Assembly (NCBI RefSeq): GCF_038006045.1
Contig: NZ_JBBOUK010000001.1
Location: forward strand, 1,095,001-1,159,000
Source: Exiguobacterium sp. FSL W8-0210
GTDB lineage: Bacteria > Bacillota > Bacilli > Exiguobacteriales > Exiguobacteriaceae
Direction of reading: 5' to 3'
DNA length: 64,000 nucleotides
Positions within the stretch are counted from its first letter, which is position 1. Each line of letters starts with the position of its first letter. The position numbers were made by a program, and so were the translations under genes. The notes under the pieces were generated by a model. The model ran no database searches. It was not told where the DNA came from and saw nothing but the letters and a program-made list of their open reading frames with translations. This document shows positions 1 through 64,000 of this stretch, one piece after another.

Positions 1-1185
1 GATCGTTTGAATATCAAAGGCTATCAACCGACGGGACAGGTTAAGAAACTCGCCGACCGGTATATCCGTCAAGCCGATATCGAGATCAAACTCCACGGTC
101 CGAAAGTGATCGGTCTCCAAAACGGAGAAAAGATCGACTGGTCGAATTATCATGATGTGTCATGGAAATTATACGGAACGAAAGCCAACCAGCTACAGTT
201 GATTGCGTATGTACCGAATCCGACAGGTTGGATCATTACGGGTATCGTGTTATTAATCGGTGTCGGATTATTGCTCTACTGGGTCTTTCACCGTGTCCGC
301 CGTTTGCGCCGGCAACAGTTGAAGACGATTAGTATCTCGCTCCTCGTCTGTTTGATCGTTGGGGGAGGCGCGTGGTGGGTGTTCGCGGAGGATACGTCGA
401 GTGCGCCGCCACCAACGCGTCAGATCGTCACACAAGGAAAGAGTGAAATCGTACCGACGTTCCTCGTCCACGGGCTATTCGGGACGGAGCGGACGTTCGT
501 GCCGATGATTCAAAACTTCACGAATAAAAAAGTCGCCGATGATGGTGGTCGATGTGACGTGACTCGTTCCGGAAAAGCGACTTGTAGCGTCACACCCTCG
601 CCGACCGGCTACCCGCTTGTCCGAATCGTCTTTGCAGACGACGAGGCGAGCCTTGCCGATCAACAAAAGTGGTTGAATGCAGCGATTGCTGCGTATGATG
701 CGAAACAAAAAGTGACCTTTTCCGATATCCAGCTCGTCGGTCACAGCATGGGTGGTGTGGATGTCGTCGCCTATACGGTCCAAGAAGAGATGCCGTATCA
801 CGTCCGAAAAGTCGTGACGCTCGACTCACCGATCGCCGGTTCCGATTACGCAAAACTCGGGTTGACGCTCGCACCGCTTGGCACGAATACGAACAGTCCC
901 GCCATTCGTGATCTCGCGAAGGGCTCACCAGCGATGAACAATTTAACTAAGCGGCTCGAGACATGGCCACGCGATGTACTCGTCTATTCGTTTGGTGCCA
1001 AAGGAGGCGATTTCAATATGATTTCGTTAAAGAGTTCCTTTGCACTCGAGAACTACACGGATAATATCCAGACAAAATCGTATAAATATGATCACTTCAC
1101 GATTCATCGCCGGGAGCCGGTCTTCCGCGAAATCCGCAATTTCCTATTTAAAGAAAATCGGGTCACGGAGGAGGAATCATCATGA
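1..1185 (+). CDS. Membrane-anchored alpha/beta hydrolase, DUF915-like (5' partial)
   Basis: The frame is already open at base 1, so the gene probably starts upstream of the window. The visible part has two membrane segments (about residues 72-95 and 105-127) and then an extracytoplasmic alpha/beta-hydrolase domain. An HGLFG oxyanion-hole-type motif, a nucleophile elbow GHSMGG and a C-terminal YDHFTIH supply the Ser and a likely catalytic His. This matches DUF915-type lipase or esterase-like proteins of Firmicutes; the substrate is unknown. The stop overlaps the next start (ATGA), which suggests translational coupling with the oxidoreductase downstream. The N-terminal 70 residues before the first membrane segment are not recognised. 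Confidence 0.75.
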   Translation, partial: DRLNIKGYQPTGQVKKLADRYIRQADIEIKLHGPKVIGLQNGEKIDWSNYHDVSWKLYGTKANQLQLIAYVPNPTGWIITGIVLLIGVGLLLYWVFHRVRRLRRQQLKTISISLLVCLIVGGGAWWVFAEDTSSAPPPTRQIVTQGKSEIVPTFLVHGLFGTERTFVPMIQNFTNKKVADDGGRCDVTRSGKATCSVTPSPTGYPLVRIVFADDEASLADQQKWLNAAIAAYDAKQKVTFSDIQLVGHSMGGVDVVAYTVQEEMPYHVRKVVTLDSPIAGSDYAKLGLTLAPLGTNTNSPAIRDLAKGSPAMNNLTKRLETWPRDVLVYSFGAKGGDFNMISLKSSFALENYTDNIQTKSYKYDHFTIHRREPVFREIRNFLFKENRVTEEESS

Positions 1186-2636
1186 AACACGTCGTCATCG
1201 TCGGCGGAGGAATTGCAGGTTTAACGGCTGCGGCTCTGATCGCACAAGAAGGACATACTGTTACCGTCCTTGAAGGAAGCCGTGAATGGGGGGGATCAGC
1301 CGGGAAGTTCACGCGCCGGGACCTGACGTATCCAGTAGGGGCGACACTCGGAATGGGGTTTGAGCCCGGTGGTATTCACGATCGTGTTCTTAATCATCTT
1401 GGAGTGACGTATCAGGTCGAGTCGCTCGACGTCGTCATGACGATTCGCATCGCAGGACGGACGATTCATTATTATCAGGATCGTGCTGCGTTTCTAACCG
1501 AATTGACATCACATTTTCCAGAGCAGGCATCGTCGATTCAGGCTTTCTTTGCAGAAATCGAGCAGATTTACGAGGTGATTCGTCCGCTAATGGCAGAACT
1601 TCCAGCATTACCACTTCAAGATCCAGCAGACGTCCGGCGGTTAGTCCGACATGCGAAAAGTGTCGTCCTTTTACCGTATTTTCCGCTGACGATTGGTCAT
1701 CTGTTACGAAAACATGAACTAGCGGATACGTTGTTCGCACAAGTGATCGACGGGATCTTGCTCGACAGCATGCAGACTGGGCAGGAGGCCTCAGCTTTAC
1801 TAGGAGCCGTCGCCTTATCGATTTATCATGAAGGTGCCTATTATGTTCCGGGCGGCTTGTACCGACTGGCTGAGCAATTGAAAGAGACAGCAGAGGCGAG
1901 CGGGGCAACCTGTCTCCTTGGACGGAAAGTCACGTCGATCCGAAAGACATCAGATGGATTTTTGATCGAGGATCGCCGAGGACGCTTGATGATTGCTGAT
2001 ACTGTCATCTGTGCGGTTCCGCTTGAAGGCATCCGAGAAGTCGTCAGCATGGATATGCGACGAACATTACGACGAACGTACCGACGACAGGAAAAATTAC
2101 AGCAATGGGCGACCTTTACGTATTATGCGGCGATTCCAGAGGCGCTCATTTTGTCTGACGAAGCATTCCGGCAAGTTCATGATACGTCCTTAACTTCAGG
2201 TCATGCCTTCATCTCGCTGTCCCGTCCGGATGATCGATTACGTGCACCAGTTGGTCAGCGGACGCTGACGATGTCATGCCATGTTCCGATTGGTACGTTT
2301 GATAAGACGAACCGCAAACGTTACGACGGACAAGTCGAGACGATGTCGGCGATCTTCGAAGCCATTCTCGAACAGCAGTTTCCGGGTTTTAGTCAACAGG
2401 CAATCGAACGCCATCCGGGTGGACCAGGTGCATGGGTCCGCTATACGTTCCGCCCGGATGGTGGAGTCGGTGGATATCCGCAACGTCCGAGTACGAGTCT
2501 CCTATTCGCGGCACCGTTTCGAACAGGTGTCGATCATTTCTTTGCAATCGGCGATACCATCTTTCCGGGTGCTGGAACGATCGGTGCGACGACGTCTGCG
2601 ATCCATGCTGCCCGACAGTTTGGAGTCAGATTGTGA
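1182..2636 (+). CDS. CrtI/phytoene desaturase-like FAD oxidoreductase
   Basis: A 484-residue protein opening with a dinucleotide-binding motif (VIVGGGIAGLTAA, residues 4-16) followed by the E and GG of an FAD Rossmann fold. Near the C-terminus FAIGDTIFPGAGTIGA is the second FAD-binding motif of the phytoene desaturase family. It could desaturate or isomerise a carotenoid, or act on another lipid. No crtM, crtN or other carotenoid gene is adjacent, so a pigment role is inference. It is coupled to the upstream hydrolase by a 4-base overlap, and AGGAGGA precedes the start. Confidence 0.8.
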   Translation: MKHVVIVGGGIAGLTAAALIAQEGHTVTVLEGSREWGGSAGKFTRRDLTYPVGATLGMGFEPGGIHDRVLNHLGVTYQVESLDVVMTIRIAGRTIHYYQDRAAFLTELTSHFPEQASSIQAFFAEIEQIYEVIRPLMAELPALPLQDPADVRRLVRHAKSVVLLPYFPLTIGHLLRKHELADTLFAQVIDGILLDSMQTGQEASALLGAVALSIYHEGAYYVPGGLYRLAEQLKETAEASGATCLLGRKVTSIRKTSDGFLIEDRRGRLMIADTVICAVPLEGIREVVSMDMRRTLRRTYRRQEKLQQWATFTYYAAIPEALILSDEAFRQVHDTSLTSGHAFISLSRPDDRLRAPVGQRTLTMSCHVPIGTFDKTNRKRYDGQVETMSAIFEAILEQQFPGFSQQAIERHPGGPGAWVRYTFRPDGGVGGYPQRPSTSLLFAAPFRTGVDHFFAIGDTIFPGAGTIGATTSAIHAARQFGVRL

Positions 2637-2659
2637 GAAATCGTCGTAAACTGATGAAA

Positions 2660-2685
2660 GAAGCGACGCATCTGTCGCTTTTTTC
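2660..2685 (+). terminator. Rho-independent terminator after the CrtI-like gene
   Basis: Stem AAGCGAC / GTCGCTT with a 6-base loop, running into six T. Confidence 0.75.
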
Positions 2686-2760
2686 ACATTTGAGGATTAT
2701 GATGAGGAAGAGTCGGGAACATGATATCCATGAACAAAAAGAGAGAAGGAGTGAAGAACC

Positions 2761-3048
2761 ATGGAGACATTCGAACAAAAATGTCAGTCGTTCATTCAGG
2801 AACGACGACCTGAAGTCGGTCCGATTCAATTCGAGTCGGCGCGTACGTTTCTCAATGCACGCGGTTTAAGTGTCTACGAACGGATTTATCAAGGGAAAGA
2901 AGAAGTCCGATTAGCGTTCGTCGAGCAGACGAATGGTCAACAACTCGTTTCATTAATGGAAAATACATTCGGCAACGGACTGGTCTATTTTGTCTCAACG
3001 GCAACCGCGACATGGGATGGCGACCGTTTTGGTGAATACACGTTTTAA
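2761..3048 (+). CDS. Hypothetical 95-residue protein
   Basis: A small soluble protein with no signal peptide or membrane segment, and no family I recognise. AAGGAG sits well placed before the ATG, and hairpins flank the gene on both sides, so it is probably monocistronic. The sequence is acidic with a Gln/Glu-rich N-terminus and an aromatic C-terminus ending in GEYTF. Base composition matches its neighbours, so nothing suggests recent transfer. The coding call rests on start-site quality and transcription-unit punctuation rather than on homology. Confidence 0.65.
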   Translation: METFEQKCQSFIQERRPEVGPIQFESARTFLNARGLSVYERIYQGKEEVRLAFVEQTNGQQLVSLMENTFGNGLVYFVSTATATWDGDRFGEYTF

Positions 3049-3057
3049 GTACATAGG

Positions 3058-3086
3058 GAGTCCCAGTCGATGACTGGGGCTCTTTC
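3058..3086 (+). terminator. Hairpin terminator (weak T tract)
   Basis: Eleven-pair stem GAGTCCCAGTC / GACTGGGGCTC (one G-T pair) with a 3-base loop, followed only by TTTCG. Termination is therefore less certain than hairpin strength suggests. Confidence 0.5.
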
Positions 3087-3153
3087 GTGTCGAAACCTAA
3101 TCCTTGTCCCGTTCGTAAGGTAGATAAGTGACTCAGTTGAAGGAGGAAACGAT

Positions 3154-4422
3154 GTGTCATCATTTGAACAACCTAAAACATCGACACGGCGGCTTGCAAC
3201 CGTTTCGTTGATTTTCATGGCGGTCGGATTCGTCGTCTCATTGCCATTTAAAGAAAATGCGTGGGTCTTTTGGCTCCAGAGTGGTTTTGAAGCCGGACTC
3301 GTCGGTGGGATTGCCGACTGGTTCGCGATCACGGCGCTGTTTCGTCACCCGCTTGGATTAAAGATTCCCCATACGAACCTATTGCCGAAAAATCGGGAAC
3401 GGGTCATCGAATCGATTGTTCATATGCTCGAGACGGATTTACTGAACAAAGAAAGTATCGTTGCGAAGCTGCAACATATGACGCTTGCAGATCGTGTCAT
3501 CAAAATTTTACGTTCGATTCTGGTCTTACCTGCCTTTCGAGCAACCGTCACCGAGCTGTTGAAGGGTTTGATTCGGAAACTACCGAAAGAGGCAATTCTT
3601 GAGTTTGCGAATACACGGGTGACGGAGACGATCAAAGCGTATCCGTCCAAACGGCTGGCGGTCCGGGCGATGGAGTTGAATGAGGAACGTCGACTCGACG
3701 AGTGGCTGATGGATCAGTTACTCGATTACGGCCAACGTCTTCTCGAAGATCCGATCATTCGCGATCAGATCGGCCGCCTTGCTTATACGGCAATGATTGA
3801 CCAAGAAAAGAATACGTTTTTGCGGGTGACGGCGCGAACCGTCCAAAAAGTCTATTCGGAAGAAAAACTCAGTCTGGTCATTCAAGGCGTCTTGTTGACG
3901 GTCATTCAAGATATGCGACACGTCCATCATCCAAATCGACTCGCGATTCTCGATCATCTGCGTCGTAACCTGGCACAGTTGTCGATTGATGAAGAGCGTC
4001 TCGCGAAAATCGATGCTTGGAAGGCAAGTGAGGTCGACCGGTTTGACTTCGTTCCGGTCATTGAACGTGCCTATGACGCTGGTCTGATCGAGCTCGAACG
4101 CTATTTGACGTCAGACGCTTTCTGGACGGAACGGGCGATGCCGATGCTTTCGCGCGCTTTAGACGACTGGGAACAGCATCCGACGTTCAAGGATAGCAGT
4201 GATCAGTGGATGAAGGAGCAACTCGTGCGTTTCGTCGAACAAAATCACCAAAAAATCGGCGGACTCGTGCGCGAGAACTTAAATCGGTTCGATACCGAGA
4301 CACTGATTCATATGATCGAGGATAAGGTCGGCAGTGACTTGCAGTGGATTCGGGTCAACGGGGCATTGTGTGGATTCATCATCGGTTTGATTCTCGGTGC
4401 GATCAAGGTGTTCGTCGGATGA
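3154..4422 (+). CDS. DUF445 family membrane protein
   Basis: A 422-residue DUF445 protein with one hydrophobic segment near the N-terminus (about 12-35), the glycine-rich GGIADWFAITALF stretch typical of the family, a long helical middle region, and a C-terminal membrane segment (GALCGFIIGLILGAI). No biochemical function is established for the family. I chose GTG at 3154 because GAAGGAGG lies just upstream; the ATG at 3151 is out of frame. The stop overlaps the start of the DNA glycosylase gene by four bases, so the two are likely co-transcribed. Confidence 0.85.
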   Translation: MSSFEQPKTSTRRLATVSLIFMAVGFVVSLPFKENAWVFWLQSGFEAGLVGGIADWFAITALFRHPLGLKIPHTNLLPKNRERVIESIVHMLETDLLNKESIVAKLQHMTLADRVIKILRSILVLPAFRATVTELLKGLIRKLPKEAILEFANTRVTETIKAYPSKRLAVRAMELNEERRLDEWLMDQLLDYGQRLLEDPIIRDQIGRLAYTAMIDQEKNTFLRVTARTVQKVYSEEKLSLVIQGVLLTVIQDMRHVHHPNRLAILDHLRRNLAQLSIDEERLAKIDAWKASEVDRFDFVPVIERAYDAGLIELERYLTSDAFWTERAMPMLSRALDDWEQHPTFKDSSDQWMKEQLVRFVEQNHQKIGGLVRENLNRFDTETLIHMIEDKVGSDLQWIRVNGALCGFIIGLILGAIKVFVG

Positions 4423-5246
4423 GCCGGTGGACATATGATCTGACGTTGTCGGAAGCATTGGATTTTAAAGGAATCGTATCTCGTTTGACGGAAGACCCGT
4501 TACAAATCGAACAGGATGGGCGACTCGTCGTTCCGGTCTTCATCAACGATCAGGCATATATCACGATGATGGAAGCCATCGACGGTTATACGTTACGGAT
4601 TGACGGTTCAGGACCGCAAGCAGCGGTGCTGACGCAACTCAATCGGCGCTTTCGACTCAGTGAGCCGAATCCTGCGCAGCATCTCAAGACGACGTCGTTA
4701 CATGCGATCGTCGAACAGTTCGGCGACGAACGGCTCGTTCTTGATCATTCACCGTTCACGGCCTTGATTCGTTCGATCATCCATCAACAAATCAATCTGT
4801 CGTTTGCGCATACGTTGACGGAACGTGTCTTTCGGACATTCGGAACGGTCAAGGATGGAATCATCCTACCGCCGACACCGCGCCAACTAGCGGCAGCGCG
4901 TCGCGAGGACTTGCTCGCTCTGCAACTATCAGGACGTAAAGTCGATTATCTACTCGGGGTAGCAACAGCAGCGATTGATTATGATGCATTGACGTCAGCC
5001 GACGACGCAGAAATCGCTGAGACGTTGATTGCACTGAAAGGCGTTGGACCATGGACGGTCCAAAACGTCCTGATGTTCGGGTACGGTCGTCCGGATTTGT
5101 TTCCGGCATCGGACATCGGGATTTTACGGGCTTTCGAACGGTTGCTCGGTTACCGACCGACGGTGGAAGAAGCGACGCGACTGGCGGAGGAATTTGCCCC
5201 TGTCCGCAGTCACGCCGCCTATCTATTATGGCGTTCGATTGAATAA
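4419..5246 (+). CDS. alkA: DNA-3-methyladenine glycosylase II, AlkA-like
   Basis: Base-excision repair enzyme of the HhH-GPD superfamily that removes alkylated purines. The helix-hairpin-helix (ALKGVGPWTVQNVL, about residues 204-217) is followed by FPASD, whose Asp (about residue 232) is the expected catalytic residue. The start at 4419 overlaps the DUF445 stop; a longer in-frame extension exists upstream but lacks a ribosome binding site and overlaps the neighbour heavily. Length of 275 residues is normal. No alkylation-response regulator (Ada) is adjacent. A second alkylation-related protein (ATL) is encoded near 30.8 kb. Confidence 0.88.
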   Translation: MSRWTYDLTLSEALDFKGIVSRLTEDPLQIEQDGRLVVPVFINDQAYITMMEAIDGYTLRIDGSGPQAAVLTQLNRRFRLSEPNPAQHLKTTSLHAIVEQFGDERLVLDHSPFTALIRSIIHQQINLSFAHTLTERVFRTFGTVKDGIILPPTPRQLAAARREDLLALQLSGRKVDYLLGVATAAIDYDALTSADDAEIAETLIALKGVGPWTVQNVLMFGYGRPDLFPASDIGILRAFERLLGYRPTVEEATRLAEEFAPVRSHAAYLLWRSIE

Positions 5247-5256
5247 GGAACTATTC

Positions 5257-5285
5257 TTGTCACTCTATCGTCAGAACGGTATAAT
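5257..5285 (+). promoter_or_regulatory. Sigma-A promoter of ricA
   Basis: TTGTCA, a 17-base spacer and TATAAT, located just after the glycosylase gene and about 75 bases before ricA. Confidence 0.75.
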
Positions 5286-5358
5286 GAATGCGATAGAACG
5301 AGGAATCGTTCAGAAATGCTAAGGGAAGCGACGTGTTCGCTAACGATAGAGGGGACGA

Positions 5359-5796
5359 ATGTGGATGTATACAGATGAACAAATCATCGAAAAAGCCAAT
5401 GAAATCGCCAAAATGATTTCAGAGACACCGGAAGTAGAACGATTCAAAGCGGCAGAAGCCAACATCAATGGGAATGAAAAAGTCCAAAAGATGATGAAAC
5501 AAATCAAGTTCCTTCAAAAAGAGGCAGTCAACTGCCAGCATTACGGCAAAACAGAAGCACTCGCACGTGTCGAAGCGAAGCTCGATAAATTGTTCGCTGA
5601 GCTCGATGAGATGCCTGTCGTCCAACAGTTCCAAGAAACGCAAGAAGAAGTCAACGGACTTCTCCAATACATCACGGTGACGATCTCGAACGGGATTACG
5701 GATCAAATCATCGAAGCGACGGACGGAGATGTTCTTGCAGGTAAGACAGGTAGCGGCATGGAAGCAGAAAACAAAAGCGGCGGTTGCGGCTACTAA
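5359..5796 (+). CDS. ricA: RicA (YmcA), YlbF/YmcA family
   Basis: A small alpha-helical protein closely resembling B. subtilis RicA across its length (AKMISETPEVERFKAAE; KLDKLFAELDEMPVVQQF). RicA works with RicF and RicT. The complex carries Fe-S clusters and promotes RNase Y-dependent mRNA maturation, biofilm formation and competence in B. subtilis. The C-terminal Cys in SGGCGY fits cluster binding. The start may be 5359 or the ATG at 5365. In B. subtilis ricA also lies upstream of mutS, but the intervening spore-coat gene cotE is absent here. It has its own promoter and terminator. Confidence 0.9.
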   Translation: MWMYTDEQIIEKANEIAKMISETPEVERFKAAEANINGNEKVQKMMKQIKFLQKEAVNCQHYGKTEALARVEAKLDKLFAELDEMPVVQQFQETQEEVNGLLQYITVTISNGITDQIIEATDGDVLAGKTGSGMEAENKSGGCGY

Positions 5797-5810
5797 TCAC
5801 GAAATGAACG

Positions 5811-5840
5811 AAAAGCCGACGGACATCCGTCGGCTTTTTC
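5811..5840 (+). terminator. Terminator between ricA and mutS
   Basis: Stem AAAGCCGACGG / CCGTCGGCTTT with an ACAT loop and T run. It separates ricA from mutS transcription unless read through. Confidence 0.85.
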
Positions 5841-5858
5841 GACGAATGAGGTGGAAGA

Positions 5859-8390
5859 ATGGAAGCAGTACACAACACACCGATGATGAAACAATACTTC
5901 TCGATCAAGGCGGACTATCCGGACGCTTTCTTGTTTTATCGGCTCGGTGATTTTTATGAATTATTCTTTGAGGATGCCAAAAAGGTCGCCCATGAACTGG
6001 AGTTGACGTTGACGGTGAAAAACGGTAAAAACGCGGAGCATCCGATTCCGATGTGTGGCGTACCCCATCACGCAGCGAACGGCTACATCGAACAGTTGAT
6101 CGAGCGTGGGTATAAAGTGGCGCTTTGTGATCAAGTCGAGGATCCAAAGTTGACGAAAGGACTTGTCAAACGCGAAGTCATCCAAGTCATCACACCGGGA
6201 ACGTTGATGTCCGCTTTAACGGAAAAAGAAAATCGTTACTTAGTTGCAGTCGTTGAACAGGACGGTCGCTTTGGGATTGCCAGAGGAGATGTCTCGACGG
6301 GTGAGAGTGCCTTGACAAGCGTTGCGACACTCGATGGTGTAATCAAAGAATTAAGCATTATCTTGCCACGGGAAATCATCGTCACGACAGAGGAACATGA
6401 GACGGCACTTGCGTCCTTACGGATCCCGCTGACGCGCAGTTCACGACGCGAGACACATCCACATGGCGATCGCGCGATTGATACAGCCCAAGCGGAAGCC
6501 TTTGCGGTCCTCTATGCCTACATGCACGATACACAAAAACGAGCGTTGACACATCTGCAACCGGCCATTGTCTACGAAGCGAGCGATTTCATGCAACTCG
6601 AACCGAATACGGTCAAGAATCTTGAGCTCGTCCGCTCGGCACGGACAGGAGACAAAAAGGGTTCGTTGCTTGGTCTACTTGACGTGACAGGTACAGCGAT
6701 GGGTGGACGGATGCTGAAACGCTGGCTGGAAAAACCGTTGTTATCGGAGCGCGTCATCACGGAACGGCTCGACGCTGTCGAGGAACTGTTGCAGCACTAT
6801 TTCGAGCGTCAGCAATTAAAAGATACGTTACGGGAAGTCTATGATCTTGAGCGACTCGTCGCAAAAGTCGGTTACGGAACAGCGTCAGCGCGTGATCTCG
6901 TTCAATTGAAGTCGACGTTGCGATTGATTCCCCGTATTCAATCAGCACTTGAAGAGATGATGAGCGAACGTCTCGGTCAACTTAGTCTCGGACTCGATCC
7001 ACACGACGAATTGAGCGATCTACTCGATCGTGCGTTCGTTGAAGCCCCACCGATCTCAACGAGAGAGGGCGGCATGATCAAGTCCGGTTATTCACCAGAC
7101 CTCGACGAGTTACTTGTTGCTTCAAAAGACGGTAAGACGTGGTTAGCGACGCTTGAAGCAAATGAACGAGCAGCAACCGGCATCAAAACGTTGAAGATCG
7201 GTTACAACCGTGTCTTCGGCTATTACATCGAGGTCTCGCGTGCAAATGCCAAACTGTTACCGGAAGGACGGTATGAACGGAAGCAGACACTCGCTAATGC
7301 TGAGCGTTATATCACACCGGAATTGAAGGAAAAAGAAGCGTTGATCCTTGGTGCGGAAGAGAAGAGTGTCACGCTCGAGTACGATCTCTTCTGTGGAGTG
7401 CGCGATGAAGTCAAAGGACATATCGAAAGCTTACAACGCGTCAGTCGCCGGATTGCGGAACTCGACGTCCTCGTCGCACTGGCTGAGATTGCCGAAACAC
7501 ACGACTATGTCCGACCAATCACGACGACGGGACGAACGGTTGATATTCAGCAAGGGCGTCACCCGGTCATCGAGACTGTCTTACCGCGCGGCGAATATGT
7601 TGCGAACGGGATCACCTTAAACGAAGGACGCGAGATGCTGTTGATCACTGGACCGAACATGTCCGGTAAATCGACCTATATGCGACAGTTCGCCTTGATT
7701 GCCTTATTGCATCAAATCGGCTCGTTCGTACCAGCTGCTCAAGCGGAACTGCCGATCTTCGATCAAATCTTCACGCGGATCGGGGCGGCAGATGACCTTG
7801 TCAGTGGACAGTCGACATTCATGGTCGAGATGGTCGAGACACAAGAAGCGTTGACGCGCGCGACGGACCGGTCGTTGATCCTGCTAGATGAAATCGGTCG
7901 CGGGACCTCGACGTACGACGGGATGGCACTCGCACAAGCGATCGTTGAACACATCGCCCGGCACGTCGGGGCAAAGACGCTATTTTCGACGCATTATCAT
8001 GAATTGACAGTGCTCGAAGAATCGATTGATCGATTAGCGAACGTTCATGTCCGCGCCGTCGAACAAGAGGGACGCGTCGTCTTCTTGCATGAAGTACGCG
8101 ACGGAAAAGCCGATCAATCTTACGGAATCCATGTCGCGCGTCTAGCTGATTTACCAGATAGTCTGATTGAGCGGGCGCAAGTCCTCTTGTCCGAGTTCGA
8201 GCAGGCTGAGCCTGTTCCGGTCGCAGCACCTGTAAAAGCCCTTGTTCAGGAGGAGCCGATTGATCAACTCAGTCTGTTCTCAGAAGCGGATCCTCTGCGA
8301 GAGACGATGGCTAGTCTTGATTTAATTAATATGACGCCACTCGAGGCACTGAATACGCTATACCGTCTACAAGCTGAAGCGAGAAAGTGA
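5859..8390 (+). CDS. mutS: DNA mismatch repair protein MutS
   Basis: An 843-residue MutS1. The N-terminal mismatch-reading motif FYELF (F-x-E) is present near residue 32, followed by connector, core, clamp and ATPase domains. Walker A is GPNMSGKST (about 597-605), with [14 protein letters not shown] as the Walker B/signature and STHYHELT following. It recognises base mismatches and small loops and recruits MutL, encoded 10 bases downstream. Length and order of domains are normal. The start has AGGTGG upstream. mutS and mutL form an operon, as in other Firmicutes. Confidence 0.97.
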
Positions 8391-8400
8391 GGAGAATGCA

Positions 8401-10233
8401 GTGGGAATCATTCGTGAATTATCCGATAGTTTAGCGAACCGAATCGCGGCGGGAGAAGTCGTCGAACGACCGGCATCGGTCGTCAAGGAACTGGTTGAGA
8501 ATGCACTTGATGCCGGTGCGACCCAAATCGATGTCGAACTCGAAGAAGCCGGAATGAAACGGATGACGATCCGCGACAACGGACATGGGTTTTACCCGGA
8601 TGACGCCGAACTGGCTTTCGTTCGTCATGCGACGAGTAAGATTAAGGACGAGCATGACTTGTTCCGAATCAAGACACTTGGTTTTCGCGGAGAGGCACTT
8701 GCCTCGATCGCGTCCGTAAGTAAAGTGACGTTGAAGACGAAACGCGAGGACGCAGAAGGAATTCAAGTGACGCTTGAGTACGGGACGGTCGTAAAGCGGA
8801 CACCAGCAGCAATGAACCGGGGAACGGAATTGACGGTCGAGCATCTCTTCTTCAATACACCGGCTCGTTTGAAATACTTGAAGACTACACATACGGAGCT
8901 TGCCGCAATCACGGACGTGCTGAACCGGATGGCGTTCGCTCATCCAGACGTCAAACTTCGAGCAACCCATGAAGGGAAGACGTTGATCCAGACGAACGGA
9001 TCAGGAGACGTCCGGCAAGCATTGGCGAGTGTCTACGGTCATCAAACGATCCAAGGGACGTTGGTCGCTAAGGGAGCGAATGCCGATTATCAACTGACAT
9101 GTCATCTCGTCAAACCGGAAGTGACCCGTGCCTCGAAGAATTACATCACGTTGATTCTTAATGGACGTTCGGTCAAAAACTTCGCCCTGACGCAAGCGGT
9201 CTTGAACGGTTACCATACGCTCTTACCGATTGGACGGTATCCGATTGCGGTCATTGAGGTGACGATGGATCCACTCCTGATTGACGTCAACGTCCACCCG
9301 GCGAAACGGGAAGTTCGTCTTTCAAAAGAGATGGAGCTCTGTCAGTTGATTCAAGAGACAATCAAGATGACGCTCAGCCGAGAGACGTTGATTCCGAAGG
9401 TGACGCCACCGAAACCGAAAAAGGATCCGAGTAGTCAAGAGAAACTCGATTTTTCTTACGTCGCGGAACCGGTCGAGGAGACGTCATCGCGAGCAGTCTG
9501 GAATTATCCGATTCCGAAAAAACCGCAAGAGGACGATCGACCCTTTGTAGAGAAACCATTGCCGTTTAGTAACGAGGATGATCTATTCGAGCCCATCGCA
9601 CCGGTCAAGCAGGACGTTGTCGAACCGATGGAAGAATCTCACGCGCGTCCGCGCTTTCCACACCTCGACGTCATCGGACAACTTCATTCGTCCTATATCG
9701 TCTGTGCCGGAGAAGACGGGATGTATATGATTGATCAACATGCGGCTCAGGAACGGATCAAATACGAGACGTATAAAGTCATGTTCGGTCGACCACCAGA
9801 GCAACGGCAGCAATTGCTCTTACCATATACGTTTGAAATCTCGTCAGATGACATGAAACGAATGGAGGAAATCCTTCCGTTACTAAAAGACGTCGGCATT
9901 GAATTCGAAGCGTTCGGTCCACAAAGCTTCATCGTCCGAGAAGTTCCGACGTGGTTCCCGTCCCATCGACAGGAAGAGACGATTCAAGAATTACTCGATG
10001 AGGCATTGATGAAACGGAAAATCGATCTTGAGACGTATCGGGAAGATGCCGCCATCATGATGGCATGTAAGAAATCGATCAAGGCGAATCATCCGTTGAA
10101 CGATGAGATGATGCGTCGGTTGATTGATGATTTAGCGAAGACAGAGATGCCGTTCACGTGTCCACACGGACGTCCGGTCATCATTGAATGGACGACGTAT
10201 GAACTCGAGAAGTTATTCAAACGGGTCATGTGA
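8401..10233 (+). CDS. mutL: DNA mismatch repair endonuclease MutL
   Basis: A 610-residue MutL with an N-terminal GHKL ATPase (ELVENALDAGA; TLGFRGEALASIA) and a C-terminal dimerisation and endonuclease domain. The metal-binding signature DQHAAQERIKYE is intact, along with ACKKSIKA and CPHGRP. It is thus expected to nick DNA itself, as in MutH-less bacteria. The start is GTG, 10 bases after mutS, with GTGAGGAGA in the gap. The region between the two domains (about residues 330-420) is Pro/Glu/Lys-rich linker. A structured repeat follows downstream. Confidence 0.97.
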   Translation: MGIIRELSDSLANRIAAGEVVERPASVVKELVENALDAGATQIDVELEEAGMKRMTIRDNGHGFYPDDAELAFVRHATSKIKDEHDLFRIKTLGFRGEALASIASVSKVTLKTKREDAEGIQVTLEYGTVVKRTPAAMNRGTELTVEHLFFNTPARLKYLKTTHTELAAITDVLNRMAFAHPDVKLRATHEGKTLIQTNGSGDVRQALASVYGHQTIQGTLVAKGANADYQLTCHLVKPEVTRASKNYITLILNGRSVKNFALTQAVLNGYHTLLPIGRYPIAVIEVTMDPLLIDVNVHPAKREVRLSKEMELCQLIQETIKMTLSRETLIPKVTPPKPKKDPSSQEKLDFSYVAEPVEETSSRAVWNYPIPKKPQEDDRPFVEKPLPFSNEDDLFEPIAPVKQDVVEPMEESHARPRFPHLDVIGQLHSSYIVCAGEDGMYMIDQHAAQERIKYETYKVMFGRPPEQRQQLLLPYTFEISSDDMKRMEEILPLLKDVGIEFEAFGPQSFIVREVPTWFPSHRQEETIQELLDEALMKRKIDLETYREDAAIMMACKKSIKANHPLNDEMMRRLIDDLAKTEMPFTCPHGRPVIIEWTTYELEKLFKRVM

Positions 10234-10283
10234 TCAAGAAGAGGAGTCGATCCCATTCAGGTGTCGTCTCAGATTATAGAAAA

Positions 10284-10475
10284 GGGAGCTGACTCAAAAG
10301 TTAGTTTCTACAAAGAATGACGCGTCATACGCAACTCCTACAGGAAAAAGCGCATTTATGCGCTTCAGAGACAAACAAGACCAGCTTTCCTGCTTGTATA
10401 AAGCAGGAAAACTGGCTTGTGTCTCGCCTGAGGAAAGTGCGTGAAAAGACGCGTCATTCTTTTTTGGAGTCAGCC
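10284..10475. repeat. Structured dispersed repeat, copy A
   Basis: Fills most of the 430-base gap after mutL. Outer inverted repeats: CTGACTC (10289-10295) with GAGTCAG near 10467-10473, and AGAATGACGCGTC (10314-10326) with GACGCGTCATTCT (10448-10460). Inside are CGCAACTCCTACAGG facing CCTGAGGAAAGTGCG, a small hairpin AGCGCAT/ATGCGCT, and a long hairpin GAGACA...TGTCTC whose tip is TTTCCTGCTT/AAGCAGGAAA. About 85-90% of the core is repeated at 40141-40284. The layout resembles the bcr-type and ACTCCTGCGGGA-type repeats of Bacillaceae. The short frame inside it is not considered coding. Confidence 0.85.
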
Positions 10476-10518
10476 TCTTTTTCGTTCGTCTCGAATCATT
10501 TATTGTACTGATACACGA

Positions 10519-10546
10519 TTGAGTAATTTTTTGTTTGTTCTAATAC
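10519..10546 (+). promoter_or_regulatory. Possible promoter of the cidA/cidB pair
   Basis: TTGAGT, 16-base spacer, TAATAC, about 120 bases upstream of the CidA-like start. Only the hexamers support it. Confidence 0.4.
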
Positions 10547-10665
10547 AAAAGAAGTGTGTTTTTTCATGAGAACGGTTACTTCGGTTGATTAACCAAATTT
10601 CATTGATTGTTAAGGAAAAGAGGCGGATAATAAGACCCGAAACTGTTAAAAAGGGGACCTTTATC

Positions 10666-11055
10666 ATGCTGTCACGCGTTATGCGTATTATTCAAATCAT
10701 TGCTCAAATCGCACTCATTTTTTGCTTTTCACTCAGTGGGGACTGGGTGAGCGAAACCTTTCAATTACCATTACCCGGTAACATCATCGGCTTGATTCTA
10801 CTGTACCTAGCGTTAAAAAGCCGTCTGATTCCGCTTGTGGCCGTCGAACGGGGCGGGACATTTCTTCTGTTCGTCATGCCATTGTTCTTTGTTCCAGCAC
10901 TATCCGGAATCATGGATTATACGGCATTTCTCCGGACATCCGGTTTACAGATCGTGTTGATCGTCGTCGTCAGTAGCCTTCTGACATTAGTCGGATCAGC
11001 GTACATCGTCGATCGTTTAGCACACCGAAAAGAGGCGGTGACACGACATGAATGA
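10666..11055 (+). CDS. cidA: CidA/LrgA holin-like membrane protein
   Basis: A 129-residue protein with four predicted membrane segments and the family signature LPLPGNIIGLILLYLAL. CidA/LrgA proteins are holin-like and work with CidB/LrgB partners in overflow metabolism, murein hydrolase activity and programmed lysis in staphylococci and bacilli. I chose the ATG at 10666, preceded by AAAAGGGG; the longer upstream extension is polar and lacks a good ribosome binding site. It overlaps the CidB-like gene by eight bases. No LytR/LytS or CidR-type regulator is adjacent, so Cid versus Lrg assignment is open. Confidence 0.85.
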   Translation: MLSRVMRIIQIIAQIALIFCFSLSGDWVSETFQLPLPGNIIGLILLYLALKSRLIPLVAVERGGTFLLFVMPLFFVPALSGIMDYTAFLRTSGLQIVLIVVVSSLLTLVGSAYIVDRLAHRKEAVTRHE

Positions 11056-11731
11056 GGCACTGTTTTGGATCATTCTGACTATTTTATTGTTTAGCGTAGC
11101 GATGTTCCTCTATCAACGTCATCCTCGAGTCTGGACGTTACCAATCCTGACGGTAACGGCAATTTTGATCTTAATTCTCGTCTATTCTGGAGTCTCACAC
11201 GCAGAATACATGCAAGGTGGACAATATCTATCGAAGATGCTTGGTCCAGCGATCACGGCATTTGCGATTCCACTCTATCAGGTCCGGCATCACGTCCGCC
11301 GTTTCTTACCGGAAATCGGACTCGGCGTGTTGCTTGGAACCTGTATTGCGATGAGTTCAGATTTGTTACTCGGTCTGCTACTTCATCTCGAGCGGACGAC
11401 GAACCTTGCCTTGTTGCCGAAATCGGTCACGTTACCCGTTGCCTTAGCGATCTCACAAAAAGCAGGCGGGACGACGACGCTGACGGCTGCCTTCGTTTTA
11501 TTGACCGGATTGACGGGATCAATCGTCGGACCAAAATTAATGACGGGCTTGAAGATTCGGCACTTCGTCAGCCGTGGAGTAGGCTTGGCATCGATTGCCC
11601 ACGTCATGGGCGCGACGAAATCGATGAGTCTTGATCAGCGCGAAGGGGCGGTCGGTCTGTTGACGATGGTCTTGACGGCTGTCTGTGCCAGCATTCTCGC
11701 ACCGTTTTTAATCACATGGTTATATGGCTAA
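11048..11731 (+). CDS. cidB: CidB/LrgB family membrane protein
   Basis: A 227-residue polytopic membrane protein of the LrgB/CidB family. Characteristic stretches are LLPKSVTLPVALAISQKAGG and SRGVGLASIAHVMGATKS. It is the usual partner of the upstream CidA-like protein, and the 8-base overlap argues for coupled synthesis in stoichiometric amounts. In some organisms LrgAB-like proteins transport pyruvate or glycolate; the sequence alone does not decide. A terminator follows immediately, so this is a two-gene unit. Confidence 0.88.
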   Translation: MNEALFWIILTILLFSVAMFLYQRHPRVWTLPILTVTAILILILVYSGVSHAEYMQGGQYLSKMLGPAITAFAIPLYQVRHHVRRFLPEIGLGVLLGTCIAMSSDLLLGLLLHLERTTNLALLPKSVTLPVALAISQKAGGTTTLTAAFVLLTGLTGSIVGPKLMTGLKIRHFVSRGVGLASIAHVMGATKSMSLDQREGAVGLLTMVLTAVCASILAPFLITWLYG

Positions 11732-11762
11732 ACACTCTGTTTTTTCAACGGAGTGTTTTTTT
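11731..11762 (+). terminator. Terminator after cidAB
   Basis: Stem AACACTC / GAGTGTT with a T-rich tail, beginning at the cidB stop. Confidence 0.8.
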
Positions 11763-11832
11763 GTAACCGATTGAAACTTGTCGACCACTTTTGCAGTATA
11801 GTACAACAGAAAACAGGGTGGAGGAGAAGAGG

Positions 11833-12357
11833 ATGATCATTTGGATTAACGGTACGTTTGGCGTCGGGAAGACGACAGCAGCAAAAGGATTACAAAAGCG
11901 TTGGAGCGGATCATACATTTTTGACCCGGAAGAGACAGGCTACTTCTTACGCGCACAACTGCCGGAAAACAAGGACGATTTTCAGGATGAGCCGTTGTGG
12001 CGCACGTTTAATCGACAGCTCCTCGAACAGCTCGATACGGAAGATGCGCGGATCATCGTGCCGATGACCTTGACGAATCCAGCGTACTTTCAGGAAATCA
12101 TCGGGACGTTACGCGAGACTGGACATGATGTCCGTCATATCGCCTTGATGGCGAAGGAGACGACTGTCAAACGCCGCCTGATCAGCCGCTTTGAGCGTCC
12201 AAACTCGTGGGGCGGTCAACAAGCGGAACAACGACTACGGCAATTATCCGATCCGCTGTTCAGTCAACAGATCGAGACGGACAATCTGACGAAAGGGCAA
12301 GTCATTGATGCGATTGCTCTCGTGACCGGGATTGGACTCTCGCCTGCCCGATCGTAA
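11833..12357 (+). CDS. TmrB-like P-loop ATP-binding protein
   Basis: A 174-residue P-loop protein with the Walker A motif GTFGVGKT (residues 7-14) directly at the N-terminus. It resembles B. subtilis TmrB, the tunicamycin-resistance protein, along its length: MIIWING start, DPEETGYFLR, DDFQDEPLWRTFN, IIVPMTLTNPAYFQEIIG, NSWGGQQ, QTDNLT-type end. TmrB is thought to sequester tunicamycin at the membrane. Whether this homologue confers resistance cannot be judged here. The ATG at 11833 follows GGAGGAGAAGAGG. Slightly shorter than TmrB at the C-terminus. Confidence 0.78.
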   Translation: MIIWINGTFGVGKTTAAKGLQKRWSGSYIFDPEETGYFLRAQLPENKDDFQDEPLWRTFNRQLLEQLDTEDARIIVPMTLTNPAYFQEIIGTLRETGHDVRHIALMAKETTVKRRLISRFERPNSWGGQQAEQRLRQLSDPLFSQQIETDNLTKGQVIDAIALVTGIGLSPARS

Positions 12358-12452
12358 AGGATTCAAGAGGGATGTTTCCGGGAATCATTAGATGATAATA
12401 GATGAGGAGAAAACAATCTTGAACGAAGGGCAACTTATTGCTAGGAGGATTT

Positions 12453-14498
12453 ATGAACATGAAACACTGGATGACTGAGAAATTGGGCAGACAGTTGATG
12501 GCGATTTTTTATAGTGTCTTTGCACTAAGTGTCATCACATCGGTTGCCAGTTATTTATACGTGGACAATGCAGACGGTCGGACGAAAGAACAGGTACTCG
12601 ACCAGTTACAAAAGACACAATGGTTCTGGTTTTTGAACTTGATGGTTTTTTTATTTTGTCTACTGTTCATCGTCCGTCCATTGATTCATCGGGTGACGTC
12701 ACAGCTCCGCGAATTGAATGTCAAAAGTCGTCGTCTTGCGGAAGGAAAGTCGATTTCGCTCGAGCATGATGTCGACAGCCATAATGAAGTCGGTCAATTG
12801 GCGGCATCGTTTTACCAGATGGCACGGTCGATCTCATCACAACATGCGGAATTGTCAGCAAAGAATCAAGAAATGGAACACAATCAGGAAGTATTGAAGC
12901 AAAAACAGAATGAGCTTGAGCGTGCCTTGGAAGTGACCCGGACAAACGAGTTGCATCTACAAGATCGGAATGAATTAATCGAAACGCTTGCGTCAAAGGA
13001 GAGTTTATTTGATTACTCGTCTGTCATCAGTACGATCGTCCGGTTGACGAAGACAGAGTTCGGGGCATTGTTATTGATTAAGAATAATGAAATCGCGCAA
13101 GTCGTTCCAAAAGAAATGACGGAAGAACAACAAGAGAGTCTGAAGACGGAGTCGTTACTACTAAAGCGAGTCATGATTTCAAAGGAAACGGCACATTCCT
13201 CAAAAAAGGTCGCGAACGACGATCTGATCAAATATCCGTATCACGTCTATGAAGGTGTCATTCCGATCATGGATCCGGCAAAAGAAGAATTGATTGCCTG
13301 TCTCTATCTAGCACGGTTTGACGCACCATTCAATCAACAGGATTTGGCGGAACTGGAATCGTTCTCGAAACAGATTGCGATCTCATTGATGCGAATGTCA
13401 CTCTACGAACAGATGGAATACGAACGAAAAGAGACAGCACAACTGCTGAATTCCGTTCGGGAAGCGATTCTTTATATCAAACATGAGGAAAAGACGATCT
13501 TAGGGAATCAGGCATTGTTTGATATCTTCCAGTCGTTACAGGTCGAGGAAGACAATGACTCGATGACGTTTCTTGAAGTCCGACCAGAGACGATGTTCGA
13601 GCAGATGGACCAGAAAGAAGCTTTTGAAGCGTACTTTGAAGAAGTTTTATCGGGTGAGATCCCTGAGGGCATGTTCTCTTTGTCGATCGACCAGGGTGAA
13701 TATTTCATTCAAGTTTATGCCGAAGCGATCGCGCATGGAGAACAGTCGAAGGGAACGATCCTCGTCTTTCGTGACGTCACGGCTGAGACAGAGGTTGATC
13801 GGGTCAAATCAGAACTCGTCTCGACGGTTTCGCATGAACTTCGAACACCGCTCTCTTCGATTTATGGCTTTACGGAGCTCATGTTGAAACGAGATTTGGA
13901 TCCCGAGCGGAACAAAAGGTATTTGCAGACGATTCACGATGAATCAAAACGTCTGACCAATCTTGTCAGCGACTTCTTGAACGTCCAGCGGATGGAGTCA
14001 GGAAAGCAAGAGTATGATAAACAAATCTTTGATCTGAAAGAAATCGTCAAGGAACAAATTCAGTTTTATCAAGCAGCGACGGAACAACATAGTCTGCAGC
14101 TTGATTTGAATGACGAACAGGACTTTATGGTCGAAGCAGATGCGAACAGTATGAAACAGCTACTTGGAAATCTATTGAATAATGCAGTCAAATACTCACC
14201 GGACGGTGGGGATGTCGTTGTGACGCTGACCCATCAGCACAATCAGATTGAACTCAGCGTCCGTGATTTCGGAATCGGGATTCCGAGTCATTCGATGCCG
14301 CATCTATTCAGCAAGTTCTATCGTGTCGATAACTCAGACAGCCGAAAAATCGGCGGAACAGGTCTTGGATTATCGATTTGTAAGGAAATCGTTCGAGCAC
14401 ATGATGGCAACATCGAAGTCGAATCGATCTTGGGAGAAGGGACGGTTTTTCGGGTCAAGTTACCAAGTGCGACGGACGCGTTACTCGAAGCAGAATAA
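12453..14498 (+). CDS. Orphan sensor histidine kinase (HAMP-GAF-PAS-HisKA-HATPase)
   Basis: A 681-residue membrane kinase. Two membrane segments (about 12-32 and 53-75) enclose only a short external loop. They are followed by HAMP, a coiled coil (about 130-170), a GAF-like domain, a PAS-like domain, the phospho-acceptor box TVSHELRTPLSSIYGF (His near 460) and an ATPase domain with NAVKYSPDGG, DFGIGIP and GGTGLGLSICKEIV. The tiny outer loop suggests it senses the membrane or cytosol. No response regulator is adjacent. The start may be 12453 or 12459; AGGAGG fits either. Confidence 0.88.
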   Translation: MNMKHWMTEKLGRQLMAIFYSVFALSVITSVASYLYVDNADGRTKEQVLDQLQKTQWFWFLNLMVFLFCLLFIVRPLIHRVTSQLRELNVKSRRLAEGKSISLEHDVDSHNEVGQLAASFYQMARSISSQHAELSAKNQEMEHNQEVLKQKQNELERALEVTRTNELHLQDRNELIETLASKESLFDYSSVISTIVRLTKTEFGALLLIKNNEIAQVVPKEMTEEQQESLKTESLLLKRVMISKETAHSSKKVANDDLIKYPYHVYEGVIPIMDPAKEELIACLYLARFDAPFNQQDLAELESFSKQIAISLMRMSLYEQMEYERKETAQLLNSVREAILYIKHEEKTILGNQALFDIFQSLQVEEDNDSMTFLEVRPETMFEQMDQKEAFEAYFEEVLSGEIPEGMFSLSIDQGEYFIQVYAEAIAHGEQSKGTILVFRDVTAETEVDRVKSELVSTVSHELRTPLSSIYGFTELMLKRDLDPERNKRYLQTIHDESKRLTNLVSDFLNVQRMESGKQEYDKQIFDLKEIVKEQIQFYQAATEQHSLQLDLNDEQDFMVEADANSMKQLLGNLLNNAVKYSPDGGDVVVTLTHQHNQIELSVRDFGIGIPSHSMPHLFSKFYRVDNSDSRKIGGTGLGLSICKEIVRAHDGNIEVESILGEGTVFRVKLPSATDALLEAE

Positions 14499-14506
14499 GG
14501 AGAAGG

Positions 14507-14536
14507 AGAGGCAAGCTAATATGCCTCTTTTTTTTT
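14507..14536 (+). terminator. Terminator after the sensor kinase
   Basis: Stem AGAGGCA / TGCCTCT with an 8-base loop and nine or more T. Confidence 0.85.
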
Positions 14537-14672
14537 GTCGTTTTTCGTGTGAGATTCGTCCAATTCAGGAGATCGGCTAAAATGTAGAAGAATCGGGCTT
14601 TTACGCAATAAACCGAACAGATTGATGACAAAACGGCTGAAACAGTTGAAAAAATCGTAAATTGTGCAGGGA

Positions 14673-14702
14673 TTGCGAACGTTTCTGAACTCTCGCTATA
14701 GT
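14673..14702 (+). promoter_or_regulatory. Candidate promoter of nrdDG
   Basis: TTGCGA, 18-base spacer, TATAGT, ending about 32 bases before the nrdD start. I saw no clear NrdR, Fnr or Rex box around it. Confidence 0.55.
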
Positions 14703-14734
14703 GATTACAAAAAAACATGGGAGGAAGAAGAATC

Positions 14735-16564
14735 ATGGAGAGCTTAGAAGCGTTACTCACACCACCGCAAGAGATCGAACAAGAGAATGCAAACATTGAT
14801 GGCAAAACACCACTTGCGAAGTTACAACGGATTGCTGGGGAAGCAGCACGGCAGATGATGCGACGACATCTCGAAGCGGATGTCTTGCAGGCGCTTGACG
14901 ACAACATTTTGTATATTCATGACGCCGATTATTATGTGACTGGGACGACGACTTGTGCCCAAATTCCGCTCGGTCAGTTACTCTCAAACGGATTTCAGAC
15001 AACGCACGGTTCGATCCGTCCGGCGCAAGACATTCGTTCTGCCCTCGCCCTTGCGGCAATCATCGTCCAGGCGAATCAAAACATGCAGCATGGCGGACAA
15101 GCCTTCGCAACCTTTGATGATGATTTAGCGCCGTTCGTTGAAAAGACCTATCAACGGGAATGGACGAAACTAAATGACCTCGTTCCGCATTGGAAGCGGC
15201 GTAAGCGGGAGCGACATGCATGGCAGGAGACGTATGAAAAAACGTTTCAAGCATGTGAAGCATTCATTCATAATACGAATTCGATGCATTCGCGCGGTGG
15301 TGGACAGGTTCCGTTTTTATCCGTCAATTACGGAACGAATACGACGCAAGCAGGGCGGCTATTCCAGCGAGCCTTGCTAACAGCGACGGAGCGTGGACTG
15401 GGCAAAGGTGAGACACCGATTTTTCCGATTCAGATCTTTAAAGTCAAACAAGGCGTCAACCTGTCACCGACAGACCCGAATTACGATTTGTTTCAGCTTG
15501 CTACCCGCGTGACAGGAAAACGACTGTTTCCGAATTTTGCGTTTCTCGATGCGCCATTTAATCGCCAGGAGCAACCAGGAAAAGCAGAAGTCGCGTATAT
15601 GGGATGCCGAACCCGTGTATTCGAGGATCGTGGAGACATACCGTCCGTCACAGGTCGTGGTAATTTATCCTTCACGAGCATCAATCTCGTCCGTTTGGCA
15701 CTCCAGAGTCAAACCGTCGATCAAATGTTCGAAGTCGTCCAAGATACGACAAGACTTGCATGCCGGCAACTCATCGCACGGTATGAGTTCCAGGCAAGTC
15801 GAACGGCTGATGAGTTTCCATTTTTATATCAACACGTCTGGAAAGACGGTGAGACGCTAAGAAATAAGGATCAGGTAGGTCCGGTCCTCAAGCACGGGAC
15901 GTTGGCGGTCGGCTTCATCGGTCTCGCGGAATGTTTGACCGTCCTGACGGGGAGTCATCATGGGTATTCCGAACTGGCACACCGGATTGGTCTTGCATTG
16001 ATTCAAGCGATGCGGACGGTAGTCGACGATTTTGGCGAACAGACAGGGTTGAACTTTAGTTTACTCGCAACTCCGGCCGAAGGATTATCCGGTAAGTTCA
16101 CACGTCGCGATGTCAGTGACTTTGGTGAGATCGAAGGAGTGACAGATCGACCGTATTATACAAATTCCTTTCACATTCCTGTCGATGCGCCGGTGACGAT
16201 CCGTGAGAAGATTCAACTCGAAGCCCCGTTCCATGCATTATGTAATGGCGGTCATATCACCTATGTCGAGACGGATGGTGCGCTTGCTGGAAATCCGGAA
16301 GCAATCGAAGACATCGTTCGTTTAATGGCGGAAGCTGGAATCGGTTATGGATCAATCAATCATCCCGTCGATCGTTGTCTTGATTGCCGAACAGAGCAGA
16401 CGATCGAGGATCAATGTCCGGTTTGCGGGAGTGGATCGATCGAACGCATTCGACGGATCACCGGATATCTCGTCGGTACGCTGGACCGCTGGAATGAAGC
16501 GAAACGGGCTGAAGAGCAGAATCGGGTGAAGCACGATGCTACGCGTTCTCTCCCTTCTTCCTGA
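14735..16564 (+). CDS. nrdD: Anaerobic (class III) ribonucleoside-triphosphate reductase
   Basis: A 609-residue glycyl-radical enzyme that reduces ribonucleotides to deoxyribonucleotides without oxygen. The C-terminal motif RITGYLVG carries the radical Gly (residue 577), preceded by a Zn-binding CLDC...CPVC set. The protein starts close to the catalytic barrel (YIHDADYY near residue 65) and is about 100 residues shorter than E. coli NrdD. It therefore appears to lack the N-terminal ATP-cone that senses dATP. Start 14735 follows GGGAGGAAG. It overlaps nrdG by 29 bases. Confidence 0.93.
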   Translation: MESLEALLTPPQEIEQENANIDGKTPLAKLQRIAGEAARQMMRRHLEADVLQALDDNILYIHDADYYVTGTTTCAQIPLGQLLSNGFQTTHGSIRPAQDIRSALALAAIIVQANQNMQHGGQAFATFDDDLAPFVEKTYQREWTKLNDLVPHWKRRKRERHAWQETYEKTFQACEAFIHNTNSMHSRGGGQVPFLSVNYGTNTTQAGRLFQRALLTATERGLGKGETPIFPIQIFKVKQGVNLSPTDPNYDLFQLATRVTGKRLFPNFAFLDAPFNRQEQPGKAEVAYMGCRTRVFEDRGDIPSVTGRGNLSFTSINLVRLALQSQTVDQMFEVVQDTTRLACRQLIARYEFQASRTADEFPFLYQHVWKDGETLRNKDQVGPVLKHGTLAVGFIGLAECLTVLTGSHHGYSELAHRIGLALIQAMRTVVDDFGEQTGLNFSLLATPAEGLSGKFTRRDVSDFGEIEGVTDRPYYTNSFHIPVDAPVTIREKIQLEAPFHALCNGGHITYVETDGALAGNPEAIEDIVRLMAEAGIGYGSINHPVDRCLDCRTEQTIEDQCPVCGSGSIERIRRITGYLVGTLDRWNEAKRAEEQNRVKHDATRSLPSS

Positions 16565-17000
16565 CTCCGTCGTCGACGGTCCCGGTCTGCGAACGGTCCT
16601 GTTTCTTGCTGGTTGTCCACACCACTGTATCGGCTGTCATAATCCGTCCTCCTGGGATCCTGCAGGTGGCGTAGCTTGGACAATTGACGAGACGGTCGCG
16701 CGGATTCAAGCAACCGGTCACCGGCGCCTGACGCTATCCGGTGGGGAACCATTGTTACAAGCAATAGCGCTCTATCGGCTACTAGAACGACTCGGACCAG
16801 ACTATGAAGTGATCTTGTATACGGGCTATGTGTTGAAAGAGATCATTAAGCACCGAGAATGGTACCCCTTGTTACGCCGACTAGATGGATTGATTGATGG
16901 TCCGTTCATCCTATCGAAACTTGACCGAACGACAAGCTTTCGGGGGAGTACGAATCAAAGAATCTATAATCGACAACAGCTAAACAAACGTTTGGATTAG
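16536..17000 (+). CDS. nrdG: Anaerobic ribonucleotide reductase activating protein
   Basis: Radical-SAM activase that installs the glycyl radical on NrdD. The C-x3-C-x2-C cluster motif is CPHHCIGC (Cys 27, 31, 34), followed by the LSGGEPLLQ motif around residue 67. At 154 residues it has the normal compact size of NrdG. The 29-base overlap with nrdD indicates translational coupling. The pair would allow DNA synthesis under anoxia, and the neighbouring genes on either side are unrelated. Confidence 0.93.
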   Translation: MLRVLSLLPDSVVDGPGLRTVLFLAGCPHHCIGCHNPSSWDPAGGVAWTIDETVARIQATGHRRLTLSGGEPLLQAIALYRLLERLGPDYEVILYTGYVLKEIIKHREWYPLLRRLDGLIDGPFILSKLDRTTSFRGSTNQRIYNRQQLNKRLD

Positions 17001-17001
17001 A

Positions 17002-17034
17002 CAAAAACTCCCCCATCTTTTTAGACAGGGGAGA
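17002..17034 (-). terminator. Terminator between nrdG and the MFS exporter
   Basis: CTCCCC / GGGGAG stem; on the minus strand it is followed by TTTTT. It ends the exporter transcript and may also act on nrdG. Confidence 0.65.
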
Positions 17035-17040
17035 ATCAAA

Positions 17041-18513
17041 TCAAGCATATTTTTGTTCTTGATCGACGGATTCGACGACTGCGAGCGTCGTTGTCCGTCG
17101 TTTTTTGATGAAAAACGATAAGATCAAAGCAGCAAGTGCGAGTAACGTCGCGATGAAAAACGTATCATTGATTCCTTCGATCATCGCCTGCATCTGCAAC
17201 CATTCCGGATTAGCGGCTTCAGGTTGTGAAGCAAGTTCCGGAACGTGATGTTTCGTCCGCGACGTCATGATCGTCACGAGCAGACCTGAACCGATCGCAC
17301 CCGATACTTGTGACAACGTATTGTTCAATGCCGTACCGTGTGGCGTCAAGTGTTGCGGAATATGGTTCAACCCGTTCGTCATGACGGGCATCATGACCAT
17401 CGAGATTCCAAGGAAACGTAGCGTATACATGATGACGAGGAACGCGTATGACGTATCCGCAGCTAGCTGACTAAACGAGAACGTCGTTAAGACCGTCAGT
17501 GATAAGCCGATGATCGCAAGGATCCGAGCACCGAATCGGTCGAACAGACGACCTGTGATTGGTGACATGATCGCCATGACGATCGCACCCGGTAACATCA
17601 AGAGACCAGAGTGAAACGGTGAGATACCGCGAATCGTCTGGATGTAGATCGGCATCAAGATCATCGCGGAGAACATCGACATGTTCAAGACCATTGAAAT
17701 CCCTTGCGATAAAGCGAACATCGGATAACGGAAAATCCCGAACTCAAGCATCGGTTCTTCGAGCATGAATTGACGTATAATGAAGGAAGTCAAACTGATT
17801 ACACCGATGATCAATGATCCGATGACCGTCCAAGATCCCCATCCGGCAGAACCGGCGGAACTAAATCCATACAACAAACCACCGAAGCCGAAGCTTGAAA
17901 GGACGAGTGAGAACAAATCGAGCTTAAGTGAACTTTGAACTGTCTCTTTCTTCAATAAGAAAGCACCCGTGAAGAGTACGAGCAATGCGATCGGTGTGAC
18001 GAGATGGAACAACATCCGCCACTCATAATGTTCAAGAATCCACCCGGACAATGTCGGTCCGATTGCTGGAGCAAAGGTGATGACGAGTCCGAAGATTCCC
18101 ATCGCTTGCCCACGCTTTTCGATTGGGAAACCGGTCAAGAGAACGTTCATTAACAGTGGCATCATGATCGCGGAACCCGACGCCTGCATCATGCGCGCAC
18201 CGAGTAGAAGCGGGAAGACGTGTGCTTGTCCAGCGATAATCGTACCGAGTGAGAACAGCGTCATCGCCGTCAAGAACAGTTGACGTGTCGAGAACTTTTG
18301 GACGAGGAATGCTGACGTCGGAATCATGATTCCGTTGACGAGCATATAGCCCGTCGTCAACCACTGGGCGGTGCTTGCCTGAATACCGAAGGATCCCATG
18401 ATTGACGGTAAGGCGATATTAAGTAACGTTGAGTTCAGGACCGCAACGAACGCACCTGCCATAAGGACAGTTAAAATTAAATAAAGTCGTGATGATTGCT
18501 TGCTTGATTGCAT
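17041..18513 (-). CDS. DHA2-family (14-TM) multidrug exporter, LmrB-like
   Basis: A 490-residue proton-coupled major facilitator with 14 predicted membrane segments. It shows the DHA2 signatures LNSTLLNIALPSI in segment 1, the motif-A type RQLFLTAMTLFSLG, and motif C in segment 5 (GLVITFAPAIGPTLSGWI). It resembles LmrB, the lincomycin and puromycin exporter of B. subtilis. A divergent TetR-type gene and a palindromic operator lie directly upstream, which is the usual drug-responsive arrangement. AAAGGAG precedes the ATG. Substrate range is unknown. Confidence 0.87.
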   Translation of the reverse strand: MQSSKQSSRLYLILTVLMAGAFVAVLNSTLLNIALPSIMGSFGIQASTAQWLTTGYMLVNGIMIPTSAFLVQKFSTRQLFLTAMTLFSLGTIIAGQAHVFPLLLGARMMQASGSAIMMPLLMNVLLTGFPIEKRGQAMGIFGLVITFAPAIGPTLSGWILEHYEWRMLFHLVTPIALLVLFTGAFLLKKETVQSSLKLDLFSLVLSSFGFGGLLYGFSSAGSAGWGSWTVIGSLIIGVISLTSFIIRQFMLEEPMLEFGIFRYPMFALSQGISMVLNMSMFSAMILMPIYIQTIRGISPFHSGLLMLPGAIVMAIMSPITGRLFDRFGARILAIIGLSLTVLTTFSFSQLAADTSYAFLVIMYTLRFLGISMVMMPVMTNGLNHIPQHLTPHGTALNNTLSQVSGAIGSGLLVTIMTSRTKHHVPELASQPEAANPEWLQMQAMIEGINDTFFIATLLALAALILSFFIKKRRTTTLAVVESVDQEQKYA

Positions 18514-18538
18514 TTCGTTATGCTCCTTTTGTACTACG

Positions 18539-18556
18539 AGTCTAAAATGTTAGACT
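18539..18556. promoter_or_regulatory. Candidate TetR operator (perfect inverted repeat)
   Basis: AGTCTAA-AATG-TTAGACT, a perfect 7-base inverted repeat 26 bases upstream of the exporter start codon, in the divergent region with the TetR gene. Confidence 0.65.
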
Positions 18557-18566
18557 TGAATTCTAT

Positions 18567-18597
18567 GACTAACTTGGCTATCTTACCAGGCTAAGTC
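18567..18597. promoter_or_regulatory. Second imperfect palindrome in the exporter-TetR gap
   Basis: GACTAACTTGG faces CCAGGCTAAGTC. It shares the GACTWA half-site with the perfect repeat nearby and could be a second operator. Confidence 0.4.
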
Positions 18598-18682
18598 GAA
18601 TGAGTTCAAATTATTTGATTCATACACTAAAATAAGTGATTGTTAAACCATTGCAATCATTTGAACAGAAAAGGACAAGACC

Positions 18683-19591
18683 ATGAATCCAAAAAAGAAA
18701 CAACTTCTAGATGCCGCCTATCAGCTATTCGTCGAAAAAGGTTATCAATCGACGTCCATCCAGGACATTCTTGAGCATAGTAACGTTTCCAAAGGAACGT
18801 TCTATAACTACTTCTCCTCTAAAAATGAATTATTCATCGATGTCTTTAATACCGTCTTTGAAAAGATGCGGACAGCGCGCAAGGAAATTCTCGTCGGACG
18901 AGATGTCTCGGATTATGAGACGTTCATTCAACAAGGCAATTGTTATTTGGAACTGATGCAAAAATATAAATTATATACGTTGTTCGAAGAGGCAATTGCT
19001 TCGAATGAAAAAGAACTGAAGACATTCATGGAGAATAACCGTCTTCTTGAGATCGAATGGACGTTTGAGCGGTTACGTGATTTATTCGGTCAGACGAAAG
19101 AACCGTATCTTCTAGATTTAGCTGTCATTTATACAGGGATGTTGCAATATGCGATGTACTTCTTCCGTCAATCCGAACCGAACACACAGCCGGAACGAGT
19201 CGTCCGTTATGTATTCAATCGATTGACGCATCTCGTCGAAGACGTCAGTCGGACGGAAGAACAGTTGATTCCCCCGCGCTTCCTATCCGTTTGGCTCGAT
19301 CGGCCACAAGATGAAGTCGTCATTCGGAAGGATTTATTCGAGAAGACGAGTGCGCATATGAAACGCTTGATTACCTTGTCATCGATTTCTGATGAATCGA
19401 AGGAAGCCCATGAAGAGGTTCTTGATTTCATCTATGAAGAGCTGCTCGAACGGAAGAAACCGAAAATTCATCTTCTGCGTCGTGCGCTCGAGACGATGGA
19501 CGAAGATCCGGTATTTGCGGGACAAGAAATCATGGCAACTTATAAAACGATGGTCGATGAGATTGCCCGCCTTCGGACCAAAACTTCCTAA
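18683..19591 (+). CDS. TetR/AcrR family transcriptional regulator (long form)
   Basis: The N-terminal 50 residues are a typical TetR DNA-binding domain (KKQLLDAAYQLFVEKGYQSTSIQDILEHSNVSKGTFYNYF). At 302 residues it is about 100 longer than usual, with a helical C-terminal extension of unknown role from about residue 200. It lies divergent to the LmrB-like exporter with AGTCTAA-type palindromes between, so it is probably the local repressor of that gene and of itself. Ligand unknown. Confidence 0.85.
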   Translation: MNPKKKQLLDAAYQLFVEKGYQSTSIQDILEHSNVSKGTFYNYFSSKNELFIDVFNTVFEKMRTARKEILVGRDVSDYETFIQQGNCYLELMQKYKLYTLFEEAIASNEKELKTFMENNRLLEIEWTFERLRDLFGQTKEPYLLDLAVIYTGMLQYAMYFFRQSEPNTQPERVVRYVFNRLTHLVEDVSRTEEQLIPPRFLSVWLDRPQDEVVIRKDLFEKTSAHMKRLITLSSISDESKEAHEEVLDFIYEELLERKKPKIHLLRRALETMDEDPVFAGQEIMATYKTMVDEIARLRTKTS

Positions 19592-19663
19592 AAAGGTTGC
19601 TTTTTGAAACCAATCCAATTACACTGAGATCATTCATGTTAGAAAAGGGGTCTCAATCATCAT

Positions 19664-21106
19664 ATGTTTACTCAATGGAAAAAAGAGTGGTTCTTGCAAC
19701 CAAAAGCGGATTTGTTGTCCGGAATCGTCGTTGCCTTAGCACTCGTCCCGGAAGCAATCGCGTTTTCGCTGATCGCTGGTGTCAACCCGATGGTTGGGCT
19801 ATACGCTTCCGTTATCATTGCAATTGTCATCTCGATTGCTGGTGGTCGCCCTGGAATGATTTCGGCTGCGACTGGCGCGATGGCACTCGTCGTCGTTCAG
19901 CTCGTCAAAGATCACGGTGTTGATTATCTACTAGCTGCCGGTATACTTGCCGGAATTCTACAAATCGCGTTCGGCTTTTTAGGAATTGCCAAGTTATTAC
20001 GATTCATTCCTCGAGCTGTCATGGTCGGATTCGTCAATGCGCTCGCCATTCTGATTTTCTCGGCGCAATTGCCACAGTTCGAAGGGCAAAACTGGATCAT
20101 GTATGCGATGGTCGCCGCGTCACTCGCCATCATCTTGTTATTTCCACGGGTCACGAAAGCGATTCCGGCGCCACTTGTTGCGATCACGATCATGACGGTA
20201 TTAACAGTCGTCTTTTCGCTTGATACCCGTGTCATCGGGGATATGGGACAAATCGAAGCGGCGTTACCAAGCTTCTTCTTGCCAGATGTCCCGTTCTCAC
20301 TCGAGACGCTTCAAATCATCTTCCCATATGCCTTGTCACTCGCATTCGTTGGTTTGATCGAATCGTTACTGACAGCACGAATCGTTGATGAAATGACGGA
20401 TACGACGTCGAACAAAGCGATGGAATCGCGCGGACAAGGAATTGCGAACATTATCGCCGGTATGTTCGGTGGAATGCCAGGTTGTGCGATGATCGGGCAA
20501 TCAGTCATCAATGTCACATCCGGTGGACGCGGTCGCTTGTCGACGTTGACAGCAGGTGTGTTTTTGATGCTATTGATGTTTACGATGAACGATCTATTGA
20601 TGACGATTCCAATGGGAGCACTTGTCGGTGTCATGTTCTTCGTCTCGTATGCGACGTTTGACTGGGGCTCATTCAAGATGCTCAAGACGTCACCGAAAAG
20701 TGATTCTGCGGTCATGCTCGCGACCGTGCTCGTGACGGTATTGACGCATGACTTATCGATGGGTGTCCTTGTCGGGATCTTGCTTGCAGCGTTATTATTC
20801 GCGTCAAAAATTTCTCGCATCCAAGTCGAGCGCAAGGAGCAAACAGAACGAGTCCGTTATACGATCCGTGGACCGTTATTCTTCGCATCGACGACTGCAT
20901 TTGCGGAACAGTTCCAGCTCGATGCTGATCTATCATCGATCATCACGCTCGATTTCTCAGCGTGTCACTTATTTGATGATTCAGCCATCGAAGCGATCGA
21001 GAACGTCGTCTTGAAATATGAACGACTCGGCAAAAAAGTTGAATTGGTAGGATTAAATGAAGAGTCTCAGGCTCTTGTTGATCGATTAGCGCAACGGATT
21101 GCATAA
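19664..21106 (+). CDS. SulP/SLC26 anion transporter with STAS domain
   Basis: A 480-residue transporter with 10-12 membrane segments and the SulP signature near the N-terminus ([22 protein letters not shown]). A cytoplasmic STAS domain follows from about residue 385 ([35 protein letters not shown]). Family members carry sulfate, bicarbonate, dicarboxylates or other anions; no sulfur-assimilation gene is adjacent, so the substrate is open. AAAAGGGG lies before the ATG. It may be cotranscribed with the TetR gene since no strong terminator separates them. Confidence 0.88.
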
Positions 21107-21117
21107 TGAATTTTATC

Positions 21118-21160
21118 AAAGGGGTAGCATTCCTAGGTACATGGGAATGCTACCCCTTTC
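21118..21160 (+). terminator. Strong terminator after the SulP gene
   Basis: Arms AAAGGGGTAGCATTCC and GGAATGCTACCCCTTT, about 16 pairs, with a short loop. It marks the left edge of an AT-rich segment. Confidence 0.85.
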
Positions 21161-21303
21161 TATTATCTTGACGAGTCATATAAGTACTATATATCCGATA
21201 GTTGTATGATGTGATAAGGTGTAAACTATTAAAGAAAGTTATCTGAACTAACGTTAATAATATTTAATTAAACTCACTATAATAAATAAACGAGGTTCAC
21301 TAA

Positions 21304-21756
21304 ATGAAAAATTACCACCTGAATAGAATAATCAATTTAAGGTCGGTCGAAGCATATTTTTTGAGAACTGGTTATTTAACACCACCTATTTATTGCATGA
21401 TACTGATTGATTATCAACGTCCTAGCACAATTGACGATTTTCCTTATTTAAAAAATATTGATGGAATCTCGGAAGACGAATTCGGAGATGATAATTATAT
21501 TAAGGCACTCCTTATTTCATCTGAGGAAGTTACTCAAGAAACGTATGATGAGTTATGTATAGTGGCGGGTGGTTTTTTAGAGGATAAAGAAGAATGTCGA
21601 TGGAACTTTGATGTTGAAGTTATTGATGATTTTAAACAAAAAAATAATTTGAACGACATTTTTCCATTACTTCAAAACATATTAGAAAAATACAATTGTT
21701 CAATAAACGTTGATCATATTCCTATAGAAAAGTTTAACTTCTTATCGCAAGAATAA
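21304..21756 (+). CDS. AT-rich orphan gene, hypothetical 150-residue protein
   Basis: An acidic, soluble protein of no recognised family. Its codons are visibly AT-rich (roughly one-third G+C by eye), unlike the neighbours, and it sits in an AT-rich pocket from about 21170 to 22000. This points to horizontal acquisition. Small, acidic, monocistronic proteins of this kind are often immunity proteins without their toxin, but nothing in the sequence proves that. The start is preceded by ACGAGG. Confidence 0.6.
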   Translation: MKNYHLNRIINLRSVEAYFLRTGYLTPPIYCMILIDYQRPSTIDDFPYLKNIDGISEDEFGDDNYIKALLISSEEVTQETYDELCIVAGGFLEDKEECRWNFDVEVIDDFKQKNNLNDIFPLLQNILEKYNCSINVDHIPIEKFNFLSQE

Positions 21757-21859
21757 ACAATTTTAGGATGTTTCAATATTTAAATGTACTATTTGTTCAA
21801 TATGATTCATGAGATAACTATTTATAACGGATGATTTCATAATTTTTCACCAGATAAAA

Positions 21860-21961
21860 CGAACAACAAGATCGAGGAACGATTGAGTAACATGTATGGA
21901 TGGTGCTCTATCTTTGAAAATAATAGTAAAATGATTTTAGGACTGAATATAGGCTGAAGAG
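21860..21961 (+). pseudogene. Possible gene remnant in the AT-rich island
   Basis: An open frame without a suitable start runs from about 21841 and ends at a TGA near 21960 (IEERLSNMYGWCSIFENNSK...). It reads like the tail of a protein, but it is short and unsupported by homology. The rest of the 260-base gap between the orphan gene and the FAH gene is featureless AT-rich DNA. Confidence 0.2.
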
Positions 21962-22017
21962 GTTAGGTGCGACGGGTTATCCGTTTCGCTATACTAAAAA
22001 TAAAGGGGGCAGTTAAG

Positions 22018-22842
22018 ATGAAATGGTTTCGATTTGAGCAAGACGGAAAAGTAGGCATCGGGGTTGAACAACAGGGCACTACATATGATGTAACAGGGCA
22101 AGTCTACACCGATTCATTGTTTGAAGTGATTTCACGTGAGTTTGATGTTGATATTGATTTAGATATCGCACCACTACTTAAAGGGGATGTGCGACAACTC
22201 GCACCGTATATACCAGCACGAAATGTCATTTGCGTCGGCAAGAACTATGCTGATCATATCAAAGAGATGGATACGGTGGGAGCAGGGAAATTCGTCTTGT
22301 TCACGAAAGCACCGACGTCGATCGTCGGTCCGTTCGAACCAATCGAACGGCATGCAGATTTGACGAAGCAACTGGATTATGAAGGAGAACTTGCCATCAT
22401 CATCGGCAAGACGGGGCGTGATCTGACACCAGAAAATGCGCTTGATCATGTGTTTGGTTACAGTATTGTCAATGACGTGACGGCACGGGATTTACAAAAA
22501 GAACACGTCCAGTTCTTCCGTGGTAAATCACTCGATGGGTTCTGTCCGTTTGGACCGGTCATCGTCTCAGCGGATAGCTTTGATCCAAGTGACGTCCTCG
22601 TCGAGACACGTGTGAACGGGCAACTCCGACAGTCAGGATCAACCGCCTTAATGTTGCGTGACGTCGTAACGATTTTAGTGGAAGTGTCACGTGGGATGAC
22701 GCTTGAAGCCGGAGATGTCATCGCGACAGGAACTCCAGCTGGTGTCGGACATGGTATGAAACCACCGGTCTACCTTCAGACAGGGGATGTCGTCGAAGTA
22801 TCGATTGAAGGAATCGGTCGTTTACAAAATGAAGTCCAGTGA
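22018..22842 (+). CDS. Fumarylacetoacetate hydrolase (FAH) family protein
   Basis: A 274-residue FAH-fold enzyme. Conserved stretches are VICVGKNYADHIKEM, the metal-binding DYEGELAIIIG, YSIVNDVTARDLQ and IATGTPAGVGHGM. Family members cleave or decarboxylate acylpyruvates, oxaloacetate or ring-cleavage products of aromatics. With no aromatic catabolic genes nearby, a housekeeping role such as oxaloacetate decarboxylase or acylpyruvase is as likely. The ATG at 22018 has AAAGGGGG upstream; the longer frame has none. Confidence 0.85.
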   Translation: MKWFRFEQDGKVGIGVEQQGTTYDVTGQVYTDSLFEVISREFDVDIDLDIAPLLKGDVRQLAPYIPARNVICVGKNYADHIKEMDTVGAGKFVLFTKAPTSIVGPFEPIERHADLTKQLDYEGELAIIIGKTGRDLTPENALDHVFGYSIVNDVTARDLQKEHVQFFRGKSLDGFCPFGPVIVSADSFDPSDVLVETRVNGQLRQSGSTALMLRDVVTILVEVSRGMTLEAGDVIATGTPAGVGHGMKPPVYLQTGDVVEVSIEGIGRLQNEVQ

Positions 22843-22874
22843 ACGAAGATGACCGAATTGATTGAATTGCATTC

Positions 22875-22914
22875 ACCGCTTTCCAAATTACTTTGGAAAG
22901 TGGTTTTTTATTTT
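22875..22914 (+). terminator. Terminator after the FAH gene
   Basis: ACCGCTTTCCAAA / TTTGGAAAGTGGT stem with a TTAC loop and a T tract. Confidence 0.85.
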
Positions 22915-22988
22915 GTGAAAATCGTCAAAAATTTAAAAAATGATTGATTTCAAAAAATAAAACAGTCATAAAATGACCGTTTTTGATG

Positions 22989-23105
22989 TATAATGAAACT
23001 ATAAGAACGGTTTCATGTCGAAAAAAGTCGTATTCTGAACGTTTTATAAAGAATTTATATAAATTTTGAACGTTTTTGATTGATTTTTATATGTAAACGC
23101 TTTAT
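22989..23105 (+). promoter_or_regulatory. fru operon control region: -10, three direct repeats, cre
   Basis: A TATAAT (22989-22994) is followed by three related blocks: AGAACGGTTT at 23004, TGAACGTTTT at 23036 and TGAACGTTTT at 23067, spaced 31-32 bases, about three helical turns. Direct repeats suit a DeoR-family repressor such as FruR. A cre-like site TGTAAACGCTTTAT lies at 23092-23105, for CcpA catabolite control. No good -35 was found. Confidence 0.6.
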
Positions 23106-23129
23106 ATTAAAGATGCGGAGGGAAACCTT

Positions 23130-23876
23130 ATGTTAACCAAAAAACGCCATCAACTCATCCTTGAGCTTTTAGCCCGAGAAGAAGTCGTCAAGATGCAAAA
23201 GATCGTCGAACAAACCGGTGCGAGTGAATCCACGGTTCGTCGGGATTTATCACAACTCGAGACAGCAGGTCACCTGCGTCGAGTGCACGGGGGAGCAACA
23301 GCAAACCATTTGCAAATTGAAGAACTGAGTTACTTCGAGAAGAGTGACCAACATGTCGAAGAGAAGGAACGGATCGCGCGAGCGGCTGCCGACCTGATTG
23401 AAGACGGTATGTATGTCTATCTCGATGCCGGAACGACGACGCTTGCCATCGTTCCGTATCTCGAAGAGAAGGCGATTACGGTCGTAACGAACAGTCTTCC
23501 TCTAGCGAACACGTTACTCTATCACCGTATCCCGACGTTCGTCGTCGGAGGGCAACTCAAGCATTCAACGCAGGCACTCGTCGGTTACAACGCACGTGAA
23601 GGAATGTTGATTTACCATTTTGATGTCGCGTTCCTTGGGATGAACGGTGTTCATCCGGCACAAGGCTTCACGACACCAGATCCGGAAGAGGCACTCGTAA
23701 AGAAGACAGCGATCGAATTAGCAAAACAATCGTATGTACTCGTCGATGAGACGAAGCTGGATGCGATCAGCTTCAGTCGGGTGGCGTCCTTGCAAGCGGC
23801 GACGATCATCACGACGACATCCAGTGAGCAAGCAGCGAAATACAGTCAATATACAGAGGTGGTGAACGCGAAATGA
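23130..23876 (+). CDS. fruR: DeoR-family repressor of the fructose operon
   Basis: A 248-residue DeoR-type regulator. The N-terminal winged helix carries the family signature (MQKIVEQTGASESTVRRDLSQLE, about residues 23-45), followed by the sugar-phosphate-binding DeoR C-domain with YLDAGTTTLAIVPYL. It is first in the operon with the 1-phosphofructokinase and fructose PTS genes. It probably responds to fructose 1-phosphate and binds the direct repeats upstream. Its stop overlaps the fruK start (ATGA). Confidence 0.92.
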   Translation: MLTKKRHQLILELLAREEVVKMQKIVEQTGASESTVRRDLSQLETAGHLRRVHGGATANHLQIEELSYFEKSDQHVEEKERIARAAADLIEDGMYVYLDAGTTTLAIVPYLEEKAITVVTNSLPLANTLLYHRIPTFVVGGQLKHSTQALVGYNAREGMLIYHFDVAFLGMNGVHPAQGFTTPDPEEALVKKTAIELAKQSYVLVDETKLDAISFSRVASLQAATIITTTSSEQAAKYSQYTEVVNAK

Positions 23877-24793
23877 TTTATACACTGACACTCAACCCAT
23901 CAATCGACTATTATGTCACGTTACCGGTATTTGAGGCAGGACAAGTCAATCGTGTCGAACAGGCGGAAAAAGTGGCCGGAGGGAAAGGAATCAACGTCTC
24001 TCTCGTCCTAAAAAACTATGAGGTAGAAACACAAGCACTCGGATTCCTTGGAGGAAGTACTGGACAATTCATCCGGACGGAACTCGAGAAACGAGGCGTG
24101 TTAACGGACTTCACACCGATTCAAGATGAGACGCGGATCAACGTAAAGATTCGTGCCGATCAAGAATCTGAGCTGAATGCAGCGGGACCGAAGATTCAAC
24201 CGGAAGAGCTGGAGCATTTATTATCCCGATTCAAGACGATGCAAGCCGGTGACATCGTCGTCTTCGCAGGTAGTATCCCAAGCAGTCTACCGCATGATCT
24301 CTATCGTCATATCGCGACGATCTTGAATGAACGGAACGTCCGCTTCGCCGTCGATACGACGAAGGAAGCGATGCTTGAAGTCTTACCGCTCGGTCCATTT
24401 TTAATCAAGCCGAATCACCATGAACTCGGTGAAATTTTCGACGTCGAGATTACGTCGAAGGAGATGGCCGTTCCATATGCGCAACAGCTCGTCGAGCGTG
24501 GTGCCGAGAATGTCGTCATCTCATTTGCAGGAGACGGAGCACTGCTCGTCAATCGTCAAGGTGCCTACACGGCAAACACACCGGCAGGAAAGCTCGTCAA
24601 TTCCGTCGGTGCCGGAGATTCACTCGTCGCTGGATTCGTCGCCAGCCACGCGCTCGGCAAATCACCAGAAGAAGCGTTCCGCTATGCGGTAACGACTGGC
24701 AGCGCGTCTGCTTATTCCTTCGGTCTTTGTACGAAAGAAGATATCGATCGTCTCCTCGTAGACGTCAACGTCGTTGAACTCATTCAATCCTAA
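23873..24793 (+). CDS. fruK: 1-phosphofructokinase
   Basis: A 306-residue PfkB-family kinase that converts fructose 1-phosphate to fructose 1,6-bisphosphate. Seen: LNPSIDYYV near the N-terminus, GGKGINVSLVL for sugar binding, and the PfkB signature 2 NSVGAGDSLVAGF with the catalytic Asp near residue 248. Position between fruR and fruA fixes the substrate as the product of the fructose PTS. It overlaps fruR by four bases. Confidence 0.93.
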   Translation: MIYTLTLNPSIDYYVTLPVFEAGQVNRVEQAEKVAGGKGINVSLVLKNYEVETQALGFLGGSTGQFIRTELEKRGVLTDFTPIQDETRINVKIRADQESELNAAGPKIQPEELEHLLSRFKTMQAGDIVVFAGSIPSSLPHDLYRHIATILNERNVRFAVDTTKEAMLEVLPLGPFLIKPNHHELGEIFDVEITSKEMAVPYAQQLVERGAENVVISFAGDGALLVNRQGAYTANTPAGKLVNSVGAGDSLVAGFVASHALGKSPEEAFRYAVTTGSASAYSFGLCTKEDIDRLLVDVNVVELIQS

Positions 24794-24810
24794 AAGGAGT
24801 GTGACTACTC

Positions 24811-26745
24811 ATGAAAATTACTGATCTCTTGACACGTGATACGATTCAACTCGATTTACAAGCGTCATCTAAAGCCGCTGTCATCGATGAACTCGTCAAC
24901 GTCCTCGATCGGGCAGGAAAACTAAACGATCGCTCGGCATATAAAGAAGCAATTCTCGCACGGGAAGCACAAAGTACGACAGGTTTAGGGGAAGGAATCG
25001 CGATCCCACACGCAAAAACAGCAGCGGTCAAAACACCAGCAATCGCTTTCGGTCGTTCGACAGGTGTTGACTACGAAGCACTCGACGGTCAACCAAGTCG
25101 GTTGTTCTTCATGATTGCAGCGGGTGAGAACGCAGATAATGCGCACCTTGAAACACTTTCGAAACTATCCGTTTATTTAATGGATATGAACTTCCGTGAT
25201 ACGATCCTTGCGGCTAAAACGAAAGACGAAGTCATCGCAGCAATCGAAGCGAAGGAACGCGAAGAAGAAGGTCCAGTTGACGTCTCAAGCGACAACGTCG
25301 ATCAAGACGCACCATATATCCTTGCCGTCACAGCTTGTCCGACAGGAATCGCACACACGTATATGGCAGCTGATGCCCTTCGTCAAAAAGCGGAAGAGAT
25401 GGGTGTCCGTATCAAAGTCGAGACGAACGGATCGACAGGCGTCAAGAACGGTTTGACACAACAAGATATCAACGATGCGACAGCCATCATCGTCGCAGCG
25501 GATAAAGCAGTTGAGATGGATCGTTTTAACGGGAAACACGTCGTTGAAGTACCAGTTGCACAAGGAATCCGGAAACCACAAGAATTGATCAACCGTGCCG
25601 TCAAACAGGATGCACCTGTCTACAAAGCGAGCGGTTCAAGCGAAAGCTCAAAACCAGCTCGTGGCGGATTCTACAAACATTTGATGAGTGGGGTATCCGC
25701 GATGTTACCACTCGTCGTTGCAGGTGGTCTCTTGATCGCAATCAGCTTCTTCTGGGGTATCAACTCTGCGAACCCAAAAGATCCATCGTACAATGAATTC
25801 GCTGCGCAATTGATGACGATCGGGAAAGCCGCGTTCGGTCTCTTGATTCCGATCCTCGCTGGATTTATCGCGATGTCGATCGCTGATAAACCAGGTCTTG
25901 CTCCTGGTCTAATTGCTGGTTTCCTTGCAAGCAACGGTAACGCTGGTTTCCTCGGCGGATTGATTGCCGGTTTCCTTGCCGGGTACGTCGTACTCTTGCT
26001 TGTTAAAGTCTTCAAAGGTCTTCCAGCAGCACTTGAAGGAATCAAACCAGTCTTGCTCTATCCTCTGTTTGGTTCATTCATCACAGGAATGATCATGTTA
26101 CTCGTCATCAATGAGCCGATCGCGAAGTTCATGACATGGCTCACAGATTCATTGAACGGACTCAGTGGTGGAAACGCAATCCTCCTCGGTATGCTCGTCG
26201 CAGCGATGATGGCAATCGACATGGGTGGTCCAATCAACAAAACAGCATACGTTTTCGGTACAGCTGCTCTTACAGCAGGTAACACGGAAGTCATGGCAGC
26301 TGTCATGGCAGGTGGTATGGTTCCACCACTCATCGTTGCCTTCTCATCCACATTGTTCGCACGTAAGAAATTCACGCCGCAAGAACGTGAAGCAGGTATC
26401 GCTGCTTACGCAATGGGCGCATCGTTCGTCACTGAAGGTGCGATTCCATTCGCTGCAGCCGATCCACTGCGCGTCATTCCGTCAAGCGTCATCGGTTCAG
26501 CGATCGCTGGTGCGTTGACGATCGTCTTCGGCGTCTTGCTCCCTGCACCACACGGCGGTATCTTCGTCTTCCCGTTACTTGATGGTCCATCAGGTACGGT
26601 CATGGCAATCGTCGGTTACGCGGGTGCGATCCTCATCGGTTCACTCGTCGGTGCGGCAATCCTATCCTTCCTCAAAAAACCGCTTGTTGACCAATCGGTC
26701 GCGAAAGCGGAAATGACAGAAGGAACAGGTACGAAAGCATCATAA
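24811..26745 (+). CDS. fruA: Fructose-specific PTS enzyme IIABC
   Basis: A 644-residue fused transporter. The IIA domain (1-145) has phospho-His67 in GIAIPHAKT. The IIB domain (about 168-270) has phospho-Cys176 in ACPTGIAHTY. The IIC membrane domain (about 285-630) has some ten membrane segments and MGGPINKTAYVFG. It imports fructose as fructose 1-phosphate at the expense of phosphoenolpyruvate. AAAGGAG lies 18 bases after the fruK stop. A terminator closes the operon. Confidence 0.95.
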   Translation: MKITDLLTRDTIQLDLQASSKAAVIDELVNVLDRAGKLNDRSAYKEAILAREAQSTTGLGEGIAIPHAKTAAVKTPAIAFGRSTGVDYEALDGQPSRLFFMIAAGENADNAHLETLSKLSVYLMDMNFRDTILAAKTKDEVIAAIEAKEREEEGPVDVSSDNVDQDAPYILAVTACPTGIAHTYMAADALRQKAEEMGVRIKVETNGSTGVKNGLTQQDINDATAIIVAADKAVEMDRFNGKHVVEVPVAQGIRKPQELINRAVKQDAPVYKASGSSESSKPARGGFYKHLMSGVSAMLPLVVAGGLLIAISFFWGINSANPKDPSYNEFAAQLMTIGKAAFGLLIPILAGFIAMSIADKPGLAPGLIAGFLASNGNAGFLGGLIAGFLAGYVVLLLVKVFKGLPAALEGIKPVLLYPLFGSFITGMIMLLVINEPIAKFMTWLTDSLNGLSGGNAILLGMLVAAMMAIDMGGPINKTAYVFGTAALTAGNTEVMAAVMAGGMVPPLIVAFSSTLFARKKFTPQEREAGIAAYAMGASFVTEGAIPFAAADPLRVIPSSVIGSAIAGALTIVFGVLLPAPHGGIFVFPLLDGPSGTVMAIVGYAGAILIGSLVGAAILSFLKKPLVDQSVAKAEMTEGTGTKAS

Positions 26746-26753
26746 TTCACCTA

Positions 26754-26790
26754 AATCTCCTCTCCGTTTTTAAGCGGAGGGGATTTTTTG
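26754..26790 (+). terminator. Terminator of the fru operon
   Basis: TCCTCTCCG / CGGAGGGGA stem and six T. Confidence 0.85.
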
Positions 26791-26852
26791 TTGAATTTTG
26801 ACGGCTAACGGTGAAGAATAGAGGGCATACTGAATAAGAAGGAGGGATGGAC

Positions 26853-27998
26853 ATGGGTGGACAATCCTTACAAATCGGACCACGGACCATTAAGACAGGT
26901 CTTGCGGTCATCTTGGCGCTGTTGATCAGTAACCTGTTCAACCTCAGCCCAATCCTGCCTGCGATCTCGGCAGCGACGACACTCCTGCCTTCGGTCTATC
27001 AGACATGGAAACAATTTCTCGAGGAAGCAGAGGCCAACTTGATTGGTGCCTTTTTGACGTTACTCGCACTTTGGATTTTAGGCGATAATCCGGCGAATCC
27101 GCTTGCGATCGGGATCGTCATCATGGCAGCAATTTCGATTTTGCTAGCTTTTGGTTTCGGGCGGACGATTCCACACGTCGTCTTGATGATCATCGTCATT
27201 CTCGAAAGTGTCGCGACTGCGACCGAACCACTTTGGCAAGTCGTTTTGATCCGCTACTTGCTCGTCATGCTCGGGATTGGTTGTGCACTCGGCATCAATG
27301 CGTTGATTTTCCCGCCACGTTACGGCAATGTCTATTACCAGAAAGCGACGAAACTCTTTGAGAAACTACTCGTCGTCACGCGAGCAATTGCCTTTGAAGG
27401 CAAGGTCACCCCATATCGGGCAGCAATCGATAAGATGGGGCGTTCGCTCCTTGAGACACAAAACCTGTTCAACCTACACAAGGAAGAAATTAGAGGAACG
27501 CGTCAGAAGCATGCCTCGCTTCTACGGAACCTGCTGATCCTCAAACATATGCAATCGTGCCTCGAACGTGGCGTCGCGACGGCAGAGCGCTTTAGAGAAC
27601 GAGAGAAGGCACTTGATTCGATTGCAGACGATCTTCGAAGTGAACTGTTCTATCACTTGATGCATATCGCCCAGCGACAAGAGAAAGTCTTGCTGACATA
27701 CGATCTCCTGTTGACGGAAGAACCGCTCGCGATGGAGGATCTCGTCAAAGAGAACATTGCCTTCGTCAAGCACTCTTTTCTCGATCGTGATGAACTCGAG
27801 GAAGAAGTCATCATGGAAATTTTACCGATCGTCGTCTCGATGAACGAGTGGATACAAGAACTCGAATCCTTTGAAAAACGGCTCAATGGTGGGCTTCGTC
27901 GCCATATCACATCACTGACGATCGAACAAAAATCAGTCCGTGATAAAACATTTAATCGATTCAAACGTAAAAAAGCCATTGACGAAAGTAAAAAGTAA
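26853..27998 (+). CDS. Aromatic acid exporter-type (FUSC/DUF939) membrane protein
   Basis: A 381-residue protein with five or six membrane segments in the first 150 residues and a long helical cytoplasmic tail, the layout of the FUSC/ArAE_1 family (YqjA-like). The ATG at 26853 is preferred because GGAGGG is seven bases upstream; the ATG at 26847 touches the Shine-Dalgarno sequence. Family members are linked to efflux of aromatic acids, but function is not proven. The promoter of the next transcription unit (phenylalanine hydroxylase) lies over its last codons, so aromatic metabolism may be the shared theme. Confidence 0.8.
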   Translation: MGGQSLQIGPRTIKTGLAVILALLISNLFNLSPILPAISAATTLLPSVYQTWKQFLEEAEANLIGAFLTLLALWILGDNPANPLAIGIVIMAAISILLAFGFGRTIPHVVLMIIVILESVATATEPLWQVVLIRYLLVMLGIGCALGINALIFPPRYGNVYYQKATKLFEKLLVVTRAIAFEGKVTPYRAAIDKMGRSLLETQNLFNLHKEEIRGTRQKHASLLRNLLILKHMQSCLERGVATAERFREREKALDSIADDLRSELFYHLMHIAQRQEKVLLTYDLLLTEEPLAMEDLVKENIAFVKHSFLDRDELEEEVIMEILPIVVSMNEWIQELESFEKRLNGGLRRHITSLTIEQKSVRDKTFNRFKRKKAIDESKK

Positions 27999-28007
27999 GC
28001 GTATAGT
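27979..28007 (+). promoter_or_regulatory. Sigma-A promoter of the T-box/phhA unit
   Basis: TTGACG, a 17-base spacer and TATAGT. The -35 lies inside the last codons of the FUSC gene. Expected start near 28014 gives a leader of about 320 bases. Confidence 0.8.
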
Positions 28008-28036
28008 CCTCCTTAACGATACTTTACTTGCTAAAA

Positions 28037-28061
28037 GCATAACAGCATAACAGCATAACAG
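28037..28061 (+). repeat. Three tandem 8-base repeats in the T-box leader
   Basis: GCATAACA repeated three times without interruption, between the promoter and stem I of the T-box. Probably a slippage-prone microsatellite. Confidence 0.9.
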
Positions 28062-28302
28062 AACGAAAGATTGAGCGATGATGAAACCGAAGTAAAGACC
28101 ATCTCCCTGTTTCAGAGAGCACGTGGCGCTGCGAACGTGTACACAGATGGTGTTGAATTACAGTTTCTGAGCTTCTTGCGTAAGCGAGCGGAGCAAACCG
28201 TTATCCCAATCATGAGTGACTCAGTCGATGACTGGGTAATCAGGGTGGTACCGCGGCTTTCGTCGCCCCTGTCGAACGATACGTTCGGCAGGGGCTTTTT
28301 TG
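28062..28302 (+). promoter_or_regulatory. T-box leader, tyrosine-type specifier
   Basis: The T-box AGGGTGGTACCGCG is at 28242-28255. Stem I contains an AGTAA loop-E motif (near 28090) and the pairs GAAAC/GTTTC and ACCATCT/AGATGGT. These leave a specifier loop reading GAATTACA, with UAC (28159-28161) followed by the usual A. UAC is a tyrosine codon. The downstream hairpin GCCCCTG...CAGGGGC with six T (28265-28302) is the terminator that competes with the antiterminator. Uncharged tRNA-Tyr should switch phhA on. Confidence 0.88.
28265..28302 (+). terminator. Regulated terminator of the T-box leader
   Basis: Stem GCCCCTG-CGAAC / GTTCG-CAGGGGC followed by six T. Its 5' arm is shared with the antiterminator. 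Confidence 0.88.
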
Positions 28303-28333
28303 TTATCTTACATTCATTCAAGGGGGAACTCAT

Positions 28334-29983
28334 ATGTCTACACCAATCATTCCAAGTCACTTACGTCCACATGTCGCACCACAGCACTACGAAGACTACA
28401 CGCCAACGGATCATGCCGTTTGGAGATACGTCATGCGACTGAATTTAAATACGTTACAAGATACAGCACATCCAGCATACCTCGAAGGGCTTGCTGCATC
28501 GGGCATCAGCCCGGAACGGATTCCAGATGTACGTGAGATGACAGCGAACCTAAGCCGTGGAGGCTGGGGAACAGTCGCTGTCGATGGTCTCATTCCTGGC
28601 GTCGCCTTCTTCGATTTCCAAGGACATGGTTTATTACCGATTGCGACCGACATCCGGAAGGTCGATAACATTCTCTATACACCAGCACCGGATATTCTGC
28701 ACGAAGCAGCGGGGCATGCACCGATCTTGATGAATCCGGTCTACGCGGAATTCGTTCGTCGCTTCGGTGAGATAGGGGCACATGCCTTTAACCATAAAGC
28801 CGAGCATGACGTGTTCAAGGCACTCAAGAAATTGACGATCGTTAAAGAGAGTCCATTCTCGACGCCAGCCGATATCGAGCAAGCTGAAATTGAGCTTGCG
28901 GAGACACGGACACACGTCAAAGGGATTTCGGAAGCGAACGAAATCTCACGTCTGTTCTGGTGGACGGTTGAATTCGGTCTGATTGGTGATATCGACAACC
29001 CGCAAATCTACGGGGCAGGTCTTCTATCATCAGTCGGTGAAAGTCGCCATTGTTTGACGGACGCGGTCGTTAAACATCCATTCTCGCTTGAGAAAGCACT
29101 TGCGACGAAACATGACGTGACGAGCATGCAAAAAGAACTCTTCGTCTGTGAATCGTTTGAACAACTCCGCGACGCACTCGAAGAATTCGCTCAATCGATG
29201 TCCTACATTCGCGGTGGCATCCACGGACTAACGAAAGCCGTTGAATCGGGCAATCTGTCAACGCTCGTCTTCGACAGCGGTCTCTCACTCGTCGGTGTTC
29301 CTGAAACGCAAGAGATTCACGATTCGCTGCATATCGTCAAACTGACTGGACCGACAGCGTTGGCTGCAAACGATGAAGTGTTGACAGGTCAAGGACTTGC
29401 AGATCATCCGGAAGGTTTTACACTCCTTCACGGCAAGGAATTGAACGAAGTATTGATGCAAGTCAAAGTCGGTGAACGTCTCGACTGGGCGGAAGGAAAT
29501 GTTCATGTCACAGGTGACATCTCAGCAATTCAAAATGTCAATGGTCACCGGGCACTCGTCGTTTTAGAAGCAGCAACGCTCTCGAACGACGGGAAAACGA
29601 TGACGATGGACCGGATGGAATTGATCGTCGGTGACATCACGTCAGCATTCCCGGGAACGGAAGTTGAAGCACTGAAGCCGATTCCAGAAACGATCGAGTT
29701 CGAACGAATCGAGCGTCCGTTGACAGCGGCTGATCCAATCTTCGAAGTTATTCGTGAGATTCGCGAAGGACGTGCTGGTCGGGAACGGTTGCCGCAACTG
29801 ATCGACCAGACACTCGTCCAGTTACCGGACGCTTGGTTACTCCGCCTCGAATTACTTGAGTTGGCGGATGAAGTCGACCAACCACGTCTTGTCGCTGATC
29901 TCGAACGCTTAAAAGCAACGTCCGAACAGCGAGATGAATTAATCACGCGCGGGATGGCATTACTCGACGTCGTTCATCAATGA
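28334..29983 (+). CDS. phhA: Phenylalanine 4-monooxygenase with long C-terminal extension
   Basis: Converts phenylalanine to tyrosine using O2 and a tetrahydropterin. The iron ligands are all present: His123 and His128 in ILHEAAGHAP and Glu213 in WWTVEFGLIG. Bacterial enzymes of this family are often under 300 residues; this one is 549, with about 250 extra residues at the C-terminus of unknown role and no obvious ACT domain. The gene lies directly behind a T-box leader that appears to read tRNA-Tyr, which fits a biosynthetic, tyrosine-supplying role. No pterin carbinolamine dehydratase gene is adjacent. Confidence 0.92.
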   Translation: MSTPIIPSHLRPHVAPQHYEDYTPTDHAVWRYVMRLNLNTLQDTAHPAYLEGLAASGISPERIPDVREMTANLSRGGWGTVAVDGLIPGVAFFDFQGHGLLPIATDIRKVDNILYTPAPDILHEAAGHAPILMNPVYAEFVRRFGEIGAHAFNHKAEHDVFKALKKLTIVKESPFSTPADIEQAEIELAETRTHVKGISEANEISRLFWWTVEFGLIGDIDNPQIYGAGLLSSVGESRHCLTDAVVKHPFSLEKALATKHDVTSMQKELFVCESFEQLRDALEEFAQSMSYIRGGIHGLTKAVESGNLSTLVFDSGLSLVGVPETQEIHDSLHIVKLTGPTALAANDEVLTGQGLADHPEGFTLLHGKELNEVLMQVKVGERLDWAEGNVHVTGDISAIQNVNGHRALVVLEAATLSNDGKTMTMDRMELIVGDITSAFPGTEVEALKPIPETIEFERIERPLTAADPIFEVIREIREGRAGRERLPQLIDQTLVQLPDAWLLRLELLELADEVDQPRLVADLERLKATSEQRDELITRGMALLDVVHQ

Positions 29984-30043
29984 GTCGAACTCCGGTTCTG
30001 AACCTGTTAGAATGGAGACATTCGGTAAAAGGGGATGATCGGT

Positions 30044-30565
30044 ATGACAAACTATTATCAAGACGTAAAGGAATTCCACCGTGTGTTTTCACACCCTGGT
30101 GCAACGACGCCAACACCAATGACGGTTGATCGTGGGATTAAACGCTCGACCTGGACGGCGGAAGAAGCGGTCGTTGAGTTCTTGCATCAAACGGCGACGA
30201 GTGAAGCAGAGTTCCTCGAGGCAATCGAACGTTTCAAGTCAGGGCTTGATACAGCGGTCGAAAAATCGCTCCAGATGAAACAACCTGAAACAGATGTCGA
30301 ACGACTCGTTGGACAAGGGGATGCCTTGACGGACGCGCTCTACTTCATCATGGGAAGCTTTGTTGAGATCGGGCTTGATCCGGCTCCATTGTTCGAGATC
30401 GTTCAACGTGCCAACATGGCGAAGCTTGGACCGGACGGAAAACCAATCTTCCGAGAATCTGACCAAAAGGTCATGAAACCAGAAGGCTGGCAACCACCGG
30501 AACCACAGCTTGAAGCAGAAGTACGTCGACAAATTGCTGCGGCTTCGAGTACGTCAAAAGCTTGA
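30044..30565 (+). CDS. MazG/PRA-PH-like nucleotide pyrophosphohydrolase domain protein
   Basis: A 173-residue helical protein resembling the group sometimes annotated as HAD Cof-like but actually close to all-alpha NTP pyrophosphatases (phosphoribosyl-ATP pyrophosphohydrolase-like). Acidic helices with ERLVGQGDALTDALYFIMGS and the EIVQRANMAKLGPDGKP region match that group. It may clean up non-canonical nucleotides; the substrate is unknown. The ATG at 30044 suits AAAAGGGG better than the one at 30035. The strong terminator downstream is shared with the convergent ATL gene. Confidence 0.65.
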   Translation: MTNYYQDVKEFHRVFSHPGATTPTPMTVDRGIKRSTWTAEEAVVEFLHQTATSEAEFLEAIERFKSGLDTAVEKSLQMKQPETDVERLVGQGDALTDALYFIMGSFVEIGLDPAPLFEIVQRANMAKLGPDGKPIFRESDQKVMKPEGWQPPEPQLEAEVRRQIAAASSTSKA

Positions 30566-30578
30566 TTCATTACGATAA

Positions 30579-30623
30579 AAAGAGAGGGATGACTGGTCTG
30601 CGAACCGGTCATCCCTCTCTTGT
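30579..30623. terminator. Bidirectional terminator between convergent genes
   Basis: AGAGAGGGATGACTGGT / ACCGGTCATCCCTCTCT stem with A and T tracts on either side. Confidence 0.85.
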
Positions 30624-30628
30624 TGTAT

Positions 30629-30925
30629 CTATTCGCTTCTTACTTGATAACGCGATAAATCAAGTTGACGGGCGGTGAGGAACTCGACACCTTCTGCTTC
30701 AAGCGCAAGTCGCTGTTCATCGCCTTCAAGTGATAGTTTTCCACCAGCAGCAAGCACGCGGTGCCACGGTAGACGTTTCGTCGTACTCATGCTGTGAAGA
30801 ATCCGCGCTACTTGTCGTGCGCTACGCGGATGACCGGCTAGTCGAGCGACTTGCCCGTACGTCATGACCCGACCAGCAGGAATCGAGCGAATGATGGTCA
30901 GGACATCTTGCGTGAACGGTGTCAT
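30629..30925 (-). CDS. atl: Alkyltransferase-like protein (ATL)
   Basis: A 98-residue protein with the DNA-binding fold of O6-methylguanine-DNA methyltransferase (GRVMTYGQVARLAG; RQVARILHSM). The active-site PCHRV is replaced by PWHRV (Trp54), the hallmark of ATL proteins. ATLs bind O6-alkylguanine without repairing it and hand the lesion to nucleotide excision repair. It lacks the N-terminal methyltransferase subdomain. It is coupled by a 4-base overlap to a cation efflux gene, with no obvious functional link. Confidence 0.9.
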   Translation of the reverse strand: MTPFTQDVLTIIRSIPAGRVMTYGQVARLAGHPRSARQVARILHSMSTTKRLPWHRVLAAGGKLSLEGDEQRLALEAEGVEFLTARQLDLSRYQVRSE

Positions 30926-31890
30926 GACTCGTCAGAAGCGACGATATACTGTTGAATCTTATCGTCTTCGTCAAAGCCGATCGTCACATCGATGATGCCT
31001 TGTTGCAAACGGATCTGCAGTTCAAGGCGGTCTTTGATGTCGTCTGCTTGAGCGATCGTCAACGTCGGATCAACTTCGATTTCAACTTCGACGTGGAAAT
31101 GATCGCCTTCTTTAATAACTTCCAGTTTACTAATGTCTTTGACGTCTGGGTCTTTCATGATCAGTCCGCCGAGACGTGCTGCCATCGTCTCATCGGCTTC
31201 ACCAAGTGCACCAGCTGCGTTTTGCAGGAAGACGTTTCCGACGACGTAAAACATCATCAGCCCGATCAGGATAGAAGCAATTCCTTCTGCCTGATGAAAC
31301 GGTGTCACATGTGAGATGATGACGGCGATCATCGCGACGATTCCGCCAGCCGTTGCGACTAAGTCTTCAAGGAACACAAGGCGTGTCGCTGGTTTTGCTT
31401 GCTTCAGTGACCGGAAGCTGTCGAGGATGAGGCGTGGTCCTTTTGAGTCCAATTTCGCATCATGCGCGATTTCCTGCATTGCTTTAAAGAACACACCACT
31501 TTCTAAGACGACCCCTGCGAATAAAACGGATAACGTGATCCAGAAGCCTGTCGATTCTGTCGGTTCGATGATATGGGCAATCCCTTCATGAATCGTTTCG
31601 TAGGCCATGATGCCGACAAAGAGGATTGCGCCTAACAAGACGAGATTGACGAGACGACCAAAGCCATTCGGGAACCGTTTCGTTGGTGCTTTTTTACTGA
31701 GGGCAGAACCGATGAAGACGAAAAATTGATTGGCAGCATCCCCGAGCGTATGCATCATTTCGGCGAACATCGCGACATTTCCCGTCAGGACGTAGGCAAT
31801 TGCCTTGATGATGGCGATGATAGAGTTGACGATGCCTGCCGTCAACGCAGACCGGTTACCCCGGCGTAATAACGTAAAAAATTCTCCCAT
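30922..31890 (-). CDS. Cation diffusion facilitator family transporter
   Basis: A 322-residue CDF protein with about six membrane segments and a C-terminal cytoplasmic domain. The metal-site motifs are seen as MMHTLGDAANQ in segment 2 and the HQAEGIASI stretch in segment 5. CDF proteins export divalent metals such as Zn, Mn or Fe; this one is of the CDF type with a long segment 3-4 region and its metal is not deducible. It is first in a two-gene unit with atl. Confidence 0.85.
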   Translation of the reverse strand: MGEFFTLLRRGNRSALTAGIVNSIIAIIKAIAYVLTGNVAMFAEMMHTLGDAANQFFVFIGSALSKKAPTKRFPNGFGRLVNLVLLGAILFVGIMAYETIHEGIAHIIEPTESTGFWITLSVLFAGVVLESGVFFKAMQEIAHDAKLDSKGPRLILDSFRSLKQAKPATRLVFLEDLVATAGGIVAMIAVIISHVTPFHQAEGIASILIGLMMFYVVGNVFLQNAAGALGEADETMAARLGGLIMKDPDVKDISKLEVIKEGDHFHVEVEIEVDPTLTIAQADDIKDRLELQIRLQQGIIDVTIGFDEDDKIQQYIVASDES

Positions 31891-31972
31891 GATTGTACTC
31901 CTTTTAGTTAAGTTACGTATTAGTTCATTTTATTATGTTACATCATTTTGAGAAAAACGACTATCTTCACAT

Positions 31973-32001
31973 GAAAAAACCCACGCAAGCTGCGCGGGTT
32001 T
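31973..32001 (-). terminator. Terminator of the FMN-binding stress protein gene
   Basis: AACCCGCGCA / TGCGTGGGTT stem followed by six T on the minus strand. Confidence 0.8.
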
Positions 32002-32007
32002 AACTCG

Positions 32008-32493
32008 TCAAGATAAGTCGACTGTTTTATTGATTTCGTTCTCATCGTCTTTGCCGACGACTTTCTTCAAGACTTGTTTGACGGACTTTGTCGTGTTTCC
32101 TGTTTCCCAGTACTCAGCAGCTTCCGTGTTGACCTTGATCAAGACGACTTTCGGATCTTCGTATGTCGTTCCAAGATATGCTTCGTAACGTGGGCTCCAG
32201 AGCTCTTTTTTTCGTTCGATGTCTTCGACGAGTTCTGCTGTCCCACGGATCGAGACGTATGATTTGTCGATGTACGCGACGTTGACACTCGGATTCTTAA
32301 GTAGTTCTTGGTACTTGTCTGTTTCTTTTGAAGTGAGGAACCAGAGGTCGCCATCAAATTCGATATCCTGTGTCTGCATCGGACGCGATACGAGTCCTTC
32401 TGCTGAAATCGTCGTCAGCATCGCTGTTTCGATTTTATCAATCAGTTTCTTGACCGTTTCGACTGCTTCTTGATTCGTAGTATGCGTTGACAT
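32008..32493 (-). CDS. Pyridoxamine 5'-phosphate oxidase-like, general stress protein 26 type
   Basis: A 161-residue split-barrel flavin-binding protein of the YdaG/GSP26 type (AMLTTISAEGLVSRPMQTQ; DLWFLTSKETDKYQEL; AYIDKSYVSIRGTAELV). In B. subtilis the relative YdaG belongs to the SigB general stress regulon; I could not find a convincing SigB promoter here. The ATG at 32493 follows GGTGGAG; the longer frame overlaps that site. It is divergent from a luciferase-like flavin oxidoreductase. Confidence 0.85.
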   Translation of the reverse strand: MSTHTTNQEAVETVKKLIDKIETAMLTTISAEGLVSRPMQTQDIEFDGDLWFLTSKETDKYQELLKNPSVNVAYIDKSYVSIRGTAELVEDIERKKELWSPRYEAYLGTTYEDPKVVLIKVNTEAAEYWETGNTTKSVKQVLKKVVGKDDENEINKTVDLS

Positions 32494-32656
32494 GTAGCTC
32501 CACCCCATTTGTTAGATTTTTATGCTCACTTAGGCATTGTTCCCTGAATTTCAAAATGAAAACGTCCCCATGACGGAAAGAAGCAGTTTCGTTGCGCCGT
32601 ACAACGAGGAGGCGTACAGTGTAGGTACGTATTCGAAAGAAAAAGGAGAGACATAT

Positions 32657-33667
32657 ATGAAACTTAGTATTTTAGACCAATCCCCGGTCTCTAAAGGACA
32701 ATCCCCATCTGATGCTTTACACGAAACGGTCGAGCTCGCAAAAATCGCGGATGAACTCGGTTATCATCGTCTGTGGGTATCCGAGCACCATTTCGCCAAA
32801 ACACTGGCTGGTTCGAGCCCGGAAGTCCTGATCGCATACATGGCAGCGGTGACGAAACAGATTCGTCTCGGTTCAGGCGGTGTCATGTTGCCGCATTACA
32901 GTGCCTATAAAGTCGCGGAGAACTTCCGTGTCCTTGAAGGACTTGCTCCGAACCGGATCGACCTTGGACTCGGTCGGGCACCGGGCGGTATGCCGCTTGC
33001 GACACGTGCGTTACAAGAAGGTTCGTCGCCACGGTTTGGTGGAGCCGATTACGGCGAACAACTCGATGATCTCATTGATTACTTGAAAGACGGGGCACCT
33101 GCCGGACACCGGTTCGCGGGACTCGTCGCCACACCAGAAGTCGATACGACACCAGAAGGCTGGTTGCTTGGATCAAGTGGTGGTAGTGCCTTGAACGCCG
33201 CACAACGCGGATTCGGATTTGCCTTTGCTCACTTCATCAATGGACAGGGTGGTCAGGAAGTAATGGATTACTATCGTCATAATTTCATGGCGACGTCGTT
33301 TAATGAGACACCACAAACACTCGTTTCGATCTTCGTGACATGTGCCGAAACGACGGAAGAAGCAGAACGTTTGGCGTCAAGCCTTGATTTATCTCTGCTC
33401 TTACTCGAAAAAGGGGTCTCGTCAACAGGAACGCCGACACCGGAAGAAGCAGCAGCGTATCCGTATACGTTCCAAGATCAGTTCCGGATTGCTGAAAATC
33501 GGAAACGGATGATCGTCGGTAACCCGGAATCCGTTGCGAAACAATTACAAGAGCTTGCCGATTCATATGGAACGGACGAAGTGATGATCGCTTCGATGAT
33601 TGCAGACAAACAAGCAAAACAACAATCATTAAAATTAATCATGGATGCCGTCAAAGCGACGGTCTGA
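32657..33667 (+). CDS. LLM-class (bacterial luciferase-like) flavin oxidoreductase
   Basis: A 336-residue TIM-barrel protein of the luciferase-like monooxygenase family, in the group of YwcH/YtmO-type proteins. Conserved: LSILDQSPVSKG at the N-terminus, HRLWVSEHHF, IRLGSGGVMLPHYS and RIDLGLGRAPGG. It likely uses FMNH2, with unknown substrate. The ATG at 32657 has AAGGAG upstream; the 40-residue extension before it reads through the divergent promoter region and is not protein-like. Confidence 0.88.
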   Translation: MKLSILDQSPVSKGQSPSDALHETVELAKIADELGYHRLWVSEHHFAKTLAGSSPEVLIAYMAAVTKQIRLGSGGVMLPHYSAYKVAENFRVLEGLAPNRIDLGLGRAPGGMPLATRALQEGSSPRFGGADYGEQLDDLIDYLKDGAPAGHRFAGLVATPEVDTTPEGWLLGSSGGSALNAAQRGFGFAFAHFINGQGGQEVMDYYRHNFMATSFNETPQTLVSIFVTCAETTEEAERLASSLDLSLLLLEKGVSSTGTPTPEEAAAYPYTFQDQFRIAENRKRMIVGNPESVAKQLQELADSYGTDEVMIASMIADKQAKQQSLKLIMDAVKATV

Positions 33668-33675
33668 CCGATACG

Positions 33676-33715
33676 CACGTCCTTTCTCACGAAGTGAGGG
33701 AGGACGTGTTTTTTG
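33676..33715 (+). terminator. Terminator between convergent LLM and MFS genes
   Basis: CACGTCCT / AGGACGTG outer stem, CTCAC/GTGAG inner stem, then TTTTTT. It overlaps the end of the convergent MFS gene. Confidence 0.8.
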
Positions 33716-34955
33716 TGTCTGCTACAGGAATGCTCTCGGATAAGATGTTTTTACGAAGTCGAAGGAATCCGAATGATGCAGCACCGAATAAGCCGACTGT
33801 ACCGACTCCAAGTAGCACGATGATAGATACATGATCACTGAGTAAACCAAACAATAGGGTACCGATCGGCATCATCGCCATCGCGACCGATTCCAGCACA
33901 CCGATGACACGTCCGAGGTAAGCCGGATCGGTCTGTTTTTGAACGATGAGCTGTAATGGAATGTTCATCCGTAAGACGAGCATGCCGTCGATGAACAGTA
34001 GAATCATGAAGAAAGGTAGTAGTAGAGCAGATGGTACATAGCCGAGTAGCGCAAGTGCAGGAAGCGCGTAACAAGAGGCGATTAAAAAGAGCGACTCGAA
34101 TATTATTCGTAACGGACGTTTCACCGTAAAGCGAGGTAAGGCAAGAAGTAACGAAGCGACAAGAAGACCGGCACCCAGTGCGGACTCGACCATTCCAAAT
34201 CGAAATGGTGTGAATTGCAGTCGATCGAGCAAAATGATTGGTAACAAGATTTCGAAAGCGACAAAAAAGAAGTTCAGGACGATCGCCATCAGGACGAGCG
34301 TCGTCAACACTGGTTGACGGAACAGATAGCGGTAGCCTTCTTTAAACTCCGAGACGAAAGACTGAGTATCGGTAGTAGCCAGAGGAGAGGTATCCACTGC
34401 AAGAAAGCGGAGACGGCTATTCCACCAGGCAGCAGAAGCAAACAAGAGAAACGGTAAAACCAAAAATTGCGTGATAGAGACAGCGGCGATGAGCAATCCC
34501 GCAACGAGTGGAGCGGTGATCGTTGAGGTCGATTGAATCGTCGAGAAGAGGGCGTTCCCGCGTTGTAACTCCTCTTCTTGTACGAGTCGCGGTAACGAGC
34601 TTGATAAGGTGACGGACAGGAACGTCGACAGGCTCGTCAAGAGGACACTTGCGATGATGTAATGAACGGTATGTAGAGGGGCTTGTAGCGAATAGAGCAA
34701 AAGTCCGAACAAGACGAGTGCGCTTAAGCTCTCGGTCATGACGATGATTCGTTTGCGGTTCCATCGATCAGCGAGGACACCCGCAACCGGTGAGAGCAAA
34801 ATCCGTGGCACCGATCCTGCAAGCAATACGAGCGCGAACTGAAAACCAGACGATGTTTCCCGTAAGACGGTCAGTCCGGCGACAAACGTAAAGAGACTAG
34901 CCGCGAACAATGAACAAAACTTTCCGAATAAGACACGCTTTAAATTAAATGACAT
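33687..34955 (-). CDS. MFS transporter, DHA3 (macrolide efflux-like) family
   Basis: A 422-residue, 12-segment major facilitator of the MefA/DHA3 type. Seen: the N-terminal LFGKFCSLFAASLFTFVAGL, motif A ADRWNRKRIIVMTE, and the extended central loop about residue 195. AAGGAG at proper spacing favours the ATG at 34955 over the upstream GTG. It is divergent from an XRE/TPR regulator, with two related AT-rich palindromes in the gap. Exported compound unknown. Confidence 0.85.
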   Translation of the reverse strand: MSFNLKRVLFGKFCSLFAASLFTFVAGLTVLRETSSGFQFALVLLAGSVPRILLSPVAGVLADRWNRKRIIVMTESLSALVLFGLLLYSLQAPLHTVHYIIASVLLTSLSTFLSVTLSSSLPRLVQEEELQRGNALFSTIQSTSTITAPLVAGLLIAAVSITQFLVLPFLLFASAAWWNSRLRFLAVDTSPLATTDTQSFVSEFKEGYRYLFRQPVLTTLVLMAIVLNFFFVAFEILLPIILLDRLQFTPFRFGMVESALGAGLLVASLLLALPRFTVKRPLRIIFESLFLIASCYALPALALLGYVPSALLLPFFMILLFIDGMLVLRMNIPLQLIVQKQTDPAYLGRVIGVLESVAMAMMPIGTLLFGLLSDHVSIIVLLGVGTVGLFGAASFGFLRLRKNILSESIPVADTKNTSSLTS

Positions 34956-34971
34956 CCTGTTCACTCCTTCA

Positions 34972-34995
34972 GAGTTAAATTATATTGAACTTTAG
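34972..34995. promoter_or_regulatory. Imperfect operator, MFS side
   Basis: AGTTAAATTATATTGAACTT: GTTAAAT faces ATTGAAC with one mismatch. It contains a TATAAT-like -10 on the minus strand for the MFS gene, so a bound regulator would block that promoter. Confidence 0.55.
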
Positions 34996-35029
34996 TGTAG
35001 AATAAAGGAGTGGAAGAAAAATGTAAAGG

Positions 35030-35054
35030 AAAAGTTAAATTTAATTTAACTTTT
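35030..35054. promoter_or_regulatory. Perfect operator palindrome, regulator side
   Basis: Arms AAAAGTTAAATT and AATTTAACTTTT around a single T, 25 bases, 21 bases before the regulator's GTG start. Sequence-related to the imperfect site some 58 bases away. Confidence 0.7.
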
Positions 35055-35075
35055 ATGATAAAAGGAGTGACCAGT

Positions 35076-36266
35076 GTGTTAGGGGAACGTATCAAACAGA
35101 TCCGAAAACAGAAAAAAATGACACAAACGGACGTTGCGACCGGTATCATCACGAAGTCGATGCTCAGTATGGTCGAGAATGGGAAAGCGACACCGTCTGT
35201 ACACGCACTACAGGCGATTGCTAGGCGATTACAGGTGACGGTCGAAGAATTGATGCTTGATCCGCGGGATGTTCAGATGCGGGAACTCATCGAAACAATC
35301 CGTTCACGGCATACCCCATATTTTTCAGACGAAAAAATTCAGGAACTGCTAAAACCTTACTTGGTTCCGGAAACGACTTCTTATTGGCAAGGGCAGGTCT
35401 ACCATAAATACGGCGATGCCCTCCGAGCGTCTGACCCGGAGCTTGGTTTGACGTATTACGAGAAAGCAGAGCAGATTTTTCGACAGCTCGGTCGTCAAGA
35501 TGAGCAGTTGCTCGTTCAGATCTCGACAGTCTATTTTTTGTTCAATCTCAAACGGACGAAGGAAGCGTACGAGCTGATCGAAGCAATGGATGTACCACGT
35601 GAGATTCCACTTGCGCCAAAAACCTATTTAAATTTCCAAATCTTGCGTGCACTTCGAGCAAGTTTGTTCGATGATCATTATACAGAAGCAATCGCCTTAT
35701 TGCGTGAAGGGGTTCAGTACATGCGGGAGCAGGATGTCTATTATCATGTCATTTCGTTTCAACGTTTTCTTGGACTGTTTTTGTATCTGGAAGGAGAAAT
35801 CGAACAATCACAGCAAGAGTTTGATCGATTGGAGCAGTTTTTTGCATTTAGTGAAACGACTGCCGTCGGACGAATCGAAGTCGATTTGACGAAAGGACTC
35901 ATCGCGATTTTTGAAAACGATACAGACGGCATGCAAATGGCGTGGGAAAAACTCGTCACTGTGGCGATCGATGATGCGAAGCATTACATCGGACAACTCG
36001 AAGTCCATCTCCTTGTTAACGGCATCGAATTACCGAATCAGACGCTTCAGCAGAGCGTCGATAAGATATGGGCGATGCAAGATGCGTGGCTTGCCGCGAG
36101 TGGATTCGACCAAGCGATGATGCTTCAAACACTCGTACTAGCGATGCAACGAGGAGTTGGTCAGGAACGCTTGGAGGATGTCTTGCGATTGAAGGATGAC
36201 CTTCAAAGCGAACGCCTCAAAGGCGATCTTGAGCGAGAGATACAAGCGTTCGTTAATATTCAATGA
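35076..36266 (+). CDS. XRE-type regulator with TPR-like C-domain (PlcR/Rgg-like)
   Basis: The first 60 residues are an HTH_3 domain (IKQIRKQKKMTQTDVATGIITKSMLSMVENG). The remaining 330 residues are helical repeats (for example YEKAEQIFRQLGRQDEQLL), as in PlcR/NprR/Rgg-type regulators that bind small peptides. No small secreted peptide gene follows, so peptide control is only a possibility. GTG at 35076 is chosen because AAAGGAG lies nine bases before it. Divergent to an MFS exporter with shared palindromes, it probably controls that gene and itself. Confidence 0.82.
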   Translation: MLGERIKQIRKQKKMTQTDVATGIITKSMLSMVENGKATPSVHALQAIARRLQVTVEELMLDPRDVQMRELIETIRSRHTPYFSDEKIQELLKPYLVPETTSYWQGQVYHKYGDALRASDPELGLTYYEKAEQIFRQLGRQDEQLLVQISTVYFLFNLKRTKEAYELIEAMDVPREIPLAPKTYLNFQILRALRASLFDDHYTEAIALLREGVQYMREQDVYYHVISFQRFLGLFLYLEGEIEQSQQEFDRLEQFFAFSETTAVGRIEVDLTKGLIAIFENDTDGMQMAWEKLVTVAIDDAKHYIGQLEVHLLVNGIELPNQTLQQSVDKIWAMQDAWLAASGFDQAMMLQTLVLAMQRGVGQERLEDVLRLKDDLQSERLKGDLEREIQAFVNIQ

Positions 36267-36306
36267 TGAAAAAACAGGCATGAAGCGAGTGCGCTTCATG
36301 CCTGTT
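36267..36306 (-). terminator. Terminator of the 59-residue membrane protein gene
   Basis: AACAGGCATGAAGCG / CGCTTCATGCCTGTT stem, 15 pairs, with six T on the minus strand. It overlaps the stop codon of that gene and lies just after the XRE regulator. Confidence 0.85.
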
Positions 36307-36475
36307 CGTGTGAAGATGTCGTTCTTCTGAAAATCAATAAGACGCATGCGGCGACGGAAACGATCAAGTGACCGATATAGACGTCTCCCGTCTGGATATA
36401 ATGCAAGAGCATCGAGCCACCAAAAATCAATAAGGTAAGAAAGAGAAGTCGGACATAAAGTGTTTTGTAAGACAT
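36296..36475 (-). CDS. Small membrane protein, 59 residues
   Basis: Reads MSYKTLYVRLLFLTLLIFGG...HEQA, with two predicted membrane segments (about 8-25 and 36-50) and a basic N-terminus. No family recognised. It is well supported as a gene: GAAAGGATG upstream of the ATG, a TTGTCT-N18-TATACT promoter about 50 bases upstream, and a strong T-tailed hairpin overlapping its stop. It lies convergent to the XRE regulator and downstream of the SH3/NlpC gene's terminator. Confidence 0.7.
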   Translation of the reverse strand: MSYKTLYVRLLFLTLLIFGGSMLLHYIQTGDVYIGHLIVSVAACVLLIFRRTTSSHEQA

Positions 36476-36498
36476 GCGGACACATCCTTTCCATATAC

Positions 36499-36528
36499 AG
36501 TATATCCAAAAGAGAAGCGGTAAGACAA
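36499..36528 (-). promoter_or_regulatory. Promoter of the 59-residue membrane protein gene
   Basis: On the minus strand TTGTCT, 18-base spacer, TATACT. Confidence 0.6.
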
Positions 36529-36556
36529 AAAAACATCCACCCCAAGGGATGGATGA
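36526..36556 (-). terminator. Terminator of the SH3/NlpC gene
   Basis: CATCCATCCC / GGGGTGGATG stem followed by seven T on the minus strand. Confidence 0.85.
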
Positions 36557-36564
36557 AAAATGTC

Positions 36565-37998
36565 TTAAAGTGATTTAAAGCCTAACAGTTTTTGTGTCCA
36601 GTACCGTTCTGAAAGACGACTGATGCCGAGTGATGGTGTGTTCGCATGGATGAACTGATCGTTGTTCAACATGATGCCGATATGCGTCGGACCAGCGGCA
36701 TACGTGTTTTCGAAGAAGATGATATCGCCGCGTGCCGGTTGACGCAGTTTCGAAAGCTTCGCCCCAAGATACCGGTCATCATTCCAGTAACCGTTGACGT
36801 TCGTCCGTCCGACAGAATAGCCAGCGGCATTCAACGTGTAGTTGATGAAGCCAGAGCAGTCGAAGCCACCGTTGACTGGATTACTAGATCCCCAAACGTA
36901 TGGTGTTCCGAGATATTGTTGACCAATCGAAATGGCACGTTCCATCAATGTTGAACCGGGAACGGTCGTCACAGGAGGTGTCGTCGGAGTGACAGGAGGC
37001 GTCGTCGTGACGGATCCCGTCGTGATGTAACTCTTCGCGACATAGTAGAGACCCGTTCCGATCTTGATCTGGTACCAGCCGCTATCTTTACCTGTCGTTT
37101 CACCTGTTACGTTTACCGTCGAAGCGTGTGCGACTTGTGTGAAGACTTTAGACGACGTCGAAGGCAACGTACGGACATTCAGACCGGTTGGGGCGTTGAC
37201 GCGATACGTCTTCGAGGCATCAACCGGCGTCAAAGAGACTTCAGGCGTCGTCGGCGTTGTTGGTGGTGATGCTTTTGTTGAAGCTTTGACATAGGTCGAA
37301 GCGACATATGCTTCTTTTCCGTCAAGCTTGACTTGGTACCATGAATCAACGGCGCCTGTGACATCAAGAACCGTCTGATGCGGTAATGTCTTGTAGATTT
37401 TTGCGTTCGTCGCTGCAGCAGTCCGTGCGTTCAAGCCTTCCTTCGCATTAACCGTGTAGACTTTTGATCGATCAACCGCTTTAACGACTTTTTTGACGGG
37501 AGTCGTTGCGGGTGGTTTTGAATCTGTCGTGACGTTCGACGTCTTTTTGCTGACTAACGTCGCATGGACATAGGCCGTTTGTTTCTTATGTGTGATTTGG
37601 TACCAATCACCTGATTGTTTCTGAACAGTCAAGACAGTATTCTTTGCCAGTTTTCCGAGTGATTTCGAACTCGTCGTTGCTTTTTGCCGGACGTTGACGG
37701 CATCGGTGTTCGTTATGTAGGTCGTAGTTGTCGGAGCCTTTTCCGTCGTTGCTTTGACGTATGCTGAAGTAATGAAAGCTGGTTTCGACTGATAGCGGAT
37801 TTCATACCAGCTGTTGACTTTCTTGACAGCTGTCAGCTTCGTACCTTTTTTTAGCGTCGTGATGACCTTCGCGGAAGTCGAGGCAGCCGTGCGAATGTTG
37901 ACGTTATCCGTCAAAGTCAGTGTCGTTGACGCGGCTGAAACCGGAATTGTGGTACCGACCAAAGCGAGCGTCGTGAGGGCGAGAACGGTCTTTTTCAC
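36565..37998 (-). CDS. Secreted cell-wall endopeptidase: four SH3 domains plus NlpC/P60
   Basis: A 477-residue exported protein. A signal peptide (1-22, ending VSAA) precedes four bacterial SH3 domains (about 23-84, 91-150, 172-233, 258-328), each with the NVR-type DAVNVRQKATTSSK and SWYQIK signatures. After a Thr/Pro-rich linker comes an NlpC/P60 cysteine peptidase (about 350-477). The nucleophile is in GGFDCSGFINY, with the His in PTHIGIML and a further His in QFIHANT. It probably cuts peptidoglycan stem peptides. The start is GTG with GGAAGGAG upstream. Confidence 0.93.
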   Translation of the reverse strand: MKKTVLALTTLALVGTTIPVSAASTTLTLTDNVNIRTAASTSAKVITTLKKGTKLTAVKKVNSWYEIRYQSKPAFITSAYVKATTEKAPTTTTYITNTDAVNVRQKATTSSKSLGKLAKNTVLTVQKQSGDWYQITHKKQTAYVHATLVSKKTSNVTTDSKPPATTPVKKVVKAVDRSKVYTVNAKEGLNARTAAATNAKIYKTLPHQTVLDVTGAVDSWYQVKLDGKEAYVASTYVKASTKASPPTTPTTPEVSLTPVDASKTYRVNAPTGLNVRTLPSTSSKVFTQVAHASTVNVTGETTGKDSGWYQIKIGTGLYYVAKSYITTGSVTTTPPVTPTTPPVTTVPGSTLMERAISIGQQYLGTPYVWGSSNPVNGGFDCSGFINYTLNAAGYSVGRTNVNGYWNDDRYLGAKLSKLRQPARGDIIFFENTYAAGPTHIGIMLNNDQFIHANTPSLGISRLSERYWTQKLLGFKSL

Positions 37999-38192
37999 GT
38001 GACATAGCTCCTTCCAAGAGATAGGTAAAAATCGTTGTTACCATTTTGTCATAAAAAGTGCTGATTCCCCTGAATTAAAAATATAATTTTTGTCTGGAAA
38101 ACTGTAATACCGTTTTTCAAAAAATGAACAGGTAGAAGGAGTATTTTCAAAAAAGTTCAAGTACACTAGAAGTACTCGGAAGGAGGCTACAC

Positions 38193-39905
38193 ATGTTACA
38201 CCGTTTTTATCAATATTATATCCCACATAAACGTTTATTCTGGCTCGATTTCATATCTGCCTTATTCGTCGGGGTGTTAGAACTTGCTTTTCCACTCGCA
38301 GTCCAGTGGTTCATCGACTCCTTGTTGCCAAACGGTGAGATGAACTGGATCATCCTCGTCAGCGTCGGATTATTAGCGCTCTACATCATCAGTACGCTGA
38401 TGCAATTCGTCGTCAACTATTTCGGACATAAGCTCGGGATTAACATCGAGACCGATATGCGTCGTCAGTTGTTTAGTCATGTCCAGAAACAGTCGTTTCG
38501 TTTCTTTGACAATACGAAGACGGGTCATATCATGAGCCGGATCACGAATGATTTGTTTGATATCGGGGAACTAGCCCATCATGGTCCGGAAGATGCGTTC
38601 ATTGCCGTCATGACCTTGCTTGGTGCATTCTCGATCATGTTGACGATCAATGTGCCGCTTGCCCTCGTGACGATCATCGCCGTACCATTCCTGATCTGGC
38701 TGATCAGCTATGCGAACGTCCGGATGAATAAATCATGGGACCGGATGTACGGTAATATCGCGGAAGTCAATTCACGCGTCGAGGACAGTGTTTCCGGTGT
38801 CCGTGTCGTCCAGTCGTTCACGAACGAAGCTTACGAAATCGAGCGTTTTGAAAAAGACAACGCGACGTTCCGTCAGTCGAAGATCAATGCCTACAAGGTC
38901 ATGAGTAAGAGCCTGTCCGGCATCTACTTGACGACTCGTTTGATGACACTTGCCGTCTTAGTCGTCGGTGCGTACTTGACACATCGCGAAGCCTTAACGG
39001 CAGGAGAACTCGTCGGCTTCATTCTCTACATGAATATCTTATTGAAGCCAATCGATAAGATTACGGCATTGCTTGAGATGTATCCGAAAGGGATGGCTGG
39101 CTTTAAGCGGTTCCTTTCGATGATTGATGAAGATGCATCTTTACCTGATGCGCCAGATGCGCTCGTCGTTGATCGCTTGAACGGTGGCATCACGTTCAAG
39201 GATGTCGCATTCGGATATGAAGCGGATCGTCTAATCTTAGAACACATCAATCTGACGGTCGAACCTGGTCAGACGGTCGCATTCGTCGGAACGTCCGGGG
39301 CAGGGAAGACGACGATCTGTTCGTTGATTCCACGTTTTTACGATGTTCTAGATGGCGCAATCACGATTGACGGAATCGATATCCGGCAGATGACGAAGGA
39401 GTCTCTGCGACAACAAATCGGGATCGTCCAGCAAGATGTCTTTTTGTTCTCAGGGACGATCGCTGAAAACATCGCCTACGGTGATTTGAATGCGACGCAC
39501 GAAGACATCGTGCAAGCGGCAGAACGTGCCCATCTCGGTCCGATGATCGCGGATCTACCTGATGGGTATGCGACACAAATCGGCGAACGGGGACTCAAAT
39601 TGTCGGGTGGACAAAAGCAACGACTCGCCATCGCGCGGATGTTCCTGAAGAACCCGCCGATTCTGATTCTTGATGAAGCGACGTCTGCCCTTGATACAGA
39701 AACGGAAGCACTGATTCAAGAATCGCTTGCCGAGCTGTCTGAGAACCGGACGACGCTCGTTATCGCCCACCGTTTAGCAACGATTCGAAATGCCGATAAG
39801 ATTTTCGTCGTCACGAAGGACGGCATCGTCGAAGAAGGCTCGCATGATGAACTAATGAATCAAGGTGGTTATTTCTCCCGGTTGTTAGAGAGACAACGAG
39901 TTTGA
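38193..39905 (+). CDS. ABC exporter, fused membrane and ATP-binding domains
   Basis: A 570-residue half-transporter. Residues 1-310 hold six membrane segments with the exporter coupling helices (MRRQLFSHVQKQSFRFFD). The ATP-binding domain has Walker A GTSGAGKTT, signature LSGGQKQR, Walker B ILILDEATSALD and the switch His in VIAHRL. It resembles the lipid and multidrug exporter group (YfiC/YgaD-like). A single gene, so it should act as a homodimer. GGAAGGAGG precedes the ATG. A terminator follows. Confidence 0.9.
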   Translation: MLHRFYQYYIPHKRLFWLDFISALFVGVLELAFPLAVQWFIDSLLPNGEMNWIILVSVGLLALYIISTLMQFVVNYFGHKLGINIETDMRRQLFSHVQKQSFRFFDNTKTGHIMSRITNDLFDIGELAHHGPEDAFIAVMTLLGAFSIMLTINVPLALVTIIAVPFLIWLISYANVRMNKSWDRMYGNIAEVNSRVEDSVSGVRVVQSFTNEAYEIERFEKDNATFRQSKINAYKVMSKSLSGIYLTTRLMTLAVLVVGAYLTHREALTAGELVGFILYMNILLKPIDKITALLEMYPKGMAGFKRFLSMIDEDASLPDAPDALVVDRLNGGITFKDVAFGYEADRLILEHINLTVEPGQTVAFVGTSGAGKTTICSLIPRFYDVLDGAITIDGIDIRQMTKESLRQQIGIVQQDVFLFSGTIAENIAYGDLNATHEDIVQAAERAHLGPMIADLPDGYATQIGERGLKLSGGQKQRLAIARMFLKNPPILILDEATSALDTETEALIQESLAELSENRTTLVIAHRLATIRNADKIFVVTKDGIVEEGSHDELMNQGGYFSRLLERQRV

Positions 39906-39957
39906 ATCGATTTGAAAGAATGAGAGGTAATGAATAAGGTCTAAGACTAAAGACAAC

Positions 39958-39996
39958 GTGCAATTTTTCTCTAACGAGAAGAATTGCGCTTTTTTG
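39958..39996 (+). terminator. Terminator after the ABC exporter
   Basis: GCAATTTTTCTC / GAGAAGAATTGC stem (one G-T pair), TAAC loop, six T. Confidence 0.85.
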
Positions 39997-40001
39997 TTCG
40001 T

Positions 40002-40091
40002 CTCACATCGTTTTCCTGGGACAAGCATCGCGCCGCTTCGCTTCGCTGCAGGGTCGCTCTTGTTTGTTTTTCCCTAGGAAGCGATGTCGAG
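40002..40091. repeat. Imperfect inverted-repeat element of about 90 bases
   Basis: ACATCG-TTCCTGGGA-CAAG on the left faces CTTG-TCCCTAGGAA-CGATGT on the right, around a GC-rich centre (CGCTTCGCTTCGCTGCAG). It lies between the exporter terminator and repeat copy B. No other copy was noticed in the window. Confidence 0.55.
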
Positions 40092-40140
40092 TGAACAAAA
40101 CGCTTCTCTGACATTCTTCGACATTCTTCTGGTTATAAAA

Positions 40141-40300
40141 AATGACGCGTCACACGCAACTCCTACAGGAACAAGCGCATATTTGCGCTGTCGAGACAAA
40201 CAAGACCCGCTTTCCTGCTTGAATGAAGCAGGAAAACTGGCTTGTGTCTCGCCTGAGGAAAGGGCGTGAAAAGACGCGTCATTCTTTTTTTGAGTCAGCC
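40141..40300. repeat. Structured dispersed repeat, copy B
   Basis: Second copy of the element near 10.3 kb. Ends AATGACGCGTC (40141) and GACGCGTCATT (40273-40283), then TTTTTTTGAGTCAGCC. The internal ACTCCTACAGGA, AGCGCA hairpin, CTTTCCTGCTT hairpin and GGCTTGTGTCTCGCCTGAGGAAAG are all present. Compared with copy A, one helix carries a mismatch (CCCG against CTGG) and the left CTGACTC terminus is absent, so copy B looks more worn. Flanks differ from copy A, as expected of an inserted element. Confidence 0.85.
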
Positions 40301-40415
40301 CATTCGTCTACAGTCCGGGACGTAATCTGTTGCCATTTTTTGTTCGTATAAAAATAAGGTTGTGCAAGCCAATTTTAGGGAAAACGATTGATAGAAAAGA
40401 AGGCGAGGTGGAAGG

Positions 40416-41276
40416 ATGTACGGTCAATTCTGTGAGAACTATGATGAGAGTTATCCCGTCTTGCGGGAAGAGACGTCACATGATTTCCATCGTTTTTTTG
40501 CACTGTCCTACACGATTCATGATACTGTCTTTGAACAAACTGTATATGAAAGACTGATGCGGACAATCAAACACAAGACATCGCGTTTTTCAGCGCTTCG
40601 GAGCCGTTATACGCCGTTACTTGTCGCCCATGTTCAATTGAATAGCACGGATCCCGATGTTCTCATCGAAGAGATCATCGTTGCGGAAAAGAAGATTAAA
40701 CATCGCCTGATTCGTGATAAAGGGGTTCGTCCATTTTTTGCGCTCAACGAAGTATTGAATCGGCGTCAAGGAATCGATGCCTTTCCCTATATGGAACGCT
40801 TGCATGCAACACGCCCACATTTGAATGCAGCAAAGCAGTACGTCGTGACATCGACCTTGCTTGAACAGCAGCCATTACCAGAGGAATTTCTAGAGCGGGT
40901 CAATACATCGGAAGAGTGGCTCGCGCAATTCATGGAACGAACGAGTGAACGTGTCATTACGGCGCAAATCTTAGCGGCGGATCCAGATCCTTCAGCGCAA
41001 CAGGAACGAATCATTGCGTGGCGGGAACTGTTAGAGCGGCGAGAAATCATCATCTGGGATCGCTTGATGCCAATCCTTGCGTTACTGCCTACAATGGAGC
41101 GTGTCGACTGGATTTATGTGACTCGGATTGTCGACCGGGAGCGGGCACGGAATCGATTTTCAGACGAAGTCAACTGGTTGATTGCCTTTCATTTGTTGCT
41201 TGCTAAAACAGGTGTGACACGAGTTCAAGCCACGTTGCTATTGCTGGCTGCACTAGAGTTGACGAAAAAACCGTAA
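40416..41276 (+). CDS. Hypothetical 286-residue protein, possibly DUF4003-like
   Basis: A soluble, helix-rich protein without signal peptide or membrane segment. Overall layout (FCENYDESYPVLREETSHDFHRFFAL; LLVAHVQL; LLAKTGVTRVQATLLLLAAL) recalls the DUF4003 group of Bacillales, which has no known function; the assignment is tentative. It is monocistronic, with a strong hairpin after it and repeat copy B before it. The Shine-Dalgarno AAGGCGAGG precedes the ATG. Confidence 0.65.
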   Translation: MYGQFCENYDESYPVLREETSHDFHRFFALSYTIHDTVFEQTVYERLMRTIKHKTSRFSALRSRYTPLLVAHVQLNSTDPDVLIEEIIVAEKKIKHRLIRDKGVRPFFALNEVLNRRQGIDAFPYMERLHATRPHLNAAKQYVVTSTLLEQQPLPEEFLERVNTSEEWLAQFMERTSERVITAQILAADPDPSAQQERIIAWRELLERREIIIWDRLMPILALLPTMERVDWIYVTRIVDRERARNRFSDEVNWLIAFHLLLAKTGVTRVQATLLLLAALELTKKP

Positions 41277-41282
41277 AACGAA

Positions 41283-41325
41283 AAACGAACGAGGAGTGGC
41301 GCACGCCATTCCTCGTTCGTTTGGT
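41283..41325. terminator. Bidirectional terminator between convergent genes
   Basis: AAACGAACGAGGA / TCCTCGTTCGTTT stem with inner TGGC/GCCA, T-rich on both sides. Confidence 0.85.
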
Positions 41326-41333
41326 TTAGTGAC

Positions 41334-42581
41334 TTAATCGAACGTCGTAAACGTCGCATGTCGTTCGACCGGATACAGTTCCGTACCGGCGACAGCGTTC
41401 AAGATCAACTGGTTCCGCGAGACAGACATCCCGAGATTATCCGCAGCCGGACCGTGTGACAGCTCTAAATTAGCAGTTGCGTAAAGATGATGGGCTGTCT
41501 CGACCGAACGCACGATTTGGTAGTCGGCATCGACTTTCCAGGCATTCGGTGCTTCGAACACGATATCAAGTCGGTCGATGAAGCTCGGAAGGGATGGCGA
41601 AAAACCAGTTGCTGCAATGACGGCATCTGTTACAGACGAGCGCTCGTCCTCAAGTTCTTGATGTTGCATCGCAATCGTGAACCGCTCATCATAGGTGATT
41701 TCTTTTACTTCGAGATTCGCGCGGATCGCGACCTGTCGTTGTTCCTCTTCCGTCAAATCATAGAGGTGGGCATAGATCGATTGCAGGGTCTCTGGACTGA
41801 TGCCGTTCTGAGACCGGGCAAACTTCTTGACCGACTCTTGTCGTACTTCGAGTGGGAGTTGGTTGAAATACATCACATAGCTCGGTGAAAAAATTTCTTC
41901 TCCGAGTTTACCGGTCTCAAGTGTCTCAAACAGTGTCGAACGCGCAATCCATTCGAGTTCAGGACGCTCTGGAGCAGGTGTCGTCAAAAGATCAAGGAAG
42001 ATCTCGGCGGCACTTTGACCGGAGCCGACGATACTGATTTTTTTGCGCTGCAACAGTTCTGCCTTGTTCATGACATACTGTGTATTGTGAATGACACGCT
42101 CGTCAAACGTGTCTGGAATCGTGGGCTTTGAGCCAGTACCGATGACGACGTTCCGTGCTTCGAACGTTTCCCGTTTCCCGGTTGTGACATCTTCGACGAG
42201 GACCTCAAAACTATCACCGGTATCTTGCACATCGACGACGCGGGTTGAAAATCGTAAATCATTAAGCTGTGTCGCCACCCAGCGTAAGTAATCATTGTAA
42301 CCTTGTCTTGAAATCAGAAGTTTTTCATAGAAGTAAAACGTGTGGAGACGTTGGATCGATCGTAAGTAATTAAGGTAAGAAAATGCGCTCGTCGGATCAG
42401 CAAGTGTGACGAGATCGGAGATGAAGCTTGTCTGCATCATCGAATCCTGAATCATCATGCCGGGATGCCATGAGAATTGTTCGCTTTCGTCAAAAAATAA
42501 CGTTTTTAAATCTGTCGGATGAGCCAGTGCGCTCAACCCTAAATTCATCGGACCAATGCCGATGCCGATTAAGTCATACAT
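41334..42581 (-). CDS. Lysine/ornithine N-hydroxylase-like monooxygenase (IucD/SidA family)
   Basis: A 415-residue flavin monooxygenase with GIGIGPMNLGL for FAD (residues 5-15), WHPGMMIQDSMMQTSFISDLV, and the NADPH motif ISIVGSGQSAAEIF. ATGF-type sequence (VIAATGFSPSL) is also present. Family members hydroxylate the side-chain amine of lysine, ornithine or diamines for hydroxamate siderophores. No siderophore synthetase, uptake or iron-regulated gene is next to it, so the substrate is uncertain. A palindrome lies just upstream of the start. Confidence 0.85.
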   Translation of the reverse strand: MYDLIGIGIGPMNLGLSALAHPTDLKTLFFDESEQFSWHPGMMIQDSMMQTSFISDLVTLADPTSAFSYLNYLRSIQRLHTFYFYEKLLISRQGYNDYLRWVATQLNDLRFSTRVVDVQDTGDSFEVLVEDVTTGKRETFEARNVVIGTGSKPTIPDTFDERVIHNTQYVMNKAELLQRKKISIVGSGQSAAEIFLDLLTTPAPERPELEWIARSTLFETLETGKLGEEIFSPSYVMYFNQLPLEVRQESVKKFARSQNGISPETLQSIYAHLYDLTEEEQRQVAIRANLEVKEITYDERFTIAMQHQELEDERSSVTDAVIAATGFSPSLPSFIDRLDIVFEAPNAWKVDADYQIVRSVETAHHLYATANLELSHGPAADNLGMSVSRNQLILNAVAGTELYPVERHATFTTFD

Positions 42582-42602
42582 AGAAAAAGCCTCCCAATTC
42601 GA

Positions 42603-42620
42603 TATTGTTCTAAAACAATA
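42603..42620. promoter_or_regulatory. Operator-like palindrome before the IucD-like gene
   Basis: TATTGTT-CTAA-AACAATA, perfect 7-base arms, 22 bases upstream of the start codon. It does not closely match a Bacillus Fur box, so the regulator is unknown. Confidence 0.5.
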
Positions 42621-42657
42621 CCCGAAAAGGAAGGCGGACGAAACGTCAGGCTGAAGT

Positions 42658-43788
42658 TTACAGCTGGTCGGTCGTCGTTGTTTTCGTCTCGACCGTCATC
42701 GTTTTTCCGTCACGGATGATTGTCAGTGAGAGTGGACCGTCTGATTTGATGAGTGCCGTTTTGATATCGACGAATCCTTTAATCTCGGAGTCGTTGATTT
42801 TCGTGATCACGTCACCTGTTTTCAGTTTAGCCGCAGCAGCTGGACTGTTCGGTTCGACTGACATGACGACGACACCTGTTTTTTGACTGTCTGGTAAGTT
42901 AACTTGATCTTTTAAATATCCAGCAGGGAACGCCGCCACATCTTGTAAGGAAACACCGAGTGTCGGATGTTCGACTTTACCGTTCGTCTCAAGTTGTTTA
43001 AGGATTGGTAATGCATCATCGATTGGAATACTGAAACCGACACCTTCAACACCCGACTCGGCAATTTTCATCGAGTTGATACCGACGAGTTGTCCTTGTT
43101 CATTGATCAAGGCACCGCCTGAGTTACCAGGATTGATCGCGGCATCCGTCTGGATGACCGTTGTATTAAAGTCGTCTTGTCCATCGTTATTCGTATCGAC
43201 CGGTACAGTCCGGTCTTTCGAACTGACGATTCCGCGGGTAACGGAATTTTGGAATTCACCAAGTGGATTACCGATTGCGAGGACCGTTTGTCCGGCTTTT
43301 AAGTCCGCTGATTTCCCAAGTGTGATGACGCCTGGAACGTCGTTTGCGTCGACTTCTAACACGGCTAAGTCATACGTTTCGTCACTACCGAGTAATTTGG
43401 CTTGAAGTGTTTTACCGTTGTTAAGTGTGACATCAAGTTTTGACGCGCCATCGACGACGTGGTGGTTCGTAATGATGTATGCTTTTCCATTCTCTTTTTT
43501 ATAAATGACACCAGATCCCGAGCCGGCAGCTGCTTCTTTTTGCGACATCGCATTACCGGTTTGATAATTCGTCACCGTTACAACGGATTTTTGAGCAGTG
43601 GCGACTGCATTCGTCACTGGATCATTCGACGTCGTCGAGACTTGTTTTGGCATTCCGTTTGAGAGTGGTGTGTCCGCGACCTGTTGCTCTTGATCGAGTA
43701 AAATCGGAAACGCGATCGTTGCCGTCAGAACGGCACCGATGATTCCTCCAGTCAATCCAGGTAAAAGTCCTTTTGTTTTTCCAGCCAT
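42658..43788 (-). CDS. htrA: HtrA-type membrane-anchored serine protease
   Basis: A 376-residue trypsin-like protease with PDZ domain. One N-terminal membrane anchor (about 10-30) places the rest outside the cell. The catalytic triad is His110 (TNHHVV), Asp140 (TYDLAVL) and Ser223 (NPGNSGGA), followed by one PDZ domain (about 270-365). It handles misfolded exported proteins. In B. subtilis htrA genes are controlled by CssRS; no CssRS pair lies in this window. An inverted repeat lies over its likely -10. Confidence 0.93.
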   Translation of the reverse strand: MAGKTKGLLPGLTGGIIGAVLTATIAFPILLDQEQQVADTPLSNGMPKQVSTTSNDPVTNAVATAQKSVVTVTNYQTGNAMSQKEAAAGSGSGVIYKKENGKAYIITNHHVVDGASKLDVTLNNGKTLQAKLLGSDETYDLAVLEVDANDVPGVITLGKSADLKAGQTVLAIGNPLGEFQNSVTRGIVSSKDRTVPVDTNNDGQDDFNTTVIQTDAAINPGNSGGALINEQGQLVGINSMKIAESGVEGVGFSIPIDDALPILKQLETNGKVEHPTLGVSLQDVAAFPAGYLKDQVNLPDSQKTGVVVMSVEPNSPAAAAKLKTGDVITKINDSEIKGFVDIKTALIKSDGPLSLTIIRDGKTMTVETKTTTTDQL

Positions 43789-43818
43789 AAGTCGTCATCC
43801 CTTCCTGTATGATTTCTG

Positions 43819-43840
43819 ACTTCATCATAGCAAATGAAGT
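43819..43840 (-). promoter_or_regulatory. htrA promoter region with inverted repeat
   Basis: ACTTCAT and ATGAAGT arms separated by eight bases. A TATGAT -10 for htrA on the minus strand overlaps the repeat. It could be a CssR-type or other response-regulator site; no clear -35. Confidence 0.45.
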
Positions 43841-43915
43841 GACTTATCACCTGATTACGGGAGACATTCCGAAATGACTCATCATTCCCCATAATTCGAC
43901 GACAATTTCTAAAAG

Positions 43916-43944
43916 TTGAGATAATCAGGTCATTTCGATACACT
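43916..43944 (+). promoter_or_regulatory. Promoter of the DoxX-like gene
   Basis: TTGAGA, 17-base spacer, TACACT. Confidence 0.6.
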
Positions 43945-43983
43945 GAAGCTGTCTCGAACATATATTTCATTAACAGAAAGAGA

Positions 43984-44346
43984 GTGTGGAACATAATGCT
44001 ATTGCGTCTAGTCTATGGAGCAGGATTACTGTTTGCGGGAGTTGGTCATTTCCGCAATGAAAAAGGGTTCGTCAGCATCATGCCGTCGTTCATTCCGTTC
44101 AAGCGCTTCTTCGTCCAAGTGACAGGGGTCATCGAAATCGCTTACGGTGTCATGTTGTTGACAGGAAAAGGGGTGCACCTCGTTCGTAAGACGCTTCCTG
44201 CCTTCTTATATGCTGTCTTACCCGCAAACGTCAACATGGCAGTCAATCCGAAGCCGATTAATGGAAAACGTCTTCCGTCTTGGTTGCTTTGGACACGGTT
44301 GCCGCTCCAATGGGGGCTCGTCTCTCTTGCGAAACGTCTGAAATGA
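43984..44346 (+). CDS. DoxX-like small membrane protein
   Basis: A protein of about 116-120 residues with four predicted membrane segments and the DoxX-family layout (LRLVYGAGLLFAGVGHFRN; GVIEIAYGVMLLTGKG). DoxX proteins are linked to redox and stress functions in some bacteria, with no firm activity. The start may be the GTG at 43984 or the ATG at 43996; the ATG suits the AGAGAG better. It is divergent from htrA. Confidence 0.75.
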   Translation: MWNIMLLRLVYGAGLLFAGVGHFRNEKGFVSIMPSFIPFKRFFVQVTGVIEIAYGVMLLTGKGVHLVRKTLPAFLYAVLPANVNMAVNPKPINGKRLPSWLLWTRLPLQWGLVSLAKRLK

Positions 44347-44353
44347 ATCGGAA

Positions 44354-44384
44354 CAAAAAGCCGCCTAAATGGCGGCTTTTATTG
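44354..44384. terminator. Bidirectional terminator between convergent genes
   Basis: AAAAAGCCGCC / GGCGGCTTTT stem with a short loop. Confidence 0.85.
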
Positions 44385-45149
44385 TTAGAAACGTTTATTG
44401 ACAGCAAGTAAGGAAGCTTTTGCAATCTCTTCGTAGGTAGAATCGTTCGGGTGGAATTGGTCACTCGACAAATCGCGTTTGACGTCACGCACGAGATTGA
44501 ATGTGTCGATGATCTCGACATCGTACTCGATACCGAGCGTCCGTGATTTTGCGTTCCAATCTTGTACGATAGCATCGAATGCTTCACCGTTTTCCGTCGC
44601 ACGGAAAGGATTATAGAGCCCGACGTAGAAAATGACAGCATCCGGATTTTGTTCTCGTAGGATACTGAACGTCTTTTTCAAGTTCGCTTGTGCCGTCGTG
44701 ACGGTTTCGGCTGTCTTCTTCGCATTGAAGTTCGCGACGCCTTCACCACGGTTGAATAAGTCATTTCCGCCAATCGTCACCGAGATGACTTTTGCTTGTT
44801 TGATTGAACGTAAGACTTCTTTTTGTTCTAGTTGTTTCAGTAAATCTTCCGTCCGGGCACCACTGACGGCAAGATTCTGGAAGCGCTCGACAGTGTTATC
44901 TTTGACAAGATCGCGTCCGACGATCGTGGCGTAACTATTGCCGTTTGATGCTCCGACACCACGTGTCAAGGAATCACCAAGCGCGACGTACGTCCCGCCT
45001 TTTTTGACAGGCTCTTCCTTCGTAGGTGTCAGGACGGCACGTTTTGGTGGGTTGACGACGTCACTATAGGCACTGACGAAGCCGTATCCAAAGATTGCCG
45101 TCAAAACGAGTGAGACGGTTAAAAACAGGGGCCAGCGTAATCGCTTCAT
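44385..45149 (-). CDS. SGNH/GDSL hydrolase, membrane-anchored or secreted
   Basis: A 254-residue lipase or esterase-like protein with one hydrophobic N-terminal segment (7-27). Block I is YVALGDSLTRG with the nucleophile Ser60, block III is TIGGNDLF, and block V is DQFHPNDSTYEE with the catalytic Asp-x-x-His. It resembles YpmR-type extracellular SGNH hydrolases of Bacillales. Substrate may be lipid or acetylated wall polymer. GAAGGAGG precedes the ATG. Confidence 0.88.
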   Translation of the reverse strand: MKRLRWPLFLTVSLVLTAIFGYGFVSAYSDVVNPPKRAVLTPTKEEPVKKGGTYVALGDSLTRGVGASNGNSYATIVGRDLVKDNTVERFQNLAVSGARTEDLLKQLEQKEVLRSIKQAKVISVTIGGNDLFNRGEGVANFNAKKTAETVTTAQANLKKTFSILREQNPDAVIFYVGLYNPFRATENGEAFDAIVQDWNAKSRTLGIEYDVEIIDTFNLVRDVKRDLSSDQFHPNDSTYEEIAKASLLAVNKRF

Positions 45150-45275
45150 GAACGTTCCTCCTTCTAGGTTCTAACCTGATTGTAGCAAAAGTTGAAAGAA
45201 TGTGCGGAAATGAAGTGTTCTGACAAGTCAAATGATTCATTATTCCGCTAGAATAGACAATAAGAGGTGAGAGAC

Positions 45276-46196
45276 GTGAAACCAACAGTGAAATTAGAAG
45301 GTGTAACAAAGGTGATCGGAAAAAAGACGATCATTGATAATATCTCGTTTGAGATTCAACCAGGTGAAGTCTTTGGCTTCCTTGGACCGAACGGGGCAGG
45401 AAAAACGACGACGATCCGGATGCTCGTCGGCTTGATCAAACCGACGTCCGGTAAAATCACGGTCTGTGACTTCGACGTCCGCAAACAGTTCGTCCAAGCG
45501 ATGGAGCGGATTGGCTCGATCGTTGAAAATCCAGAGTTGTATAAGTATTTGACGGGTCGCGAAAATCTACAAGTCTTTGCCCGGATGTTACCGAATGTCG
45601 ATGATGCCCGGATTCAGGAAGTCATCGATCTCGTCGATTTGACGGCGCGTGTTGATGATCAAGTCCGGACATACTCGCTCGGGATGCGGCAGCGTCTCGG
45701 AATCGCACAAGCATTACTCGGACGACCGAGCGTCTTGATTCTCGACGAACCGACGAATGGTCTCGATCCGATGGGGATTCGGGATTTACGTCAATTCATC
45801 CGCCGGCTCGTCGAGGAAACGGGACTGTCGGTCCTCGTCTCGAGTCATATCTTGGCTGAGATCGAAATGCTTGCCGATCGAGTTGCGATCATGAGTTATG
45901 GCAAAATCGTTCAAGTCGGAACGGTCAAGGAACTGGTCGAGTCGCTCGCACCAGGCGTTGACTGGCGTGTCGATGATGCCTTTAAGGCAAATGAGATTTT
46001 ATCAGCATCGGATCAAGTCCAAGTGTCCGAAGTCGTCGATGCGAATACGGTTCATACTTTGATGGATGCAAGCAAGACACCAGCGCTCAACAAACAGTTG
46101 ATCGAAGCAGGTGTCGAAGTCTGGACGATTGAACGGAAAGTCCAAACGCTCGAAGATCTGTTCATCACGTTAACGGGAGGCGATCACATTGCGTAA
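45276..46196 (+). CDS. ABC transporter ATP-binding protein
   Basis: A 306-residue ATPase of the bacitracin/drug-efflux (BcrA/YxlF) type. Walker A is GPNGAGKTT, signature YSLGMRQRLG, Walker B VLILDEPTNGLDP, then SSHILAEIE. The C-terminal extension (about 215-306) is typical of this subgroup. The GTG at 45276 follows AAGAGGTGAG; a GTG nine bases earlier is possible. The stop overlaps the permease gene by eight bases. Confidence 0.88.
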   Translation: MKPTVKLEGVTKVIGKKTIIDNISFEIQPGEVFGFLGPNGAGKTTTIRMLVGLIKPTSGKITVCDFDVRKQFVQAMERIGSIVENPELYKYLTGRENLQVFARMLPNVDDARIQEVIDLVDLTARVDDQVRTYSLGMRQRLGIAQALLGRPSVLILDEPTNGLDPMGIRDLRQFIRRLVEETGLSVLVSSHILAEIEMLADRVAIMSYGKIVQVGTVKELVESLAPGVDWRVDDAFKANEILSASDQVQVSEVVDANTVHTLMDASKTPALNKQLIEAGVEVWTIERKVQTLEDLFITLTGGDHIA

Positions 46197-47187
46197 TCCG
46201 AACATGATCGGTCTCGTTCGAAATGAAGTGACGAAAATCGCTTCAAAACGTCGTTTTGCTGTCGTTGCGATCATTTTGATCGTCCTTGTCTCGATGTTTA
46301 CGTACGCACAGTACCGAGACATCCAGGAACAAATCAAAAAGCAAGGAACGCTCGATTGGCGGGTTGAGTTACAACAAGACATCGTCGACACGCAGAACCG
46401 TCTTGCTTCCAGCAGTATTCAAGATGAGTTCCGTCAGTTCCTTGAGTTTGACCTAAAACAGAATCAATATTATCTCGATAACGACATCAACCCGAACTAT
46501 CCGGGAGCCCCGACGTTCATCCGAATCTTCTTCTCGCAAGGATTGACGCTGATCTTACCGCTGTTCATCATCGTCATCATGGCGGATATCGTCAGTGGGG
46601 AGCAAAATGACGGAACGATCAAGACGCTACTGTCGCGACCAGTCCGGCGCTGGAAGATCCTGATGGCGAAATGGTTGACGGTGTTACTCTATACGTCGAT
46701 GCTGATGGCATTGACCGTCGCCGTCTGTTACGCGATATCCGGGATCGTCCTCGGCTATGACGGATGGACCGCACCGATCTTGACCGGGTTCCAAGCCTCA
46801 CCGAGCGGTACGTTCTCGACCGAGTTCGTGCATACGTTACCGATGTGGGAGTACCTCTTGATGGCCGTCGGTCTAGCATGGATCGTCACAGCTGTCGTCG
46901 GAACGATCGCCTTGATGGTCTCTGTTCTCGTCAAAAACACAGCGACAGGGATTGGGATCATGATGGCAGTCTTGATTTCCGGCACGTTACTGACGACACT
47001 CGGTTCAAGTTGGACGAGCTCGAAATATCTCGTCAACGTCAACTTCGGACTGATCAACTATCTCGATGGACAAGCACCACCGATCGAAGGGATGACGCTT
47101 CCGTTCTCCCTTGCCGTCCTCGGTTGTTGGACGGTCGCGGCACTAGTCGTTGCGTTCTGGAACTTCACACAAAAAGATATGTATTAA
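46189..47187 (+). CDS. ABC-2 type transporter permease
   Basis: A 332-residue membrane protein with six membrane segments, a long external loop between the first two (about 40-105), and DIVSGEQNDGTIKTLLSRPVRRWKIL just after segment 2, a mark of ABC-2 permeases. It pairs with the upstream ATPase to form a drug, peptide or lipid exporter. The TTG start is supported by GGGAGG eight bases before it. No sensor kinase pair is adjacent. Confidence 0.85.
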   Translation: MRNPNMIGLVRNEVTKIASKRRFAVVAIILIVLVSMFTYAQYRDIQEQIKKQGTLDWRVELQQDIVDTQNRLASSSIQDEFRQFLEFDLKQNQYYLDNDINPNYPGAPTFIRIFFSQGLTLILPLFIIVIMADIVSGEQNDGTIKTLLSRPVRRWKILMAKWLTVLLYTSMLMALTVAVCYAISGIVLGYDGWTAPILTGFQASPSGTFSTEFVHTLPMWEYLLMAVGLAWIVTAVVGTIALMVSVLVKNTATGIGIMMAVLISGTLLTTLGSSWTSSKYLVNVNFGLINYLDGQAPPIEGMTLPFSLAVLGCWTVAALVVAFWNFTQKDMY

Positions 47188-47192
47188 GACGA

Positions 47193-47226
47193 ACGGGTCC
47201 ACCTATAGAGGGGGACCCGTTTTTCA
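47193..47226 (+). terminator. Terminator after the ABC-2 transporter
   Basis: ACGGGTCC / GGGACCCGT stem followed by TTTT. Confidence 0.75.
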
Positions 47227-47751
47227 TGGATGAAGCGACAAACGATCGTATGTCTCGATTATTTTTTGATACTGAAGTTGTGTCGATAACGAAGCATCTA
47301 CTATGAGAATCGGGGAAATTGACCGGTCCATTTGATACTGGTGTTCTGCGAACGTACCGATCATCGATGGGTCCGTCGCCGTGTGATACGTCCGGCACCA
47401 GTCAAGGAATTCATTGGAGCCTGTAAAATCTGGGTATCGTGCTGCTTCGCGTGCGATGAGACGTTCCATCCGAACCGATTCGTCGAGCGACAGGAAGACA
47501 AGCAAGTCCCGATTGATGAAACCGTCCGGATGCCAGGCGAAGACAGAACCGGAGACGATGTAATCGTTGTAAGACATAAGATCTGCTTCATACATGGAAA
47601 ATCGCTCGGAGACGTCTCGCTTTTCAGTGAACGTCGTATCTTTCCAAAGATAATGGTCTGTATCAATCCAGGGAATCTGTTCAGCTTTCCCGATGAAGGC
47701 GCCCAGTGTACTTTTTCCGGTACCTGATCCACCAATGATTTGAATACGCAC
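47224..47751 (-). CDS. Small P-loop kinase (adenylate/shikimate kinase-like)
   Basis: A 175-residue P-loop protein. Walker A GGSGTGKS is at residues 7-14, then WIDTDHYLWKD, where acidic residues could bind substrate, and LIAREAARYP in a lid-like Arg-rich segment. It resembles proteins annotated as AAA_17 or topology-modulation/FlaR-like kinases; the substrate is unknown. GTG at 47751 is chosen since GAAAGGAG lies nine bases upstream. It is preceded by a promoter-driven, highly structured leader of about 190 bases, unusual for such a gene. Confidence 0.75.
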   Translation of the reverse strand: MRIQIIGGSGTGKSTLGAFIGKAEQIPWIDTDHYLWKDTTFTEKRDVSERFSMYEADLMSYNDYIVSGSVFAWHPDGFINRDLLVFLSLDESVRMERLIAREAARYPDFTGSNEFLDWCRTYHTATDPSMIGTFAEHQYQMDRSISPILIVDASLSTQLQYQKIIETYDRLSLHP

Positions 47752-47781
47752 GATAATCGGCTCCTTTCGAAATAATGTATC

Positions 47782-47932
47782 GGCACGCAGAACAGGCCCG
47801 GGCATGATGCCGGACCTGTCGCTTGGAAGAACGAATTCTTCCTATGTCGCCTCGTGCAAGCACAAGACATGGAATCGAGAGGCAGTGCCTCTAATAGGAA
47901 GCCGATGCAGGTCAGCTTCCGCGCTACGTACC
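47782..47932 (-). ncRNA. Unassigned multi-hairpin structured RNA or leader
   Basis: On the minus strand GGTACGTAG (47932-47924) pairs with CTGCGTGCC (47790-47782), closing a P1 stem. Enclosed in order are GGAAGC/GCTTCC, AGAGGC/GCCTCT, ATGTC/GACAT, GGAAGAA-TTCG-TTCTTCC, and ACAGG...CCTGT with a GGCAT tip. Two P1 pairs and one in the last hairpin are G-U only on the minus strand (C-A on plus), which fixes the orientation. A consensus promoter lies six bases before P1 and the kinase start about 30 bases after. I recognise no known riboswitch, 6S or SRP consensus. Confidence 0.6.
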
Positions 47933-47944
47933 AATCGTACTTTT

Positions 47945-47973
47945 ATCATACTGATTCCAAGAATTGGTGTCAA
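47945..47973 (-). promoter_or_regulatory. Strong promoter of the structured RNA/kinase unit
   Basis: On the minus strand TTGACA, exactly 17 bases, TATGAT. Predicted start near 47938. Confidence 0.8.
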
Positions 47974-48047
47974 ACCTGCTCGAAAGGGTTTACAAACCGT
48001 TCAAACCGTCAAAAGAGAGAATAACGATGACTAGAGGAGGAACGACC

Positions 48048-48140
48048 ATGGCAGATTGGGGCATCATGCTGACAGGCGTCGTCATTTGTGGGTGGTGCAT
48101 CTTTAGTGCCATTTATGACGATTTCATCCGTCGCGTATAA
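48048..48140 (+). CDS. Small hydrophobic protein, 30 residues
   Basis: Reads MADWGIMLTGVVICGWCIF...RRV: one membrane-spanning stretch (about 6-21) with two Cys, and a charged C-terminal tail. AGAGGAGG lies seven bases before the ATG, and a T-tailed hairpin starts 14 bases after the stop, so it has the punctuation of a real gene. No family recognised. Confidence 0.6.
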   Translation: MADWGIMLTGVVICGWCIFSAIYDDFIRRV

Positions 48141-48154
48141 GACGAGCAAACGTG

Positions 48155-48183
48155 AACCGTCCAAGGAGGGCGGTTTTTTTGTT
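48155..48183 (+). terminator. Terminator after the 30-residue gene
   Basis: AACCGTCC / GGGCGGTT stem (one G-T pair), loop AAGGA, eight T. Confidence 0.8.
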
Positions 48184-48190
48184 GATTTTT

Positions 48191-48219
48191 TTAATCCGAG
48201 TAAGTGGCTGTGGTACACT
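48191..48219 (+). promoter_or_regulatory. Extended -10 promoter of miaA
   Basis: TTAATC, 17-base spacer, TGG-TACACT. The stretch GTGGCTGTGGTA is shared with the hflX promoter. Confidence 0.6.
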
Positions 48220-48257
48220 CGAATCAGAATGAAAAGATAGAGAATGGGTGAAGAAAA

Positions 48258-49184
48258 ATGAAGAAACAACCAGTCATCGTCATCGTCGGACCGACTGCAG
48301 TCGGAAAAACGAAGACGGGCATTGAACTAGCCAAGCGATTAAACGGAGAAGTCTTATCTGGAGACTCTGTCCAAGTCTATCAAGGGATGGATATCGGATC
48401 GGCAAAAGTGACGACCGAAGAGATGGAAGAGGTGCCGCATCATCTGCTTGATCTCGTTACACCGGATGATGAGATGAGTGTAGCGCGTTTCCAGACGGTT
48501 GCCCGAGCGACGATCGATGAGATCGCAAGTCGGGGGAAGTTACCGATCATCGTCGGTGGAACAGGGCTTTATATCCGTTCGATTTTATATGATTATCAGT
48601 TCACCGAGCAGGCAGAAGATCCAGCCTTACGGGCTGAACTCGAAGCGTATGCAGCGACACATGGAGCGAATGCGCTACATGATCAGTTGAAGGAACTTGA
48701 TCCGGTGCGTGCCGAAGCGATTCATCCGAATAACATTCAGCGGGTCGTGCGGGCGATCGAGGTCGCGCGGACGGGTCAGACACAAACGACCGGTAGTAAG
48801 CCTGCACTTTACGAGAGTCTACTGTTCGTCCTACACATGGAAGACCGGGATCGCTTGTATGATCGGATCGATCAGCGAGTAGATATGATGGTCGAAAGTG
48901 GACTTCTTGAGGAAGTGGCACGTCTTGACGCTGCAGGGTACCGTCAGACGAAGGCGTTGCAAGCGATTGGTTATAAAGAGATGTTACCGGTCCTTGACGG
49001 GGCACCACTCGATCCTGCCGTCGATATGCTGAAACGGAACACGCGACGCTTCGCGAAACGTCAATTGACGTGGTTCCGTCACCAATTTGATGGCGTTTGG
49101 GTGGATATGGGAAAGTTTTCATTTGAAGAAACGTTCAAAATTATCTATGATAGAACTGTAGAGTTTCTGAAAGCGGTTAAATAA
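48258..49184 (+). CDS. miaA: tRNA dimethylallyltransferase
   Basis: A 308-residue enzyme that adds a dimethylallyl group to A37 of tRNAs reading U-starting codons. P-loop GPTAVGKTKTG (residues 11-21) and the signature SGDSVQVYQGMDIGSAK are intact, as is the IGYKEMLP segment. hfq follows 48 bases downstream, an arrangement shared by many bacteria including B. subtilis. Reads normal in length and start (GGGTGAAGAAAA upstream). Confidence 0.95.
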   Translation: MKKQPVIVIVGPTAVGKTKTGIELAKRLNGEVLSGDSVQVYQGMDIGSAKVTTEEMEEVPHHLLDLVTPDDEMSVARFQTVARATIDEIASRGKLPIIVGGTGLYIRSILYDYQFTEQAEDPALRAELEAYAATHGANALHDQLKELDPVRAEAIHPNNIQRVVRAIEVARTGQTQTTGSKPALYESLLFVLHMEDRDRLYDRIDQRVDMMVESGLLEEVARLDAAGYRQTKALQAIGYKEMLPVLDGAPLDPAVDMLKRNTRRFAKRQLTWFRHQFDGVWVDMGKFSFEETFKIIYDRTVEFLKAVK

Positions 49185-49232
49185 GAGTTGCCCGAAGACA
49201 GAAACAGATAAAAAGAGGGGGCACGGGGAATC

Positions 49233-49481
49233 ATGAAAGCGACATACAACATTCAGGACGTCTTTTTAAATCAATTACGGAAAGATGCAGTCCCGACAAC
49301 GGTTTTCTTAATCAGCGGGTATCAATTACGGGGGCTGATCAAGTCATTCGATAACTTCACGGTCATCTTGGAGTCGGAAGGCAAACAGCAGTTGATCTAC
49401 AAGCACGCGATTTCGACGTTCGCACCAGCGCGCAACGTGACGTTATATGAGCAAGAAGAGACACAAGAAGTCTCTCGCTAA
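49233..49481 (+). CDS. hfq: RNA chaperone Hfq
   Basis: An 82-residue Sm-like protein. Sm1 appears as [29 protein letters not shown] and Sm2 as [12 protein letters not shown] (the YKHA motif lies in the proximal site). It forms a hexamer that binds sRNAs and A-rich mRNA. Slightly longer at the C-terminus than B. subtilis Hfq. AGAGGGGG precedes the ATG; a terminator follows at once. Confidence 0.95.
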
Positions 49482-49484
49482 GTA

Positions 49485-49515
49485 AAAAAGACGACCGGGG
49501 GTCGTCTTTTTTTGT
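49485..49515 (+). terminator. Terminator after hfq
   Basis: AAAAGACGAC / GTCGTCTTTT stem followed by T. Confidence 0.88.
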
Positions 49516-49523
49516 TCACTTCA

Positions 49524-49929
49524 TTATTTATACGCTGGCTGAGCAAGCGTACGAAGAACGTCGACAGGATATCGTTCTAAGTCAAGGATATCAAGTCCGA
49601 TGAATCCGGTATGATCGGTTTCAGCAAAGTAGAACGTAACTCCTTGGAGGTGACACGAACTTTTCGGAATCGTGTTTTGCAATCGGAGCGAGAAACGATC
49701 TGTATGTTCTGCGTAATAAGAATGCTTGTGAATGGACGGCGCGGATCACATTCGCTTCTTCATTGAAAAATTCGATTCCGACGATGCGTCCCTCTTGATC
49801 AACGTCTACGTTGAGGAATTCATTTTCTTCTAGCTCGTCCGTTTCTTCAATTGCGGGAGTAAATGTTTCTGGGAAGAGATATAGATATCCCATTTTTGCT
49901 TTTTGATCATAAGTCATTCGAATCGTCAT
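49524..49929 (-). pseudogene. DUF2283 gene split by a frameshift
   Basis: The N-terminal part (from ATG 49929) is a DUF2283 domain: DYQ-type start, LNVDVDQEGRIVGIEFFNEEANVI. After about residue 62 the frame becomes basic and unlike protein and stops at 49621. A different frame continues as protein-like sequence (HSYYAEHTDRFSLRLQ...GVTFYFAETDHTGFIGLDIL...AQPAYK) to a TAA at 49524-49526. That second part has no start codon. The simplest reading is one gene of about 130 codons with a single frameshift near 49725-49750, whether mutation, sequencing error or programmed. Confidence 0.7.
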
Positions 49930-49958
49930 TCATGTCACTTCCAAGTCTAATGAATTTT

Positions 49959-50930
49959 TTACAACAACGGTGTCAGTTCCTCGACCGCCTCTTCATAACG
50001 TCGGAGCGAGACATCCTTATAGAGGCATGTCTTCTGCAGACGTTCTTCCTTCGTCATCTCGTCCTGATATGTTTTCAGGATAAAACTGTTGCGTAACATC
50101 GACGGTGTCAAGATCCGTTTATTATCCGACCGTTCATTCAGCTGACGCATCATCTTCGTGATCATGACGATCGACAATTGCTTCGGTGCATTCTTACTGT
50201 AAACCCAGCGGAATGTCATCCGGGCGAAGTCGAACGCGACGAAAAAAGGGTCGGTACTGTGATAACGAGGACGGACCGGCTCCGGAATCGTCTTCAAGTA
50301 ACGCAACATGATATCTTGATCTTCCCGCTCGAGATGGAGCAGGTAGCGGTTGCCGAGTCGATCGTGGACGGTCATCTCTTGCTGGGCGAAATTGAGGTCA
50401 TGCATCTTCAAACCAATGATATGATGAACACGTAAGCCGTAGCGATAAAACAATCGAAGGATCAGTTCGTTTCGATCGATTAAAAACGGACGTGCCTTCA
50501 ATTGATGTTCCGTCAAGCCGCGATCAGATTGATTCGTCCGCACCAATTGCTCGTATTCCTTGAAGGAAGCGACGTGTTTTGCCGTTAATTCGTGCGTCGG
50601 TTGTGCGTATTCGATCAGCTTCGCTTTCGTTTGCCGAATCTGGTAATTGACTTGATTGATGACGGTGACGATTCGAGCGACCGTCGCTTGCTGGTAGAGT
50701 TTCTCTTCGATCAAGTACTCATTGATGAACGTCTTCCACGTCTCGATTGAAATCGCCTTGAAATCGTCGATCGTCTCGAGTGGTTGGTCGACATCGGTCA
50801 TATAGCGATGGACTTCGATGAGATCATAGCGATAGCGTCGGACGGTCGAAAGTTGCCGTCCACTTGTCGTTAGATAAAACAGGTAGCGTTCAATGAACTC
50901 TGGAAGCGTATACGACTGTTCGCGTGCCAT
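49959..50930 (-). CDS. Tyrosine recombinase-like protein with a degenerate active site
   Basis: A 323-residue protein with an N-terminal SAM-like core-binding region (about 10-100) and a C-terminal integrase-like domain. The first catalytic Arg is in YGLRVHH and the second in TPSMLRNSF. There the family's H-x-x-R reads S-x-x-R. The usual second His/Trp region is also altered (CLYKDVSLRRYEE), though a Tyr remains. It may bind DNA without recombining it, or be a divergent active enzyme. ATG at 50930 follows GGGAGG. It lies divergent to hflX. No phage genes or attachment repeats were seen. Confidence 0.75.
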   Translation of the reverse strand: MAREQSYTLPEFIERYLFYLTTSGRQLSTVRRYRYDLIEVHRYMTDVDQPLETIDDFKAISIETWKTFINEYLIEEKLYQQATVARIVTVINQVNYQIRQTKAKLIEYAQPTHELTAKHVASFKEYEQLVRTNQSDRGLTEHQLKARPFLIDRNELILRLFYRYGLRVHHIIGLKMHDLNFAQQEMTVHDRLGNRYLLHLEREDQDIMLRYLKTIPEPVRPRYHSTDPFFVAFDFARMTFRWVYSKNAPKQLSIVMITKMMRQLNERSDNKRILTPSMLRNSFILKTYQDEMTKEERLQKTCLYKDVSLRRYEEAVEELTPLL

Positions 50931-50999
50931 CGTTTTCCTCCCTTTCGTAATGGTGTTTCTTCCATCATAAACCGAACGGATGTTTCCTGTCCAAAAAAG

Positions 51000-51028
51000 T
51001 TCAGACGAACCGGTGGCTGTGGTATGAT
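51000..51028 (+). promoter_or_regulatory. Extended -10 promoter of hflX
   Basis: TTCAGA, 17-base spacer, TGG-TATGAT. The spacer end GTGGCTGTGGTA matches that of the miaA promoter. Confidence 0.6.
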
Positions 51029-51069
51029 AAGGGGCGCAGTACGTCTTTACTCGTGAAAGGAATGATATT

Positions 51070-52311
51070 ATGTCAGAACGCGTCATCGTCGTTGGTTGCC
51101 AGCTCCCCGGTGTCCCGGATCATGTCTATGAAGAATCGGTCGCGGAGCTCGAAGCACTCGTAACGACTGCGCATGGTGTCGTCGTCGGTCGTTTGGATCA
51201 AAAACGACAAGCAATTGACCGCCGTACGTTCATCGGAAAAGGAAAGGTTGAGGAACTCGTTGCGTTAGCAGACGAACTTGAACCTGATTTAATCATATTC
51301 AATGCCGAGGTCACGCCCGGTCAGATGAAGAATATCCGGATCGCCTTATCGGACCCGGAAGCCATCAAATTGATTGACCGGACGCAGTTGATCCTCGATA
51401 TCTTTGCTGGTCGTGCCCAGTCGCGCGAAGGGAAGTTACAGGTCGAACTGGCACAGATGAGTTATCTGTTACCACGCCTAGCCGGGCAGGGTACACAACT
51501 GTCACGTCTTGGTGGCGGAATCGGGACACGTGGACCAGGTGAGTCGAAACTTGAGACGGACCGCCGTCATATCCGGCGTCGCGTTGATGAGATCTCGAAA
51601 CAACTCGAGACATCCGTCGCGCACCGTGCCCGTTACCGGGAACGTCGCAAAGAGAACCAGACATTCCAAATCGCGCTCGTCGGTTATACGAATGCCGGTA
51701 AATCAACGATCTTCAACCGGTTGACACAAGCCGACACATACGAGAAGGATGAGCTGTTCGCGACGCTCGATCCGTTGACACGTCAAGTCGATTTGCCGGA
51801 AGGTGGTCAAATCCTCCTAACGGATACGGTCGGTTTCATTCAAGATCTCCCGACGAAGTTGATCGCGGCGTTCCGCTCGACCCTTGAGGAAGTGCTGGAA
51901 GCCGACTTGATCCTCCATGTCGTTGATGCGTCGAGTGAGCATTACTTGAATCAGATGCAGACGACGAACGATGTCCTCGATGAACTCGGTGCCGGTGACA
52001 TTCCGCAACTGGAAGTCTACAACAAGAAGGATCAATTGAACCGCTTGTTCACAGGTGGAAAACTGCTGATTTCTGCGCTTGACCCGCAGGATATCGAGCG
52101 CTTGATCGAAGAGATCGAACGGTCAATCAGCGAAATCCTCGAGTATCTCGAGATTCGCATTCCAGTTGACGGATTTGCCCATTACAATCCGGCGAAGGAA
52201 GTCATGATGAATTTGAAGGAATCGTTCGAAGAAGATGGTTCCGTCATTCTAAAAGGTTACTTGCGTAAAGATACGCGTCTATACGCGACATTGAAACAAT
52301 ACGAGGTGTAA
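51070..52311 (+). CDS. hflX: Ribosome-associated GTPase HflX
   Basis: A 413-residue HflX. The N-terminal GTP_bdg domain has KRQAIDRRTFIGKGKVEEL, the linker GGGIGTRGPGESKLE (a family hallmark, about residues 150-165) and a coiled coil. The G domain has GYTNAGKST, DTVGFIQDLP and NKKD. HflX splits stalled ribosomes, for example during heat stress or macrolide exposure. It is followed two bases later by ynbB, as in B. subtilis. Confidence 0.95.
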   Translation: MSERVIVVGCQLPGVPDHVYEESVAELEALVTTAHGVVVGRLDQKRQAIDRRTFIGKGKVEELVALADELEPDLIIFNAEVTPGQMKNIRIALSDPEAIKLIDRTQLILDIFAGRAQSREGKLQVELAQMSYLLPRLAGQGTQLSRLGGGIGTRGPGESKLETDRRHIRRRVDEISKQLETSVAHRARYRERRKENQTFQIALVGYTNAGKSTIFNRLTQADTYEKDELFATLDPLTRQVDLPEGGQILLTDTVGFIQDLPTKLIAAFRSTLEEVLEADLILHVVDASSEHYLNQMQTTNDVLDELGAGDIPQLEVYNKKDQLNRLFTGGKLLISALDPQDIERLIEEIERSISEILEYLEIRIPVDGFAHYNPAKEVMMNLKESFEEDGSVILKGYLRKDTRLYATLKQYEV

Positions 52312-52313
52312 AC

Positions 52314-53591
52314 ATGTTTTCAGAATTAACCCATTACGAAACGCTCCGTCCGCTCATTGATCGGGCGGAGGAACAGATCGCCCCGTACGTCAAGAAAGCG
52401 CAAGAGGTCGCGGAATACAATCAATTCCGCGTCCTCGATGCGTTCCGACGTCACAAGGTCAGTGATTTTCACTTCATGCCGTCAACAGGCTATGGCTACA
52501 ACGATGAAGGACGCGATACGCTCGAACGGATCTATGCCGATGTCTTCGGTGCGGAAGCCGGTCTTTGTCGTCCGCAAATCATCAGCGGCACCCATGCAAT
52601 CGGTATCGCGTTGTTCGGTTTGTTATTGCCAGGCGATGAATTGCTTTATATCACAGGAAAACCATACGACACGCTTGAAGAAATCGTCGGAATTCGTGGT
52701 GACGGACGCGGTTCATTAAAGGAACTGGGCGTCCAGTATGATGTCGTCGAGATGAAAAACGCTGAGACGATCGACGTACCGGCTGTTCTCGAACGAATCA
52801 CACCGCAGACGAAGGTCGTCGGGATCCAGCGTTCAAAAGGCTATGCGACACGACGCAGTCTACCCGTCAACGAAATCGGAGAAGCAATCGCCACCATCAA
52901 AGCCGTTCATCCGCACGTACTGATCTTCGTCGATAACTGCTACGGTGAGTTCGTCGAGACGATCGAACCGACACACGTCGGGGCGGACTTGATGGCAGGA
53001 TCGTTGATTAAGAACCCGGGTGGTGGACTTGCGAAGACCGGCGGTTATCTCGTCGGTCGAACGGATTTGATTGAACGAGCGTCATTCCGGATGACGACAC
53101 CAGGGATTGGCGCCGAAGCCGGTCCATCGTTATCCGCACTTCCGGATATGTACCAAGGCTTCTATATGGCACCACATACGGTGAGCCAAGCGTTGATGGG
53201 CGCGATGTTCACGTCGAGCATGCTTGGTCAGTTCGGCTTTGACACGGCACCGCACCATACGGCAGAACGGACGGATTTGATTCAATCGGTCTCGTTCCAT
53301 GCGCCAGAGCCGATGATTGCCTTCTGTCAGGCGATTCAAGCAGCTTCACCCGTCAATGCACATGCGTTACCGATTCCGGATTATATGCCGGGATATGCGG
53401 ACGATGTCATCATGGCAGCAGGAACATTCGTACAAGGATCATCGATCGAGTTGTCAGCGGATGGTCCGATCCGTGCGCCCTATACCGCATACGTCCAAGG
53501 TGGGTTGACGTATAGCCACGTCAAGATTGCCATCATCTCAGCCGTCAATCACTTGATGGAAAAACAATTAATTCCAGAAAAAAACGTTTAA
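52314..53591 (+). CDS. ynbB: YnbB: methionine gamma-lyase/aluminium resistance family
   Basis: A 425-residue PLP-dependent enzyme of the Cys/Met metabolism family. The PLP lysine is expected in AGSLIKNPGGGLAKTGGY (about residues 225-242), and IFVDNCYGEFVE supplies the preceding Asp. The reaction is not established; annotation as methionine gamma-lyase or aluminium resistance protein is by family only. The hflX-ynbB-glnR-glnA order is the same as in B. subtilis. GAGGTG lies before the ATG. Confidence 0.9.
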   Translation: MFSELTHYETLRPLIDRAEEQIAPYVKKAQEVAEYNQFRVLDAFRRHKVSDFHFMPSTGYGYNDEGRDTLERIYADVFGAEAGLCRPQIISGTHAIGIALFGLLLPGDELLYITGKPYDTLEEIVGIRGDGRGSLKELGVQYDVVEMKNAETIDVPAVLERITPQTKVVGIQRSKGYATRRSLPVNEIGEAIATIKAVHPHVLIFVDNCYGEFVETIEPTHVGADLMAGSLIKNPGGGLAKTGGYLVGRTDLIERASFRMTTPGIGAEAGPSLSALPDMYQGFYMAPHTVSQALMGAMFTSSMLGQFGFDTAPHHTAERTDLIQSVSFHAPEPMIAFCQAIQAASPVNAHALPIPDYMPGYADDVIMAAGTFVQGSSIELSADGPIRAPYTAYVQGGLTYSHVKIAIISAVNHLMEKQLIPEKNV

Positions 53592-53653
53592 TACTAGCAT
53601 ATCTCGTGAAAACGACCTCTGAACGACTTCGAGTAAAGTGATTAAAAAAGTTG

Positions 53654-53692
53654 TGTTAACTTTTCTTACATCGCTTGACAAGTTGCCTGACA
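53654..53692 (+). promoter_or_regulatory. GlnR/TnrA boxes upstream of glnRA
   Basis: A perfect TGTNA-N7-TNACA box (TGTTA ACTTTTC TTACA, 53654-53670) and a weaker one (TGACA-N7-TGACA, 53676-53692) that overlaps the -35. Confidence 0.85.
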
Positions 53693-53704
53693 GAGGTTTA
53701 TTCT
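53675..53704 (+). promoter_or_regulatory. Promoter of glnRA
   Basis: TTGACA, 18-base spacer, TATTCT; bound GlnR would block it. Confidence 0.6.
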
Positions 53705-53732
53705 CATGGAGTAAGGAAAAAGGAGGAACCAC

Positions 53733-54131
53733 ATGGCAGACTCATCACGCCAGTCCAAGCCACTATTTCCCATCGGAGTCGTTCAAGAGTTGACCGCGTT
53801 ATCTGCCCGCCAGATCCGATATTACGAAGAACAGGGACTGATTAAGCCGGAGCGGACAGAGACGAAGCGTCGCCTCTATTCGTTCAACGATGTCGATCGC
53901 CTGTTGTCGATTAAGGAATACCTGGATCAGGGACTGAATATCGCAGGGATCAAATTGATTTTTGAAAACGATCTCGTCAAACGCGAACGCGTTGCGGAGA
54001 GCGTCGTCGAGACGCGCCCGGAACTATCTGACGGCGAATTGTATAAACTCCTGAAAAATGAATTGAAGGAAGCAGGACGACATGGAAAGACGTCGCTCAT
54101 CCAAGGTGAGCTCGGGCGTTTCTTCAAGTAA
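53733..54131 (+). CDS. glnR: GlnR, nitrogen repressor
   Basis: A 132-residue MerR-superfamily repressor with the N-terminal winged helix (IGVVQELTALSARQIRYYEEQGLIKPERTE) and a C-terminal tail that in B. subtilis senses feedback-inhibited glutamine synthetase. It represses glnRA when nitrogen is plentiful, fitting the boxes just upstream. It is 45 bases from glnA with no terminator between, so the two are co-transcribed. AAAGGAGG precedes the ATG. Confidence 0.95.
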   Translation: MADSSRQSKPLFPIGVVQELTALSARQIRYYEEQGLIKPERTETKRRLYSFNDVDRLLSIKEYLDQGLNIAGIKLIFENDLVKRERVAESVVETRPELSDGELYKLLKNELKEAGRHGKTSLIQGELGRFFK

Positions 54132-54176
54132 GGACCTGTAACCATATAAAAACGAATCGGAGAGGGGATTTGTCAC

Positions 54177-55523
54177 ATGACACGTCGCAACATTACACGA
54201 GAAGACATTTTGAAAATCGCTAAAGCTGAGGATGTACGCTTCATTCGCTTACAGTTCACAGATATCCTCGGAACGATCAAGAACGTTGAAATTCCAGTAA
54301 GCCAATTGGAAAAAGCACTTGATAACAAAATGATGTTCGATGGTTCATCGATCGAAGGATTCGTCCGGATCGAAGAATCAGATATGTATCTCTTCCCAGA
54401 CTTAAACACATGGGTCGTCTTCCCATGGACAGAAGATGGAACAGGGAAAGTTGCACGTTTAATCTGTGACATCCATAATCCGGATGGCTCGCCGTTCGCA
54501 GGAGACCCACGTGGTCAGCTCAAACGGGTACTTAAAGAGATGGAAGAACTCGGTTTCACATCATTCAACGTTGGACCAGAGCCAGAATTCTTCCTCTTCA
54601 AGAAAGATGAAAAAGGTCGCCCGACACTTGAATTGAACGACCAAGGTGGATACTTCGACCTCGCACCAGTCGATCTTGGTGAAAATTGCCGTAAAGAAAT
54701 CGTCATCGAGCTCGAGAACATGGGCTTTGAAATCGAAGCATCACACCACGAAGTCGCTCCAGGTCAGCACGAAATCGACTTCAAATATGCGGATGCGATC
54801 ACGACGGCGGATAACATCCAAACGTTCAAACTTGTTGTCAAGACGATTGCGGCGAAGCACAACTTGCACGCGACATTCATGCCAAAACCACTCTTCGGAG
54901 TCAACGGATCAGGAATGCACGCGAACATGTCGCTCTTCAAAGGCAACGAGAACGTCTTCTTCGATGAAGGCAACGAAGAAATGCAATTGTCGGATGATGC
55001 ACGTGCCTTCACAGCAGGTATCCTCAAACACGCACGTGCCTTCACAGCGGTTTGTAACCCGACAGTCAACTCATACAAACGTCTTGTTCCTGGCTACGAA
55101 GCGCCTTGCTACGTCGCATGGTCAGCCCGTAACCGTTCACCACTCGTCCGTGTTCCTGCAGCACGTGGACTCTCGACTCGTATCGAAGTTCGTTCAGTCG
55201 ATCCAGCAGCGAACCCGTACCTTGCGCTTGCGACATTGCTCGCTTCAGGTCTTGATGGAATCAAGAACAACTTGAAAGCACCGGCTCCAATCGACCGTAA
55301 CATCTACGTCATGGACAAACCGGAACGCGTTGCGAACGGAATCGATGATCTTCCATCAACACTCAGCCACGCACTCGAAGTCTTGAAAGCGGATGACGTC
55401 GTCATGCACGCTCTCGGCGATCACATCGCAGAGCACTTCGTTGAATTGAAAGAAATCGAATGGGATATGTTCCGGACGCAAGTCACGGAATGGGAACGCG
55501 ATCAGTACATGGTCTTGTTCTAA
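54177..55523 (+). CDS. glnA: Glutamine synthetase, type I-alpha
   Basis: A 448-residue GSI enzyme joining ammonia to glutamate. Signatures: [47 protein letters not shown] (ATP/ammonium region), NRSPLVRVP and [15 protein letters not shown]. Low-GC Gram-positive GSI-alpha is regulated by feedback inhibition and through GlnR rather than by adenylylation; no adenylylation-type NLYDLP sequence was seen. It ends the glnRA operon, followed by a good terminator. Confidence 0.97.
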
Positions 55524-55532
55524 TCCAACTCA

Positions 55533-55568
55533 AGCACTTCTGGACTTTTGTCTGGAAGTGCTTTTTTC
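55533..55568 (+). terminator. Terminator of glnRA
   Basis: AAGCACTTC-TGGAC / GTCTG-GAAGTGCTT stem and six T. Confidence 0.88.
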
Positions 55569-55639
55569 ATGTCGTCGACAGGGATTGAGTCAAGGATATG
55601 GAAAGATACAAGAGTACAAAGAAAGGGAGACGATATATC

Positions 55640-55876
55640 ATGAAAAAAGGATATGAAGGCAAAGAGATCACGGTCTATTTTGATTCGGAAGTCTGCATTC
55701 ATTCCGGTCATTGTGTACGAAGTCTACCGACCGTCTTTGATGTCAAACGGCGTCCTTGGATTGAAGCGGACGGGGCGCCGGTGGAAGACGTCATGCACGT
55801 CGTCGATGGTTGTCCAAGCGGCGCCTTATCTTACGAACGGAGGGAAGCAAATGGAGCTGAAACGAGCGGAACGTAA
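55640..55876 (+). CDS. YjdI-like (4Fe-4S) mono-cluster ferredoxin protein
   Basis: A 78-residue Fer4_19-type protein. Cluster ligands are expected in VCIHSGHCVRSLPTVF and DGCPSGALSY (three clearly placed Cys plus context). It resembles E. coli/B. subtilis-type YjdI, which is commonly encoded next to a small GNAT protein, as here. Electron partner unknown. ATG at 55640 follows AAAGGGAG. It overlaps the acetyltransferase gene by 26 bases. Confidence 0.8.
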   Translation: MKKGYEGKEITVYFDSEVCIHSGHCVRSLPTVFDVKRRPWIEADGAPVEDVMHVVDGCPSGALSYERREANGAETSGT

Positions 55877-56126
55877 AATCGAAGCCCATCAGGAAGGTGA
55901 AGTGATTGGAGAAATCACTTACAGCGATACGAACAACGGCATGTGGATCATCGATCACACGTATGTTGATCCCGCGCACCGGAACCAACAGATTGGGGAA
56001 CAACTTGTTGCCGAGATCGTCAACTGGGCACGGGAAGCAAACGTCAAGCTACTGCCGTTATGTCCGTTTGCGAAAAAAGAGTTCGAACATCAATCGGATT
56101 ATCAGGACGTACAAGCAAATACGTGA
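55851..56126 (+). CDS. Small GNAT-family N-acetyltransferase (YjdJ-like)
   Basis: A 91-residue minimal GNAT protein of the YjdJ/COG2388 kind. Seen: WIIDHTYVDPAHRNQQIGEQLVAEIVNWA, where RNQQIGE is the acetyl-CoA pyrophosphate loop, then LLPLCPFAKKEF. It is encoded with the YjdI-like protein in many bacteria; the joint role is not known. CGGAGGGA precedes the ATG, inside the yjdI frame. The two genes form one unit ending in a terminator. Confidence 0.85.
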   Translation: MELKRAERKIEAHQEGEVIGEITYSDTNNGMWIIDHTYVDPAHRNQQIGEQLVAEIVNWAREANVKLLPLCPFAKKEFEHQSDYQDVQANT

Positions 56127-56131
56127 TCATA

Positions 56132-56172
56132 AAAATCTCCTCCGGTCTCTCAAGACTAGAGGAGATTTTTTC
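56132..56172. terminator. Terminator after the YjdI/YjdJ-like pair
   Basis: AAAATCTCCTC / GAGGAGATTTT stem and six T; lies between convergent genes. Confidence 0.85.
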
Positions 56173-56175
56173 GAG

Positions 56176-56352
56176 TCATTGTTTGTGATCTCTGACTTTC
56201 ATTTTGCGAGAAACAACCATCGCACCGAAATAGGCGATGATGTACAACACGACCAGTCCTTGTTTTAGCATATAAGGTAGATCCATTTGATTCACAAGTA
56301 GAAAACTAGCGCACGATAAAATTAAAAAGGGTATTAGCCACTTGTTCGGCAC
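56176..56352 (-). CDS. Small two-TM membrane protein, 58 residues
   Basis: Reads MPNKWLIPFLILSCASFLL...RDHKQ with two predicted membrane segments (about 4-20 and 29-47) and a basic C-terminal tail. No family recognised. The GTG at 56352 is favoured because GAAGGAGG lies seven bases upstream; the 74-residue version has no ribosome binding site. It is separated by about 85 bases from azlD and may be its own unit. Confidence 0.6.
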   Translation of the reverse strand: MPNKWLIPFLILSCASFLLVNQMDLPYMLKQGLVVLYIIAYFGAMVVSRKMKVRDHKQ

Positions 56353-56439
56353 ATCAGCACCTCCTTCACTATCTATGTATTTCCATTTTAAGGATAACAT
56401 AAAATATTTACCGAAATATGTTAAAGATGAATAACTTGC

Positions 56440-56766
56440 TTACAGATAAATCCGTAGAAACGCCATCGTGACGACACCGGTGATGACCGTCCAAGAAAGA
56501 CTTTTACTGAAAATCGCGACTGCCATCGTCGGTAGGGCGGCGAAGACATGAAGCGTCGAAATCGTCGGGAACGCGTTGTCTTGCGCGATAAGTAAATTTT
56601 GAAAGAAGAGGGCGCCAAGCAGGCAGACGGGAATGAACGAGAGCCATTCCGTTACAAGGCGCGGTAACGTCAGTCCATGAAGGACGAGAAACGGTAAGAT
56701 ACGTGGAATCCAAGTGACGAGTCCACAAGCTAAAAAGAGACCGATTAATTCTGGGCGGATTTCCAT
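56440..56766 (-). CDS. azlD: AzlD family branched-chain amino acid exporter subunit
   Basis: A 108-residue protein with four membrane segments, typical of AzlD (GLVTWIPRILPFLVLHG; WLSFIPVCLLGALFFQNLL). It works with AzlC to export branched-chain amino acids or analogues such as azaleucine. It overlaps azlC by about 22 bases on the same strand. No Lrp-type AzlB regulator is adjacent. Confidence 0.88.
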   Translation of the reverse strand: MEIRPELIGLFLACGLVTWIPRILPFLVLHGLTLPRLVTEWLSFIPVCLLGALFFQNLLIAQDNAFPTISTLHVFAALPTMAVAIFSKSLSWTVITGVVTMAFLRIYL

Positions 56767-57446
56767 CGTGTGATCACGACTCCTATACTAGCGCCACCGA
56801 GTGTCGCGCAAAGAACGGCGACTTCCGCAGAAAAGTAGCGCATGGTGATGTAAAGCAAAAGTAAGACGATCAATAAGAGGCAACTATTCACGGCAATGCG
56901 GGTACGTTCTCCTTCAAATTGTAAGTACAATAAACCGATGAACATCGCCGTCAGAGCAAAGTCGAGACCGAAGCGCTCGGGATCAGGAAACCAGCTACCG
57001 ACAAGTGCACCGAGAACGGTTGCGATAATCCAGCTAAGATACGCGGTCAGATTTAAGCCATGCATGAAGGACGGTGAGATCTTCCCTTTTTGCGCAGTAT
57101 TCATTGCGACAGCGAACGATTCATCCGTCAGTAACGTCCCAGTACCGAGTCGATCACGAAGGTGGCGTGTCTCGACGTGCGGAGCGAGCGTCAGACTCAT
57201 TAACAAGTGCCTGAGATTGACGATGAATGTCGTCAGAATGATGGCAGAGGCGGGACTATTCAACAGCAAGAGACTCGTGATGATGAATTGAGCGGCGCCG
57301 GCATAGATGAAGACGGACATGAATCCGACTTCAAGAGGGGATAAGCCGGAGGCACGACCGACGATCCCTGCGGAAAAGCCGATGCCGATATAGCCAAGGA
57401 CGGTGGGTAGACAGGCGCGGACACCTGCTTGAAAGGCTGATGACAT
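56745..57446 (-). CDS. azlC: AzlC family branched-chain amino acid exporter subunit
   Basis: A 233-residue membrane protein with seven or eight segments of the AzlC/YgaZ type (FMSVFIYAGAAQFIITSLLL; LRHLLMSLTLAPHV; DESFAVAM). It forms an exporter with AzlD. The ATG at 57446 follows GAGGAGG; an upstream in-frame ATG lacks a ribosome binding site. It is the first gene of a two-gene unit, divergent from dhaK. Confidence 0.9.
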   Translation of the reverse strand: MSSAFQAGVRACLPTVLGYIGIGFSAGIVGRASGLSPLEVGFMSVFIYAGAAQFIITSLLLLNSPASAIILTTFIVNLRHLLMSLTLAPHVETRHLRDRLGTGTLLTDESFAVAMNTAQKGKISPSFMHGLNLTAYLSWIIATVLGALVGSWFPDPERFGLDFALTAMFIGLLYLQFEGERTRIAVNSCLLLIVLLLLYITMRYFSAEVAVLCATLGGASIGVVITRWKSAQN

Positions 57447-57600
57447 TCGATTCCTCCTCTTTTTTAAGAGCATAGCATTCATGTGGAATATCGTCACTAA
57501 CTGGTCAATATTTTCATCGTTTTTTTCGACATACTCGACTTGATTTGGTGGTAAAGAGTAAGTGGTACGGCAAAATCAGTTAGGTAAAGGAGCGTTTTTC

Positions 57601-58569
57601 ATGCACAAATTAATGAAAGATTCGAACCGGTTCGTTTCAGACATGGTCGACGGACTCGTACTTGCTCACCCTGATTTGTATAAAAAAGTCGAAGGTGTTA
57701 ACGTCGTTGCACGGAAAGTACCACTGGACGGAAAAGTCGGTCTTGTTTCTGGTGGGGGAAGCGGTCACGAACCGGCACACGCTGGATTCGTCGGGGACGG
57801 TATGCTTGCTGCGGCTGTTTGTGGGGAAGTGTTCACTTCACCGACACCCGACATGGTGCTTGAAGGTATCAAGGCAGCTCATGGGGGAAAAGGTGTCCTA
57901 CTCGTCGTCAAGAACTATTCAGGTGACGTCATGAACTTCGATATGGCGAAGGAACTTGCTGAACTCGAGGATATCGAAGTCGATACGGTCGTCGTCAATG
58001 ATGACATCGCGATCAAAAAGGAAGAGGATCGTCGTGGGGTCGCGGGAACTGTCTTCGTCCATAAGATTGCCGGTGCTGCAGCGGCAGAAGGAAAATCACT
58101 AAGTGAAGTCAAAGCAGTTGCGGAAAAAGTCATCAAGGGCGTTCGTTCGATCGGAATGGCACTCTCACCATGTTACATGCCGGAGAGCGGAAAGCCAGGC
58201 TTTGAGTTGCATGATGACGAGATGGAGATCGGAATCGGGATCCACGGTGAAAAAGGACTTGAACGAAAAGCAGTCGCTTCCGTTGATGCGATCGTCAAAG
58301 AGTTGCTCGATCGTTTGACGAAAGAAGTACCAGACAAAAAAGTCGCCGTCATGGTGAATGGGATGGGCGGAACACCAGAATCCGAACTGTACATCACGTA
58401 TAAATATGTCGCGGAAGAACTTGAGGCGCATGGTTACGAGATTGCCCGCTCATTCGTTGGAAACTATATGACATCGCTTGAGATGCACGGGTTCTCAATC
58501 ACGCTCTTACCAGTGGATGATGAACTGCTCGGATATCTCGATGCAGAAACGAAAGCGATTGGATTCTAA
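57601..58569 (+). CDS. dhaK: Dihydroxyacetone kinase, substrate-binding subunit DhaK
   Basis: A 322-residue DhaK. The substrate-binding His215 is in IGIGIHGE, where dihydroxyacetone is held as a hemiaminal; GGGSGHEPAHAG (51-62) gives the catalytic His and phosphate loop. It works with DhaL (nucleotide subunit) and DhaM (phosphoryl donor), both encoded downstream, so the kinase uses PTS phosphate rather than free ATP. The ATG at 57601 follows AAAGGAG. Confidence 0.95.
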   Translation: MHKLMKDSNRFVSDMVDGLVLAHPDLYKKVEGVNVVARKVPLDGKVGLVSGGGSGHEPAHAGFVGDGMLAAAVCGEVFTSPTPDMVLEGIKAAHGGKGVLLVVKNYSGDVMNFDMAKELAELEDIEVDTVVVNDDIAIKKEEDRRGVAGTVFVHKIAGAAAAEGKSLSEVKAVAEKVIKGVRSIGMALSPCYMPESGKPGFELHDDEMEIGIGIHGEKGLERKAVASVDAIVKELLDRLTKEVPDKKVAVMVNGMGGTPESELYITYKYVAEELEAHGYEIARSFVGNYMTSLEMHGFSITLLPVDDELLGYLDAETKAIGF

Positions 58570-58593
58570 TTCAAATAAACGGGGTGTAAAAAC

Positions 58594-59196
58594 ATGAAGT
58601 TGACGACGGAACAGTTGCAAAGCGCGCTCCTCAAAGCAGCGGAACAGATCGAACAGCATAAGGATGAATTGACGGACCTTGACCGGGAAATTGGTGATGG
58701 AGATCATGGAATTAACATGTCGCGTGGCTTCCAAGCAGTCCAGAAGACGCTAGAAGAACACGGCGAATATGAGGATTTAGGAGCTTTATCCAAAGAAGTC
58801 GGGATGACGCTGATCAAAACGATTGGTGGGGCATCCGGTCCTTTATACGGGACAGCATTCGTTAAGTTCGCCGGTGCATTCAAAGGGAAAACAGAAGTCG
58901 AAGGTGCAGAGCTTGCAGACGCTTTCCGCGAAGCGACGGAAGGGATCAAGTCGCGCGGAAAGTCAGAATTCGGTCAAAAGACGATGGTCGATATCTGGAC
59001 ACCGTTCCAAGAAGCGCTCTCGCAAGAAGGGGACTTGAAAGCGGCAATCGATCAAGCACTTGCTGATACAAAAGCGCGTATCGCAACGAAAGGGCGCGCG
59101 TCCTACTTCGGTGAAGCGACGGAAGGCGTCCAGGACCCAGGTAGTTTATCGAGTGCTTTGCTACTCGGCGAAATCGCGGAGGTGCTTCATGGTTAA
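58594..59196 (+). CDS. dhaL: Dihydroxyacetone kinase, ADP-binding subunit DhaL
   Basis: A 200-residue helical-barrel protein. DREIGDGDHGINMSRGF (about 29-45) supplies the Asp residues that coordinate Mg-ADP, followed by GGASGPLYGTAFVKFAG. DhaL keeps a bound nucleotide that is rephosphorylated by DhaM and passes phosphate to dihydroxyacetone on DhaK. It overlaps dhaM by eight bases. Confidence 0.95.
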   Translation: MKLTTEQLQSALLKAAEQIEQHKDELTDLDREIGDGDHGINMSRGFQAVQKTLEEHGEYEDLGALSKEVGMTLIKTIGGASGPLYGTAFVKFAGAFKGKTEVEGAELADAFREATEGIKSRGKSEFGQKTMVDIWTPFQEALSQEGDLKAAIDQALADTKARIATKGRASYFGEATEGVQDPGSLSSALLLGEIAEVLHG

Positions 59197-59557
59197 TCTT
59201 GTACTCGTTTCTCATAGTGAAAAACTCGCGGCTGGGCTGAAAGAACTGTTGGCAGAGATGGCACCGGATACGCCAGTCTTAGTAGCAGCCGGTCTTGAAG
59301 ATGGTAGCATTGGAACAGACGCGACACGAATCGAAGAAACACTGAATACACTAGACGACGATGGAGTCGTCTTAACGGATATCGGTTCTGCGACGATGAA
59401 CACGGAATTAGCACTTGAATTATACAGTGGCGAACGGACGGTACGTTTTATCGACGCACCACTCGTCGAAGGTGCTTTTCTAGCAGCTGTTTTAAGTGGA
59501 CAGTCGAAATCCGTCGATGAGATTGAAGACGGATTAAAAAATGAGTTTGGCAAATAA
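59189..59557 (+). CDS. dhaM: Dihydroxyacetone kinase phosphoryl-donor subunit DhaM (EIIA only)
   Basis: A 122-residue EIIA(Man)-like protein with the phosphorylation site His9 in LVSHSEKLAAG. Only the EIIA domain is present, without the HPr- and EI-like domains fused in E. coli DhaM; general HPr would therefore supply phosphate. It ends the three-gene operon. Start chosen inside the dhaL end; CGGAGGTG lies upstream. Confidence 0.92.
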   Translation: MVNLVLVSHSEKLAAGLKELLAEMAPDTPVLVAAGLEDGSIGTDATRIEETLNTLDDDGVVLTDIGSATMNTELALELYSGERTVRFIDAPLVEGAFLAAVLSGQSKSVDEIEDGLKNEFGK

Positions 59558-59561
59558 GTAA

Positions 59562-59600
59562 TAAATCCCCCATCGCGAATAGGCGAGGGGGATTTATTTC
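59562..59600 (+). terminator. Terminator of dhaKLM
   Basis: AAATCCCCC / GGGGGATTT outer stem with CGC/GCG inside, T-rich tail. Confidence 0.85.
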
Positions 59601-59644
59601 AATTACTTCTATTCATATTAAAACTTGGTAGAGAGTCTCATGAA

Positions 59645-59965
59645 TCAAAACGACTGGAGCCATTTTTCTAACCACTCTCTAGGCAAATGAATTGTAGCTA
59701 AATCAATGGTCTGTAATTCATTTAGAGTATAACTGTTAGCAAGATACATATCCCATTGTGCATCGATATCGTTTGCTACTTCAGTCGCTTGTTCACTTAA
59801 TGGATAAGTTCCACGTCCGTCAGTTGCAAGATGATAGTAATCATTATGGTAGACGTCAATCATATACCGGTAACACCAATCTGCCAATTCTTCATGTGTG
59901 ATGTTGCCATCTAGTGCGGCCAAAATGTGCTCTTTTAGCTGTTGATCAGAATAAATGGTATTCAT
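59645..59965 (-). CDS. Hypothetical 106-residue protein
   Basis: A soluble protein rich in Tyr, Asp and His (WCYRYMIDVYHNDYYHL; YPLSEQATEVANDIDAQWDMY), ending LPREWLEKWLQSF. No family recognised; the size and acidic helical make-up recall immunity-type proteins, but no toxin is nearby. It is a little more AT-rich than its neighbours. The ATG at 59965 follows GTGAGGTG. It lies between the dha operon and glpK. Confidence 0.55.
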   Translation of the reverse strand: MNTIYSDQQLKEHILAALDGNITHEELADWCYRYMIDVYHNDYYHLATDGRGTYPLSEQATEVANDIDAQWDMYLANSYTLNELQTIDLATIHLPREWLEKWLQSF

Positions 59966-59999
59966 GAGGCACCTCACGCTATATTTTCTATAAGATATC

Positions 60000-60034
60000 A
60001 AAAACCCGGTCCCTCTGTAAAAGGGATCGGGTTA
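60000..60034 (-). terminator. Terminator of glpFK
   Basis: AACCCGATCCCT / AGGGACCGGGTT stem followed by T on the minus strand. Confidence 0.85.
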
Positions 60035-60043
60035 TTAATTAAC

Positions 60044-61573
<1,530 letters not shown>

Positions 61574-61589
61574 TTAGTGAGACGTGATC

Positions 61590-62291
61590 TTAGTAGATCA
61601 ATTGATAGATGAACACGGCAAGCGCTCCACCGATGATTGGACCGACGACTGGAATCCATGAGTAGCCCCAGTCAGATGAACCTTTATTCGGAATCGGTAG
61701 GATAGCGTGTGCGATACGCGGTCCAAGGTCACGGGCCGGGTTGATGGCATATCCTGTTGTACCACCAAGTGATAGACCGATGACGACGACGAGTAAACCG
61801 ACGATAAGTGGTTTTAAGCCGTCACCGAATGTCGTTAAACCGAGCGCCAAGATACCGAAGACGAGAACGAATGTCCCGATGATTTCAGAAATCAAGTTCG
61901 ACGGCGTATGGCGAATCGCTGGACCTGTTGCGAACACACCGAGTTTTGCAGCTTGATCATCAGTCGCTTCAAAATGTTTCATGTAATGAAGCCAAACGAG
62001 AATGGCGCCGATGAAAGCTCCGACAAGTTGTCCGGCAATATAGACAGGAACGTCTGCCCACGGTAAATCAGAGTTTAAAGCAAGTGCAATTGTTAAAGCA
62101 GGGTTCAAGTGCGCTCCACTCTCAGCAGCGACGAATGCTCCTGTCATGACGGCAAGACCCCAAGCGAACGTGATGACAATCCATCCGCTGTTTTCGGACT
62201 TCGTCTTTCTCAAGACGACACCGGCGACGACACCATCCCCGAGCAGAATGAGGATCATCGTACCGATCATTTCTAGTACAAAGTTATTCAT
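61590..62291 (-). CDS. glpF: Glycerol facilitator (aquaporin family)
   Basis: A 233-residue major intrinsic protein with six membrane segments and two NPA-type half helices: [11 protein letters not shown] and [12 protein letters not shown]. The Asp and Arg in NPARDLGPR are typical of glycerol-conducting members. It admits glycerol for GlpK, encoded 43 bases downstream on the same strand. A cre site lies about 65 bases upstream; I could not identify a GlpP-type antiterminator with confidence. Confidence 0.95.
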
Positions 62292-62353
62292 GCAAAACCC
62301 CTCCCTTTGGATTAAAGCAAATAATGGTCTTTCTACTTTAAATTACTCCGATT

Positions 62354-62367
62354 TGATAACGTTTTCA
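62354..62367 (-). promoter_or_regulatory. cre site upstream of glpFK
   Basis: TGAAAACGTTATCA on the minus strand, a full match to the CcpA-binding consensus. Confidence 0.8.
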
Positions 62368-62437
62368 ATACATATAATTGAAATATAGGAATGGAAATTT
62401 TTTATTTTAATGTTTAAAGATACGAAAAATTGGATAG

Positions 62438-62479
62438 GAAAACACCTCGTCTTGCCTGCAAGCAAGCAAAAGAGGTGTT
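62438..62479 (-). terminator. Terminator after the DUF2227 gene
   Basis: AACACCTC / GAGGTGTT outer stem and TTGCTTG/CAGGCAA inner stem; overlaps the stop codon. Confidence 0.75.
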
Positions 62480-62948
62480 AACGACGACGCTTTTTTCTTT
62501 TTTTAGGTCGAAACCAACTACTGGAATAATCTAGTAGGATATGAATTGTACTCGCCACCATGATACCAATGACAAAAGCGGGTAGGGAAGCAAACCAGGA
62601 ATCGATGGTCTCTGACGCGATGACTTGAAAATACAAGCTGAGAAATAATAAGGGAATCACAAGTGCAGCACTATAAAGGAGTCGAATGACATCCCCAATG
62701 ATCAATCCGTGTGACCAGATCGAGCGGTGGGGCATGATCTTCACATAAGGCATCCACAGGACTCGAAATGGTCCAAAGCGATAATACGGTTCTGACTTTA
62801 AATCGAGGTCAGGTGACAACCAAAGCGTACCGACAGCGATACCGATGGCAGTCGGTAACCAATCGGTTTGTTGCGTTGCGACCGAATACGCAACGTAACC
62901 CGTCAGTGCGACGGTATTGACGGTATCATGTACATTTCCTGAAGGCAT
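62478..62948 (-). CDS. DUF2227 family putative metal-binding membrane protein
   Basis: A 156-residue protein with three or four membrane segments. Conserved polar motifs suggest a metal site: SGNVHD at the N-terminus, PDLDLKS, MPHRSIWSHG and HILLDYSSSW. These mark DUF2227, related to membrane metal-dependent hydrolases of the YdjM type. Activity unknown. The C-terminus is strongly basic (KKRKKRRR). It follows lexA on the same strand, but a terminator lies between. Confidence 0.8.
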   Translation of the reverse strand: MPSGNVHDTVNTVALTGYVAYSVATQQTDWLPTAIGIAVGTLWLSPDLDLKSEPYYRFGPFRVLWMPYVKIMPHRSIWSHGLIIGDVIRLLYSAALVIPLLFLSLYFQVIASETIDSWFASLPAFVIGIMVASTIHILLDYSSSWFRPKKRKKRRR

Positions 62949-62974
62949 GAAAAAAGACCAGTCGTAACTGGTCC
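62948..62974 (-). terminator. Terminator after lexA
   Basis: GACCAGT / ACTGGTC stem with a TACG loop and six T on the minus strand. Confidence 0.85.
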
Positions 62975-62979
62975 CTCCG

Positions 62980-63594
62980 TCAATGAATCGTCCGATACAC
63001 GCCGATTACCTTACCAAGAATGGAGACATTATCGAAATACATCGGATCCATCGAGTCATTTTCTGGTTGTAGACGTACCTGTTGATCTTCTAAGAAGAAC
63101 CGTTTCACCGTCGCTTCGCTATCTTCGGTCATAGCTACGACGATTTCTCCGTTTTCTGCTGTGTTTTGTTGGCGTACGATGACACGATCGCCGTCAAGAA
63201 TACCTGCGTTAATCATCGATTCACCATCGATCGTCAACATGAAGACCGTTTCGTTTCCTACATAATGTGCAGGAAGCGGGAATTGTTCTTCGATGTTTTC
63301 AATCGCTGTAATCGGAAGACCAGCTGTGACTTTCCCGATGACGGGAACATGAACGATGGCTTCCGTGATTTCTTCAGGCTTATCAAGCAATATCTCAATC
63401 GCACGTGGTTTCGTCGGGTCACGGCGAATCATTCCCCGTTTCTCGAGTCGATCCAAATGACCGTGTACCGTCGAGCTAGACGCGAGTCCGACTGCTTCTC
63501 CGATTTCACGAACTGATGGTGGATACCCCTTCAGTTTCACTTCAGAGACGATGTAGTCGAGAATCTCTTGTTGGCGCTTAGACATTTTCCGCAT
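62980..63594 (-). CDS. lexA: SOS repressor LexA
   Basis: A 204-residue LexA. The N-terminal winged helix is [15 protein letters not shown]...[22 protein letters not shown]. The self-cleavage bond is Ala91-Gly92 (KVTAGLP), and the catalytic pair is Ser126 (GESMINA) and Lys164 (ATVKRFF). It represses SOS genes until activated RecA triggers cleavage. The ATG at 63594 follows AGAGGTGG; the 41 residues upstream of it run through the promoter. It is divergent from a yneA-like gene, as in B. subtilis. Confidence 0.96.
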
Positions 63595-63655
63595 ACGAAT
63601 TGCCACCTCTTTCTGGATTGAAGTTTGAAATGTAAGAATATATGTTTCTAGATTC

Positions 63656-63684
63656 ACTATAACATAGAACAAATGAGCGTACAA
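63656..63684 (-). promoter_or_regulatory. lexA promoter
   Basis: On the minus strand TTGTAC, 17-base spacer, TATAGT. The -35 overlaps a LexA box. Confidence 0.7.
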
Positions 63685-63757
63685 ACAATTGTTCGATATT
63701 TTGTGTTGACCGAACACGGGTTCTGTGTTTATTATGAGTTATGCGAACAATTGTTCC
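63682..63757. promoter_or_regulatory. Three LexA (SOS) boxes between lexA and yneA
   Basis: CAAAC-AATT-GTTCG (63682-63695), CGAAC-ACGG-GTTCT (63711-63724) and CGAAC-AATT-GTTCC (63744-63757) match the CGAACN4GTTCG consensus with at most one change each. Confidence 0.92.
63706..63735 (+). promoter_or_regulatory. yneA-like gene promoter
   Basis: TTGACC, 18-base spacer, TATTAT; a LexA box sits inside the spacer. Confidence 0.7.
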
Positions 63758-63802
63758 GAGAACATTTATTCTGACTCATTCATTTCATATTTGGAGGGAT
63801 TC

Positions 63803-64000
63803 ATGATGATTCATACGATTCGTACTCATGCTTTTTCAATTCTCTTCTATGCATTAAGTATTGCTTTCGTGATCTTTTTACTCACACCACGCCCGGATGA
63901 AAAAGTGGCGCAACTAATGACAGCTTCCGTTACGGTCGATGAGAACGCTACAGTCGAACAAATTGCTGAAGTCTACAATGACGGTTCGATGTCAGATGAG
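63803..64000 (+). CDS. yneA: YneA-like SOS cell-division inhibitor (3' partial)
   Basis: Open from the ATG at 63803 (or 63806) to the window edge, 66 codons visible. One membrane segment (about 12-28) is followed by an external region beginning SVTVDENATVEQIAEVYND, which looks like the start of a LysM domain. That layout, position opposite lexA and three LexA boxes upstream are those of YneA, which delays division during the SOS response. Sequence identity to B. subtilis YneA is low, so the name rests on context and layout. GGAGGG precedes the start. Confidence 0.7.
   Translation, partial: MMIHTIRTHAFSILFYALSIAFVIFLLTPRPDEKVAQLMTASVTVDENATVEQIAEVYNDGSMSDE

Follow-up and report, generated by a model that had tools for sequence, protein, structure and literature searches.

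On the minus strand of the window (the whole 64,000-nucleotide stretch analyzed here), a P-loop kinase gene is preceded by a structured RNA, which we confirm as real. This RNA is probably a stand-alone small RNA (sRNA) of one Exiguobacterium group that acts in trans and whose locus received the kinase gene in a single lineage; a lineage-specific, trans-acting sRNA is the most likely reading of its role. A reading from the sequence alone had offered an orphan riboswitch, a protein-binding leader, or an independent RNA, and it is the last of these three that comparison favors, as the RNA has its own terminator and no kinase in 10/19 genomes of the genus.

A DNA search placed the promoter and 5' core of the RNA at the same position in 19/19 same-genus genomes, and the loci, set side by side, have two forms, long (L001 to L009; n = 9) and short (L010 to L019; n = 10). 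In the long form, the whole RNA is followed by the P-loop kinase gene. The short form shares the promoter, 5' tail, and hairpins 1 to 3 with the long form and continues with a strong hairpin and a U-tract; in the divergent short form L019, one other hairpin replaces hairpins 2 and 3. Short-form RNAs span ~115 to 130 nt and consist of the 5' tail, hairpins, and an intrinsic terminator (10/19 genomes), the strong hairpin of which folds in all 10 cases. Behind the short-form RNA, the next gene is a convergent ABC permease, with no same-strand gene before it (10/19 genomes); thus, nothing lies downstream for the short-form RNA to control in cis. By sequence, these 10 genomes hold a promoter and a terminator of the RNA's own with no gene between them. 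The promoter lies 163 to 187 bases from the permease stop in the short form versus 792 to 793 bases in the long form, and in the window's own lineage the position of the terminator falls behind the kinase. Closure by a long-range stem (P1) and placement before a kinase, which the sequence-only reading took as defining, therefore do not define the RNA, given that in 10/19 genomes the RNA ends in its own terminator without a kinase. The parts of the RNA and its locus in the window are as follows.

47981 to 47994, minus strand: conserved, cre-like block 5' of the -35 element (sequence comparison)
47945 to 47973, minus strand: promoter TTGACA-N17-TATGAT (consensus scan and conservation)
47779 to 47938, minus strand: RNA body, from the predicted +1 to the end of P1 (fold and sequence comparison)
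47921 to 47938, minus strand: 5' tail (largely single-stranded in the folds of short forms)
47897 to 47920, minus strand: hairpin 1 with loop CCUGCA (loop identical in 19/19 genomes; covariation)
47878 to 47892, minus strand: hairpin 2 (covariation)
47870 to 47876, minus strand: unpaired GATTCCA (kept in 18/19 genomes, the exception being L019)
47849 to 47868, minus strand: hairpin 3, the last element common to short and long forms (pairing test)
47825 to 47842, minus strand: hairpin 4 with UUCG loop, long form only (fold)
47791 to 47820, minus strand: hairpin 5, G+C-rich, long form only (fold; no U-tract behind it)
47779 to 47790, minus strand: 3' strand of P1, confined to the long form (one-sided changes only)
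47224 to 47751, minus strand: P-loop kinase gene, flanked by hairpin 3 and the terminator position (family match)
47186 to 47224, minus strand: terminator-like hairpin behind the kinase (position before the permease stop)

The promoter proposed from the sequence was upheld: it has 11/12 consensus bases in the window and is conserved in 19/19 genomes. Because the scanned region contains two promoter-like sites versus a shuffle average of 1.6, the match alone is no evidence; the evidence for the promoter is its conservation in 19/19 genomes. From -36 to -1, spacer included, 0/36 columns vary among the nine long forms (L001 to L009) and 5/36 among nine short forms (L010 to L018), with the +1 placed from the -10 element. 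The spacer (47953 to 47973, minus strand) shows few changes across 19/19 genomes. A pattern search of the 19 genomes retrieved no second copy of it at zero or one mismatch; at exactly two mismatches, 47 further sites were found versus 0 for a reversed control pattern. The spacer also contains TGGAATC, an inverted copy of the unpaired GATTCCA (47870 to 47876, minus strand; 18/19 genomes). Farther upstream, the block at 47981 to 47994 (minus strand) is centered ~49 bases before the predicted start and agrees at 12/14 positions with a cre-like consensus; control by CcpA through this block is an idea only. On the opposite strand (48048 to 48140, plus strand), a frame for a 30-amino-acid hydrophobic small protein (MADWGIMLTGVVICGWCIFSAIYDDFIRRV) with a good ribosome site precedes miaA. 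A pattern search retrieved a similar frame of 30 to 31 amino acids in 18/19 genus genomes (L019 unmatched) and 19/19 sister-genus genomes.

The minus-strand sequence folds at -83.8 kcal/mol versus a shuffle mean of -62.2 (z = -4.74; 0/200 shuffles as good), and the plus strand gives a z score of -2.02 (6/200 shuffles as good), in agreement with the structured minus-strand RNA first proposed. In this fold, P1 encloses five hairpins, as described from the sequence, with the UUCG loop in hairpin 4 (present in 5/9 long forms). P1 itself is present, although with 12 pairs where 9 had been counted; its 5' strand is formed by nt 4 to 15 of the 5' tail (47924 to 47935, minus strand) in the long forms. 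Its end (47779) lies 27 nt from the kinase GTG (47751), close to the ~30 bases first estimated.

Covariation supports the hairpins shared by the two forms. In an unedited alignment of 16/19 cores that took in two pairs of hairpin 3 along with hairpins 1 and 2, two-sided changes were found at 8/17 pairs, and 99.3% of cells were paired. None of 500 shuffles, which ignore relatedness here as in the other covariation counts, was as high by either measure, and structures slid along the same alignment reached at most 3 pairs and 54%. Hairpin 1 contributed two-sided changes at 4/9 pairs and hairpin 2 at 3/6 (16/19 rows each), and, with the added shuffle controls, the covariation of both holds without hand edits. 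For the 10 short forms with the terminator included, 10/30 pairs were two-sided and 94.9% of cells were paired (0/500 shuffles as high), the terminator accounting for two-sided changes at 2/13 pairs. Hairpin 3, for which the gap was shifted by hand in seven rows and L019 has no alignable counterpart, was paired in 113/113 cells versus a shuffle mean of 73 and a highest value of 88. Two-sided pairs in this hairpin (5/8) were no more numerous than in shuffles (463/500 as high), the variation in both columns being so great. Among the nine long forms alone, 2/55 pairs were two-sided, both in hairpin 3 (21/500 shuffles as high), and there were no more pair types than in shuffles; thus, hairpins 4 and 5 and P1 lack two-sided support. 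The alignment of relatives accordingly bears out the proposed structure for hairpins 1 to 3, which covary, but not for the elements confined to the long form.

Within the nine long forms, the core is nearly invariant: 3/69 columns vary, and a fourth carries a one-base deletion in L007. In the kinase genes of the same nine genomes, 96/150 third codon positions are variable (first positions, 28; second positions, 15). Variable columns number 8/22 in hairpin 3, 14/66 from hairpin 4 to P1, and 12/73 in the upstream stretch among the long forms, versus 17/69 in the core, 17/22 in hairpin 3, and 29/73 in the upstream stretch among short forms L010 to L018; the upstream stretch holds the start of the small reading frame and is not a neutral yardstick. 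That the core stayed nearly fixed after the insertion would argue for a function of the core itself.

The kinase at the locus scores best against PRK06217 (116 bits, under the cutoff of 203) and resembles the DNA topology modulation family more weakly. Its Pfam matches, AAA_18 and SKI, are both under their cutoffs, and phmmer retrieved no solved relative at an E value of 0.01. At an E value of ≤1e-20, one such kinase was found per genome in 18/19 genomes (it is missing in G006), located at the RNA locus in the nine long forms and elsewhere in nine short forms. By eye, no such RNA lies within the 350 bases 5' of the nine kinase copies located elsewhere. Ahead of the permease stop, the hairpin behind the kinase lies where the short form has its terminator, although the stem letters differ, making the two equivalent by position only; its T-tract is weak in the kinase direction.

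Kinase and P1 partner occur at the RNA locus in one clade of nine only. In a tree of miaA from the 19 genus genomes and 5 of the 19 sister-genus genomes, the nine long forms form one clade (support, 100/100), and L019 falls outside the rest (support, 89/88), a placement that carries a long-branch warning. The simplest account would be one insertion of the kinase into the 3' end of a stand-alone RNA, behind hairpin 3 and ahead of the terminator. Hairpins 4 and 5 and the P1 partner may then have arisen with the insertion or arrived by it, in what we infer to be a single event. The direction, with the stand-alone RNA probably the older, rests on the place of L019.

A covariance model of the RNA (R1), used for the genus and sister-genus searches, retrieved 19/19 genus members at E values of 4e-13 or better, with one strong core copy per genome. 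In the sister genus, it retrieved 14 places at an E value of ≤1 in 8/19 genomes (best, 1e-5). The 10 places inspected by eye were rejected as gene-end hairpins followed by a T-run, of the AAGCCGAC...GTCGGCTT type. The place most like the tail and hairpin 1 (L094) lies directly behind the stop codon of a frame that is presumably thioredoxin-like. Thus, the 19 sister-genus genomes gave no believable copy among the 10 of 14 weak places inspected, and, by eye, the stretch before miaA holds no such RNA in 19/19 sister-genus loci. At the class level, under stricter filters, 9/250 genomes matched, all of them from this genus. A scan of a genome collection with the promoter pattern retrieved 10 stretches, 10/10 titled Exiguobacterium (among them E. 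sibiricum 255-15, E. antarcticum, E. undae, E. indicum, and E. flavidum). No viral contig matched the promoter pattern exactly, and plasmids gave no blastn match.

The claim that the RNA belongs to no known class also stood, as the Rfam covariance models, those for 6S, T-box, and SRP among them, gave no match over it. With Rfam 15, the 361 bases around the RNA gave none up to an E value of 10, and the loci of four relatives, searched to the same value, gave eight matches of 15.4 to 23.5 bits versus gathering scores of 39 to 60. At gathering thresholds, the sole match in the 64-kb window is a distant T-box leader (28069 to 28273, plus strand; RF00230; 120.3 bits). Also in the window, a frame at 49959 to 51086 (minus strand) matches the Pfam phage integrase at 26.9 bits versus a cutoff of 27.1 and adjoins a DUF2283 frame. 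One study gives numbers of computer-predicted sRNAs per Exiguobacterium clade (PMC10837837), and the RNA could be among them; another states that noncoding RNA reads were filtered out (PMC4247613). We found no description of the RNA in the accessible text of open papers on the genus, which give only computer-predicted small RNAs.

How might such an RNA act? A vegetative-type promoter would drive a transcript of ~115 to 130 nt, whose anatomy comes from comparison and covariation and whose transcription we infer. From 5' to 3', it would present an exposed tail, hairpin 1 with its fixed CCUGCA loop, hairpins 2 and 3, and an intrinsic terminator. To act in trans, the RNA would base pair by way of its 5' tail, its hairpin 1 loop, or both, perhaps with the participation of Hfq; an hfq gene lies nearby (49233 to 49481), and its nearness proves nothing about Hfq binding. 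In the lineage of the window, where the kinase separates hairpin 3 from the terminator position, the RNA would form the 5' part of a kinase-coding RNA. To judge from the fixed core, it probably still acts there, whether within the kinase mRNA or once cleaved near hairpins 4 and 5. We consider it somewhat short of an even chance that one transcript serves as both regulatory RNA and kinase mRNA, the nearly frozen core having been surrounded by additional hairpins and a closing stem. If this captured RNA exists, the level of the kinase would be tied to the regulation of the RNA.

Candidate partners of the two exposed segments were searched for separately. For the hairpin 1 loop region, 56 exact 10-base complementary sites were examined from 6 of the 19 genomes; none was common to all six, and those that were shared lie inside coding frames. 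The largest shared set (4/6 genomes) lies ~83 codons into the fetched stretch of a frame that we take to be S1-like. The set nearest a start that is shared by long and short forms (3/6 genomes: G002, G012, and G006) lies ~25 codons into a frame that is presumably a WalK-like histidine kinase. For the 5' tail, an 18-mer was searched with up to three mismatches, and the sole partner in 19/19 genomes was an 18-base site in a secY-like frame (L101 and L194 to L212; about 135499 to 135516, plus strand, in G000). This site is identical in 19/19 genomes and, by eye, could pair with the tail at 16 to 17 of 18 positions counting G-U. Within the secY-like stretch, 117/205 codons are identical in the 19 genomes; because the whole stretch is so conserved, conservation of the site is uninformative. 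These two limited searches (exact 10-mers in six genomes and an 18-mer with ≤3 mismatches) thus gave no convincing target, which lowers an antisense reading and keeps a protein-binding role as its main rival. Under that alternative, the RNA would be a sponge or ribonucleoprotein scaffold instead of an antisense RNA. Its compact, covarying hairpins, fixed loop, and fixed unpaired GATTCCA, together with the want of a convincing target site, are consistent with such a role, but no Rfam family of this type matches, and we regard it as unlikely.

The preferred trans-acting sRNA must also be weighed against a leader that acts in cis, or an orphan riboswitch, in which ligand sensing would switch P1 and so control the kinase. 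The RNA does precede the kinase in nine genomes, and the consensus scan of the window found no other minus-strand promoter between that of the RNA and the kinase start. P1 is the least secure helix of the RNA. Its pairing energy is matched by just 6 to 33 of 2,000 shuffles in seven of the nine long-form genomes, but by 156/2,000 in L008 and by 550/2,000 in L006, where it is no better than chance, and competing pairings rival it in 3/9 long forms (L005 to L007). Changes in P1 are one-sided only. The 5' strand is invariant in the long forms, but the same letters occur in short forms L010 and L011, which fold without such a stem.

Two further pairings proposed from the sequence are present in the letters but were not borne out by the relatives. 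An alternative fold between GACCTG in the first hairpin loop and CAGGTC in the last stem was rejected, as forcing it costs 12.3 to 13.7 kcal/mol in L001 to L004, L008, and L009 and 17.6 to 23.2 kcal/mol in L005 to L007. The CGATA/TATCG helix suggested to enclose the kinase ribosome site is, by eye, exact only in L001 and L002 (2/9 long forms) and is kept with G-U in L003; the ribosome site is predicted to be 49 to 70% unpaired. Across relatives, the RNA lies before a gene that it could control in cis in only 9/19 genomes, the other 10 having no same-strand gene before the convergent permease. Because the kinase-free form occurs in 10/19 genomes, and kinase and P1 are found in one clade, an orphan riboswitch for the kinase is unlikely as the original role, and we consider a ligand-sensing leader improbable overall. 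The apparent riboswitch-type leader in the window is probably a converted small RNA.

Two further alternatives find little room beside a trans-acting sRNA. In the first, the terminator would decide whether antisense RNA enters the convergent ABC permease gene. The closeness of that gene in the short form suits such a read-through regulator, but the strong terminator hairpin in all 10 short forms does not, nor does the core that stayed fixed over the far longer distance of the long form, and we give the idea very little credence. A short coding region in place of an RNA gene is more improbable still: an ATG overlaps GATTCCA in 9/9 long forms and in short form L013, but it is absent from 9/10 short forms and, by eye, has no well-placed ribosome site before it, and hairpin 3 varies by base-pair swaps.

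If the trans-acting sRNA is accepted, the locus adds a small-RNA family without an Rfam entry to a genus for which the open papers searched gave only computer-predicted small RNAs. It would also provide a before-and-after case in which a small RNA became an mRNA leader by gene insertion. As a caution, a leader that is closed by P1 and precedes a gene can have been converted recently from an unrelated RNA.

Compared with bacterial intergenic trans-acting sRNAs that end in an intrinsic terminator, the Exiguobacterium RNA is alike in having a promoter of its own, a short transcript rich in hairpins, a U-tract in its terminator, and an exposed 5' tail and loop; it differs in matching no Rfam family. 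With orphan riboswitch candidates, it shares the P1-closed multihairpin fold before a gene in the window, whereas in 10/19 genomes it has no downstream same-strand gene. Finally, it resembles regulatory RNAs that derive from mRNA 5' regions, since in nine genomes it forms the 5' portion of what is likely a kinase transcript. Here, however, the stand-alone RNA appears to be the older partner, to which the coding part was probably added.
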